From: Nitratiruptor sp.
GTDB lineage: Bacteria > Campylobacterota > Campylobacteria > Campylobacterales > Nitratiruptoraceae
Direction: 5' to 3'
Length of the DNA stretch: 51,288 nucleotides
Assembly (NCBI GenBank): GCA_027036935.1
Contig: JALWCE010000151.1
Coordinates: 1 to 51,288, forward strand
Part shown: in pieces, positions 1 to 51,288 of the stretch
How the letters are laid out: every line of letters begins with the position of its first letter
Position numbering within the stretch: the stretch's first letter is position 1
Notes under the pieces: generated by a model
What the model saw: the letters and a program-made list of their open reading frames with translations, nothing else
Database searches by the model: none
Told to the model about the DNA's origin: nothing
Translations under genes and position numbers: made by a program

Positions 1-505
1 TCTCATGGGTAAATGTTCCACTTTCAAATACTAACTTTGCATCATTTCTACTGCTTATCTCTAAAAAAACTGTTTTGTTATAATCACAATATTCGCCTGT
101 ATTTTTATGTTGATAATCTGTTGGTGCCTTTAACCTATACTCACCAATTACAGCTACGCGTGCAACTCCTCCGATAGGCAAAGTGTTAAAAACTTTCTGA
201 AGGCTTCTAAATGCCTTGTCGCGACTCGTTCCTTCATTATTGTCATCCCCATTTTGCTGATCCACATAAAATGTCCTGTCAAATTGCCCCAACGCTCCGC
301 CTACATCATCCCACACTCTTTTGCGAAACTTTGCCACATTTGGCACATTGGTAGTTCTTTTTTGCCCATTTTCGTCGATGTATTCCATCGGCACGTCAAG
401 TGGATTTGGGTTGTAGTGTAGGTCGTACATCTTGCGAAACACATTGGATGCGTTGCTTACCGTATCCAGCACTTTCTGGCTTATTTCAGTGAGGTTTATT
501 CCCAT
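1..505 (-). CDS. phage tail fibre-like protein (partial)
   Basis: Translated by hand from ATG at 505: MGINLTEISQKVLDTVSNASNVFRKMYDLHYNPNPLDVPMEYID...; runs off the window edge. Confidence 0.6.
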   Translation of the reverse strand, partial: MGINLTEISQKVLDTVSNASNVFRKMYDLHYNPNPLDVPMEYIDENGQKRTTNVPNVAKFRKRVWDDVGGALGQFDRTFYVDQQNGDDNNEGTSRDKAFRSLQKVFNTLPIGGVARVAVIGEYRLKAPTDYQHKNTGEYCDYNKTVFLEISSRNDAKLVFESGTFTHE

Positions 506-508
506 CGT

Positions 509-1201
509 TTACTCCTTTAGCTGTAGATGTGTTTTCAAAAGTCCAATTTCTTGAGCGTTTGCCAGTATCTGGCTGCCTTGCACTGCGCTGTTTGCCAGCA
601 TCGTTAGCGAAAGCGTCTCGATGTCGGCTCCGTTTTTTACCGCCTTTTGCTCCAACTCTTTTAGCCGTCCATTGGTCTCCTCCTTAAACACATAGTAATC
701 CGCCATCGCTATGGCAAAGCTTCCGCTCTGTCGTGATAGCTTCAGCACTTCGCCCCCAAGAGCCGCAGCCACCTCCAAGATGGAGAGCTCTTGCTCCGTC
801 TCGTAAAAGGGCAGATACCCAAAATCCAAAAGCTCCTGGGCGTTTTGGTAGCGAAGCTGGATCTTGAATGTTTGTCTGAGCATCGGCGGGAATGGAAAAG
901 GGGGCTTTGCCAGCATAAAGAGCGTGCCATCTTCCAAGAGCAGCCCCGCCGTTTTGGTGTAGTGGGTGGCTTCATCTGGAGAGACGTCGCAGACAAACTC
1001 CACCGTGTGATTATCTACAATGGTGTAGAGCGAAATATCCTTTTGCAGCCATCCTGATAGCGAGTCTTTGTTTGGATTGAGCTCCACATCCTCCTCGCTA
1101 AAGACAAAGCTTTTCACCTTTACCCGCTCGCCTCTTGTGTTTGCTTCCAAAAGCGCATAGATTCCTTGCGCAGTGACGATACTCTCACCTACCGGATTCA
1201 T
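509..1201 (-). CDS. phage tail-collar/tail fibre N-terminal-like protein
   Basis: 230 aa ORF, position after tail protein I, P2 gpH-like N-terminal pattern. Confidence 0.6.
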   Translation of the reverse strand: MNPVGESIVTAQGIYALLEANTRGERVKVKSFVFSEEDVELNPNKDSLSGWLQKDISLYTIVDNHTVEFVCDVSPDEATHYTKTAGLLLEDGTLFMLAKPPFPFPPMLRQTFKIQLRYQNAQELLDFGYLPFYETEQELSILEVAAALGGEVLKLSRQSGSFAIAMADYYVFKEETNGRLKELEQKAVKNGADIETLSLTMLANSAVQGSQILANAQEIGLLKTHLQLKE

Positions 1202-1917
1202 TCCATCTCCTTACAGTTCGCAGTTGCTATGCTCTCTCCCGCACATCCGCACGCCACCAAAAGCGCATAGAAGTTTTGGCTTCTTAGACCCACGGCGTTG
1301 GCGGAGGCTCTTGCTTCCCCTACAGCGCCGCTTCTTAGTATCTGTTTTGCTTGCGCGCTATTTGCATACCCTTTTGCAGCTGTGCAGCTTTTTGCCTCCC
1401 CTAAGCCTCCGCTTCGCATCAAGGCACTATGCGCCACTTTGTATGAGAGCAAGAGTTCCCCAAGTTTGGAGCGTATATTTTTGGTAAACTCCACCAGCCG
1501 CATAATCTGCTCCACAAGCTCTTTGGTGATTGCTCTATCGCTGACTGAGAGATCCAGATCGAAGATGTAGGGAGGCTTGCCGGTCTCAAACCACTCTTTT
1601 ACCTCCGCATCCAGCCCAAAGGCGTAGAGCACCTCTTTGACGGCTGCCACGGTGCCAAGCTTTGGATAGTGTTTTTGTGCATACAAAATAAGCTCTCTCG
1701 CTCTAGGCTCAAAATCTTTGAATCTATTTGCTTCATAATTGTTGGCCAAAGCATCCAAGAAGCGCTCATCTATCTTTAAAGCGTCGTGAAAATCCTCTAT
1801 CGCTCCCAGCGCCTCTTGGATCTTTGCAAGCTCTTTGCAGCCCACCACATCCAATGCATTGATTTTCTCATCAATATTGGTTGGCAAAATGCTTTTACAG
1901 CTCATCGCCCACCTCAT
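1198..1917 (-). CDS. phage tail protein I (P2 gpI-like)
   Basis: 239 aa ORF; DALANNYEANRFKDFEPRARELILYA...LGTVAAVKEVLYAFG pattern; operon order J-I. Confidence 0.75.
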   Translation of the reverse strand: MRWAMSCKSILPTNIDEKINALDVVGCKELAKIQEALGAIEDFHDALKIDERFLDALANNYEANRFKDFEPRARELILYAQKHYPKLGTVAAVKEVLYAFGLDAEVKEWFETGKPPYIFDLDLSVSDRAITKELVEQIMRLVEFTKNIRSKLGELLLSYKVAHSALMRSGGLGEAKSCTAAKGYANSAQAKQILRSGAVGEARASANAVGLRSQNFYALLVACGCAGESIATANCKEME

Positions 1918-2974
1918 ATGTCACCAAAGTAGCGCCAAGCCTGGCGATGGAGTAATCATCGATGCGCAGATTCTCGCTTGGCGTTTGCAGCACCACATCC
2001 CGCATGCCATCTACCATCAACGCATCAATCACTTTTGCTTGGCTGATGTCTTCCCCGATTTTTGTCTTGGCAAAGACTCTTTGTAGATTTTCCAAAGCCT
2101 CTACATAGACTTTGGCGCTATCGGTCTTTGTAGAGATTTTTAGATGCGCTTGCACATCAAAGCGCACCTCTTTGGCTGCGAAAATCTCCAATTTATCCGT
2201 CAGAGGCCGCACATCTTCAGCGCTCAATGTATTCCACACCCGCTCTCGCATCGCCTCATCCATTGTCTTAGCCCAGTAGATCACATGCACCACGCCAGGA
2301 CTTGGACTCACCACTTTCACATCTTCGATGCGCTCATCAGCTTTGTATGCATACCCGGCATAACTCAAAGCGCTGCCTGCCGTGGATTTGTGCGCCAAGC
2401 TCACACGAATACGCTCTTTGAACTCCTCATCGCTCTCAGCATCGCTACCATCTTCAAAGGGCGTGAGCTGTTTGACCTTGAGATAGGGCATAGGAGTGGT
2501 CTGCACTTGGGTTTTAATATCCAAAAAAGCAACCTCCATCTGTAGCTCTATCTCTCCCTCTTTTTGCGTCTCGCCCGGCATAAACACCACATCCTCCACC
2601 AAAAGGGCAAAAAACTCCCCGCTCTCATCACTGAGCCGAAAACCCTTTGGCACTCTGTATTCATAAGGAAGAGGTGCCAGCAGTGTTAGCTGCGCTTTTG
2701 CTCTTGGTTTGGAGCCCTTGAGGCGATAGAGTCCATAGAGCGTCTTAGCCAGCGCATCCAAGTCACTCCCGCTTGCAGTAGAGAGAAAAAAGGCTTTGGC
2801 CAAAGAGTTGAAATAGGCTCTTAAGTGCAGCTCCCTATAGGCAAAAGCTCTTAGCACCAGCATAGCCGTATCGCCCTCTGCTGGGTTCCACTGTGGCAAA
2901 AACTTCTTTGTCAGCGCTACAAGTTCCTCCAAAATCGCTTCGTAGCTGAGCTCTTGCACCACTTTTGGCATCAT
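1895..2974 (-). CDS. baseplate J protein (P2 gpJ-like)
   Basis: 359 aa ORF, baseplate J-like N-terminus (EGDTAMLVLRAFAYRELHLRAYFN) and DEEFKERIRVSLA. Confidence 0.85.
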   Translation of the reverse strand: MMPKVVQELSYEAILEELVALTKKFLPQWNPAEGDTAMLVLRAFAYRELHLRAYFNSLAKAFFLSTASGSDLDALAKTLYGLYRLKGSKPRAKAQLTLLAPLPYEYRVPKGFRLSDESGEFFALLVEDVVFMPGETQKEGEIELQMEVAFLDIKTQVQTTPMPYLKVKQLTPFEDGSDAESDEEFKERIRVSLAHKSTAGSALSYAGYAYKADERIEDVKVVSPSPGVVHVIYWAKTMDEAMRERVWNTLSAEDVRPLTDKLEIFAAKEVRFDVQAHLKISTKTDSAKVYVEALENLQRVFAKTKIGEDISQAKVIDALMVDGMRDVVLQTPSENLRIDDYSIARLGATLVTYEVGDEL

Positions 2975-3270
2975 CTTGGCGCCACTTTCGCTCGTATTCC
3001 AAATGTTTCGCTGCTATGAGGCATTACCTCCACCCGCTCGCACCGAACTCTTTTAACCCACATATCTATTGCCTCGTGCGTATATTCGATAGCTCTGAGC
3101 CTCGTCTCATCGTCAAAGGTGCGATCTCTTAGCTCATAGAGCCTGCTGCCATAAAGCGGATTCATAGGAATACTTCCTTGTCTTGTAATCAGCACTCTTC
3201 TAATCTCCTCCGCCACATCGATTATGTATCCATCGCTATCAGTAATGGAATGCTCCACTTGCACTATCAT
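2971..3270 (-). CDS. baseplate wedge gpW / gp25-like
   Basis: 99 aa; EEIRRVLITRQGSIPMNPLYGSRLYELRDR pattern. Confidence 0.85.
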   Translation of the reverse strand: MIVQVEHSITDSDGYIIDVAEEIRRVLITRQGSIPMNPLYGSRLYELRDRTFDDETRLRAIEYTHEAIDMWVKRVRCERVEVMPHSSETFGIRAKVAPR

Positions 3271-3761
3271 CTTGGATGCCCATGGTGCGTAAGATCGCCA
3301 AGCTCGTCGTAGATACTCTTGGCTACACGCAAGTTTTTGCTGATGCTTACCTCACCATCGAAGTTGATGGAAAGCGCTTTGAAAGAGAGCTTTTTTGCAG
3401 CTTCTACCTGCACCTTGCCATCTTCGATAAGAATGCGCACGGGATTTTTAGGATCGATTTCTATGATGATGTTTTTCTCGTTGGCACCCTCTGACTCTTT
3501 GTTGTTTTTGTGGTAGATTCCCGGTAGCACTATCCCAAAGTTTGCGTTACCATAAGGGCACAAAACGCTCACTTGCTGCCCAACTCTTATGGGAATCCAC
3601 ACCTTTACAAAGTCGCTGTTCCACAAAAATACCGGCAAAAAATCGGTCACTCTGCCGTGAATATCCACTCTAGCAAGGGCTTTTCCTTTATCGCTTTTTA
3701 TCTCGCAGACTTTGCCAAGTTGCACCACATTGTCTATGCGACGAATGAGCTCTTGGGTCAT
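3267..3761 (-). CDS. baseplate assembly protein V (P2 gpV-like spike)
   Basis: 164 aa; gpV-like N-terminus and LCPYGNANFGIVLPGIY. Confidence 0.8.
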   Translation of the reverse strand: MTQELIRRIDNVVQLGKVCEIKSDKGKALARVDIHGRVTDFLPVFLWNSDFVKVWIPIRVGQQVSVLCPYGNANFGIVLPGIYHKNNKESEGANEKNIIIEIDPKNPVRILIEDGKVQVEAAKKLSFKALSINFDGEVSISKNLRVAKSIYDELGDLTHHGHPR

Positions 3762-4009
3762 AGCGATACTTTCAAAAATGCCAAAAGATGCTCCAAACCA
3801 AACTCTTTAAAAAAGTATGTAATGGCAGCTCCTGCGATGAGCCACTTGATCTGGTTGTTGGTCTGGCGAAATTTTGCAAACTCGTTTTTCATATCTTCAA
3901 GCGCCTTTGTGAGCTTCATCATCTCCTCTTTATGCTCTTGTCGCATAACCGCAAAGTCGCGCTCTATTACTTCCATCTTTGTTTCAAGTTTGACGACGCG
4001 ATCTTCCAT
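3758..4009 (-). CDS. small coiled-coil + C-terminal hydrophobic protein (XhlA/holin-like)
   Basis: 83 aa; coiled coil followed by IKWLIAGAAITYFF. Confidence 0.45.
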   Translation of the reverse strand: MEDRVVKLETKMEVIERDFAVMRQEHKEEMMKLTKALEDMKNEFAKFRQTNNQIKWLIAGAAITYFFKEFGLEHLLAFLKVSL

Positions 4010-4058
4010 TTCCTATCCGTTTTTTCCTGCAATTGTTTCACATTGTGAGCCAAAAAGC

Positions 4059-4080
4059 GTCCAAATATCGATATTTGGAC
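4059..4080. promoter_or_regulatory. 22-bp perfect palindrome between divergent tail and head operons
   Basis: GTCCAAATATCGATATTTGGAC, flanked by inverted GCAATTGT (4029-4036) / ACAATTGC (4103-4110). Confidence 0.6.
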
Positions 4081-4129
4081 ATCTTTTGCCACGCTTTAGC
4101 GCACAATTGCAAAAAGCAAAGGAGGTGGA

Positions 4130-4852
4130 GTGAACACAATCTTTATCGCGCTCAATACCACGGCCAAAAAAGTCAAGCTTGCGCCAAAAGGGGTGGTGAG
4201 CGGGTATGACGGCAGGGTCTTTGTGGTGGATGAGGCCACTATAGAAGAGACAAAAAGAAGAGGCATCGATATTGCACTCAATGTAGAGCACTGCTTTACT
4301 GACAAAGCCTGCAAGGCGGTAGGATGGTTTAAGGTAGAGAGCCTGGAGCTAACAGACGATGGGGTCTATGCAGTGCTAGAGCTAACCCCTGAGGGCAAAG
4401 AGCTCATAGAGCAAAAGGCCTATAGGTATCTTAGCCCCGAATTTGAGACAGACCAAAAGACGCGCCATGTGGATGCGATTGTGGGGGTGGCTCTAGTCAA
4501 TACCCCAAATTTCAATCTTGAGATCAATCACAAAGGAGAACAGATGGAGATACAAAAAGAGCTTAATAAAAAAGAGGAGCAGATCGCAGCGCTACAAAAG
4601 GAGCTCAACAAAAAAGATGAGCAGATCCAAAAGCTCACCGACACCATCAAAGAGCTACACCTCAATAGCGCTATTGCTGCCAAAAAGATCTTGCCGGCTG
4701 AAAAGGAGCATCTTAAATCTATGGATCTCAACGCCCTGCAAGCCTACTTGCAAACCAGAGAGCCCCTCGATCTTGACGGTAGCGGTATCGAGCACAACAG
4801 CAAGCAAGATGATGCACTCAAAATAGCACAGCAACTTGGATGGGAGGAGTAA
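4130..4852 (+). CDS. Mu gpI-like prohead protease/scaffold
   Basis: 240 aa; protease N-terminal half, coiled-coil scaffold C-terminal half; GTG start with AAAGGAGGTG SD. Confidence 0.8.
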   Translation: MNTIFIALNTTAKKVKLAPKGVVSGYDGRVFVVDEATIEETKRRGIDIALNVEHCFTDKACKAVGWFKVESLELTDDGVYAVLELTPEGKELIEQKAYRYLSPEFETDQKTRHVDAIVGVALVNTPNFNLEINHKGEQMEIQKELNKKEEQIAALQKELNKKDEQIQKLTDTIKELHLNSAIAAKKILPAEKEHLKSMDLNALQAYLQTREPLDLDGSGIEHNSKQDDALKIAQQLGWEE

Positions 4853-4853
4853 T

Positions 4854-6026
4854 ATGGGAGTCATCAACGGAACAGTTTTGCAAGTAGTGGCCAAAACTTT
4901 CGCCAAAGAGTTTAGCAAGACCTTCAACGAAACCGAGAGTTTCTATGACAAGCTGGCTACGGTAGTCAATGCCAAAACCCCCACGGTGGACTACACCTGG
5001 ATCGGTCAGATGCCAAAGATGCGTGAATGGGTAGGGGAGCGCGTGGTCAAGGATCTTAAAGCCTACAAATACACCATCACCAAAAAGCGCTTTGAAGCCA
5101 CTATCGAGATGGATAGAGACTATATCATCTACGACAACTTAGGCGCTATGAAGCCCCAGATCCAAGAGCTTGCCCAAAGCGCCAAACACCACTACGATGA
5201 GCTGATTGTAGAGCTTATCACCCAAAACGGCGCTTGCTATGACGGCAAGAAGTTCTTTAGCGACCAGCACAAAGTGGGCAGCGCCACCTACTCCAACATC
5301 TCTACCCAAAAGCTCTCCCAAAGCGCCTTTTTGGCTGCGCGCGCTGCGATGCGAAAAATCGCAGGCGATCAGGGCAAAACCCTCAAAATCCGTCCCAATC
5401 TCTTGGCGGTGAGCACAAACTTGGAAGAAGAGGCGCTGCGCATCCTAAGAGCCGATACAATCGATGGCACCACCAACATCACAAAAGGGATGGCGGAGCT
5501 TTTGGTGATCGATGATCTACCAGATAATGCCTGGATGCTGCTGGATACCTCAAAAGCCATCAAGCCATTTATCCTCCAAGTCAACCGCAAGCCAAAACTT
5601 GTGGCGATGGATAGCGACAAGGACTATAGCGCCTTTATGAAAGCATCCTACCTCTATGGCGTGGACGCGGAGCACAACGCAGGCTATGGACTGTGGCAGC
5701 TGGCATATTTTAGCGATGGGAGTGCAGTGGAGGTAGCTAATGAGCTAGAGAGCATCCTTAGCGAGGTGCTCTCCAATCCCAAACTCATCACGGAGGAGCT
5801 CATCCAAAAAGCGATCGCTGACGCTGAGGAGATCGTGGGGGCAAAAGAGTTAGAGATCCCCTTTTTTCTTGATATTGCGCTCTATCGTTTTTTCGTGCGT
5901 GTGCGCGCCAAGGCGCCTCAAAGCGTCAAGGATGCGTATGAAAAAGCGATAGCAAGGCTCCAAAAAGCGCCTATAAAAAAGAGCACGCTAGCAAAAGTGG
6001 CACAAAGGCAAAGCATATGGATATAA
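4854..6026 (+). CDS. Mu gpT-like major head subunit
   Basis: ORF track starts at 4836; likely ATG at 4854 (MGVINGTVLQVVAKTF...). Confidence 0.8.
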   Translation: MGVINGTVLQVVAKTFAKEFSKTFNETESFYDKLATVVNAKTPTVDYTWIGQMPKMREWVGERVVKDLKAYKYTITKKRFEATIEMDRDYIIYDNLGAMKPQIQELAQSAKHHYDELIVELITQNGACYDGKKFFSDQHKVGSATYSNISTQKLSQSAFLAARAAMRKIAGDQGKTLKIRPNLLAVSTNLEEEALRILRADTIDGTTNITKGMAELLVIDDLPDNAWMLLDTSKAIKPFILQVNRKPKLVAMDSDKDYSAFMKASYLYGVDAEHNAGYGLWQLAYFSDGSAVEVANELESILSEVLSNPKLITEELIQKAIADAEEIVGAKELEIPFFLDIALYRFFVRVRAKAPQSVKDAYEKAIARLQKAPIKKSTLAKVAQRQSIWI

Positions 6027-6364
6027 TCAAAAAGATACAAACGCTGCAAAAGATCCACCCCTTTATTCTGCTCGAGGATGAGCCAAACAGCGAAGGAGAG
6101 TATATCTTTTTTAGCCACATAGAAGATCCGCGCCCAGGCTTTAGCAACTATGTATTCAATGTCTATATCGTCAAGGACATCGTAAGCCAAGAAGATCTTA
6201 AGGATCTTAGCCTCTTGCTTGATAAGCTTTTGAAGCTCACTAGCGAATACTTTAGCATTCGCAATATGAAGCCTTTGAAGCTGGGGGACTTTTTTGTTAC
6301 CTACCACTTTCAGATCGTCATTAATGAAAACTTTGAAGAGGTCTATGGCGATGTCCTTGCATAA
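6017..6364 (+). CDS. hypothetical phage protein in head module
   Basis: 115 aa, overlaps both neighbours. Confidence 0.6.
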   Translation: MDIIKKIQTLQKIHPFILLEDEPNSEGEYIFFSHIEDPRPGFSNYVFNVYIVKDIVSQEDLKDLSLLLDKLLKLTSEYFSIRNMKPLKLGDFFVTYHFQIVINENFEEVYGDVLA

Positions 6365-6809
6365 AAGAGCCTATGAGCTGTTTAAGCTGGGATTTTCTCT
6401 TACGCAAATCGCTGCTACGATGGGTGTGACGCGCCAGACTGTGGCCAATTGGAAGAAAAAGGAGCGCTGGGAGGAGCTGCAACTAAGTGAGCAAGTAATT
6501 GATGCGGAGCACAAAGAAAAAGAGTTTTTGCTAGAGCTCATCAAAGAGTGGGATAAGGCTTTGTTGGAGCTAAAAAATAGCGACCTTGCAAATAGGCTCA
6601 CCCTTTTAGAGCGCTACACCAAGCTCTACTACAAACTCAAAAACACCAACAAAGAGCACGCCACTACCCAAAAGCTCAAAAAGGAGCATATAGCCCTGGA
6701 GTGTATCAAGCGCTTGGCTGATCTGGCCGTAAGCAAAAAAAGAGAGGACGTGGCGCAATTTTTCTCTGCCTATAGCCAAGAGATAACGGAGGCGCTGGAT
6801 GGATCGTGA
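6351..6809 (+). CDS. phage small terminase-like HTH protein (Mu gp27/DUF1804-like)
   Basis: HTH ELFKLGFSLTQIAATMGVTRQTVANWKKKERW; directly upstream of large terminase; start re-called from 6294 to 6351. Confidence 0.7.
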   Translation: MSLHKRAYELFKLGFSLTQIAATMGVTRQTVANWKKKERWEELQLSEQVIDAEHKEKEFLLELIKEWDKALLELKNSDLANRLTLLERYTKLYYKLKNTNKEHATTQKLKKEHIALECIKRLADLAVSKKREDVAQFFSAYSQEITEALDGS

Positions 6810-8247
6810 GGAGCTTATAGAGTATCTGCGCTCTTTGCCAGAGCAGATCAGCACTACTGATACCCAAAGAGCCAAAAGAGATTTTTGGTATTTTGTGCGA
6901 AGCTACTTAGCGCATCACATTGAGTTTAGCCAAAAAGAGAGCAGCCGCTTTCGATCCTTCATCTATCAAAATATCGACAAGCTCACCAAGCGCCACCGCT
7001 TTTTGCTCTTTAGCGCCTACAGGGGAGCTGCCAAAACCACGCTGCTCTCAACCTTCTATCCATTGTGGGAGATCGTGCGCAAAAAGAGGCGCTTTGTGGT
7101 GCTCATCGGCGCCACCCAGCCTCTAGCCAACGCCATTTTGGAGCTCATCATCACAGAGCTTACAGAAAACAGAGCTTTGCAAAGAGATTTTGGTATCAAA
7201 GTGCTCTCACAAAAAACCGAATCGATCACCCTCAAAGTAGAAGAGCACAACTGCAAAATCGTAGCTTTTGGAGCGGGAGCGAAAATCAGGGGTATCAAAT
7301 ATCTCTCCTTTCGCCCCGACTTAATCATCGTCGATGACTTGGAAGAGGATGAGCTGGTGCTTAACAAAAACTACCGCGACAAACAAGAGCGCTGGTTCAA
7401 AAAGGCGCTGATGAAGCTGCCAAGCAGAAAAGGCAAAGCCAATATCATAATGGTGGGTACAATACTCCATCACGATAGCGTCTTTGTGCGTTTGCAAAAG
7501 ATTGCCGACTTTTACCGAAATTTTCCTTTGGTGCTCGATTTTAAGTCGTGGAAGCTGGATGATCCAAGCCTGGATGTAAAGAGCTTGCAAAAGGAGTTTG
7601 CGGAGGATAAAGAGGCCTTTTTACAAGAGTATCAAAACGTGCCTCTATCCAAAGATGCTCTCACCTTTAGCCACTACAAAACTTTTGAGCAGATGCCAAA
7701 GTGCGACTTTTACGCTATAGGCATCGACCCGGCTATGGGCAAGGCAAAAGGAGACTACTTTGGCGTGGCGGTGCTGGGGTATGAAAAGCAGGCCAAGTGC
7801 TTCTATCTCACAGCCACCGGCTACAAAAAAAGCCCCACCCAGATGATCGCCACCATCATCTCTTTGTATCTGCGCTATGCCAAAAAGGCGCAGACCATCT
7901 TGGCTATAGAGACGGTAGCCTATCAGGAGTTTTTCAAAGATGTGCTAAGGCGCGCAGCCCTTCAAAGCGGCGTCTCCATCCCCATCAAACCCATCAAAAA
8001 CAGCGCCCCCAAGGAGCTGCGCATCAACGCTTTGGCGCCTCTTATCAAAGATGAGATCATCCTCATTGATGCCAAGGCGCATCTGCTGCTAGAAGAGCTC
8101 GATACCTACCCAAAAGCGGCGCACGATGATCTATTGGATGCTGCCGAGATGGCAAAGCGTGTTTTTGATATTGGAGGGGGTATAGACTACAAACTTGTGC
8201 GTCGCCACGCGCGCCAGATCACAAAAAGGCTTAAATTTGCTTTCTAA
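6799..8247 (+). CDS. large terminase (Mu gp28-like)
   Basis: 482 aa; Walker A-like SAYRGAAKTT, Walker B LIIVDDLEEDE, RNase H-like nuclease FYAIGIDPAMGKAKGDYFG. Confidence 0.9.
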   Translation: MDREELIEYLRSLPEQISTTDTQRAKRDFWYFVRSYLAHHIEFSQKESSRFRSFIYQNIDKLTKRHRFLLFSAYRGAAKTTLLSTFYPLWEIVRKKRRFVVLIGATQPLANAILELIITELTENRALQRDFGIKVLSQKTESITLKVEEHNCKIVAFGAGAKIRGIKYLSFRPDLIIVDDLEEDELVLNKNYRDKQERWFKKALMKLPSRKGKANIIMVGTILHHDSVFVRLQKIADFYRNFPLVLDFKSWKLDDPSLDVKSLQKEFAEDKEAFLQEYQNVPLSKDALTFSHYKTFEQMPKCDFYAIGIDPAMGKAKGDYFGVAVLGYEKQAKCFYLTATGYKKSPTQMIATIISLYLRYAKKAQTILAIETVAYQEFFKDVLRRAALQSGVSIPIKPIKNSAPKELRINALAPLIKDEIILIDAKAHLLLEELDTYPKAAHDDLLDAAEMAKRVFDIGGGIDYKLVRRHARQITKRLKFAF

Positions 8248-8349
8248 GCCATTTTTTGCCTTGAGGTATATCAAGGTATGGGAAAAAATTTTTAAACGCT
8301 TTTAAACGAATTTAAACGCAATTTAAACATATATCAAAAAAGGTTTACG

Positions 8350-9657
8350 ATGCGATACACACTGCCAAGGATTGTGAGTGAGAGTGAGATCAAATTTATC
8401 ACCATCGAAGAGGTCAAGCGTGCGCTTGAAGAGAACGAGTTTGATACATTGATGCAATTATACCATCTCTTCTTGCATCGCGATCTCAAAATCGCGGAAG
8501 GGATCGAAAAAAGAAGAGATGCCATTTTGGCGCTGGAGTGGAGCGTAGAGGGTGGTGGGAAGTTTATGGAGAGCTTTTTAGAGCGCTTCAATCTCCAAAG
8601 CCTGCTGCGCCACCTCACAGACGCCATCTACTACGGCTATGCCATCATCGATATAGCCTGGGATGTGCAAGATGGCTACCTCTATCCCCATATCAAAAAG
8701 ATCCCTCCCTTGGCTTTGCATTATGATAGCTTGGATGAGGAGTTCTACTTTTTTAGCAAAGAGTCTCAAAAGATACCCCTCAAAAACATCCAAAACAAGA
8801 TCCTCTTTTACAACCACACAGCAAGCGAGCAGATCCACAATGAAAATCTGGCATACAATATTCTCTTTTATGCCATTCTCAAGCACACCGCCATTACATT
8901 TAATATGCAATATTTCGACTCTCTTGCCATTCCGCCGCTTATCGTCAAAGGCAGCGAACTGGACAATGAGAAAAAGGTCCAAGAGCTTATCGATGAGATC
9001 GTGAGGCTCAAATCCAACTCCTTTGGGGTCTTTAACGACACCATCACCATCGAGAGCCTCAAAGCCTCCACCCAAGCGGACTTTCTCTCACTCATTCGCT
9101 ACTTTGATGATCTCATAGCCCAGTATATCACGGGCGGGGTGCTCACAGGAGATGTCAAAGGGGGCAGCTACGCCCTTGGCAAAGAGCAGGCAAAGAGGCT
9201 CAAAGAGAAAATCAAAGGGGATGCGAAGCTTATCGAAAGCGCCATCAATAGCTTTTTGGCGATGGTGCTGAGGCGCAATGTTGCAAATCCCCAGCCTGTG
9301 CAGTTTCGCTTTTTGCTCGATGACAAAGAGGATCGCAAAGAATTAGCCACGCTCATCGCCACGCTCTCCCAAAGCGGCTATGAAGTCCAAAGCGGCTACA
9401 TCGAAGAAAAACTTGGTATCCCCATCAAAAAAAGAGCCATAGAGCACAACCGCGCCAAGGCGCTCAGCTACCAAGAGGCGCAATTGCAAAAGCTGCCGGA
9501 TGTGGAGGGCATTGAAGAGGTGCTCAAGATCCTCTCACAATGCTCAAGTTTTGAAGAGGCGCTAGCACGCATAGAGCGCCTGGAGAATCCAAAGCTAGAA
9601 ACCGCCCTTGAACGCCTCATCTTTGCAAACTCATTACTAGGAGCACTAGAAGAGTGA
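8350..9657 (+). CDS. portal protein (Mu gp29-like, DUF935)
   Basis: 435 aa; EKRRDAILALEWSVEG, GGSYALGKEQ. Confidence 0.9.
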   Translation: MRYTLPRIVSESEIKFITIEEVKRALEENEFDTLMQLYHLFLHRDLKIAEGIEKRRDAILALEWSVEGGGKFMESFLERFNLQSLLRHLTDAIYYGYAIIDIAWDVQDGYLYPHIKKIPPLALHYDSLDEEFYFFSKESQKIPLKNIQNKILFYNHTASEQIHNENLAYNILFYAILKHTAITFNMQYFDSLAIPPLIVKGSELDNEKKVQELIDEIVRLKSNSFGVFNDTITIESLKASTQADFLSLIRYFDDLIAQYITGGVLTGDVKGGSYALGKEQAKRLKEKIKGDAKLIESAINSFLAMVLRRNVANPQPVQFRFLLDDKEDRKELATLIATLSQSGYEVQSGYIEEKLGIPIKKRAIEHNRAKALSYQEAQLQKLPDVEGIEEVLKILSQCSSFEEALARIERLENPKLETALERLIFANSLLGALEE

Positions 9658-10871
9658 GCCTAGCAAAAGATATAGAGCATATCATCAGCTTCAAACTCTT
9701 GCCAAAAGAGGCGATAAGGTATCTAGAGCAAAAGGGGTATAAACTTACTTTCAACTACCAAGAGATGATGCACGAAGCCCACCACAAGGCTTTTACCGTA
9801 GCCAAAATCACCCGCCTTGATCTTCTTTCAGACATCAAGGAGTCTTTGCTCAAGGCTCTCAAAGATGGCAAAAGCTTTGCCGCTTGGAAAAAGGATATTG
9901 TGCCCATTTTGCAAAAGAAGGGGTGGTGGGGCAAAGTGGAAGCAAGCGATCCCAAAACGGGCGAAGTCAAAACGATCTTTGTAGGCAAAAGGCGTCTTAA
10001 GACCATCTTTTATACCAACACCCGCGTGGCCTACCAGGTGGCAAAAGCCAAGAAGTATTATAGTGATCCCAATGTAGCCTATCTGCGTTATATCGCCGTG
10101 CTAGATCAAAAGACCCGCCCCAGCCACAGAGCCCTACACGGCACCATCTTGCCAAAGGATGATGATTTTTGGCGCACCCACTATCCCCCAAACGGCTGGA
10201 ACTGCAGATGTAGAGTCCGAGCCGTCCCCGCCCACAAAAAAGTGGAGCCCACCGACAAAAACACCCTTCCCAAAGGCGCCGTGGATCCCGACTGGGCATA
10301 CGATGTGAGGGAGGGGAGGTTTTTTGATGATTTTCAAGATGATGTATGCATCGATGGAAACAATGCAAAAAGAAAGTGCAAAGCCTATATTCTAAAAGAT
10401 CAACCGACATTCAAAGACTATAACCTTCCAAGTATCAAAGATATTCAAGATTTACCAAAAGCTCCGCCATTATTGAAAAAAGCAAAAACGAAAAAAGAGG
10501 CTTTTGAGAGATTGAAAAAAGAGATCTTACAAGATCGAAGCGAAATCATCATAAAAACTCCAGTAGGTGATGTGTTGATAGAAGAGAATGGGTTAAGGCA
10601 TATTTCAAAAGCAAATAGAGAGCAATACGCAAAATTTATCATACCCACTTTGCGTGAGCCGGATGAAGTGTATCAAACAAAATATAGCGACAAAAAGAAG
10701 AGATACCATTTTTTCAAGTTTTTTAAAATCAAGAATAGAGCCGCTTTTAGCGTTGTAAGGATCAATAGAGACGGGAGTATTTTTGTGACTTTTTTTATTC
10801 CCGATAGCTTGAAATATATCGATGAAAGAAGAGTCGGTATTTTACTCCATCCGTCTGGGGCTATCCCGTAA
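9654..10871 (+). CDS. MuF/SPP1 gp7-like head morphogenesis protein with C-terminal PBECR-type nuclease-like domain
   Basis: 405 aa; MuF motif LRYIAVLDQKTRPSHRALHGTILPKDDDFWRTHYPPNGWNCRCRV; C-terminal NGLRHISKANREQYAKFIIPTLREPDEVYQTK. Confidence 0.8.
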   Translation: MSLAKDIEHIISFKLLPKEAIRYLEQKGYKLTFNYQEMMHEAHHKAFTVAKITRLDLLSDIKESLLKALKDGKSFAAWKKDIVPILQKKGWWGKVEASDPKTGEVKTIFVGKRRLKTIFYTNTRVAYQVAKAKKYYSDPNVAYLRYIAVLDQKTRPSHRALHGTILPKDDDFWRTHYPPNGWNCRCRVRAVPAHKKVEPTDKNTLPKGAVDPDWAYDVREGRFFDDFQDDVCIDGNNAKRKCKAYILKDQPTFKDYNLPSIKDIQDLPKAPPLLKKAKTKKEAFERLKKEILQDRSEIIIKTPVGDVLIEENGLRHISKANREQYAKFIIPTLREPDEVYQTKYSDKKKRYHFFKFFKIKNRAAFSVVRINRDGSIFVTFFIPDSLKYIDERRVGILLHPSGAIP

Positions 10872-11102
10872 GAGACACTCCCTCTTACGGAAGAGCCGGG
10901 CCTAAGGCGCCCTGTATCGGGCTTGTGCCATTGGCGGGAGTATCGCCATATCCCGGCTCATCCCCTCCTTGGGATGGGAAAGTTGGGAGTAGTTTGGGGC
11001 TTTGCATAGGCTGCCGACCAGCGCCCCCCATCCAAGCAGATAGCCAAAATGGAACGGGTTGAGAGTGGGTTACCGCCCTGGTAGAAGCATCGCCTCCCAC
11101 TC
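10868..11102. ncRNA. candidate structured non-coding RNA / structured intergenic region
   Basis: Several perfect stems: GTAAGAG/CTCTTAC, GAGCCGGG/CCCGGCTC, CATCCC/GGGATG, GAGTGGG/CCCACTC; GC-rich, no convincing ORF. Confidence 0.45.
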
Positions 11103-11172
11103 AGGCTTTGGCTCCTACCCAATCTTTTGGCACATATCTGCCTTGCAGTAATTATACCACAAAGGAAAAACT

Positions 11173-11640
11173 ATGAGCTTTGAGATCAAAGTCAAACTCA
11201 ATGGCAATATCACCGAAGAACTCACCAAGCTACAAGAAAAGGTGCAAGATCTCACACCTGTTATGCGCCAAATCGGCTATACTCTTATAGATATTGTTGA
11301 GCAAAATTTTGAAACGGAGAGCTTCTTAGGACGCCCCTGGAAGCCACTGGCTGAGTCCACCAAACGCCAAAAGGCAAAAAGAGGGTATGAGAAGATCTTG
11401 CAAAATAGAGGCACATTGGCTGAGAGCATCGACTTTGTAGCCACCAAAGATAAGCTCATCTTGGGCACAAATGTGGAGTATGCCGCTATACACCAGTTTG
11501 GAGGAGATGCGGGCAAAAACCATCGAGCCCACATCCCAGCCAGACCCTTTTTGCCAATAGATGAAAATGCCACTATGCCTAAAAAAATCGAAGATGAAAT
11601 CTTGGAAGCGGTGGAGTTTTATGTTAAAAAGGTTATCTAA
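11173..11640 (+). CDS. phage virion morphogenesis protein (Mu gpG-like)
   Basis: 155 aa; GRPWKPLAESTKRQKAKRG, HQFGGDAG, IPARPFLPI. Confidence 0.85.
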   Translation: MSFEIKVKLNGNITEELTKLQEKVQDLTPVMRQIGYTLIDIVEQNFETESFLGRPWKPLAESTKRQKAKRGYEKILQNRGTLAESIDFVATKDKLILGTNVEYAAIHQFGGDAGKNHRAHIPARPFLPIDENATMPKKIEDEILEAVEFYVKKVI

Positions 11641-12127
11641 GCGTCCTATATAGATGCTCTAAAGTGTGGTAGATACCGAATTCGCCATAATATCTAAAAA
11701 AATATTTTTGCCCCATTTTAGCTATTTTGACCACTTTTTGATTCATAACAGGATCAATAGTGATGCTTTGTCTTTGAGACGCTTCGATCTCGTTGACCGC
11801 TTTTGCAAGAAAAAAGACGATGCCGTGATAGGAGTTGAATTTCTCAAAGATATACATTCCAAAAGCGTACAAGATTTTGATGTTATCTATTTTTTCGGGT
11901 AGTATATTGAACAGTTGGATATACTCTTTGAGAAATGCAACGATATACTCTATAGCTTCCTTTTGTCTCTCTTGCATCTCTTGTGGAGCCACGCCCGTGA
12001 ACACTCTGGGAAAATCGTTGGCGATATGTGCGCCTGCGCCGATCTCATCGGCCTGCTCTTCAAGCTCTTTATATTCGTCCATCACGAGTTTGATCTTGAT
12101 CGCGATATCTTCAAAAAGATTTTGCAT
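11633..12127 (-). CDS. hypothetical phage protein
   Basis: Likely start MQNLFEDIAIKIKL; start overlaps upstream ORF. Confidence 0.6.
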   Translation of the reverse strand: MQNLFEDIAIKIKLVMDEYKELEEQADEIGAGAHIANDFPRVFTGVAPQEMQERQKEAIEYIVAFLKEYIQLFNILPEKIDNIKILYAFGMYIFEKFNSYHGIVFFLAKAVNEIEASQRQSITIDPVMNQKVVKIAKMGQKYFFRYYGEFGIYHTLEHLYRTLR

Positions 12128-12128
12128 A

Positions 12129-12350
12129 CTAATCCTCGGCACACTCTTGTAAAAACGCAAAATACTTTTTATTCTCTTGAGCCACTATCTCTTTGAGCTC
12201 ACCTTTGATTGTATAATCGTTTTGCTTGTAAAGCTCGATTTTTTTGGCAATGTGGCTACTTTCGTTGTTTGTATGCTCATGTGAGCCGTCGTCTGTGATG
12301 ATAGAGCCGAGCCCCTCTTGCACAATATCCCTGATCTCTTGGATATCCAT
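12129..12350 (-). CDS. hypothetical phage protein
   Basis: Likely start MDIQEIRDIVQEG with SD; coupled to next ORF. Confidence 0.55.
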   Translation of the reverse strand: MDIQEIRDIVQEGLGSIITDDGSHEHTNNESSHIAKKIELYKQNDYTIKGELKEIVAQENKKYFAFLQECAED

Positions 12351-12435
12351 AGTCTCTCCTTCCACTCTTTTTCGAAAGCGCAATGATACCATAAAATGAT
12401 ACAAAATTATACCTTTTTGTATTATTAAAGTTATT

Positions 12436-12645
12436 TTATTTCAAAAACTTACTTTCATTATCGCATATCTCTCCCACCTCTTTGAGATACTCCTCATACT
12501 CTTTTATGTAGCTATCCGCTTTGACATATTCGATGGTCAAAAACCTATACCCACACTTTGGGCACTCCCTAAAGCGCTCATTCACAAGCCCTTTGCGTGT
12601 GCCATACACTTTGGTCTTTTCGTTACCGCATTTTGGGCAAAACAT
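12436..12645 (-). CDS. zinc-ribbon protein (NrdR/Ogr-like)
   Basis: 69 aa; MFCPKCGNEKTKVYGTRKGLVNERFRECPKCGYRF. Confidence 0.7.
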   Translation of the reverse strand: MFCPKCGNEKTKVYGTRKGLVNERFRECPKCGYRFLTIEYVKADSYIKEYEEYLKEVGEICDNESKFLK

Positions 12646-12663
12646 CGCAAACCTTTGGTATAA

Positions 12664-13107
12664 TTAGCTTGTGTGGGTATTGGGTGTATAGTCGGCGTTG
12701 TTTGCCGGCTTGCGCCTGCGGATCTTTTTGATAGCAGCTATAAGCGCGCTCGCCTCTTTTTTGGTGATGCTGTAAATATCATTTACATCCCGTTTCAACA
12801 CCCTTTTTGCAAGCTTTAACAAGCTAAACATATCTTTAAAAGTAGCGCGCTCTTGCCATAGATACAAGATATAATCGATCTGCTGGGCTGAAGCGGGAAG
12901 AGTGGGAGAGCTTGCCTTGCCCTCCAGGTATTTGGCCAAGCGCACCAGGCTTGCGATGTCAAGCTCTTTGGAGCTTTTGACTTTAAAATGGCGCTGCAAA
13001 AACTCCTCCCACAAAGCTCTATCTTGGCTAAAGAGCTGTTTGTATAGAGGCGCTGTGTGGATACGGCGAAGCAGCGCTTTTTTATAGGCTATCTGCTTTT
13101 TTGTCAT
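12664..13107 (-). CDS. Mu gp16/GemA-like (DUF1018)
   Basis: 147 aa; IHTAPLYKQLFSQDRALWEEFLQRHFKVKSSKEL. Confidence 0.8.
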   Translation of the reverse strand: MTKKQIAYKKALLRRIHTAPLYKQLFSQDRALWEEFLQRHFKVKSSKELDIASLVRLAKYLEGKASSPTLPASAQQIDYILYLWQERATFKDMFSLLKLAKRVLKRDVNDIYSITKKEASALIAAIKKIRRRKPANNADYTPNTHTS

Positions 13108-13303
13108 AAAAAGCCTTTAGCATCTCATCTACCAGACTCTCCATACTAGGAGGCGTCTCTTTGCTCACTTGTCCCTCATAAAATCCCCGCAAATAGGCTT
13201 TGACCAAAGCAAGCGCCGCTTTGCGCAAAAACTCGCCTCTTGGCGTGCGCTTGCTTGCCAACTCTTTGATGGTCTCAAGCTGCTTTTGTGTCGCCTTTTG
13301 CAT
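13082..13303 (-). CDS. hypothetical phage protein
   Basis: Likely start MQKATQKQLETIKELASKRTPRGEF within the 13082..13360 ORF. Confidence 0.5.
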   Translation of the reverse strand: MQKATQKQLETIKELASKRTPRGEFLRKAALALVKAYLRGFYEGQVSKETPPSMESLVDEMLKAFYDKKADSL

Positions 13304-13356
13304 CTTCACCCCCTTTGCTCCTCTTTTGGCCAAAAAAAGAGCAAAAAGGGCCAAGA

Positions 13357-13953
13357 TCAAGAGATCTTCAAGGCCCTCTTGATCCAGCCTCTGAGAAACA
13401 CCGCCTGGGATGGATTGTTTGCTACGATGGTGGCATAGTGCAGCGCTCGTAGCTTTTGCAGCACCACCACAAGCGCCTTTATATTGCCACTTAGGCGCAC
13501 CAGTGTCAGCGCTCCCAGGGTCTGCTCCCCGATGACACCATCTTCAGCGATATGGGGTAGCGCAAAGTGGTTGATAGCCTTTTGCAAGAGTTTGCCGGCT
13601 TGGCGCACTCCCATATTGACCGCTATATCAAACACCTCACACGCCAGATCTCCATCGATGGCAGCCAGCTCATCGCCACGCACGCGATCCCAAAACTCCT
13701 CTTTGTAAAAGAGCGCTACCAGCTGCTGGAGCTTATGCTGATAGGCACTTCCTAGCACCTCCGTCACATCTCCTCTTTTAAGCGCTCTTAAGCCTCCAAA
13801 GCGCTCCTTTGCCATATCCACTATCTCCCAGCCATCCCAGTTTGCGTGATAAAAGCGGCTTATTCCCTTGTATGTTTCGCCTCCAAGGTCGCTATTGTGG
13901 TTGCTATAGGCTCCCTCATATTGCAAAACCTCTTGCAAGCACCTTCTAAACAT
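13357..13953 (-). CDS. GH108-type phage muramidase/endolysin
   Basis: 198 aa; LQYEGAYSNHNSDLGGETYKGISRFYH. Confidence 0.85.
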   Translation of the reverse strand: MFRRCLQEVLQYEGAYSNHNSDLGGETYKGISRFYHANWDGWEIVDMAKERFGGLRALKRGDVTEVLGSAYQHKLQQLVALFYKEEFWDRVRGDELAAIDGDLACEVFDIAVNMGVRQAGKLLQKAINHFALPHIAEDGVIGEQTLGALTLVRLSGNIKALVVVLQKLRALHYATIVANNPSQAVFLRGWIKRALKIS

Positions 13954-14035
13954 CTCTTCTCCTTACTTTATAGCGTAGCAACACATATACCTCGCACGCC
14001 AGCCATCCGGCCACAAACGCCATCAACACCTCCAT
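13946..14035 (-). CDS. 29-aa single-TM peptide (possible lysis accessory)
   Basis: MEVLMAFVAGWLACEVYVLLRYKVRRRDV*, overlaps endolysin start; below ORF-track cutoff. Confidence 0.35.
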   Translation of the reverse strand: MEVLMAFVAGWLACEVYVLLRYKVRRRDV

Positions 14036-14517
14036 CACGCCTCCTTCACTTTCTCTATAAAGGGCTCAACGCGAAAGCTATCTTTGACTCTCTTTTCCAG
14101 TCCCAGCTTCACCAGCATCGCATCATCAAGCTCCTTGAGCTTCTCTCTGTTTGGCTTCTCTTCGTAGATGATGCATTCACTCAGCCCATAGGCCTTGAGG
14201 CTTTGCAAGAGCGCTTCTACTTTTGCCTTGTCCCTTGGGATCGGCACGCTGGTAACCAAGCGAAAGCCAATCTTGCCAAAGGTGAGCTCTTTGGTGCGCT
14301 TTTTTGCAAATTCGCTCTTTTTGCTCATAGCAAACGCCTCTATCTCTTTGGTCAGGCGCTTCATACTCTCCACAATCGGCGCAGCCTCTTTTTTTGCCTG
14401 CTCTTTGAGAGCGTTTATCGACTCATTGAGCCTACCCTCAATTTCATTTCTTTTTATCTGCAGGCTTGCAAGCTCTCTTAGAGCCTCGTCCACATCCTGC
14501 CAGTTTTCTATCTGCAT
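14035..14517 (-). CDS. Mu Gam-like host-nuclease inhibitor
   Basis: Likely start MQIENWQDVDEALREL; coiled coil + LTFGKIGFRLV. Confidence 0.85.
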   Translation of the reverse strand: MQIENWQDVDEALRELASLQIKRNEIEGRLNESINALKEQAKKEAAPIVESMKRLTKEIEAFAMSKKSEFAKKRTKELTFGKIGFRLVTSVPIPRDKAKVEALLQSLKAYGLSECIIYEEKPNREKLKELDDAMLVKLGLEKRVKDSFRVEPFIEKVKEA

Positions 14518-14608
14518 TGTATCTCCTTGTTGGATTTTTCCTATCAAACCAATAGACATACCCATAGCGCGTGGCCTGCGCGCTATAGCGTTTTTTGACG
14601 ATTTTCAT
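14444..14608 (-). CDS. small basic protein overlapping the gam start
   Basis: MKIVKKRYSAQATRYGYVYWFDRKNPTRRYNADRKL... preceded by SD. Confidence 0.35.
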   Translation of the reverse strand: MKIVKKRYSAQATRYGYVYWFDRKNPTRRYNADRKLAGCGRGSKRACKPADKKK

Positions 14609-14662
14609 CGCACCTCCTTTGGAGCGCTCCAGCCTCGCCCCCGCAGGGGAGAGGAGCAACGC

Positions 14663-15523
14663 TCAATCCAAAAAGATCATAGAGCTTGCCAGCTCTATAT
14701 GCTTGGCACTCAGCGCCTCGCCCTCCATATCCGCAAAGCGCTTGGCCTTTTTGTAGAGGTTTGCCGCGCGCCTTAGATGCAGGGTGTAGCGCGCGATGAT
14801 TGGTGCAAACTCCCCAAAAAGCAGCTCCATATCCTCGCTATCTAACTCCCTAAACTCCCACTTGCCGTTGATGCGGCTAAAAAGCTGCAAAAGCTCTCCG
14901 CGGGCTCCTTTGAGGTTTTTAATAAGCCCATAGGTGCCTGCCAAAATCACCGGCACCTTGCTAAAGTCGTGGATACGCCTGATAGCCTCCAGGGCGTTGG
15001 TGGTTAGATGCTCCGCCTCATCGATCACCAGCACGCTGTCGCGTCTGAGAAACTCTTTGGCGATCGCCAGCACCAGCTCATCGGTAGTAGCGCTGCTATC
15101 GATGCCAAGCTTTTGGGCGATGAGTTTGAGCACCCGCACCACGCTCATACCGGGCACCACCTCGATAAAGAGCGCTTCGGGATGCTTCTTGACCCACTCC
15201 TTGACCGCCACCGTCTTGCCGCTGCCGGGCTTGCCATAGAGCACCGCCATCTCCCGTAGCACTACCGCCTCATCCATCACAAAATGCGCGCTTTTGAGGT
15301 TTTTGAGCTGTTTTATCTCCTCTTTTGCCTCTATGCCCTTTTTTATGGTAAAATTGTGCATAAAGGCTTTGACCTTTTCTTCCAATGAGGCGTTATCGCC
15401 TCTGTATTCGCCTTTCAGCCACTGGCTGATCACGCTTGGGCTAACGCCCAGGCTCCTTGCGATATGCGCCTGCTTGAGTGAGTGCACCTCCATAAAATCC
15501 TTGAACTCTTTGCGAAGATCCAT
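14663..15523 (-). CDS. MuB-like AAA+ ATPase, transposition activator
   Basis: 286 aa; N-terminal HTH, Walker A LYGKPGSGKT, Walker B SVLVIDEAEHL. Confidence 0.9.
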   Translation of the reverse strand: MDLRKEFKDFMEVHSLKQAHIARSLGVSPSVISQWLKGEYRGDNASLEEKVKAFMHNFTIKKGIEAKEEIKQLKNLKSAHFVMDEAVVLREMAVLYGKPGSGKTVAVKEWVKKHPEALFIEVVPGMSVVRVLKLIAQKLGIDSSATTDELVLAIAKEFLRRDSVLVIDEAEHLTTNALEAIRRIHDFSKVPVILAGTYGLIKNLKGARGELLQLFSRINGKWEFRELDSEDMELLFGEFAPIIARYTLHLRRAANLYKKAKRFADMEGEALSAKHIELASSMIFLD

Positions 15524-15547
15524 TCTATCCTCCTTAAAAGGTTTTAC

Positions 15548-16046
15548 TATGCGGTATGAAGAGTATGAAAAGAATCTCCAAACCTACTACGATATTCTCA
15601 AGCAAGACTTCACCATCTTGCTCACTTCCACCATCCCCACCCAAAAAAATCTCCTCAAAACCCTCTTGTGGCTCAATGTCACCTTTTTGGGTGCTATTTT
15701 TGCTCTGTGGAAACTCTCCGCTTCCAAAGCGATCATCTGCCTAAGCGCCCTTCCTTTTGCCTTCAGTATTGCAGCCATAGCGATACTGCTCCTTGCTCTA
15801 TACAAAGGGAGGCAAAAGGCGTTTGCTGCGCCCTCTTTGAAAACTGTCACCTCTTTGGCTGGAAGCGAATATGAGCGCATCCAGGGGCTCTTGGATATTA
15901 TCCACTCCCTTGAAATCGCCCACAATCACAACGCTACCATCGTGCAAGAAAGAGCGAACAAGCTCCATCTTGCCACCAGACTCACGATGCTCTCGGGGCT
16001 CTTTTTGAGTATTGGTATAATCTTTTTTGCCAATACCCTTTGTTAG
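15548..16046 (+). CDS. two-TM membrane protein (moron between MuA and MuB)
   Basis: MRYEEYEKNLQTYYDIL...; two hydrophobic segments; opposite strand to MuA/MuB; ATG 15548 preferred over track start 15294. Confidence 0.65.
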
Positions 16047-16055
16047 GAGGAGCCT

Positions 16056-16235
16056 ATGGGCGAACAAAGCGATAAGCAGACTCCTCCGCCTACCAAACCA
16101 AGAGAGACATCTGAGCCTAAGATGTTTCTCTCTACCAACAACAAAGAGCGCAGGGTAGAGACGCCAAAGCCCGCTTTCGAATCGGCAAAATCTACCACTG
16201 CCTCCAAAAAGGCGGAGAAAAAGAGCAAGGAGTAA
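16056..16235 (+). CDS. 59-aa hydrophilic small protein
   Basis: MGEQSDKQTPPPTKPRETSEPKMFLSTNNKERR...KKSKE*; SD AGGAGG; directly after 15548 ORF. Confidence 0.45.
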   Translation: MGEQSDKQTPPPTKPRETSEPKMFLSTNNKERRVETPKPAFESAKSTTASKKAEKKSKE

Positions 16236-16244
16236 TCCTTGCTC
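16218..16244 (-). terminator. rho-independent terminator for minus-strand MuA transcript
   Basis: Minus strand GAGCAAGGA-TTAC-TCCTTGCTC-TTTTT. Confidence 0.65.
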
Positions 16245-16306
16245 TACTCATCCCAAAGCACCCAGCTCCACCAAGCCCAAAGAGCTACCACTATGAGCCA
16301 CTCCAT
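16244..16306 (-). CDS. 20-aa Trp-rich hydrophobic peptide
   Basis: MEWLIVVALWAWWSWVLWDE* preceded by GAGGAGGTGAT. Confidence 0.4.
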   Translation of the reverse strand: MEWLIVVALWAWWSWVLWDE

Positions 16307-16329
16307 ATCACCTCCTCAAAGATCACGAG

Positions 16330-16483
16330 CGCCAAGCGCTCATACCAAGCGCGCAATAGCACCTGGCATCAACGCTTACCTCCCCCAAAGGGGAGGCTAC
16401 ACGTAAGGAGAATATGAGTCTTAGGGCCGTGCTGCATAGCCCTCTGTGGAGGAGACACCCGTCCCCTCCATCAAAGGCTATGA
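16330..16483 (-). ncRNA. candidate structured RNA downstream of MuA
   Basis: Stems GAGCGC/GCGCTC, CTTAC/GTAAG enclosing CTCCCC/GGGGAG, CATAGCC/GGCTATG enclosing TGGAGG/CCTCCA. Confidence 0.35.
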
Positions 16484-18220
16484 GGCTTTATAAACTTTTT
16501 GGATAAAATCGAACGGATCCAGCTTTGGCTCCTCTTTTGGCTTGGGCGCTGCTTTGTCTCTATGGGGTGCGGTGATCTCTTCTTGCATCGCAAAGAGCTC
16601 TTTTTCTCCCTCCCTGACAAGCTTTTTGTAGCGCTTGGCTTTGGATCTGTAGGCTCGCTTCATCGCCTTTATCTCCTCAAGTCCAAGCTCCAGTTTGCAA
16701 CTCACCGCTATCGCCTTGCCTCCGATATGCACATAGGCTACGCTCTCATCGTCTATATCCTCGATCACCTCCACCTCCTGGCCTATCCACACCTCCTGCC
16801 AAAATTCTGGGCTTTGGTAGTAGCGCCCGTTTATCATCACCCCCTCTTTGGTGACTCTGCGCACATAGCGCTTGCCAAGCAGCGCTCTTAGATGCTCTAC
16901 GCTCATCGGTCTATGCATCGCCAGCGCTTCTTGTTTTTCTACCAGCTCTTGCACCAGCGACTCCATCTCCCACCACCAGAGCATATTTTCTTTGAGATTT
17001 GTGGCCTTTTTGCCCCGTTGGCTCTTTTTGACGGCTTGGTTCTCTATATCGATGCGCATCTTTGGATCGTGGCCGATGAAGCCGGGGAGATTTTCAAAGA
17101 TGGCGCTATGCTGCAAGCTCTTGAAGCTGCGCTCAACCTTGCCTTTTTCATCGCCCTTAAAAGGCGTGGTAGCCACATAGACGATCCCCAGGCGCTCCAG
17201 GACCTCCTGGAAGTGGTGGCTTACGTAGTTTTTGCCGTTGTCTCCCCGTATCACTTCTGGCATCCCAAGCCTTGCTATCGCATCGCGCAAGAGCCGCACA
17301 TCCTCATAGCTGTTGTCGCTCTTTGCCAGGCGCACTATGCTGGCTCCCGTGAAGCTATCGATGATGCGAATAAGACTTAGACGCTTGAGCACATACTCTG
17401 GCGTCGCCTCTTTTCTATCCCACACCACCTCTCCATCCACTACGGGCACCTTGGCAAAGAGATCGATTGTGGTGGCGTCGATCTGCCACTCCTGGTTGGG
17501 ATACTCGAAAGTTCGCTTCATAGTTGGCTCCAGTAGATCCATCGCATCTGGTCCTTTGAGGATCGCTTTGATGTGCGGATCGTTTTTGTGCGCGTTGAAA
17601 TAGCGTTTAAACCCCTCATATGTGATATTCGAAGTGGGATTGAACCTATCAAAGAGCTTGCCGTGCTTCTTGCACCACATATAGCAGTAGCGCTCATAGT
17701 AGGTGGTGATGTGCCCCTGCTTCACAAGCGACTTGATAAAGAGATCTTTATCGATTTTGCTCACTCTCTTGCCCCCGCGCTTATCCTCTAATCCTGCTCT
17801 TCCATAGCGCTCATACGCCTCTAGCCATCTGCGAAAGCGGCGCGCCAGACTCATAGCATTAAGCTCCTCAAACTCAATGCTATAAGCCTGTGCGATAGCC
17901 TCCAGGCTCGCTTCGTGGCTTTTGTAGTAGCGAATAATGGCCAGCTTCTCCTCCACGCTTGGCTTTTTTATATCGATTACCGGCAAGCTTTTGGGATCGA
18001 TGATGCTTTTGGAGCTGCGCTTTTTTTTGGGCGTATGCTCTTTGACAAGAGTGTAGCGATAGCGCCTGCCACCTCTGCCGCGCCCAGCCTCTTGGCAAAA
18101 GGTAATCTTTTTCCCTTTGATGGTGATGTGGCTCTTGCCGTCTGCGATGGCTTGTTTGGTGAGCTCACGCACATACTGTCCGCTACACCCCAGCAGCGCG
18201 GCCAGTTCATTAGAGGTCAC
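16478..18220 (-). CDS. MuA-like DDE transposase
   Basis: Catalytic contexts WQIDATTIDLF, VIRGDNGKNYVSH, GDEKGKVERSFKSLQHS; GTG start at 18220 overlaps TGA of upstream small ORF (track start 18319). Confidence 0.9.
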   Translation of the reverse strand: MTSNELAALLGCSGQYVRELTKQAIADGKSHITIKGKKITFCQEAGRGRGGRRYRYTLVKEHTPKKKRSSKSIIDPKSLPVIDIKKPSVEEKLAIIRYYKSHEASLEAIAQAYSIEFEELNAMSLARRFRRWLEAYERYGRAGLEDKRGGKRVSKIDKDLFIKSLVKQGHITTYYERYCYMWCKKHGKLFDRFNPTSNITYEGFKRYFNAHKNDPHIKAILKGPDAMDLLEPTMKRTFEYPNQEWQIDATTIDLFAKVPVVDGEVVWDRKEATPEYVLKRLSLIRIIDSFTGASIVRLAKSDNSYEDVRLLRDAIARLGMPEVIRGDNGKNYVSHHFQEVLERLGIVYVATTPFKGDEKGKVERSFKSLQHSAIFENLPGFIGHDPKMRIDIENQAVKKSQRGKKATNLKENMLWWWEMESLVQELVEKQEALAMHRPMSVEHLRALLGKRYVRRVTKEGVMINGRYYQSPEFWQEVWIGQEVEVIEDIDDESVAYVHIGGKAIAVSCKLELGLEEIKAMKRAYRSKAKRYKKLVREGEKELFAMQEEITAPHRDKAAPKPKEEPKLDPFDFIQKVYKAS

Positions 18221-18393
18221 AGCAGATACTCCCGAAAAGCCTCTTCGCACTTTCTGCTTTGCTGATACCCAGCAGCCCACACCTTGAATGTGTTGTAGTT
18301 GATCCCCTTGAGCCTGCAAGCCCGCTTGGCCGTGCCGTAATCCTCTCTGATACGCTGCACATCCACTCTTCGTCTTCGTCGCTTAACTTTCAT
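18217..18393 (-). CDS. 58-aa basic small DNA-binding-like protein upstream of MuA (Ner position)
   Basis: MKVKRRRRRVDVQRIREDYGTAKRACRLKGINYNTFKVWAAGYQQSRKCEEAFREYLL*; GTGA overlap with MuA. Confidence 0.55.
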   Translation of the reverse strand: MKVKRRRRRVDVQRIREDYGTAKRACRLKGINYNTFKVWAAGYQQSRKCEEAFREYLL

Positions 18394-18440
18394 CTCAAAA
18401 CCTTTTGGTATTATTAAGTAAGATGAATATACTTAAAGGT

Positions 18441-18469
18441 ATTGTAGAGAATTTTTCTCTAAATGTCAA
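18441..18469 (-). promoter_or_regulatory. early promoter with operator in spacer
   Basis: Minus TTGACA-N17-TACAAT; spacer palindrome AGAGAA-TTT-TTCTCT (18446-18460). Confidence 0.7.
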
Positions 18470-18499
18470 TAGAAATGGAGAAAATTTCTAAAAAGGTGT

Positions 18500-19168
18500 T
18501 TGATGAATGATGCTAAAAGAATGAAAGAATTAAGAAAAAAGCTGAAGCTCACACAACAGGAGTTAGCCGATGCAATAGGCGTAAAATGGCACAAGATCAA
18601 GGATATTGAAATAGGGAAGAGTAAAATAGGTGTAGATATAGCCGATAAAATTAGAGAAAAATTCTCTATATCGTTTGATTGGCTCCTCACCGGCAAAGGG
18701 AGTATGTTTGCCAAAGAGACGCCTCAACCGGCCCAGGACACCATCGAAATCCCCTACTACCCAGACATCTACGCAGCGGCAGGTGCCGGAGGTGAAGCCC
18801 TCGCCACGCCCGCCAAGCTCTTGCACTTCTCCAAATCCACCCTCCAAGAACTCCTTGACATTCCTATCACTCACACCCTTCACATCATCAATGCCGTAGG
18901 CGACTCTATGGAGCCCACCATACATAGCGGCGACAAGCTCTTCGTGCTCCCCTTTGAAAGCGACAACCACCAGATCAAAGAGGGCGCCATCTACATCATC
19001 GCCACGCCCCAAGGCACCCTGGTCAAACGCCTCTACCCAAACCCCTTTGCCAACACCATCACCCTAAGAAGCGACAACCCAGCCATCTCCGACATCACCA
19101 TCCAAGGCGACGAACTAAACTCCACCCATATCGTAGGCCGCGTCGTCGGCATCCTCCGCCATACCTAA
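18500..19168 (+). CDS. phage repressor, HTH_XRE + S24/LexA-like peptidase
   Basis: HTH LTQQELADAIGVKWHKIKDIE; AAGAGGE putative cleavage site; GDSMEPTI. Confidence 0.9.
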   Translation: MMNDAKRMKELRKKLKLTQQELADAIGVKWHKIKDIEIGKSKIGVDIADKIREKFSISFDWLLTGKGSMFAKETPQPAQDTIEIPYYPDIYAAAGAGGEALATPAKLLHFSKSTLQELLDIPITHTLHIINAVGDSMEPTIHSGDKLFVLPFESDNHQIKEGAIYIIATPQGTLVKRLYPNPFANTITLRSDNPAISDITIQGDELNSTHIVGRVVGILRHT

Positions 19169-19177
19169 AGGATAGTT

Positions 19178-20314
19178 ATGCTGCAAATACAAAAAGCAAA
19201 AAGAAGACAAAGATGGAAACGATACCAAACGCTCAGAGCCAAAAATGGTTTCACTCCTCCTCGCGACTACCGTTTTTTAAAAAGATATTTCAATCAAAAA
19301 GGTCAAAAAGCCAAATTCATTCAGCCGGCAATCTTGGAATTTTTTGCAAATATGGATTTTGTAGATCATATCGATACGATGGTGGAGTTTACCAATCAAG
19401 TCAAAAATATCAAAAAACTTCAAACAAAAAAACTCCAAATCAACCACAAAAAAGCCCGCAGCATTTCGGTAGCTGCTCTTTTATACATCGTAGCCCAGAT
19501 TGATTATCTCATCGATCTCAAATATGGCACCAAAGAGAAAAGATTAAAATACAGCAAAAAATTGGGACTCGATCCCCACAATGACAAACTCAAATATCTC
19601 TTTCACAAAATCGGCTACTGGCGATATTTTGGTATCAAAAAACCCTATAAGATTCCAAGAGCGATAGAGGATGTGCTGTTTTTGCGCATCCACACAAACA
19701 CCAGCGATAAATTTGAATATCTCAATGAAATAAAAAAATTTATTCAAAAACAAGTAAAATTATTTGATGATTATGAAAAAGAATATAAATTCGATGACGC
19801 CGTCAAAGAAGCGTTGGGTAATGCACTAGAACACGCATATCCATCCGACTTTGATGAACCGGGCAAAAAGAAGGGTAAATGGTGGATATGCGGTTTTTAT
19901 GATAAAACAGATAAGTACTTGGAGATCATCTTTTATGATTATGGCGTAGGCATAAGAGAATCGATACGAAGAAATCTCGACCAAGAAGCAGATCGAAGTT
20001 TGTGGGACAAAATACAAGATGGCTTAGTCCATGACGGGAAACTGATAGAGATCGCATTGACTGCCGAACTATCGAAATATAAACGCTATAAAGAGCGCGA
20101 TAGAGGCAAAGGATTCAAAAGATTTCGCGACTTTGCCAAAGCGTTAGGGTATAATTGCACATTGGTGGTAGTATCGGGTAATGGCGTCGTGCATATCAAC
20201 ATCGATGAAAACCAAGAACATATCAACTCACATAAAATTCAAGGCAGATTGGATGGGATGCTTATCAAATGGCAAATACGAATAGGAGAAAAAGATGGCA
20301 ACGATACGATATGA
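19178..20314 (+). CDS. GHKL-type ATPase (HATPase_c), accessory
   Basis: 378 aa; DAVKEALGNALEHA (N box), FYDYGVGIRESI (G1), RGKGFKRFRDF (G2). Confidence 0.75.
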   Translation: MLQIQKAKRRQRWKRYQTLRAKNGFTPPRDYRFLKRYFNQKGQKAKFIQPAILEFFANMDFVDHIDTMVEFTNQVKNIKKLQTKKLQINHKKARSISVAALLYIVAQIDYLIDLKYGTKEKRLKYSKKLGLDPHNDKLKYLFHKIGYWRYFGIKKPYKIPRAIEDVLFLRIHTNTSDKFEYLNEIKKFIQKQVKLFDDYEKEYKFDDAVKEALGNALEHAYPSDFDEPGKKKGKWWICGFYDKTDKYLEIIFYDYGVGIRESIRRNLDQEADRSLWDKIQDGLVHDGKLIEIALTAELSKYKRYKERDRGKGFKRFRDFAKALGYNCTLVVVSGNGVVHINIDENQEHINSHKIQGRLDGMLIKWQIRIGEKDGNDTI

Positions 20315-20636
20315 TTTTGCAAAAGAGTTTGCGAAAAATCCCGGACTAAGATTTAAAAAACTAAGTCCAGGAACCTCTGGAGAAGAGTTTAGAGAGCAAG
20401 TTTTGCGACCAATTATGGAAAGCGATGATACTATCGTTATCGATGTGTCCGGCATCGAGAGTGCAATGGGCGCCTCTTTTTTGTCTGAGGCTTTTGGAGG
20501 AATAGCTCTTGAGTATGGATATGAAAAATTCAAAGAAAAAATCGCTATAGACACCTCTACCGACAAAGGGAAAGTCACCAGCGACGAAATGCACAAAAGA
20601 GTCCAAGAAGCCCTCAAAAAAGCTGGAAAACTGTAA
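20295..20636 (+). CDS. STAS-like domain protein (DUF4325)
   Basis: 113 aa; TIVIDVSGIESAMGASFLSEAFGGI; overlaps the ATPase gene. Confidence 0.75.
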   Translation: MATIRYDFAKEFAKNPGLRFKKLSPGTSGEEFREQVLRPIMESDDTIVIDVSGIESAMGASFLSEAFGGIALEYGYEKFKEKIAIDTSTDKGKVTSDEMHKRVQEALKKAGKL

Positions 20637-20640
20637 ATAT

Positions 20641-21045
20641 ATGACTCTCTCTTATATCTCTCTTTTTATTAGTTTCATTGCATTGGGTGCGTCGCTATAT
20701 AGCGTATGGTTTAACTGGACCAATCGTAAAGAGGATTTTTTAAAAAAACTCAGAGAAGATGTTTTAGAAGTAGAAAAAATTTTTATCAGGCTCCAACCAC
20801 GAGAAAATTTCAATGGCTTGAAGCAGGAAGACATCATCCTGTTAGAAGATATTAGATTTAGACTGCTCTATCAACATAGCGAAAAAGAAAAAAGAAGATA
20901 TCTTTCATACCAGGCTTATACTTCGTTGCGTCGACTTCACGAAATCACAGAAGACAACTTTGGCAATATCCTAAGCGGAATAGATCCCGTTACACATCGT
21001 GATCAAACCATTAACGCTTTGAAAAACTTTCTCATTTTACTCTAA
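20641..21045 (+). CDS. small N-terminally membrane-anchored protein
   Basis: 134 aa; LSYISLFISFIALGASLYSVWF TM; 4 bp after STAS-like gene. Confidence 0.6.
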   Translation: MTLSYISLFISFIALGASLYSVWFNWTNRKEDFLKKLREDVLEVEKIFIRLQPRENFNGLKQEDIILLEDIRFRLLYQHSEKEKRRYLSYQAYTSLRRLHEITEDNFGNILSGIDPVTHRDQTINALKNFLILL

Positions 21046-21199
21046 CCTTCAAACCCTCTTCACACACCCCTTTCAAACACCCTTTACACACTTTTCATAA
21101 TTACATATTTCTCTTAAGTTTTTGCCTCTGTAGTTGCTTTTTATTGTTCAATTTTTTTGATATATCCACAAAATCCCCATAACAGCGTCATTTTCATTA

Positions 21200-21232
21200 G
21201 TTGCTTTATCAGTTGCTTTATGGTTGCTTTAT
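21200..21232. repeat. three GTTGCTTTAT repeats at ~11-12 bp spacing (fourth variant at 21133-21142)
   Basis: GTTGCTTTAT at 21200, 21212, 21223; GTTGCTTTTT at 21133. Confidence 0.7.
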
Positions 21233-21325
21233 CCGATTTTGCACTATTTTTTGCTATCATCTCAAAACCCAAAACCCCCATAACTCCGCACCTAAACTAA
21301 AATCGTTTTTTAAGAAACCCTTTTC

Positions 21326-21373
21326 GGACATTTTGAAATACCACGATTAGGACATTTTGAAGTTGGATTTACA
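21326..21373. repeat. Mu-like left end with two putative transposase-binding sites
   Basis: GGACATTTTGAA at 21326-21337 and 21350-21361; end ...TTTACA (TGTAAATCC inward on minus). Confidence 0.65.
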
Positions 21374-21520
21374 ATATTGCATCACGTTATCTGATTTTTT
21401 CACGACGGTTGTAAATGGCCATATCCTTGTTACAGGTCTGCCAATAGATTTGAAATTGAAATTTTCATCAGTGTAGTACATATACCTGCCTATCCACGCT
21501 CTAAACTTAATCTCTCGCAT
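21347..21520 (-). pseudogene. YopX-family gene truncated by Mu-like insertion
   Basis: MREIKFRAWIGRYMYYTDENFNFKS...DNVMQY then CKSNFKMS*; break coincides with the transposon end. Confidence 0.7.
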
Positions 21521-21749
21521 TCCTCGCCTCCGTCAAAAGGGACAGAAATCCCCTTTTAATCTCGAAACCGCTTTTATGTGCAAACATCTCCACACTTTCA
21601 ATCAGTTGCCTGTGGCAATCACACTTAACTTTGATCAACACGTATTCTTTATATAAAGCTGGACGAAAACATTTTTTAGCACACTCGCCAAGCTCATAAT
21701 TTCTGTCATACATCATGCATATAAATTCATTCCAAGCCCGTGTTTTCAT
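21507..21749 (-). CDS. hypothetical phage protein
   Basis: 80 aa; overlaps yopX-like start by 14 bp. Confidence 0.55.
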   Translation of the reverse strand: MKTRAWNEFICMMYDRNYELGECAKKCFRPALYKEYVLIKVKCDCHRQLIESVEMFAHKSGFEIKRGFLSLLTEARNARD

Positions 21750-22351
21750 TACGCCAACCCCAGTGCCCTCTTGATCCAGCCCTCGATGAAGAGGGCTTGA
21801 CGAGGATTGCGCTTGACTTCTCTTGCATAGTGCAGCGCCCTGATTTTGCGAAACATCTCCCGCACTCTATCCCTGCCAAGCTCATCCACAGCTCCTTGCA
21901 GCGCCATAAGCGTTACAGGACCGATAATCCCATCGACAGCTATTTTGTAGCCCAGCTCATTGAGAGCCTCCTGGAGCATCTTCGCTCCATTGGTTTTGTC
22001 AGTCGGATTGACCGTGGCGTCGAACACCAAAAAGGCTATCTCGTCATCTATCATGCTCAGCGCGTCGCCTTTGATGCGATGCCAAAACTTCTCTTTGTAA
22101 AAGCTTCGCACCGCTCTTTCCAGCTCCTCTTGCGCATCGGCTCCCAGCACGGGCGTGACATCGCCCTTTTTGAGTGCCTCGATCCCGCCAATGCGATTCT
22201 TCGCGTCGTCTATAATCTTCCAACCTGGCCATTTTGGATGATACTTGCGAGAGATCCCTTTGTAGGTTTCCCCGCCACGATCGCTTTTACGGTTTGAGTA
22301 GGTACCCTCGTGGAAGAGGGTCTTTAAGAGGATTGTGTTGAAGGTTGTCAT
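21749..22351 (-). CDS. GH108-type phage muramidase (second copy)
   Basis: 200 aa; LFHEGTYSNRKSDRGGETYKGISRKYHPKWPGW. Confidence 0.85.
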   Translation of the reverse strand: MTTFNTILLKTLFHEGTYSNRKSDRGGETYKGISRKYHPKWPGWKIIDDAKNRIGGIEALKKGDVTPVLGADAQEELERAVRSFYKEKFWHRIKGDALSMIDDEIAFLVFDATVNPTDKTNGAKMLQEALNELGYKIAVDGIIGPVTLMALQGAVDELGRDRVREMFRKIRALHYAREVKRNPRQALFIEGWIKRALGLA

Positions 22352-22542
22352 TTGCTTCCTCGCTTTCGCAAAGCTTTTCTACGATTTGCTCGAATTTTTT
22401 GGCTTCTATCTCGTCTGCCTCTTGTACGTTTCGTAATTTTTCTGGCGATCTTACTTTGCTTTCGCTGCGTAATCGGCTCATCTATGAGACTCGTATCAAA
22501 TGCAAATGGCGCAAGAAGCGCCGAAAGAAGTGCCTTATTCAT
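22348..22542 (-). CDS. small basic phage protein
   Basis: 64 aa, ATGA overlap with muramidase. Confidence 0.45.
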   Translation of the reverse strand: MNKALLSALLAPFAFDTSLIDEPITQRKQSKIARKITKRTRGRRDRSQKIRANRRKALRKRGSK

Positions 22543-23367
22543 CTATACCTCCATCGCCATCTGTTTCGGCTGGCTTTGCTCTTTTTCTATGGCTGACTTA
22601 ATCAGCTGCAGCTCCTCTTCGCTGAGCTTTTGCATCCATTTGCCTTTGAGCTCTGTATCAGCCGGCCAATCGAGAGCTTGGATCACGAATTCTTTGGCTC
22701 TTTTGGTGTCTCCGCCAACGTGCTCCAAGAGCATATTGCCTACCACTTTGTGCAATGGCTCATCTTTTTTAACTATTTCTCCCTCTACATTGTTTGCCAA
22801 TTCTCCCTTGATTGGCGTTGCGCCTGGTGACGCTTCGCTTATTACCACATCTTGAGCCTCTTCGGCGATGGCTATACCGCTAAGCACGTCAGGGAATGTA
22901 TCTCTAAGCGCCCAGGCCCGTGCACGCATTTGCAGCATGCGTCTTGGATATTGCTGCCAAGGACCAGGTTTATTTAGCAATCCAGCTTTCTTGGCATCTT
23001 CCATACTGAATGTGCGCACCGTTTCTGGTTCGCCTCTACGCTTGACTCGACAAATTGCAGTATCGCCATCAAAAGACTCGTCTATGTATTCCATCTTTCC
23101 ACTCGCTCTCACAAGCGCAAGCGCAGAATCTCCCCAAATGGATGGACGGCCGTTAATTACTGAAATACCATTGAGAGCTTGCATCGGCTTGAGCCCCACT
23201 TCCATCCCCCACTCGATGGCTACGAGGATGTCTCCAGGTTTGCCTTTGTATTGTTTGGGGATCACATCGCTTGAAGCGAGCATCTCGCAAAAGCGCATAG
23301 CCTCGTCAAGGCTCTTTGGCATCAGCCCAGTTCCAGGTCCAAAAGTCGTGGTGATTTCGTTTTTCAT
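22543..23367 (-). CDS. recT: RecT family ssDNA-annealing protein
   Basis: 274 aa; YKGKPGDILVAIEWGMEVGLKPMQALNGISVINGRPSIWGDSALALVRASG. Confidence 0.85.
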   Translation of the reverse strand: MKNEITTTFGPGTGLMPKSLDEAMRFCEMLASSDVIPKQYKGKPGDILVAIEWGMEVGLKPMQALNGISVINGRPSIWGDSALALVRASGKMEYIDESFDGDTAICRVKRRGEPETVRTFSMEDAKKAGLLNKPGPWQQYPRRMLQMRARAWALRDTFPDVLSGIAIAEEAQDVVISEASPGATPIKGELANNVEGEIVKKDEPLHKVVGNMLLEHVGGDTKRAKEFVIQALDWPADTELKGKWMQKLSEEELQLIKSAIEKEQSQPKQMAMEV

Positions 23368-24416
23368 GCTGTCTCCTTTAGTTTAATAGCTACGCTTGGC
23401 GCGCTGGTTTTTTCGTATTTGCTCTTGTCGATCTCGGGATGCTCGGCAAAGAGCTTCTTGGTGTCGATGGATGCGCGGCCTTTTCTGGGCTCCAGGATGG
23501 CTACCAGATGGCCGCTTTTGATTTTGCCGGCTTCATACTCTTTGGCTATGGAGAGGATTTTTGCCTTGGCGAAACTCTCCAGATCTTTGGCTCTGTCTTT
23601 GAGCTCTTTAGCCTCTTTGAGAGCTTCCAGAGCATCTTTTGCCTCGTCTGTTTCTATCTCTTTTTGCTTCTACTCTTTGTCCGGGATCCAGACATTTGCG
23701 CACTTGGTTTTGTGCTCGCACCATTTGCATCGCTCTTCGCTCGGCTCAGCAAACGGCTCGGCTCCCAGCTCGATGGCAGCCATAATCTTTTTGGCTTTTT
23801 CGAGATACCCTTTTGCTTCCACCTCGCTCATAGCCTCGAACTCCCACCACTTCACGTCCTCGAGATCCGAAGCATTGACCACCACCAGCAAAGCTTTTGG
23901 CAAACCAGCCATATATGCGTTGAATCTTGTTTGCACAACCCAGCTATGCAGAGGCTCCGTGATTTTGCGAAAATATTCGCTTCCAACACTCTTGACCTCC
24001 AGCACTGCAAAAGGTTTGGATCTTTGATAGACGATGCCGTCGGGGTGCACCGCCACTGGATAGTCAGGATGTCTGAACTCTTTTTGGTGGTTGATATGCC
24101 CTGCGTGGTAGCGGATATCCATACCACCCTGCTTGAGCAGCTGGATAAGAGCCACCTCGATGGCGTGGCCACGCTCTGTCTTACCGTTGCCCTTGAAGTC
24201 GGTTGGCTCGGTTTTGTCGTAGTAGATTTTGAGCGGGCAGCCGGCTATCTCGCTGGCTCCGATATAGTCGCTTCTGTCCCATACCTCTTTGTTTGCGAAT
24301 GCCCTATGTATGGCCGCCTCGACGTTTATGCTATAATTTTCTTGTGTGTTTTTTGTGCGTCCTTCTGGGCGCACTTCGATTTGTACTGTCATTGTTTTCT
24401 CCTTACAAGTTTTCAA
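23364..24416 (-). pseudogene. YqaJ/PD-(D/E)XK phage exonuclease interrupted by in-frame TAG (23670-23672)
   Basis: 248 aa exonuclease ORF continues in frame after the single TAG for ~101 codons and ends ATGA-overlapping recT. Confidence 0.7.
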
Positions 24417-24672
24417 ACTCTTTTTCCAATTTTTCGAGCTCTTCTTTCATCATGTCTATTGCGATTTCCAGTAGTACAAGTCCCTTTTGTTGATCAAGTT
24501 TAAGCGCCACAATCGCCCCGCCATCCCAATCATTTTGAAAATGAAAACCGGTTAATTTTTTGCATCCTTGCCTGATACTATGTGCCATTGATTCATTATT
24601 ATCTATAGATCTTTTCAGCTCCCTAATACGCTCTGCTAAAATATTCCCTTTTTCAAGCTGTCTCATTGTCAT
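24403..24672 (-). CDS. hypothetical phage protein
   Basis: 89 aa; coiled-coil C-terminus; overlaps exonuclease start. Confidence 0.5.
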   Translation of the reverse strand: MTMRQLEKGNILAERIRELKRSIDNNESMAHSIRQGCKKLTGFHFQNDWDGGAIVALKLDQQKGLVLLEIAIDMMKEELEKLEKEFENL

Positions 24673-24815
24673 CTTTTGCCTCCTTTTGGTGTCAAATCAA
24701 TTGGCTCATTATCTTTTACTTTTCTATAAAAGGATATTTCAGTAAGGGTAGAGCCAAGCAAAAATCCAAATAGCATTGCACTGCAGCACATTGCTATAAT
24801 CTCAAGCCAGTCAAA
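24669..24815 (-). CDS. small TM protein
   Basis: MFDWLEIIAMCCSAMLFGFLLGSTLTEISF...; start inside the 24669..24869 ORF. Confidence 0.45.
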   Translation of the reverse strand, partial: FDWLEIIAMCCSAMLFGFLLGSTLTEISFYRKVKDNEPIDLTPKGGKR

Positions 24816-24990
24816 CATTTTTCCACTCTCTCTTTTGTAGGTAATTGAAGAAAAAAGCCGCTTGGCCAACGCTAAGCCCCTGATCGCTCAGCTCTTTTAG
24901 CAGCGTCTTTTGCGCGCGCATCGTCTCGCGCACATGCGCCAACATCTTTTTTCTCTCATCTCTTTTTATTCCCAACATTGGGTTATGCAT
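24811..24990 (-). CDS. 59-aa small phage protein
   Basis: MHNPMLGIKRDERKKMLAHVRETMRAQKTLLKELSDQGLSVGQAAFFFNYLQKREWKNV*; SD TAGGAGG; below track cutoff. Confidence 0.5.
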   Translation of the reverse strand: MHNPMLGIKRDERKKMLAHVRETMRAQKTLLKELSDQGLSVGQAAFFFNYLQKREWKNV

Positions 24991-24999
24991 CGTCGCCTC

Positions 25000-25386
25000 C
25001 TAAGGAAGTCTGTTTTGAATCTGTCTTTTTTCCCACTCTTCCCATCGCCAAAATTCGCCTTTTTTGCGCAGATGCTCTTTTATCCGATCCACTTTCCAAA
25101 GCGGGAATTTGTCGCTTTCGTATCTGTCGGGCTTTGGGAATTTTTTTTCTTTTACAAGCTGATTAATATAGGCTCCGTTCTTGCTTTTTGTACCTATGAT
25201 CTCGGCGACTTGCTTCTTGTCCAAATATCCATGATTTCCTACGATGAATTTACTCGCTATGATTTGCCTCAGCTCCATCACCTCTCGCACAAGCGGTTGA
25301 TATGCCGATTCGATTCTTTGCACGACCTCTTCGACTTTCTTGTCGAAAATCTCGTCAAGTCCCGCTATCTCAAGTCTTGCGTCCAT
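25000..25386 (-). CDS. hypothetical early phage protein
   Basis: Likely start MDARLEIAGLDEIF; operon context. Confidence 0.55.
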   Translation of the reverse strand: MDARLEIAGLDEIFDKKVEEVVQRIESAYQPLVREVMELRQIIASKFIVGNHGYLDKKQVAEIIGTKSKNGAYINQLVKEKKFPKPDRYESDKFPLWKVDRIKEHLRKKGEFWRWEEWEKRQIQNRLP

Positions 25387-25648
25387 TCGCTCTCCTTTTC
25401 TCCATCCAGGCGTCAAGCTCCTCTACGTTAAAGAAGATCTTCCTCTCTGTAACTCGCACAGGTTTTGGAAAATCAGGGTAATCTTTTCTCCACCGGTCCA
25501 AAGTCGTTGCGCCGATACCAAGATATTTGGCCGTCTGCCGGCGGCCGAGCCATTTTTTCTCCAGCTTTTTTTCATCTACTGTCGCTTCAACCATCGTTTC
25601 CTCCTTTCGCAATTTCTTCCAATTTTTTTGCGAGCTTTCTGATCTCAT
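25370..25648 (-). CDS. AlpA/MerR-like HTH (excisionase-type)
   Basis: WLGRRQTAKYLGIGATTLDRWRKDYPDFPKPVRVTERKIFFNVEELDAWME; true start may be the internal MVEATVDEK. Confidence 0.75.
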   Translation of the reverse strand: MRSESSQKNWKKLRKEETMVEATVDEKKLEKKWLGRRQTAKYLGIGATTLDRWRKDYPDFPKPVRVTERKIFFNVEELDAWMEKRRANGRKT

Positions 25649-26087
25649 AAGCGATATCGCTTATCTCTTTGCTCTCGCCCTCGTCTATCTCGCCGTCCTC
25701 GATGGCTTCTTTGACGATACGCTCAAGCTCTCCAAACACCGCTCCAAGATCGAGCGTGTTGATAGTCACGAACGCCGTCGTATTCTCTATGCTTGGCCTC
25801 TCTTCCTCGGCCTTGCAAAGGATAAAGCCGTATCTCCTGGTGATATACTCCAGCGGAGCGTAATCGGCCGTGATGTCCATTATGTGGATCAATTCGGTGA
25901 CCGTCACATCGTGAGGACTTGCCGGCTTGAGCTTGTTTTCCAGCGTCCCCTGGCTGAGTCCTATTTCGTGAGCGAAATCGGCAAAACTCAGTCCGTTGCG
26001 CCGCACGTCCTTGACGATAGATCCACGGATGATCTTGCAAAGCTCCTGGAGCTTGGCCATTTTGTTGTATGTGTAGCTTACGTTCAT
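25587..26087 (-). CDS. CII-like phage regulatory protein
   Basis: 166 aa; FAHEIGLSQGTLENKLKPASPHDVTVTELIHIMDITAD. Confidence 0.65.
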   Translation of the reverse strand: MNVSYTYNKMAKLQELCKIIRGSIVKDVRRNGLSFADFAHEIGLSQGTLENKLKPASPHDVTVTELIHIMDITADYAPLEYITRRYGFILCKAEEERPSIENTTAFVTINTLDLGAVFGELERIVKEAIEDGEIDEGESKEISDIAYEIRKLAKKLEEIAKGGNDG

Positions 26088-26198
26088 AATCGCTCCTTTT
26101 TAAGGCTTTCAGCGGGCAGCCTTGCAAGCTCGAGCGTCTACATGCAAGGAAAGAAAGACTACTTTTAGGCTGCTCGGAAAAAGCTTCGGATACCGTAT

Positions 26199-26335
26199 TG
26201 TCAAAGATCATACCCGCCAAACTCCGGCGGTACTTCACGCTCATACCCACTCATCGCTACAATTTAATCAGCCCTTAACCCATCTTTCGATAGGATTGGG
26301 CGTTAGGTATTATAAATGGGTATAGGAGAATTATA
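26199..26335 (-). promoter_or_regulatory. early leader copy 1 (conserved element, hairpin, boxA-like TGATCTTTGACA)
   Basis: Near-identical ~80 nt to copy 2; CCGCC/GGCGG hairpin. Confidence 0.6.
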
Positions 26336-26358
26336 CGTTCTTTTGAACGTAATGTCAA
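26330..26358 (-). promoter_or_regulatory. early promoter 1
   Basis: TTGACA-N17-TATAAT; spacer palindrome ACGTTC-TTTT-GAACGT. Confidence 0.75.
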
Positions 26359-26394
26359 GCCCTTTTGTGAATATTTGACCGAAAGGCTGTTATT

Positions 26395-26754
26395 TTGAGT
26401 GATGTGAAGTCAGTTATTGACAGAATGAAACAAGTTTTGAAAGTTAACACAAACTCCGAACTTGCCGCAAAACTTGGGACTACTCTATCCAATGTAGATA
26501 ATTGGAAAAAGAGGAAAAGTATCCCAGATAAGTATATTCTTTTGACTTCACAAATGACAGGAGCTAACCAATCCTGGCTTTTGACAGGCCAAGGCTCTAT
26601 GTTTGACCACTCACACGCTTCTCCATCCACGGACACCCCTATAGAAGCCGAGCTTCTCGAAGCCTTTCGCAAGCTTCCCAAAAAGAAGCAAGACTACTAC
26701 TACCACAAAATCAAAGCCGAAGCTCTTGAAGAAGAGCTCAAAAAGAGCGAATGA
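26395..26754 (+). CDS. CI-like HTH repressor without peptidase domain
   Basis: 119 aa; NSELAAKLGTTLSNVDNWKKRKSIPDKYI...WLLTGQGSMF. Confidence 0.8.
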   Translation: MSDVKSVIDRMKQVLKVNTNSELAAKLGTTLSNVDNWKKRKSIPDKYILLTSQMTGANQSWLLTGQGSMFDHSHASPSTDTPIEAELLEAFRKLPKKKQDYYYHKIKAEALEEELKKSE

Positions 26755-26772
26755 CTTTGCAAAGGATAAGCG

Positions 26773-27075
26773 ATGAAACTGCATTACAAAGTTTTCAACC
26801 ACTCGGGCACGCTGCTCGAAACATTTGAAACAGACGCTCAAATAGCGCCGAGAGTTGGAGAAATCATCGTTTTGGACGAAATGGACAACACAACCGAGTT
26901 TATCGTCACGGATGTGCGCCATTTTCCTAAAGACGATTTCATCGAGATCACGTGCGAGAGTTTTTATCGTCAGGGTGGTTACACTCGCTACTACTATCTT
27001 TCTCAAGAATACTGGCTGCCACCAAATGGTGAATTTTATCTATACAACCCAGAGCATCACACGCTTCCGAAATAG
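26773..27075 (+). CDS. hypothetical accessory protein after repressor 1
   Basis: 100 aa, 18 bp downstream of repressor. Confidence 0.5.
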   Translation: MKLHYKVFNHSGTLLETFETDAQIAPRVGEIIVLDEMDNTTEFIVTDVRHFPKDDFIEITCESFYRQGGYTRYYYLSQEYWLPPNGEFYLYNPEHHTLPK

Positions 27076-27205
27076 CCTTGTAGCATTTGCTCTCTGGCTC
27101 GAACTGTAGCAAAGCTTGCGCCGTTCGCAGTTTGTGGTATGCGTCTTTTGCAAGATCGTATGCCGAAAAAACGTTCATAGAACGCTTGCGCAATCTTTCT
27201 TCCAT
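26948..27205 (-). CDS. hypothetical protein downstream of leader 2
   Basis: 85 aa; convergent overlap with the 26773 ORF. Confidence 0.45.
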   Translation of the reverse strand: MEERLRKRSMNVFSAYDLAKDAYHKLRTAQALLQFEPESKCYKAISEACDALGCIDKIHHLVAASILEKDSSSECNHPDDKNSRT

Positions 27206-27246
27206 ACCGAATCCTTTCTATAAGATTTGCCAAGCCGACAACACGT

Positions 27247-27383
27247 TTTTAAAGAACGTACCCACTCAATTACCCTCGTATTTGAACACACACGGCTCAA
27301 ATCGCTACAATTTAATCAGCCCTTAACCCATCTTTCGATAGGATTGGGCTTAAGGTGTTATAAATGGGTATAGGAGAATTATA
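27247..27383 (-). promoter_or_regulatory. early leader copy 2 (boxA-like CGTTCTTTAAAA)
   Basis: Shares TATAATTCTCCTATACCCATTTATAA..CCCAATCCTATCGAAAGATGGGTTAAGGGCTGATTAAATTGTAGCGAT with copy 1. Confidence 0.6.
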
Positions 27384-27406
27384 CACTCATTTTGAGTGAT
27401 AGTCAA
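27378..27406 (-). promoter_or_regulatory. early promoter 2
   Basis: TTGACT-N17-TATAAT; spacer palindrome CACTCA-TTT-TGAGTG. Confidence 0.75.
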
Positions 27407-27423
27407 GTGTATGAGGGTGCTAT

Positions 27424-27828
27424 ATGAAAAAAATTACTCCCATTTTGCAAAGAATAAAGAATCTATTACACGCTAAGACAGATAAAGAAATGGCCGAAAA
27501 ATGGGGGATAAGCTATTCTACTTTAGATACTTGGAAAAACAGAGATAAAATTCCTGAAAAAAGATTACTTGATTTTTCTCTCAAATATGGAGTATCTTTC
27601 GATTGGCTCTTAACCGGCAAAGGCGAACCATTTCCCACTTCTACCAACATCAACATCGTAGAAGAGCAACAAGACAAAGAAAATACCACCAACTCCTCAC
27701 ATAACACACCTCCTAAGCTTGATAAAGAATTTGAAGTGATTTGCGAATATCTCAAAGACCTGGACAGATCCAAACGCAAAAAAGTGCTCAAATACATCTT
27801 GGAATTGAGCGATAATGGGGATGAGTAG
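27424..27828 (+). CDS. CI-like HTH repressor without peptidase domain
   Basis: 134 aa; DKEMAEKWGISYSTLDTWKNRDKIPEKRL...FDWLLTGKGEPF. Confidence 0.8.
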   Translation: MKKITPILQRIKNLLHAKTDKEMAEKWGISYSTLDTWKNRDKIPEKRLLDFSLKYGVSFDWLLTGKGEPFPTSTNINIVEEQQDKENTTNSSHNTPPKLDKEFEVICEYLKDLDRSKRKKVLKYILELSDNGDE

Positions 27829-27968
27829 TTGCAAATGGGTGCAACTTAATAAGACTATTTATGAAAGTATGGTACAATGTACTAGTTACTAGCATCTTAC
27901 CGGCATCAAAAATAGCGTTTAACGGTGCAAAGCCAAGAAGACTATAAAAGATTTAAAAGAGAGCAAAA

Positions 27969-28163
27969 ATGACAAAAGCGTTGAGACATTTTTGGATCGG
28001 ATTTAGAAACGCTTTCAACGACGATATAAAAAGCTTGAAAAAAGAGATCCCGGTCAAAGAGCTATGGGAGATCTCAAGTAATCTTGATAGAAAGTTTGCA
28101 AAGATAGATGAAAAAACCGCCAAAAAAATCAGAAAGCACATCGACTACCAAGCAGCCTACTAA
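27969..28163 (+). CDS. hypothetical small protein
   Basis: 64 aa; overlaps the DUF2335-like start. Confidence 0.45.
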   Translation: MTKALRHFWIGFRNAFNDDIKSLKKEIPVKELWEISSNLDRKFAKIDEKTAKKIRKHIDYQAAY

Positions 28164-28527
28164 GGTAGAACAAAATCTCAATGTCAATATAACTCCTCAT
28201 GTCTTCGATTCTCTTGCTCGCCTAAGAAAAACCGATCCCGAACTTGCCGAAAAAGCTCTTGAACTTCTTAAGTACGACATAGAAGAGTCGCACAGAGAAA
28301 AACAGGCTCTTTTGCTTCTTGAGCAAAACGAGCAGCAGATGCGCAAAGAAGAACTCCCTTTTCTTCGCAAACACGCCAAAAGAGGTCAAATATTTGCCTT
28401 TATCGTGGCTTTGGCCGGTCTTGGAAGTGCCATCTTTTTTGGATTGCAAGGAATGGAAAAAGCAGCTATTGCAAGCATATTTATTCCACTTGGCACGCTT
28501 GCGGTCCATTTTCTTGGCAAAAAATAG
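28108..28527 (+). CDS. DUF2335-like two-TM membrane protein
   Basis: 139 aa; HAKRGQIFAFIVALAGLGSAIFFGLQGMEKAAIASIFIPLGTLAVHFLGKK. Confidence 0.6.
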   Translation: MKKPPKKSESTSTTKQPTKVEQNLNVNITPHVFDSLARLRKTDPELAEKALELLKYDIEESHREKQALLLLEQNEQQMRKEELPFLRKHAKRGQIFAFIVALAGLGSAIFFGLQGMEKAAIASIFIPLGTLAVHFLGKK

Positions 28528-28538
28528 CCCTCTTGGCT
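28519..28538 (-). terminator. rho-independent terminator (minus strand)
   Basis: Minus AGCC-AAGAG-GGCT-ATTTTTT. Confidence 0.6.
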
Positions 28539-28682
28539 TTGCACCCTCGACAATGAGCTTTCAAAGATCATACCACCCGCAACTGTTTCGGACTTGAGCC
28601 AACTCGGCTCTTTGCCTACAATTTAATCAGAGCTTAAAGCTCCATTCGATAAGATTTGTTATACCTCGTTGCAAGTGGTTAT
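28519..28682 (-). ncRNA. predicted ~165-nt transcript from leader copy 3
   Basis: Consensus promoter, conserved leader, GAGCC/GGCTC hairpin, boxA-like TGATCTTTGAAA, then terminator; no ORF. Confidence 0.5.
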
Positions 28683-28688
28683 AGTGAA

Positions 28689-28717
28689 ATTATAGTGTAT
28701 TATCTTGACTTTGTCAA
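28689..28717 (-). promoter_or_regulatory. early promoter 3
   Basis: TTGACA-N17-TATAAT; dyad TTGAC-TTT-GTCAA over -35 (28705-28717). Confidence 0.7.
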
Positions 28718-28746
28718 TAATTTGGTGAACTATTATCACTTTTAGG

Positions 28747-29406
28747 GTGGCTATGGAAAAGCTAAAAGAAAGAATCAAGTTTCTTAGACAAAAGTTTAAT
28801 ATCCCAAACCAACAATCCCTTGCCGACATTTTAGGCGTTTCGTTAGATAGAGTTAAAAGCATCGAAAGCGGAAGGGTCAAAAAATTACACCCGGAAGAAG
28901 TTGATGTTTTAGTGAAAAAATTTCACCTTTCACCCCACTGGCTCCTCACCGGCGAGGGGGAAATGTATGAGAAGTCTTCCTCGTCTGCCGATCAAGACTC
29001 TATCGAGGTGGAAATCTTATCGGTTCGTCCCAGTGCTGGAGCTGGTTCGAATCTCGAGGCGGTAGATCTCTTCGATAGCGGAGAGAAACTCTACATCGAC
29101 AAGATGCTTTTCAAGAAGCCTCCCAAAGGTAAAATCCGTGCTATGCAGGTAGATGGCTATTCTATGGTCCCGATGCTTTTCCCTGACAGCTGGGTGCTGG
29201 TAGATGAAACAAAAGAGTTTACCGGCGACGGCCTATATGTGATCAATTTCGACAATATCTTGATGGTCAAGCTCTTAGAAATGAATCTCGACACAGGCAA
29301 CCTTTGGGTAAAAAGTGTCAATCCGCAATATGATAGCTGGGAGATAAAGTCAGGCGATCAACGACATTTTGAGATTTTCGGAAAAGTTGTGAGGTGTATC
29401 ATTTAA
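28747..29406 (+). CDS. phage repressor, HTH_XRE + S24 peptidase-like
   Basis: NQQSLADILGVSLDRVKSIESG; SAGAGSN; VDGYSMVPMLFPDSWVLVDE. Confidence 0.85.
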   Translation: MAMEKLKERIKFLRQKFNIPNQQSLADILGVSLDRVKSIESGRVKKLHPEEVDVLVKKFHLSPHWLLTGEGEMYEKSSSSADQDSIEVEILSVRPSAGAGSNLEAVDLFDSGEKLYIDKMLFKKPPKGKIRAMQVDGYSMVPMLFPDSWVLVDETKEFTGDGLYVINFDNILMVKLLEMNLDTGNLWVKSVNPQYDSWEIKSGDQRHFEIFGKVVRCII

Positions 29407-29422
29407 CAATTTAGGATCATAA

Positions 29423-30898
29423 ATGGATTTTGTTTTCTTTATACTTTTCATACTTTCGTTTATCGCTTTAGTAATAGGCCTTTTCAAACCCTCCTTAGTC
29501 CTCAAAAAGCTTCCAAAAGAAACACACAATAGATCCACTGTAGTCAAGCTCTATTTGACTGCCTCTATCTTTTTCTTTTTACTTACCGGCAGCACCGCGG
29601 GGGATGGGTTTTTTTCTGTAAGCACAATGATGCTCTTTGCTCTCTTTATCATCATCGATGGATATTTTTTAAAAGATTATATAGCCACAGGCAATATAAA
29701 GAAGCAGACTTTTGAGCATACAGGTACACAAACCAAGCGACACCAAAAGCCGGAATCGCACGATACTGCAGATGTAGAAATGATTTATCAAAAACCCGAT
29801 GGAGAGATTTCTAAAAGGAGAGTAAAAGTCGAAAAAGTCAACGATGAATATATGAGGGGATTTTGTTTCTTGCGTGGTGGAGAAAGGACATTCAAGCTGG
29901 ATCGTATCTTGGAGCTCAAAGATCTCTCCACCGGTATCGTATATAAAGATCCTGAAGAGATAAAAGACTTCCTTATAGCCTTCTTTCCTTACGAAGAGAT
30001 AATTATCGATACCATCAATTATAATCATACGACATATGCAAATTATATCGATGAAGGATATTTTTACGGGAAAGTAGATGAGGATCTCATTGCAGATGTC
30101 AATCATGACTTTCACATTCTTTACGAAGGAGGAATCGAGTTTGATGCTGTAATCATTAGACTGGGAAAAGAAAAGCTTACCAATAGATACTTCCTCTTGA
30201 TAAGAAATTTGAATAAGGATGCACTCGCTGGACTGTATGTAGATAAAATCATTGAGATGTTTGATTTGGATACGGGCGAGAGCATTCCAGATCCGCAAAA
30301 ATATTTTGATGACATTTATGAAAAAGAGCTCCTAAGGCAACGAGAAAGAGAGCGTAAGCGGATACAAAAAGAAAATATAGAAAAGTTCATAGACGAATAT
30401 AGTGATCTTTTGAAAGCTTTAGTCTATATTGCAAAATGTGATGGCACACTCAATGCAAAGGAAAAAAGTATCTTGATTGAAACTTTAGAAAACTTTGATA
30501 GCAGCATTCAAGATCCTGCCAAAATTATAGACAAAATAGTCAAAAATCACCTCTATTTTACTAGCTACAATTCGTTTGCATACAATATGAAAAAAATAAT
30601 CGATAAATATCCCGAAATAGATTTTTTAGATTACGCTGAAAAGATCATATCCACACAGAAAAAGATACACACTGACGAGCAAAAAATACTTGATTACCTC
30701 ACAAAAGCATACAATCGAGAATATAGCCTCAATTATGAAAAAGAATTCAAAGCCAATCATGGCGTGAAATGTCCACACTGCCATTCGAAGCACACTATCA
30801 AGAAAGGAAAAAGAAAATACAGAGACCACGTCAACCAACGGTATGAATGTCAAGAATGTGGGAAAATATTTTCGATTAAGCAAGAGAAAGAAGATTGA
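29423..30898 (+). CDS. membrane-anchored protein with WYL-like segment, TerB-like domain and C-terminal zinc ribbon
   Basis: N-terminal TMs; YMRGFCFLRGGERTFKLDRILEL; LLKALVYIAKCDGTLNAKEKSILIETLENF; CPHCHSKHTIKKGKRKYRDHVNQRYECQECGKIF. Confidence 0.65.
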   Translation: MDFVFFILFILSFIALVIGLFKPSLVLKKLPKETHNRSTVVKLYLTASIFFFLLTGSTAGDGFFSVSTMMLFALFIIIDGYFLKDYIATGNIKKQTFEHTGTQTKRHQKPESHDTADVEMIYQKPDGEISKRRVKVEKVNDEYMRGFCFLRGGERTFKLDRILELKDLSTGIVYKDPEEIKDFLIAFFPYEEIIIDTINYNHTTYANYIDEGYFYGKVDEDLIADVNHDFHILYEGGIEFDAVIIRLGKEKLTNRYFLLIRNLNKDALAGLYVDKIIEMFDLDTGESIPDPQKYFDDIYEKELLRQRERERKRIQKENIEKFIDEYSDLLKALVYIAKCDGTLNAKEKSILIETLENFDSSIQDPAKIIDKIVKNHLYFTSYNSFAYNMKKIIDKYPEIDFLDYAEKIISTQKKIHTDEQKILDYLTKAYNREYSLNYEKEFKANHGVKCPHCHSKHTIKKGKRKYRDHVNQRYECQECGKIFSIKQEKED

Positions 30899-30927
30899 TG
30901 AGCAGACTATAATTATAAAGGATATTG

Positions 30928-31425
30928 ATGTTAACACAAGATGAGTTTTTTCTCATTATCCGCGAACAAAAATACATTCTAGATACTATTACTTTAGGCG
31001 GGTTTATGAAAAATAATTTCGAGTTACACTTTGTCGACGAGAGTTACGATTTCTATAACCTCACATTAGATATACTAAAAAGTGGATCAATCGAAATAAA
31101 GCACACTATCCAAAAACGGGCAAAAACTGCTATTCCAATTTTACGGTTAGACGTAAACGCATACCATACTAACCCGCTCCTAGAAGAAGATCTGATAAAT
31201 TTTCCTATAGATGAGAAGCTTTTAAACTTAATGAAAAGATACAATGGTTACAATTTTAAAAAGGAAACACATCTACATTGCTATATCGAAAATTTTAATG
31301 ATAAGTGGGCCTTTCCTCCTGAAGAATTTGGCTTAATATGCAATAATGAATTTCATGAGAACATTAAAAATTTTTGCACAAAATTTAATATCGAAGCCAC
31401 TATTAGAAACGAGGGCTTGTTTTGA
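30928..31425 (+). CDS. DUF6978-like protein
   Basis: 165 aa; ILRLDVNAYHTNPLL...HLHCYIENFNDKWAFP; coupled to next gene. Confidence 0.55.
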   Translation: MLTQDEFFLIIREQKYILDTITLGGFMKNNFELHFVDESYDFYNLTLDILKSGSIEIKHTIQKRAKTAIPILRLDVNAYHTNPLLEEDLINFPIDEKLLNLMKRYNGYNFKKETHLHCYIENFNDKWAFPPEEFGLICNNEFHENIKNFCTKFNIEATIRNEGLF

Positions 31426-32192
31426 AGACCATACAGCAATTAATTGATACCTATTTACATTATCTCCATGCTAACTTTGATATAGAAAAAGTAGAAAAAA
31501 ATATTTATAAGATAGTAACCCCTTTTTTAGACAGAAGAAATGATAATATAATCTTATATGCAATTCTCAAAAACGAAGGCAAAATAACTCTTACTGACGA
31601 TTCGTATACTCTTGATGATTTACAGCTAAGTGGTATTAACTTCACAAAAAAACGAGAAGAAGAACTTAACAAAATTTTGCTCTCTTATGGAATATTTAGA
31701 AAAAACAACGAACTATTTATAACTACAGATCACAATAGCTTTGCCCAGAAAAAACATAATTTTATACAAGCCTTAATCAGCATAAATGATATGTATTTAC
31801 TCTCAAATGAAAAAATTCAATCATTTTTCTTAGAGGATATACAAAAGTTTTTTGATGAAAAGAGTTTGATATATAGTGAAAACATTTCACTTACAGGAAA
31901 ATCAAAAATAATTCACAAATTTGATTTTTTAATCCCCAAACAAGTGACAAAGTATAAAAAAGAGGCTCTTATCAAAGCCGTTAATTCTCCAAAAACTGAA
32001 AATATGAAGGCAATTCTTTTCTCGTTTCAGGATATTGCTAATACCGGCAGAACAGATAAAGGATTCGTAATATTAAATGACAGCAAAAAAATTAGCGACA
32101 AGATTTATGAAGCATGTGAAAATTATAATATAGTTCCATTGCTATGGAGCCAGATAGAAAAAGATTATGAAAAACTTGGAATAGCAGCTTAA
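31422..32192 (+). CDS. DUF1828/DUF1829 domain protein
   Basis: 256 aa; ITLTDDSYTLDDLQLSGI, HNFIQALISINDMYLL, HKFDFLIPK. Confidence 0.75.
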   Translation: MKTIQQLIDTYLHYLHANFDIEKVEKNIYKIVTPFLDRRNDNIILYAILKNEGKITLTDDSYTLDDLQLSGINFTKKREEELNKILLSYGIFRKNNELFITTDHNSFAQKKHNFIQALISINDMYLLSNEKIQSFFLEDIQKFFDEKSLIYSENISLTGKSKIIHKFDFLIPKQVTKYKKEALIKAVNSPKTENMKAILFSFQDIANTGRTDKGFVILNDSKKISDKIYEACENYNIVPLLWSQIEKDYEKLGIAA

Positions 32193-33415
32193 ACCCTACT
32201 CCCTCCTAAAAACTCCTCCCACCACTCAAGAAGTCGTCTCCGCTCCTCAAAAAAATCACTCCTCATGTATGCCCTTGTGACTTTACTGCCGATTGCGTGT
32301 GCCAATTGCGATTCTATGACTTCTACACTAAATCCATGCTCTTTTTGATGCTCATAACATATGGTTGAAAAGCTCGATCGCCAGCCGTGAGCATTGTGGT
32401 TCGTTATTTCCAGCCTTTTATGGGCCAGATTGAGAGTATTTTCACTAAGATGCTTGCCTATATTCATAGGCGCTGGAAATAGATATTTTGAGCCTTTGTT
32501 GATCTCTTTGGCTTCATTGATAATGTTTTTCAAAGTGTCTGTAAGCGGGAGCCTGAACTCTCTTTTCGTTTTCATCTCGCTTGCAGGGAAGATAATTTTA
32601 TCTTCTTCAATCCATTCTACCTGCAATTTTTGAACATTGCCAGGGCGCAATGCTGTAAGAGCTAAAAATTTTAAAGCAAGCTTGGTGATCTCATAGCCAG
32701 GATAATTATCTAATAGCTTATAAATTTTTCGGATCTCTTTTTCGTTTGTTACGGCCTTAAGATTTCTTTTCTCCGATTTAGGGACGATAGTAGCAAGGTC
32801 AATCATTTCGGGAACATTTTTATCTGTATAATCATTATGTAGAGCGAATTTGAATATCTGCCTCAAAAGGATATGAACTCTTTTTGCAGTCTCACTTTTG
32901 TCTGTATTTTTGGTAGAAGGTGTTTTAACATTTTTGACATCTTTGATTACTTCTATCACGTCTCTTTTAGTGATTGTTCGGATATCTTTTTCGCCCAATT
33001 TTGGTAAAACATAATTTCTGACTCGCACTTTTTGTCTCTCCAAGTGTGTAGATGATAATTCGTGAGACTTTAATGCAAAAAATTCATCCGCTATGTTTTT
33101 TAGAAGATATTTATCGTCTTGCTGAGATTTTTTTGACTTACCTCTTTTTTCCATAACTGGATCTATGTTTTTACGTATAAGCGTTTTGATTTTTTTGAGT
33201 TCCTCTCTTGCTTCGGCTAATGTAACGTCCGGATATTTTCCTATTGTGTAGATCTTCTCTTTGCCACCAAATCTATATTTGATACGGAATGTTTTTGTCC
33301 CATTTGGCTTGATCTCCAAATACAATCCGTCTCCGTCAAAAAGTTTGTAAAGCTTCTCTTTTGGCTTTGCCTTTTTGATTTTACTATCTGTCAAAGGAGG
33401 CACTACTCTGGGCAT
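32189..33415 (-). CDS. P4-type tyrosine integrase (DUF4102 N-terminus)
   Basis: 408 aa; FDGDGLYLEIKPNGTKTFRIKYRFGGKEK; ALTALRPGNV, HGWRSSFST, TRAYMRSDF. Confidence 0.92.
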   Translation of the reverse strand: MPRVVPPLTDSKIKKAKPKEKLYKLFDGDGLYLEIKPNGTKTFRIKYRFGGKEKIYTIGKYPDVTLAEAREELKKIKTLIRKNIDPVMEKRGKSKKSQQDDKYLLKNIADEFFALKSHELSSTHLERQKVRVRNYVLPKLGEKDIRTITKRDVIEVIKDVKNVKTPSTKNTDKSETAKRVHILLRQIFKFALHNDYTDKNVPEMIDLATIVPKSEKRNLKAVTNEKEIRKIYKLLDNYPGYEITKLALKFLALTALRPGNVQKLQVEWIEEDKIIFPASEMKTKREFRLPLTDTLKNIINEAKEINKGSKYLFPAPMNIGKHLSENTLNLAHKRLEITNHNAHGWRSSFSTICYEHQKEHGFSVEVIESQLAHAIGSKVTRAYMRSDFFEERRRLLEWWEEFLGGSRV

Positions 33416-33423
33416 TATCGTCC

Positions 33424-33490
33424 TTTTTAGGGGTATGGATATGCAAAAATAAAATCACTATTCTTATTATACCCCTAAAAATACCCCTAT
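33424..33490. repeat. 13-bp inverted repeat TTTTTAGGGGTAT / ATACCCCTAAAAA plus third ATACCCCTA upstream of int
   Basis: 33424-33436, 33469-33481, 33481-33489. Confidence 0.7.
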
Positions 33491-33505
33491 AGGTTTTTAA
33501 AACAA

Positions 33506-33597
33506 CTGAAATCATCTTAAAGTTAATTTGTGTGAAACTCTGTAATATAGTGGTTTTTAGGAGGATTTAAAGAGATTTCTGAAATCATTCTGAAGTT
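33506..33597. repeat. imperfect 19-bp direct repeats between int and ssrA (candidate integrase arm sites)
   Basis: CTGAAATCATCTTAAAGTT (33506-33524) and CTGAAATCATTCTGAAGTT (33579-33597). Confidence 0.6.
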
Positions 33598-33601
33598 TCA
33601 C

Positions 33602-33974
33602 TGGTGGAGGTGTGGGGAATCGAACCCCAGTCCGAAAACAACCCGCCATAGGCCTCTACGTGCGTAGTAGCGCTGATCAATCTCGATCACAGCGGGCTCA
33701 GCGCCCAAAGCCTGCTGCAATCCAGCCCGAAAGTGTCGATGCCAGGCTGGGTGACCTGACATCCAAGCCCTCTAGAGGATGACCCCGCAAAACCTAGAGC
33801 CAGAGGGCAGGCTCTAGTGCGAGGGACCCAATGTGGTTAACTTACGCAGCTACTGCGTAAGCGGGTCGGTATTGTGTATTGTTTACGTCTATTTTTTTGA
33901 GGAGTTTTTACGGCGTTCCTCAAGCCGGCACGCAACCTATGACGGACTGCTCCCGTCGAAGCCATGTCACCCCC
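33602..33974 (-). ncRNA. ssrA: tmRNA; tag VNNTQYRPAYAVAA
   Basis: 5' GGGGGTGACATGGCTTCGACGGG, 3' GGGGTTCGATTCCCCACACCTCCACCA; resume codon GTA. Confidence 0.95.
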
Positions 33975-33997
33975 ATATTTGGGGCAACCAGCCAATA

Positions 33998-34738
33998 TCA
34001 GGAGTTTATCTGTTCCTTAATATTCCCTGAAATTTCAGCAATTCTAGCAATTTTTTGAGACCTTGTCAAGTCTTCATCCAAAAGTATCTTGATAAAAGCG
34101 CTTCCCACGATTACGCCATCGACTTTTTTGGCCTTTTCTTTAGCTGTTTTTTCATCCACGCCAAAACCAAGAAAGATTGGCGTATCGGTCACTTGGCGTA
34201 TCTGCTCAATGATATGATCGAGCTTTTCATACTTACTGGCTCCCGTGATACCGGCGTAGGCGACAAGATAGATGAACTTCTTGGAGTCTTTAAGAATTTT
34301 GGAGATGCGCTTAGGCGTATCGGTAGGCGCTACAAAATCAATAAGGGCCAATCCTTGCTCGTCAAAAAGGGGCTTATACGCCAACGCCTCTTCATAAGGA
34401 AGATCTGGGATGATAAAGCCGCTTACTCCAAGCTCTTTGGCCTCTTGGATGGAGCGCTGCATGCCTCGATGGTAAAAGGGATTAAAATACCCCATCCATA
34501 GCGTATCGATCTGGGAAGCTACCGCTTTGGTAATAGCCAAAGTATCGGCAAACTTGAAGCCCTTTTGCAAAGCCCGTACATTTGCCTCTTCTATTACGGG
34601 TCCGTCAGCTACTGGATCGCTAAAGGGGATGCCAAGCTCTATGCTATCTACTCCCTTTTCTCTCATTGCCAATACTAAATCGATGGTAAACTCTTTATCG
34701 GGATAGGCGCTAGTAATATACCCTACAAGTCTCTTCAC
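33998..34738 (-). CDS. trpA: tryptophan synthase alpha subunit
   Basis: KRLVGYITSAYPDKEFTIDLVLAMREKGVDSIELGIPFSDPVADGP; GTG start at 34738 (track ORF extends into panB). Confidence 0.93.
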   Translation of the reverse strand: MKRLVGYITSAYPDKEFTIDLVLAMREKGVDSIELGIPFSDPVADGPVIEEANVRALQKGFKFADTLAITKAVASQIDTLWMGYFNPFYHRGMQRSIQEAKELGVSGFIIPDLPYEEALAYKPLFDEQGLALIDFVAPTDTPKRISKILKDSKKFIYLVAYAGITGASKYEKLDHIIEQIRQVTDTPIFLGFGVDEKTAKEKAKKVDGVIVGSAFIKILLDEDLTRSQKIARIAEISGNIKEQINS

Positions 34739-34799
34739 GATACCCCTTTTTGATTGTAATTGTACCCTTTTTTTGATAAAATGAACGTAATTTGGAGGA

Positions 34800-35579
34800 G
34801 TGATGAAAAAAGAGACGGTACGCACAATCAAAGCGCGCAAAGGCAAAGAGAAGCTTGTGATGATCACGGCGTACGATGCTTTGTTTGCCAAACTTTTCGC
34901 CCCTTTTGTGGACATGTTGCTCGTAGGCGATAGCCTTAATATGAGTTTTGCAGGACGAAAGGATACGCTCAGCGCTACAATGGATCAGATGCTCTACCAC
35001 ACAAAAGCGGTCTGTGCCGGAGCACCCCAAAGTTTTGTAATCTTTGATATGCCCTACGGCAGCTATACCGATCCAACTACAGCGCTACAAAACGCCATAC
35101 GGGTCTATCAAGAGAGCGATGCCGATGCAATCAAACTCGAAGGAGGAGAGGAAAAAGCTCCTATAGTAAAGCATCTGGTACAAAATGGCGTGGCAGTTAT
35201 GGGCCATATAGGGCTCCTTCCTCAGCATGTGCGAGGTGAAGGAGGCTACAAAGTAGTGCATGATCAAAACAGACTCTTACGCGATGCTCAAGCCCTTGAA
35301 GAGGCCGGAGTTTTTGCTTTGATCCTTGAGGGGGTCAAAGCCACATTGGCCAAAGATATCACTGACTCTGTATCCATTCCTGTCATCGGTATAGGAGCTG
35401 GAACTGATGTGGATGGACAGGTACTCGTATGGAGCGATATGCTTGGACTCTTTGAGGAGTTCAAGCCAAAATTCGTCAAAAAATACTGCGAGGGGGCGCG
35501 TTTGGTCAAAGAGGCAGTACAACGCTATGCCGACGAGGTAAAAAGCGCTCAATTTCCCGACAAGGATCATAGCTACTGA
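34800..35579 (+). CDS. panB: 3-methyl-2-oxobutanoate hydroxymethyltransferase
   Basis: [32 protein letters not shown]. Confidence 0.93.
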
Positions 35580-36586
35580 TGCAAAGGATCGTCGAGATAG
35601 AGAGATTTAGCGAGGAGCAAAATTTTGAGAGTTCACTCCGCCCTACCCGGTGGAGTGAGTATATAGGTCAAGAGAAGATCAAAAACAACCTCAAAATCTT
35701 TATCGAAGCCTCCAAAAAGCGGGGTGAACCTCTCGATCACGTGCTTTTTTTCGGTCCTCCTGGGCTTGGTAAGACAACTTTGGCCAATATCATCGCCGCT
35801 CAAATGCAAAGCTCCATCAAAACAACAGCCGCACCGATGATAGAAAAGAGTGGCGATCTTGCCGCAATCCTTACCAATCTTGAGGAGGGTGATATCCTCT
35901 TTATCGATGAGATCCATAGGCTCTCTCCCGCCATTGAGGAGATTTTGTATCCGGCGATGGAGGATTACAGACTTGATATCATCATAGGCAGCGGTCCGGC
36001 GGCCCAGACCATCAAGATTGATTTGCCCCGCTTCACTCTCATAGGAGCCACCACAAGAGCAGGAATGCTCAGCTCCCCTCTAAGGGAGCGCTTTGGGATG
36101 CATTTTCGTTTACAATTTTATTCGCCCCAAGAGCTAGCCAAAATCGTCTCCAACGGCGCTGTAAAACTTGGCAAAAATATCGAGCAAGAAGCAGCTTTTG
36201 AGATTGCAAGACGCAGTCGGGGGACTCCTAGGATCGCTCTAAGGCTGCTCAAACGGGTGCGAGATTTTGCCGACGTGGCGGAAGAGGAAGCTATCACCCT
36301 TGAGCGAACCAAGGAGGCTTTGGAAGCTTTGGGAGTTAATGAACAAGGTTTTGACGAGCTGGATTTGAAACTTTTACAGCTTTTAGCCGAAGCTAAAGGC
36401 AGACCCTTGGGTCTTGGAACCATTGCGGCTGCACTCAGTGAAGACGAGGGGACGATAGAGGATGTGATCGAACCCTTTTTGCTGGCCAACGGCTATATTG
36501 AACGTACAGCCAGAGGTCGGCTCGCCACACCTAAAACTTATAAGCTGTTGCGTCTTTCTCCAAAAATCCAAAGTACACTATTTTGA
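35579..36586 (+). CDS. ruvB: Holliday junction branch migration helicase RuvB
   Basis: [38 protein letters not shown]. Confidence 0.97.
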
Positions 36587-37623
36587 TGAAACCAATTCAC
36601 TTTTTGGGTATCCTCTTTTTAGTCGTCGGCTACTTCGCTTTTCGAGTATTCTACCCATTTTTGGGGACGATGACTATCGCTATTTTGTTGGCTCTTGCCA
36701 CCTACAAATTCCATCAGTACTTTTTGGCCAAACTTCCAGGTCGTATCCTTCCATCCTTTGCCAGCACGCTGGTCCTTGGTGTAATATTTTTCGCACCTTT
36801 GGTCTATATTATTACCAACGCCGCCACATTTGTTACCCATATCGATTTTAGTATATTGCACCAAACCATAGCTAATTTTAAAAACTGGGTAGAAGAGACG
36901 ATCAAGCAGTATCATCTGCTCTCCTCCAATATCGAAGAGTACACCGCCGACTTCGACATCAACGCAATAATCAACTGGATACTCCAAATGGCCACTTATA
37001 TTGGTAAGAAGAGCGCCAACTTTTTAAAAGATATTATCCTTATTCTTATCTTTTACTTTTTCTCCACCCTCTATGGTAAGGATGTGCTTCTTTACTTGCA
37101 AAATATCATCCCTTTTAAAAAAGAGGATAGCCTCATACTCTTTGAAAATCTAGCCGGAGTGCTTGGGGTCGTTTTTAACTCCATTATCGCTACGGCAATT
37201 TTTGAGGGTATTTTATTTGGCATCATAGCCCAGATTTATGGATACAATGGTTTGATGTTTGGCATACTTTACGGCTTTGCCTCACTTGTCCCGGTAGTAG
37301 GGGGCGTATTGATGTGGCTGCCTTTGAGCATTGATCGCTATTTCCACGGAGATACGACAGGCGCTATTGTTATCGCTTTGTACTCCATCCTTGTCATCTC
37401 CATAATCGCCGATACTTTTATAAAACCTATTATCATCCATTATATCGACCGGTTGATGCTCAAAGATACCCACATCCAAGTCAATGAGCTGCTGATCTTC
37501 TTCTCTATTGTAGCGGGACTCTCAAGTTATGGTTTTTGGGGTATGATCATAGGACCAGCAGTGATCACACTGCTGATCAGTATCCTCAACATCTATCCCA
37601 AACTCGCCCGTCACGCTACGTGA
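36583..37623 (+). CDS. AI-2E family transporter
   Basis: 346 aa multi-[23 protein letters not shown]. Confidence 0.88.
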
Positions 37624-38791
37624 TAATATGGCCTACAAATTTGCTCATATTGTCTATGATTTTGCCGCCTCTTCGATATCCCAAGCCACAAGACTCATAA
37701 GCAAAAAAGAGTCCGGCTTGGTAGTGTCTACCCTCTTCGTCTTTAGGCAGTTCTACAAACTCTTGATATACCGCTCCAAAGGATCCATACTCTCCATCCT
37801 TTTGGGCTAAAATCTCTCCATTTGGTCCATAAATGGCAATATTCTCCCCTTCTCGACCAAAAAAATGCTTTTTGACGTAGGGTTTGTCTTTGAGTGGCTC
37901 GAAAGAGGTCTCTAACAAAAGAGGATGGTTTGGAAATAGATCCCACAAAATCTTGAGCATCCCTTTACTTTGAAACATCAAGGTATAAGCCGGATTGAGA
38001 ATAATAGCTCGTTGATTTTTGATAATTTCGGTGAGCAAGAGTGCAAGTTCTGGTTCATCGATAGCGATATTCTCCCAAGGGATGAGCTTAAACCAAAACT
38101 CAAAAGGGATATCCTCACAAAATATCCCCTCCTCGCTAAACCCTACCTCATCCACATAACAAAAATGGGTATCAAAACCTGCCTCAGAAGCGATAACTTC
38201 TAAAAGTCTTGTGGTATTTTCATCCTCTACGCTCCCTTTAATAGAGCTAAAAAGTATTTTCCACCCCTCGTACCACTCCTCAAAATTGGAGGGATCCTCC
38301 TCTAGTGTCACAAGGCGGCGAAAATTTTCACGGATTGCCTCGTAGACGCTATTAAATTGACGCTCTTCATCAAGGTTGTTATATTTAAGAATCGCCCACT
38401 GCACGATCGCCGTCTCAAAAAGGGCTGTGGGCGTATCGGCGTTAAATTCCAAAAGCTTAATAGGCTTGCCATCAATTCCGCCGGCCAGATCAAAACGGCT
38501 GTAAATATGCCAATGTACATCATTCTCCCAGCTGAGTTTCACTGCATCCACAAGATTAAAAGGGATACCTATGTCATGGAAGAGATTGTTTTGTATCACA
38601 TACTCTCCAGCTTCTACAAACATCTCATACAGCTCATTACCAGCCTCGTAATAGGCTTTGGCTTCTTCTTCATGTACTTCTACTAATTCATCAGCCACAT
38701 AATCGGTCCCATCACTATCTGTATGCCATTCAAATCCTATACTCTCCAAATACTCCTTTGGTAGAGGTTTGACCTTACGAAGTTTTACCAT
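37616..38791 (-). CDS. glutathionylspermidine synthase family protein
   Basis: GIPFNLVDAVKLSWENDVHWHIYSRFDLAGG; LLEFNADTPTALFE. Confidence 0.85.
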   Translation of the reverse strand: MVKLRKVKPLPKEYLESIGFEWHTDSDGTDYVADELVEVHEEEAKAYYEAGNELYEMFVEAGEYVIQNNLFHDIGIPFNLVDAVKLSWENDVHWHIYSRFDLAGGIDGKPIKLLEFNADTPTALFETAIVQWAILKYNNLDEERQFNSVYEAIRENFRRLVTLEEDPSNFEEWYEGWKILFSSIKGSVEDENTTRLLEVIASEAGFDTHFCYVDEVGFSEEGIFCEDIPFEFWFKLIPWENIAIDEPELALLLTEIIKNQRAIILNPAYTLMFQSKGMLKILWDLFPNHPLLLETSFEPLKDKPYVKKHFFGREGENIAIYGPNGEILAQKDGEYGSFGAVYQEFVELPKDEEGRHYQAGLFFAYESCGLGYRRGGKIIDNMSKFVGHIIT

Positions 38792-38897
38792 CTCTACCCC
38801 TCTTTTTCATAAATTTAATCACCCCATAAGGTAAAATTGCCAAAAGCACCATAAAGAAAAATGTGACGTACAAACCGATCATATGGGTATCGTTCAT
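38775..38897 (-). CDS. 40-aa single-TM protein
   Basis: MNDTHMIGLYVTFFFMVLLAILPYGVIKFMKKRGRDGKTS*; overlaps next gene start. Confidence 0.5.
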   Translation of the reverse strand: MNDTHMIGLYVTFFFMVLLAILPYGVIKFMKKRGRDGKTS

Positions 38898-38899
38898 CC

Positions 38900-39529
38900 T
38901 TAACCTCCAAAGCTAAAAGAGCGTTTTGTGGTACTGCCCCCCGTACTTGGTTTGGGAGCAAAAAAGCCAGTTTTTTTGGGAGCTGTTTTGGTAGGAGCAA
39001 AAACAGCAGAACCTTTTTTAAAACTATTGACGCTTCGTCTGTAAGCGCTTGGATTTTTAAAACTTCGCTCTCTTTGCTGCTGATACGTAGGATTTTGAAA
39101 GAGTTTACTCCCTATCCAGCTCCCAATAATCGCTCCAGCCGCACTTGCTAGTATCGTTTCGCCTAAACTTAATCCCCCAGAGCTCGCTTGAGGATTGACT
39201 AAAGGGCTTTGACCCGACTCTATTTTAGGAGCCTCTTGAGCTACCAAACGATCAAGCTCCTCCTTGCTTAGTATCCTCTCCGTACCATTGAGATCTCGCA
39301 AGATAACTCGTGTTTGAGAGCTTGGATACTCCTCGACAATCTTGTATTTGCCCGGAGCGGTCTCTTCAATTACTACAAAAGCCCCCTGTTTTTTCGCAGC
39401 CTCGCTAAAGGTGCCTGTAGTGGCGGTTTGCTCTTCGCTCTTTTTTTCACATCCACTCAATCCCAAAACTAACACAGCTCCAAGACCGCCTACCATCGCG
39501 TAACTAGACGCTTTTTTGATAAAGTGCAT
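38900..39529 (-). CDS. UPF0323-like lipoprotein
   Basis: Lipobox [10 protein letters not shown]; Ser/Gly-rich C-terminus. Confidence 0.75.
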
Positions 39530-40334
39530 TCTTCCTCCTCAAATAGATATAAAGCACAATCGAAACTAGGATCATACCCAAAGAGAGTAGTTGGCCCATC
39601 GTCATCCAGCCACAACAGATAAATCCAAGCTGGATATCAGGTGCTCTGAAAAACTCGCATAAAAACCGAAATGTACCGTAAAGCATACCATACAGCGCCA
39701 TCAGCTCTCCGTCAAAGCGCTTATATTTTCTATACCAAAAGAGGATAGCAAAGGTCAAGAGACCCTCACAAAAAGCTTCATAGAGCTGGGATGGGTGTCG
39801 TAAAGTAGAACCTACATAAATGCCCCACTCCACATCTGTGGCTCGCCCTACAAGCTCTTGGTTTAGAAAATTGCCTATACGTCCAAAGGTATAGCCCAAA
39901 GGTACAGAGACCGCCACAAGGTCCATAAGCTGCCAAAAATTTTTCTTATATTTTTTGGTATAGAGCCACGTGGCTATTAAAAAGCCTATAATCGCCCCAT
40001 GATAACTAAAGCCTCGAATGCCCACAAAGTGGCCGTTTAAAAAGGGATTAAATATCTGCCAAGGGTGTGTGAGATAGTATAAGGTATGAGGATCGTAAAA
40101 GAGAATGTAGCCAAGTCTCGCTCCCAAAATCACTCCAGCTTCAGCCCAAACAAAGTAGATATCAAGCTCTTTTGACGTAAAGGGGAGATGGTCGTGTTTG
40201 ACCAGCCATTGGGCAAACCAGAGTGTAACCAAAAGGGCTAGCACATACATAATCCCGTACCAGTGCACGGGAAAGCCAAAGAGATGAAAAGCCACGGGAT
40301 CAAAATGTTTGTAAATATGGTTCCAGTAGTGCAT
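39504..40334 (-). CDS. lgt: prolipoprotein diacylglyceryl transferase
   Basis: [39 protein letters not shown]. Confidence 0.95.
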
Positions 40335-40456
40335 CGCCCTCCTTGGTCACAAAATTATCAAAAAATTACCGTCAAACTACCTCTTTTAGGAGATGGATAA
40401 AGGGTCTTCAGGCGTAGTTTGATTTTGATTTTTGACATAATATCGAATATTAGTTA

Positions 40457-41911
40457 TCAAGCCGCTCTTTTCTCCTTTTGCTCATACTCCTCCAAAAGTT
40501 TATCGAGGAGTCCAAAAAGCTCTTCGGAAGTATGTTCGAGTTTTTGAAACTCTTTATAGATATCCTCTTGATGTTGCAATAAAAACTCCTCAAAATCTGG
40601 TCTTTGTACGATACTTATAATCCTTTTAGAGTAGTCGTGAATTTTTTTGTGAGGTACGGCTATCTGTTGGAAAATAGGGCTTGAGCCATACAGCTTTTTA
40701 CCCTCGCTTTGGTACCATCGGCCAAAATCGCAATGTTTCTCGTCCACATAAGGACTCTCTATCTCTCCGCTAAAAAAGTTGCGATAGACCACTTTGTTTT
40801 TGTAGATGATGTGATCGAGCTTGAATTTGGTAATGTTGATAATATGTTGGATAAGATTTGCCAGATGTTTGGATGTGGAGGCTTTTTGGGTAAAAGTTTG
40901 AATAGAGTTTTTAAACTCTTTGAGAGCCTGAGCCGATTCGTTGGCTATCTTTTCCATCCTCAAAGAGTTCTCTACGCTCTTTTTACTCTCTTCTTGAAGT
41001 TCGCTTAATACTTTACGCACATCCTCCGTAGATTTTTGGGTCTTTTCGGCTAGTTTCCTCACCTCATCGGCTACCACAGTAAAGCCCTTACCCATCTCCC
41101 CGGCACGCGCCGCTTCTATAGCGGCGTTAAGAGCCAGCAAGTTGGTCTGATCGGCGATATCGTTGATGAGTTTGATGATGTCGTTGACATTGGAAGCCTT
41201 TTTGTTCAAAGACTCTATGACAATGTTAGACTCGTTAATCATATAGATAAGTTTACTCGTCGATTCCATAATTTTATCGAGTCTATGGGTGATCTCTTGG
41301 GAATTTTTTGAGATACTTTCGCTATTTTGTACAATCTCTTTAACCTTTTGGATAGAACTCATTAGGTCGTTTTTGATGATGGCTAAGCCTCCGGCTACCC
41401 CTCCTCCTAGTTGCCCTACTTTGGAGTTGAGCTTCTCTTTTTCCATAAATTTCTCTTTGATCATGATGTTGTGGATCGATTTGTTAATCGACTCGGCGAT
41501 TTCGCGGAATTTTCCTTGATATTTGGAGATATCTATCTTTGTAAACTTTTTCTTCTCAAGATTTTTTAACACCGTGTTGGCTTCATTTAAAAATCCATCC
41601 ACTTGACGCATGAAACTTAAAAGATTATCATACATCTCTTTGAGCTCACCTGTATCGTTGACACCAATATTATAATCAAAAATCCCATTTTTAGCCTTTT
41701 GCACCATCAATGAGATGGCTGAAAGATTTTTTCTAATGTTTAAGACATTGATGAAGATGATCAACGCACACAAGAAGTTGAAGATATTGATAACAAAAAT
41801 AGAACTCACGCCATTTTTGTAGATCTCATATCCTAAAGAGATGGAAAAAAGAAGTATCGAAGCGATATTGGCGTATTGGATCTTTTGGAGCGAGGAGAGA
41901 TTCATGCCCAT
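40457..41911 (-). CDS. methyl-accepting chemotaxis protein with C-terminal CZB-like domain
   Basis: [57 protein letters not shown]. Confidence 0.92.
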
Positions 41912-41953
41912 CCTTTTTGCCTATTATCGACAATGGACGGGCATTTTTTAGCA

Positions 41954-42700
41954 CTATTTGAGGATCACCCTCGCATGTAGAGGTTGCGTGGGACGGTTGT
42001 TGTGTCCCATAATCTTTTGCATCTGCTCTAACTGCTCCTTACTCGCTTCTACGGGAGTTTTGAGCACGATCCAGCGTACTCCCTCGGTACATGGCGGTGT
42101 GGTAAAAGAGCCATCATATCGGTAGTAATCGACTTTTTTGGGGAAGAGATCGCCCGGATTAAACATCTCTTTGAGCTTTTGAGGATGATTGGGTCTTGGA
42201 TCAAGATCGGCCAAAATACGCGAGAGGGCCAGATTTGGTTTACCCTCTTGAAACATCACAGCCACCACCAGATACTCTCCATCCTTGCTTTTATGCACGA
42301 GGTGAGCCTCCATGGGAAAATGTTTACCATTTATTGTGTTTTCGCTCGGAGTATGAAAATGAAACTGTACCAGATCAAAAGGAATGCCATCAATGGTAAA
42401 CTCATTTTTGCCAATAGTGCTTACCTTTATAGTATGACCGTTGTTTACCACCTCTTGGGCATTGCCGGTATAGTAAACTTTAGGATTAGGAAGCTCGGCT
42501 TCGATGAATCTGTTCATATTTACTGGAGATTGGTTTGCTCCTAGAGCGCATAGACGAAATTTTGGATCGATCTGACCCCAATGCACTGGACCATTTTTGC
42601 CTTTATAGCTCCAATGGGCGTGCTCGGCATGATACCCCCCACCCGTCACTCCAGCTAAAGCAAACGCCGCAGCTGCACAAATCATCGCGAGTCTCTTCAT
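41954..42700 (-). CDS. alpha-carbonic anhydrase with signal peptide
   Basis: HWSYKGKNGPVHWG; FHFHTPSENTINGKHFPMEAHLVH; GSFTTPPCTEGVRW. Confidence 0.95.
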   Translation of the reverse strand: MKRLAMICAAAAFALAGVTGGGYHAEHAHWSYKGKNGPVHWGQIDPKFRLCALGANQSPVNMNRFIEAELPNPKVYYTGNAQEVVNNGHTIKVSTIGKNEFTIDGIPFDLVQFHFHTPSENTINGKHFPMEAHLVHKSKDGEYLVVAVMFQEGKPNLALSRILADLDPRPNHPQKLKEMFNPGDLFPKKVDYYRYDGSFTTPPCTEGVRWIVLKTPVEASKEQLEQMQKIMGHNNRPTQPLHARVILK

Positions 42701-42740
42701 CCGCTTATCCTTTTTTGAGTCTATTATAAACCAAAGAGGA

Positions 42741-44015
42741 TTAATCCTCTTTTAAAGCTTCGGCGATCAGCTCCACCGGATTTTTAAAAATCGTATCCAC
42801 GCCCTTTTGGTACAAAGAGTTGCTAATTTGTACCCTGCACGCACTACACTCCGCACTCACTATCTGCGCTCCGCTTTGGGCGATCATAGCTGCTTTTGGT
42901 TTGCCCGCAGCCTCGGCTAGGTGAAACTTCTCCGTCTGGATCGTTACTCCCCCAAAGCCGCAGCAGCGGTTGGGGTCTTCCATCTCTTTGAGCTGATAGT
43001 TTTTGGCCAAAAGAGCTCTTGGTTCTTGCCAGATACCTTGGACTTTTCTGGCGTGACAGGCATCGTGATAGGTGACGGTAGCAGGCAGCTGCTTGCCCTT
43101 TTTGGCCAAAATCTTGGGCAGCTCAGTATGGTGGTAGAGCCATTCGGTAGCCATATAGATCTTTTTGTTGAGCTTCCTTGCCCGCTGGGCCCACTCGCTC
43201 ATCCCTCTATTTTCAAAAAAGAGCTCCCAGTCGTGGCGAATCATGGCGCTACAAGTGGCCTCTGGTATGATGATCGCCTCCACCTCGTCGATAAAGCTCT
43301 CAAAATATTCAATATTTTTCTTGGTCAAATACTCCACTGTATCGAAATCCCCGGTGAAATAGGCCGGCGCCCCACAGCACAGCTGCTTTTTTGGAATGAA
43401 GATCTCATAGCCTAAACTCTTTAGGATATCCACCAAACTATCGCCGATCTCGGTGTAGTTGTAGTTGGCCAAACATCCAATGAAGATGGCCACTTTGGGC
43501 CCTTTGTCTTTGTTGAGGTGGCTTGGGTATTTGTTTAAAAAGCTTTTGCTTTTGAGGGAAGGGAGCAAGCGATCCTTTTTGATCATCGGCAACTTGAAAC
43601 GTGGCAACAGCCCTCTGCCCTTTTGTTCCTTTTTTAAAGCACAGCTATGAAAGACATATCCTAGTTTGTTGGCCAGATCCATCATAAAGCGGTGTCGAAG
43701 CAGCCAAAAAAAGGCCCGCTTGTACCAGGCGATGCCATACTTTTTGGCAATATCGGCTCGCACCTCTTCGATGATCATATCGGTAGGTAGGTCGTTTGGG
43801 CAGACATCCACGCAGTTAGTACACAAAAAGCAGCTCTCAAAAATATCTTTGGCCTCGCGGTCTAGTTCGATCGCCCCCTTTTGGTAATCGCCTAGTAGTT
43901 CAATAAAACCTCTTGGACTCGTTACCTCGTCGGGATTGACCTGATGAATGGTGCACGTGGGGATACATTTCCCACACTTAATGCACATATCGCTTATTTT
44001 GCTGTACTCAAACAC
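42741..44015 (-). CDS. Fe-S oxidoreductase (GlcF/CCG-domain type)
   Basis: CIKCGKCIPTC, CFLCTNCVDVCP, two CCG-type motifs. Confidence 0.88.
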   Translation of the reverse strand: MFEYSKISDMCIKCGKCIPTCTIHQVNPDEVTSPRGFIELLGDYQKGAIELDREAKDIFESCFLCTNCVDVCPNDLPTDMIIEEVRADIAKKYGIAWYKRAFFWLLRHRFMMDLANKLGYVFHSCALKKEQKGRGLLPRFKLPMIKKDRLLPSLKSKSFLNKYPSHLNKDKGPKVAIFIGCLANYNYTEIGDSLVDILKSLGYEIFIPKKQLCCGAPAYFTGDFDTVEYLTKKNIEYFESFIDEVEAIIIPEATCSAMIRHDWELFFENRGMSEWAQRARKLNKKIYMATEWLYHHTELPKILAKKGKQLPATVTYHDACHARKVQGIWQEPRALLAKNYQLKEMEDPNRCCGFGGVTIQTEKFHLAEAAGKPKAAMIAQSGAQIVSAECSACRVQISNSLYQKGVDTIFKNPVELIAEALKED

Positions 44016-44017
44016 CT

Positions 44018-46603
44018 CTACACCTCTTGCAACTTCATACGATCCAAATAGAGCAAATATCCCCGAGCCTCTTTGCCTAAGAGCCGCTTGATAGCTGATT
44101 TGTAAAAACCTACCTGCTTGAAGTAGGGGCGCTGGTCTTGAGGCGTAGCACTTTTATAATCGATCACCACAATCTCCTCACCTATAAAAAGGTGGTCGAT
44201 TATACCCAGATGTCCATCAAGGATGAATGGTATTTCACGAAAAGAGTCCATACCAAAGCTTTCCTCAAGCTTTTTAGCCTCTTCCACTCTTTTGGCGATC
44301 TGTTCAAAATCCAACTCAAAAAGAGCGTAACGGCTTTGCACATATTCTATCCCCACTTCTAGGGCTTGATGGTAGGCATTACCTAGCGTAATGGCGCGAT
44401 AATCGTTTGGTTCATACTCCTCCTCAACCTCTTCTACAAACTCTTGAAGTCCATAAGAGCGAAGTTCCAAATCAAAATGTCCCTCCTCTTGAGGAGTAAC
44501 AGGCTTTGACTCTATCTTTTGCAACTCTCCTCGCACCTCTTCATCCAAAAAGCCAAAACGCCTACTCTTTGGATTTTTAAGCACGAAAAGTCCCTCTTGA
44601 GCCCTTGTAAGAGCCACATACGCCACATTTTTGAGCTCCCAAACTCTATTTTTTTGCTCCTCTTCTAAAGCTAGAGCATACTCCTCATCCACCGCCTCTT
44701 TATCCTTTTGACGCAGCCAGAAGCGATCTGGGGTGATACCTTGCTGCTTAATAAGCAGCCTAGAACTTTTGTCTTTGTCTTGTCCCAAAGTATCAAGGAC
44801 GATCACATATTCAAAAGCGAGTCCTTTAGACTTGTGGATGGTGAGCACCTCTATCCCTTTTTTGGCACTTGGCATCTGCAACTCACACTCGCTGATATGT
44901 TGGATAAACTCCTCTATATCTTTATATGCAATCGCCTCTTGGAGCAGCAGCTGCACGCTCTCATCCCAAAAATCAAAAGTTTTAGCCAGCTTCTTAATGG
45001 CGGCTACTGGCTTAAGCCCTTCAATGGAGGGAAACTCCTCCACTTTTTTTCCTAAAAAACTCTCAAAATGGAAGCGATACAGCGATGGGCTTTTTCCTTG
45101 GTGCAAATAGCTTATTAGATCAATAAGAGCCTTGGCCCGTGGCTGGTGGATCATAAGCTTTGAGCTGCTTGTGACCGCTTTGAGGCCAAGAGTATCAAGA
45201 TGCTCGGCCACTTTTTGGATATCTTGATTCGTTGGCACTAAAATAGCGATCTGTTCGGGTTGTACGCCGATATTTTGCAACTTTTCCAAGACCTTATCCA
45301 AACTTTTAAGTAGCTCTTCACTCTGCTTGACCTCCACATATCCGCCCTCTTTGGCGCTCTTTTGCCTCAGTCCAAACTGATTGTTCACATACTCTACAAT
45401 ATGCGATCGTGAACGGTAGTTGCGTTCTAGTTCCTCCTCATCCATCCCGTAGCGCTCTTTAACATAATCAAAAAGTTTGGCGTTGCCTCCTCGAAAACCA
45501 TAGATCGCTTGCTTCTTGTCCCCTACATAAAAGAAACTGCGCCATTCGTTGGTAGAGGCAATCTCATCTACTATCGGCTCAAAAATCCTCCAATCTTCGG
45601 TGGATGTATCTTGAAACTCATCGATAAGAATATGTTGCAATCGGCTATCAAGACGAAAATACAAAAAGTGGCTATCTATCCCTTGCTGCAAAATATCATA
45701 GGCAAGGTGTTTGATATCGGTAAAATCGAGCCGTCCAAGCTCCAAAGCTCTACCAAGCCTCGCTTTTTTATAGAGCCCGTAAAAATCAAAAAGTTTGCGT
45801 AAAAAGTAGGACTCTTTGAAGCGAAAGTAGGCTCCAAGCTCCTTTTTGAAATCCAAAAAGAGCCCATCTGCTTGCTTGCACTCCTTGATCCCTTTGGTTT
45901 CGCACAGACTCGATTTTTTTATCCAAGCCCTAAGGTTTCCCGATTTGGTAAAGAGCACTTCTTGTAATGGACGCTCAGGATCAAACTCTGCTTGTTTGGC
46001 TTTGGTGCCGTGGGTTTGGACAAACTGGGCCAAACGCCGGTAGGCTGCTAACAGCTGCTGGGTATTGTCGGGCAAAGGATTTGGAGGCGGCGGGAGCTCT
46101 TTGTCCTTTTCATACAACAAAGCAAAAAAATCCTCCAATCCCTTTTGGTCAAACCATCGAGCAAATCGAACAAAATCATCAAAACTCTTTGAATCCAAAC
46201 TTTGCAAAAAGAGCTCAAATCCCTCGTGGCCTCCAATCTCAAAATCGCTTGCCACTCCGGCGTAGTAGGCAAATTTCCTCAAAATCCGCTGCACAAAAGA
46301 GTCTATGGTCATAATAAAAATATCGGCGTTTAAAAATCTCTGGTGAAGATATGAGAGTTTTTGTTCGATCTTTTTTGGCTCTTCTTTGAGCCAATCTGCC
46401 CAGATCTGTATCCTTTTGGAATCCTTTTGAGACAAAAAAAGCCCTACTCGCTCACTCATCTCATGGGCCGCCTTGTTGGTAAAAGTGATGGCCAGCACCT
46501 CTTTGGGATCGGCCCCACTGAGCAGCAATCCTACATATCGCATCGCAAGAGCATACGTCTTTCCCGTTCCCGCACTCGCTTCCAAAGCCAAAAGTCGTTT
46601 CAT
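44018..46603 (-). CDS. addA: AddA-like UvrD/RecB helicase-nuclease
   Basis: EASAGTGKTYALAMRY; ILIDEFQDTSTEDW; C-terminal VVIDYKSA nuclease motif. Confidence 0.88.
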   Translation of the reverse strand: MKRLLALEASAGTGKTYALAMRYVGLLLSGADPKEVLAITFTNKAAHEMSERVGLFLSQKDSKRIQIWADWLKEEPKKIEQKLSYLHQRFLNADIFIMTIDSFVQRILRKFAYYAGVASDFEIGGHEGFELFLQSLDSKSFDDFVRFARWFDQKGLEDFFALLYEKDKELPPPPNPLPDNTQQLLAAYRRLAQFVQTHGTKAKQAEFDPERPLQEVLFTKSGNLRAWIKKSSLCETKGIKECKQADGLFLDFKKELGAYFRFKESYFLRKLFDFYGLYKKARLGRALELGRLDFTDIKHLAYDILQQGIDSHFLYFRLDSRLQHILIDEFQDTSTEDWRIFEPIVDEIASTNEWRSFFYVGDKKQAIYGFRGGNAKLFDYVKERYGMDEEELERNYRSRSHIVEYVNNQFGLRQKSAKEGGYVEVKQSEELLKSLDKVLEKLQNIGVQPEQIAILVPTNQDIQKVAEHLDTLGLKAVTSSSKLMIHQPRAKALIDLISYLHQGKSPSLYRFHFESFLGKKVEEFPSIEGLKPVAAIKKLAKTFDFWDESVQLLLQEAIAYKDIEEFIQHISECELQMPSAKKGIEVLTIHKSKGLAFEYVIVLDTLGQDKDKSSRLLIKQQGITPDRFWLRQKDKEAVDEEYALALEEEQKNRVWELKNVAYVALTRAQEGLFVLKNPKSRRFGFLDEEVRGELQKIESKPVTPQEEGHFDLELRSYGLQEFVEEVEEEYEPNDYRAITLGNAYHQALEVGIEYVQSRYALFELDFEQIAKRVEEAKKLEESFGMDSFREIPFILDGHLGIIDHLFIGEEIVVIDYKSATPQDQRPYFKQVGFYKSAIKRLLGKEARGYLLYLDRMKLQEV

Positions 46604-46739
46604 AATATTTTTTCAGCGCCCAAAGACCTCGCCCTTGAAAGCTACGAGGAGAGTGCTTACTTGACCCCCTTTCATAAAGTTTGTTACTCGCTACTTCGTA
46701 CGATTTTGCCCCATAAACTCAAGAGGCTAAAGCGCATAT

Positions 46740-48959
46740 CTAAAAAGTGCTGGCAACCACTCCCTTGCAACCAAACAGATACTCGCAAAATCTGCAATAA
46801 CTCATATCCTCGCATCTTTTTGCTTGCTGGGGCAAATTTGCAAGGGCGTCAGCCAATCTCTCTTTTGCCTTATCTACTGGTACTTTTTGTAGTAGCGTGT
46901 TGGAAATATCCCAAAAATAGACCTCCTCAGTCTGCCACAAAAGAGCATAAAATTCGGCTTGGAGTTTGGTTTTCTCTTTCTCATAGGATTTGAGATAGTT
47001 TGTAGTTCTTGTAGAAGTTTTATAATCATAAATAAAAACTTTATCCCCTTTTTGAATTACCCTATCAGCTCGAGCTTGTAGCACGATAGGACCAAAAGGG
47101 ATACTTTTAGTGACCTCGTGGTTCACCATGCCCTCTAAGAGCTCAAAATCTTTTTGACAAAAGCGGCGTAATTTCGCCTCCCATTCTACCAATATGTGGT
47201 AGCGCTCTTGTACACTCGCTTGCTGCAGCAGATACTTCATTACCAGCCGATGGTACTCTTTGGCGTCTTGGGGTTTTGCTTTAATGGCATTGGCGATAGC
47301 TGTGTGGATTTTACTGCCAAGCAATTTTTTAGGCGGAGCTTTAATCTTTGCAACGGAGTGTAGATAGTAACGATAGCTGCATCGCAGCAGCATCTCCAAA
47401 GAGGTTGGAGAGAGTTTTTTAGGTCTAGGAATCGCTCCAAAAGCCTCAGCCGGACGGGCCTCATTTTGAAAAGTGTAGAGTACTTGCATATAGTACTCCC
47501 CGCTTTTTGGCTGGATATCTGGATAGAGCTGAGCCAAAAAGCGGCTAGGTTCGTTTTGCTCATCTTGGACATAGCTTATCGCTACCTCTTTGGCCCCTTT
47601 GAGCAGTCGGGAGTAGTAGTATTTTTGGAGACCTTCTTTTTGCGCGATAGTAGGCAGCTTGGCAAACTGGCGCAAAGCGGTATTTAAAAAAAGATCTTCA
47701 CTTTTTAGTTTTGGTACCACCCCTTCGTTGAAATCGACGATGATGACGCCCTCGCTCTGTATTCCTCTGCTCTCAAGCACCTCCATGACCGTTACCTTGC
47801 CGCCTCGCACATCGTCAAAACTCTTTTTGGCTAAGCGATCAAGCAGTAAGTGAGCAAGGGTGCGTATATCCATCTGCTCTACTTGGCTCATACGCTCAAG
47901 GAGAAAAAGATCCTCCTCAATAACCCTTTTTTCTTTGTCACTGGCAAGCTCTACGATGAGTTCTCTAAGCCCGTGAAAATCTTCTATCCCCTCAAATCGG
48001 CTCAGCAACTGAGTATCAATTTTAGATAAAAAATTCTCATCGGCTAAAAAACGGACCCGGTATAAGGCTTCAAGCTTGCGATACAAAGGGGAGTAGATAA
48101 AACTATCCCCCATGGCGAAGTTTAGATTGTTATACTCGTCAAAGATCTCTAGATACTCTTTAAAATTGCCTTGGGGTACAATTACGCTAATCTTTTCTGG
48201 TTCTATACCTTTTTGGACAAATTCCTCTATTTTGGCAAAAACGAAATCGGCTTGGGCAATACGCCTATCAAAAAAGCGAATATCCACATTGGGCTCGCCG
48301 CTAGCTAGTGGCTCCTTTTCCCACTTCCAGCCATCGGCCTCAAGGGATATCGTATAGCGGCCCTTCTCTTTGATGCCAAACATCTTAAAAGCAAGCTCCA
48401 AATTAAACTCGTCCACTTCATGCTCTATCTGGATGGGTCGCTGGATTTGGGTGATGATTTCCCGATCAAAAGCGCTCAAATAGCCCATCAGCTCTATCTC
48501 TATCTTCTCAAACTGGGCAAAATAGTCGTGATTGATGCGGTACTCATCTAAAACGATCCAATCGCTCCACCCTTTTTGGGACAAAATCTCTTTGTAGTTT
48601 TGTCGTATTTGGCCAATAAGACGCATATGCTCCTCAAACTCCGCATACACATCGACTTTGGCCACTTCCTCTAAATCCACTTGCTCCAAAAAGAGCTCTT
48701 TTAAAAAGGAGTAGATAAGCTCCCCCTCACGGGCAAACTTCTCAAACTCTTTTGGAATACCAAGCTTATGCAGCGCCACCTCTTTGCAGGCTTGATGGAA
48801 GTAGACTTTGCGTAGCTCTTCGCTTATAAAAGGCTTTGGCGGCAAGATGGCACGCTCCAAAAACTCCGAAATAGTCAAAAGTTTTGGCAGTAGTCTGTTT
48901 GGGCCATTTTGGGCAAAGGAGCGGATTTGGCGCTGGGTGGTAAGGACTTTTAGTATCAT
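46740..48959 (-). CDS. addB: AddB-like PD-(D/E)XK nuclease/helicase-like subunit
   Basis: VIIVDFNEGVVPKL; KVFIYDYKTS; 4-Cys C-terminus CRFCEYLFGC. Confidence 0.82.
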   Translation of the reverse strand: MILKVLTTQRQIRSFAQNGPNRLLPKLLTISEFLERAILPPKPFISEELRKVYFHQACKEVALHKLGIPKEFEKFAREGELIYSFLKELFLEQVDLEEVAKVDVYAEFEEHMRLIGQIRQNYKEILSQKGWSDWIVLDEYRINHDYFAQFEKIEIELMGYLSAFDREIITQIQRPIQIEHEVDEFNLELAFKMFGIKEKGRYTISLEADGWKWEKEPLASGEPNVDIRFFDRRIAQADFVFAKIEEFVQKGIEPEKISVIVPQGNFKEYLEIFDEYNNLNFAMGDSFIYSPLYRKLEALYRVRFLADENFLSKIDTQLLSRFEGIEDFHGLRELIVELASDKEKRVIEEDLFLLERMSQVEQMDIRTLAHLLLDRLAKKSFDDVRGGKVTVMEVLESRGIQSEGVIIVDFNEGVVPKLKSEDLFLNTALRQFAKLPTIAQKEGLQKYYYSRLLKGAKEVAISYVQDEQNEPSRFLAQLYPDIQPKSGEYYMQVLYTFQNEARPAEAFGAIPRPKKLSPTSLEMLLRCSYRYYLHSVAKIKAPPKKLLGSKIHTAIANAIKAKPQDAKEYHRLVMKYLLQQASVQERYHILVEWEAKLRRFCQKDFELLEGMVNHEVTKSIPFGPIVLQARADRVIQKGDKVFIYDYKTSTRTTNYLKSYEKEKTKLQAEFYALLWQTEEVYFWDISNTLLQKVPVDKAKERLADALANLPQQAKRCEDMSYCRFCEYLFGCKGVVASTF

Positions 48960-48963
48960 ACCC

Positions 48964-50331
48964 TTATACCGTTTTGCTAAAGACTTTTTTACCCTCGCCG
49001 TGACGCTTCATATACGCATCAAAAGGCATTACGATATTGCGAATAAGTAAAGTGCCCGTAGGGCTTACTTCGATAGATTGAGGAGTAATGCGCACAAGCT
49101 CCTCTTTTTCAAACTCCTTTAACTCTTCCAAAGCATCGGCAAAGTACTCTTTAAAATCTATCCCAAACTCCTTTTCTATACGGGGAATATCGAGCTTGAA
49201 GTTGGCCATGAGCTCCATAATCACCGCTTTTCGTATCCTATCATCTTGATTGAGCGCTACGCCGCGATGAAAAGGAAGCCGTCCCGCGTCTATCGCCGCT
49301 TCATAGGCCTCCATCTCTTTGTAGTTTTGGGCGTAGTAGTCCTCCCCCGCGCCGATGCTAGTAAGGCCTACACCTACTAGATGGGCTCCCCCTTTGGTAG
49401 TGTAGCCTTGGAAGTTTCTATGCAGCTCTCCTTTCTCGATCGCTCTAAAGAGCTCGTCGTCCGGTTTGGCAAAATGATCCATCCCGATCATTTTATAGCC
49501 GTGGGAGGTAAAAAAGTCGATAGTATACTTAAGGATAGAGAGCTTTACATCCGGACTTGGCAAGGTTGTCTCATCAATCTTTCGCATCGTCTTTTTAAGC
49601 CACGGCACGTGGGCGTAGTTAAAGACCGCCAAGCGGTCCGGGTCAAGCCGCAAAGTTTTACGAAGCGTCTCTTGAAAGCTCTCAAGGGTCTGATAGGGCA
49701 GTCCGTAGATCAGATCGATATTGACGCTTTGCATCCCGTAGCTTCTGGCTAAATCCACCGCTCTTTTTGTCTCTTCAAAACTTTGGATCCGATGGACCGC
49801 TTTTTGGACATGCTCGTTGAAGTCTTGCACCCCAAAGCTTACGCGATTAAAGCCCCCCTTAGCCAATACTTTCATATGCTCTTCGCTCAAAAACCTCGGA
49901 TCGATCTCGCAGCTAATCTCCGCTTCTTGGCTCCAGTTTGGAAAGATCTTTTTGATTTCACCAATGATGGTCTCAAGCTGCCGAGGTGAAAAAAAGGTGG
50001 GCGTACCGCCTCCAAAATGGAGCTGGATCACTTCTCGCTTCGTATCGAGATGGTTTTGTATAATCTGCAGCTCTTTTTTAAGATAGTCGATATAGCGAAC
50101 TTTTTTGTCCTCTTTGGAGGTAAAGACCACGTTGCAGCCGCAAAAGTAGCAAGCGCTTCGGCAAAAGGGCAGATGAAAGTAAAGCGAAAGGGGTTTGGAG
50201 GAGTCTTGAGCCTCAAGTTTGCGGATATACTCATCGTAGCTAAAATCTTCGCCAAACTCCACTGCCGTAGGGTAGCTGGTGTACCTTGGACCCGGACGGG
50301 AGTATTTGATAAACTTCTCAAAATCGAGCAT
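48964..50331 (-). CDS. hemN: oxygen-independent coproporphyrinogen III oxidase
   Basis: GPRYTSYPTAVEF; LYFHLPFCRSACYFCGCNV; QLHFGGGTPTF. Confidence 0.95.
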   Translation of the reverse strand: MLDFEKFIKYSRPGPRYTSYPTAVEFGEDFSYDEYIRKLEAQDSSKPLSLYFHLPFCRSACYFCGCNVVFTSKEDKKVRYIDYLKKELQIIQNHLDTKREVIQLHFGGGTPTFFSPRQLETIIGEIKKIFPNWSQEAEISCEIDPRFLSEEHMKVLAKGGFNRVSFGVQDFNEHVQKAVHRIQSFEETKRAVDLARSYGMQSVNIDLIYGLPYQTLESFQETLRKTLRLDPDRLAVFNYAHVPWLKKTMRKIDETTLPSPDVKLSILKYTIDFFTSHGYKMIGMDHFAKPDDELFRAIEKGELHRNFQGYTTKGGAHLVGVGLTSIGAGEDYYAQNYKEMEAYEAAIDAGRLPFHRGVALNQDDRIRKAVIMELMANFKLDIPRIEKEFGIDFKEYFADALEELKEFEKEELVRITPQSIEVSPTGTLLIRNIVMPFDAYMKRHGEGKKVFSKTV

Positions 50332-50822
50332 TACGCCCCTCCCATAGGGGGAAATTGAAAATCTTTAAGACGCATAAAGAGATTGGGATGGTGGCGTTTG
50401 ATATCTTGGACCAACTTTTTTATATCGATATCGAGCAGATTTTTGTTTTTGCTCTCGGCCAGCCGTTTTTGGATCTCGTTCATCGCTACCACCCACACGT
50501 CATTGAAATCGACGGGGATATTTTCTAATATCGCCTTTTCAAGTTTGAGATTGAAGTTTTCATATCGTGCCTCGTGGAGTGATCTTATTAGATGCATAAG
50601 AGCATCCAAAGAAGAGAGTACGAAAACTTTATCCTCTTTGGTTATTACGAACCACGGAGCTTTGTTGTCCCAGCTCCCTTGGACGAGTTCTAACGTCTTT
50701 TTGTTTGGATCTTTCGTATCTTCGAGCCGTACGATCGTCACGTTTTTGGGATTTTCTATCCCAAGCTCCGTCGCCATCTTATTGATATGGTTGAGTACCT
50801 TGGTACTTTTGGCAGGTTCCAC
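50331..50822 (-). CDS. DUF2603 family protein
   Basis: 163 aa; position and pattern typical of Campylobacterota DUF2603. Confidence 0.75.
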   Translation of the reverse strand: MEPAKSTKVLNHINKMATELGIENPKNVTIVRLEDTKDPNKKTLELVQGSWDNKAPWFVITKEDKVFVLSSLDALMHLIRSLHEARYENFNLKLEKAILENIPVDFNDVWVVAMNEIQKRLAESKNKNLLDIDIKKLVQDIKRHHPNLFMRLKDFQFPPMGGA

Positions 50823-51288
50823 CTATTCGCTCCTTTTTCTATCGAGCCAGACCATCACACCCTTTTGGGCGTGGAGTCTATTCTCCGCTTCGTCAAAAAT
50901 CTCGTCGGCGTGGGCCTCAAAGACCTCCTCGCTCACCTCGTAGCCTCTGTACGCTGGCAGGCAGTGCAAAAAGATCGCATCGGGTTTGGCCAGACTCATC
51001 AAAGCCTCATCCACCATAAAGCCCTCAAAATCTTTGATACGCCGATCTTTCTCTTCCTCTTGACCCATACTGATCCAGGTATCGGTGGTTACTACATCGG
51101 CATCTCGTACCGCCGCTTTGGGGTCGTGTCCCAGCTCAATGGTAGCGCCGCTTGTCGTAGCAAACTCCAAGGCATCCTCTACTACCTCTTTATCTGGTTC
51201 GTATCCCTTTGGCGTGGCGATACGCAAAGTAAAACCTAGTTTAGAAGCTAGCATCAGCCAGGAGTGGGCCATATTGTTTCCATCTCCC
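50823..51288 (-). CDS. argF: ornithine carbamoyltransferase (partial)
   Basis: [46 protein letters not shown]; truncated by window end. Confidence 0.93.

Follow-up and report, generated by a model that had tools for sequence, protein, structure and literature searches.

The gap between a MuF-type minor head protein gene and the next head gene, gpG, in the 51,288-nucleotide stretch of Nitratiruptor sp. DNA analysed here (the window) contains a predicted structured RNA of approximately 280 nucleotides, most likely encoded on the minus strand, and our comparisons make it probable that this RNA gene specifies an immunity factor (antitoxin) for the PBECR2 ribonuclease of the neighbouring MuF protein. 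The same layout is found in about 60 Mu-like prophage loci of the Campylobacterota and Pseudomonadota. More cautiously, we favour the view that these loci represent a new and widespread immunity class, in which RNAs of structured or tRNA-like form, read from the other strand of the head operon, would neutralise phage-delivered MuF ribonucleases, be swapped together with the toxin tips as cassettes, and be retained by bacteria as toxin-less genes.

The MuF-gpG gap and its predicted RNA

The MuF protein of the window combines a Phage_Mu_F domain (Pfam, E 9.5e-23) with a C-terminal PBECR2 domain (E 1.3e-19), and its tail retains the conserved His and Arg of the PBECR2 family. The MuF domain adjoins the portal gene and carries a variable C-terminal toxin domain, the arrangement by which MuF polymorphic toxins are recognized. 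The identification of the toxin as an endoribonuclease and the assignment of the BECR fold are Pfam-based, and comparison of an AlphaFold model of the toxin (pLDDT 77) with solved structures in Foldseek gave no confident match. PADLOC found nothing. As the sequence-only reading had noted, the gap, which extends from the MuF-PBECR2 stop (10871) to the gpG start (11173), is without a credible ORF; a coding region was rejected as the identity of the gap, and there is no credible plus-strand ORF for an immunity protein directly 3' of MuF. The sharp jump in composition described in that reading was recovered as well, with the GC content rising from ~0.33 upstream to 0.56-0.60 within the gap. The features of the locus are as follows.

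8350-9657: Portal_Mu, which precedes MuF and gpG
9654..10871, plus strand: MuF minor head protein with C-terminal PBECR2, a predicted toxin (Pfam)
Residues 286-399 of 405 of the MuF protein: PBECR2 nuclease domain (Pfam)
10866..11144, minus strand: predicted structured RNA, ~280 nt, three stem-closed units, proposed immunity RNA array
11036..11142, minus strand: RNA unit A
11036-11042 with 11135-11141, minus strand: closing stem of unit A, GCAGATA/TATCTGC
11043-11049 with 11125-11131, minus strand: extension of unit A, GCCAAAA/TTTTGGC
11080-11088 with 11111-11119, minus strand: arm of unit A, GGTAGGAGC/GCTTCTACC
11063-11069 with 11096-11102, minus strand: pseudoknot of unit A, GAGTGGG/CCCACTC
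10972..11033, minus strand: RNA unit B, closing stem GGATGGG/CCCATCC (10972-10978 with 11027-11033)
10866..10959, minus strand: RNA unit C, closing stem GAGCCGGG/CCCGGCTC (10893-10900 with 10952-10959)
10866-10874 with 10882-10890, minus strand: end hairpin of unit C, CCGTAAGAG/CTCTTACGG
11159-11151, minus strand: extended -10 promoter TGGTATAAT, directed away from gpG and overlapping the gpG leader
11173..11640, plus strand: gpG (Phage_tail_S), the next head gene (Pfam, E 1.6e-30)

Every stem that had been listed from the letters alone is present in the gap: GTAAGAG/CTCTTAC, CATCCC/GGGATG, GGGGC/GCCCC, the unit C closing stem, which encloses TGGCG/CGCCA and GCCC/GGGC, and the unit A pseudoknot, which encloses TACC/GGTA. 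Folded as single-stranded RNA, the gap is more stable than every one of 100 dinucleotide shuffles when read as the plus strand (z -2.8) and than 99 of 100 when read as the minus strand (z -2.9). In unit C, two 7-nt loops, ATACTCC (10937-10943) and GGAGTGT (10875-10881) on the minus strand, are fully complementary with one G-U pair; all seven pairs form on the minus strand only, and the two loops are possibly kissing loops. By eye, the three units are alike in layout only and have no obvious sequence in common. The structured region proposed earlier is thus real, with its placement revised: the RNA, predicted to start near 11144, extends from the promoter at 11151-11159 back to the MuF stop codon, its 3' end being an estimate since a clear terminator was not found in the window, and the evidence given below points to the minus strand.

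Rfam, at gathering and at relaxed thresholds, returned only chance matches for the region, so that a known RNA family, one of the outcomes that could have overturned the original proposal, was not found. No homologue was detected in a DNA search of phages and plasmids, and a class-wide DNA search yielded, besides the window itself, only chance matches of 17-43 nt. ARAGORN predicted no tRNA in the window or in most relatives. A complete tmRNA gene lies elsewhere on the same contig (33602-33974 of the window, minus strand; tag peptide VNNTQYRPAYAVAA).

The same head operon is present in one close relative, G006. Identity between the two is 86% in the MuF domain and 87% in gpG, with 53-54% in the nuclease; at the RNA, the end of the gap (11036-11149, unit A) is 86% identical, and its first part (10869-11035, units B and C) is missing from G006. 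The nuclease and the proximal RNA units therefore differ as a block between conserved flanks. Within unit A, all 30 pairs of the closing stem, extension, arm and pseudoknot are retained in G006; two pairs are altered on both sides, and two are altered on one side with pairing retained (G-U/G-C) on the minus strand only. An absence of covariation in homologues, named at the outset as a refuting outcome, is contradicted for the window module by these changes, on a comparison of two sequences, G006 being the only close relative.

Strand, promoter and RNA types in related prophages

Across the 41 Campylobacteria loci in which a gap separates MuF from gpG, the sequence just upstream of the gpG start has a sigma-70 -10 box directed away from gpG. 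In the 36 non-redundant loci, TATAAT occurs on the minus strand in 25 (shuffles: mean 3.2, maximum 8) and TGnTATAAT in 18 (shuffled mean 0.23), as opposed to 2 and 0, respectively, on the plus strand. Two loci (L064 and L084) have a perfect TTGACA-17-TATAAT; the -35 region of the window promoter is weak, with no convincing box. Terminator-like hairpins were found on the minus strand in 25 of 55 gaps and on the plus strand in 9. Fold energy was uninformative as a strand test over 52 loci (mean z -1.58 for minus, -1.60 for plus). Taken with the unit A and unit C pairing, these features place the RNA gene most likely on the minus strand, as a predicted independent gene with its own promoter opposite the head operon.

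The RNAs of the related loci are tRNA-sized, with units of 60-120 nt that are mostly single per locus. Two types can be told apart from the rest, one having a closing stem with kissing-loop arms and the other a tRNA-like shape with a T-arm; the RNA of the window is among the remaining ones. The first type is best represented by the PBECR2-A loci of Pseudomonadota (L146, L147, L152, L154, L160, L161 and relatives), in which the RNA has a closing stem and two kissing-loop arms and usually ends in a U-rich stretch. Our model R1 of this family yielded an alignment of 11 distinct sequences, and here covariation, proposed at the outset as a check, proved strong: 21 of 33 pairs show compensatory changes, and the covariation score was 0.446 as compared to 0.221 for shuffled alignments (reached in 0 of 500), with slid controls at or below 0.125. 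Kissing loops of 4-7 bp can form in all 11 sequences (p 0.0005), and the excess of G-U over A-C cells (41 vs 11) favours the minus strand. The window RNA does not match R1, and has only position, promoter and general architecture in common with it.

For the tRNA-like type, an acceptor-like stem with a T-arm was found on the minus strand in 15 of 56 loci (shuffled mean 1.2) and T-arms on the plus strand in 2 of the 56; many RNAs of the class, including that of the window, have no T-arm. An Rfam search with the RNAs of 42 loci gave no family match, only sub-threshold matches and three true tRNAs in L084, whose genes (1297-1543) adjoin one prophage copy. The closest parallel to the array of the window is the gap of a Helicobacter pullorum prophage (L038, 4107-4570), with about three tandem structured units. 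Seven loci (L143, L133, L135, L137, L122, L142 and L164) carry another PBECR2 subtype, with the Arg but no His at the first site; their gaps hold a short RNA, followed in several by a strong minus-strand terminator.

Association of the RNA with the toxin domain

The RNA accompanies PBECR2 tails that are predicted from alignments to be catalytically intact. Loci with the RNA retain the conserved Arg, and those of type A also the His, whereas two PBECR2 loci without the RNA (L167 and L041) lack the conserved Arg. The gap is absent from loci with a short MuF tail (L048, L121, L130, L134, L172) and from those with a nuclease tail judged from the alignments to be degenerate (Mu L100, JBD30 L101, L159, L163, L167, L168, L041). 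In Mu and JBD30 there is no room for it, as the F and G genes overlap by 4 and 1 bp, respectively. The nuclease-like domain of the Mu MuF protein is described as inactive by Iyer 2017 (PMC5512222). No named phage with a PBECR2 A or B nuclease was found in INPHARED.

When the MuF tail is of another kind, the gap is occupied differently. With metallopeptidase-like (HExxH) tails (L105, L112, L125, L132, L151) and ADP-ribosyltransferase-like tails (L141 by Pfam, L050 by sequence resemblance only), a plus-strand ORF fills the gap, with a ribosome-binding site in six of the seven, as would be anticipated if immunity were conferred by a protein. The slot behind the toxin would therefore hold a protein gene for metallopeptidase or ADP-ribosyltransferase tails and an RNA gene for nucleases.

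Among 56 loci, picked for having a gap, 35 of 49 pairs with similar RNAs are also similar in the toxin, against a base rate of 93 in 1540; for pairs with similar gpG and unrelated toxins, the RNA is common to 1 of 25. The correlation between toxin and RNA persists when gpG is controlled for (Mantel p 0.002), although the linkage of such neighbours could be partly passive. RNA type appears to follow toxin type, but not strictly: L037 and L082 have near-identical nuclease domains and different RNAs. In L080 and L084, a second RNA lies beside a short toxin-tip remnant, and this remnant is of the toxin type with which that RNA is paired at another locus (L071); displaced immunity determinants would be expected in such a setting.

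A search of 399 Pseudomonadota genomes with R1 gave 11 matches in 8 genomes, 9 of which adjoin MuF-PBECR2 and/or gpG genes; one locus that at first seemed an exception (G461/L118) carries the RNA by this search. The other two matches (L185 and L188), seen in a single genome (G481), are toxin-less chromosomal copies 865 bp apart (contig C155, 8597-8698 and 9462-9562). They have promoter-like sequence and T-runs and flank a 196-aa ORF that matches nothing in Pfam. KaiC and sensor-kinase genes lie next to them, and a search of the surroundings showed neither a toxin nor a head gene; the same genome also holds a prophage cassette (L146). Wider R1 searches in the same order gave no new loci. Copies of this kind fit an immunity gene and would be difficult to explain if the RNA were a regulator acting in cis or served in packaging.

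Proposed function, alternatives and known systems

Of the interpretations offered in the sequence-only reading, the best supported is that the RNA acts as an antidote to the nuclease-like domain next to it, and an RNA belonging to the head operon is not upheld. In a lysogen, with the head operon silent, the RNA would be transcribed from a sigma-70 promoter of its own, and would fold into tRNA-sized units in which a closing stem carries kissing-loop or T-arm-like arms. It may then bind the nuclease as a substrate mimic and block it, in the T-arm class perhaps by mimicry of tRNA. This would protect both the lysogen and the phage-making cell from MuF-toxin, be it of their own making or delivered by injection from related phages. 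The toxin tip would be exchanged together with its RNA as one cassette, with old RNAs retained, and insertion of a new toxin-RNA cassette ahead of such a retained RNA could give rise to arrays like that of the window.

It is unlikely that the minus-strand promoter instead drives an antisense regulator that pairs with the head mRNA so as to tune expression of MuF or gpG in a type I-like manner. The promoter abuts the gpG leader and the RNA, being encoded opposite, is necessarily complementary to the mRNA across the MuF-gpG gap, both as antisense control would have it; against this, the two toxin-less copies are remote from every head operon, compensatory changes preserve a structure that an antisense duplex does not need, and the RNA is absent where the nuclease is degenerate though the operon is unchanged. 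We give slightly less credence to a role as cofactor, guide or cargo, in which the RNA would form a ribonucleoprotein with the nuclease, perhaps packaged, and direct or enable its activity instead of blocking it. The strict co-occurrence of RNA and intact nuclease domains and the co-exchange of toxin and RNA are also expected for such a role, but toxin-less copies and displaced RNAs suit protection better than activation, and other MuF toxins have an ORF in the same slot.

It is very improbable that the gap encodes a plus-strand structured RNA of the head operon, such as a gpG 5' leader, a processing signal or a packaging RNA. The plus strand folds well too, and the phi29-type pRNA is a precedent for a packaging RNA. 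However, the minus-strand promoter statistics, the G-U bias and the minus-strand T-arms argue against it, as does the absence of a gap in Mu and JBD30. The earlier suggestion of a late or packaging-associated RNA read with the head operon was rejected: the RNA gene lies on the opposite strand under a promoter of its own, is missing from those two phages, and goes with the toxin domain, not with the packaging genes. Least probable of all is a degenerate tRNA gene or tRNA-related phage cargo unrelated to MuF, for which T-arm and acceptor-like stems, one undefined tRNA given by ARAGORN in L065 and a weak tmRNA match speak, and which we rejected given the lack of any Rfam tRNA match (the true L084 tRNAs score 67-75 bits), the many RNAs without a T-arm and the linkage to toxin type.

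With these alternatives weighed, the best explanation by analogy is an RNA antitoxin that resembles type III toxin-antitoxin systems in principle and is organised differently. As in ToxIN, CptIN and TenpIN, the proposal is one of direct inhibition of an endoribonuclease by a structured and often pseudoknotted RNA, and the window and L038 have several units in a row. In a type III operon, the toxin gene is preceded by short RNA repeats and separated from them by a terminator (PMC5086642), both being served by a single promoter. The RNA considered here is instead downstream of the toxin, on the opposite strand and with its own promoter; its units, of 60-120 nt and mostly single, are not short tandem repeats, and the toxin, a PBECR family member, forms the C-terminal part of a virion protein.

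Temperate phages have been described whose MuF polymorphic toxins are matched by immunity proteins (Jamet 2017; Apk2/IapK/Aph1; PMC5576092, PMC12226406). The loci studied here share with them the toxin at the MuF C-terminus, the exchange of cassettes and an immunity determinant in the next slot, which in the metallopeptidase-like or ADP-ribosyltransferase members is likewise an ORF; for nuclease tails, unlike in those reports, the slot appears to hold an opposite-strand RNA gene. The same nuclease domain fused to MuF is found among the PBECR polyvalent proteins of Iyer 2017 (PMC5512222), and the Mu copy, described there as inactive, belongs to a phage without the RNA gap; the available text proposes targets such as mRNA or CRISPR RNA and names no RNA partner. 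A literature search that covered few subscription journals found no description of RNA immunity for MuF toxins.

In type VI secretion and contact-dependent inhibition systems, displaced, toxin-less orphan immunity genes are kept for protection. The displaced and toxin-less determinants seen here are comparable, except that the determinant would be an RNA. If the proposed function is correct, control of phage polymorphic toxins is not confined to proteins but extends to RNA, and this would account for the missing immunity ORF beside the nuclease-bearing MuF genes of Mu-like phages. For RNA antitoxins, a gene on the opposite strand with its own promoter would be a new layout, and tRNA-like folds and kissing loops would be new shapes; toxin-less RNA immunity genes would be predicted in bacterial chromosomes. 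The poorly understood role of MuF nucleases would become directly testable by co-expression rescue and, if confirmed, phages would be seen to shield their hosts from such toxins with RNA, not protein.

Additional genes lie between the RNA and gpG in some prophages. In Helicobacter-type prophages, a 262-aa ORF is inserted there (L037, 4312-5100; L056, 675-1463; L083, 1844-2632), with a Cys-rich motif CFxCPKQSKKSL and, by eye, perhaps a resemblance to PAPS reductase. In L053, the nearest PBECR2 relative outside the genus, the same position is taken by a 77-aa zinc-ribbon-like ORF (1271-1504).
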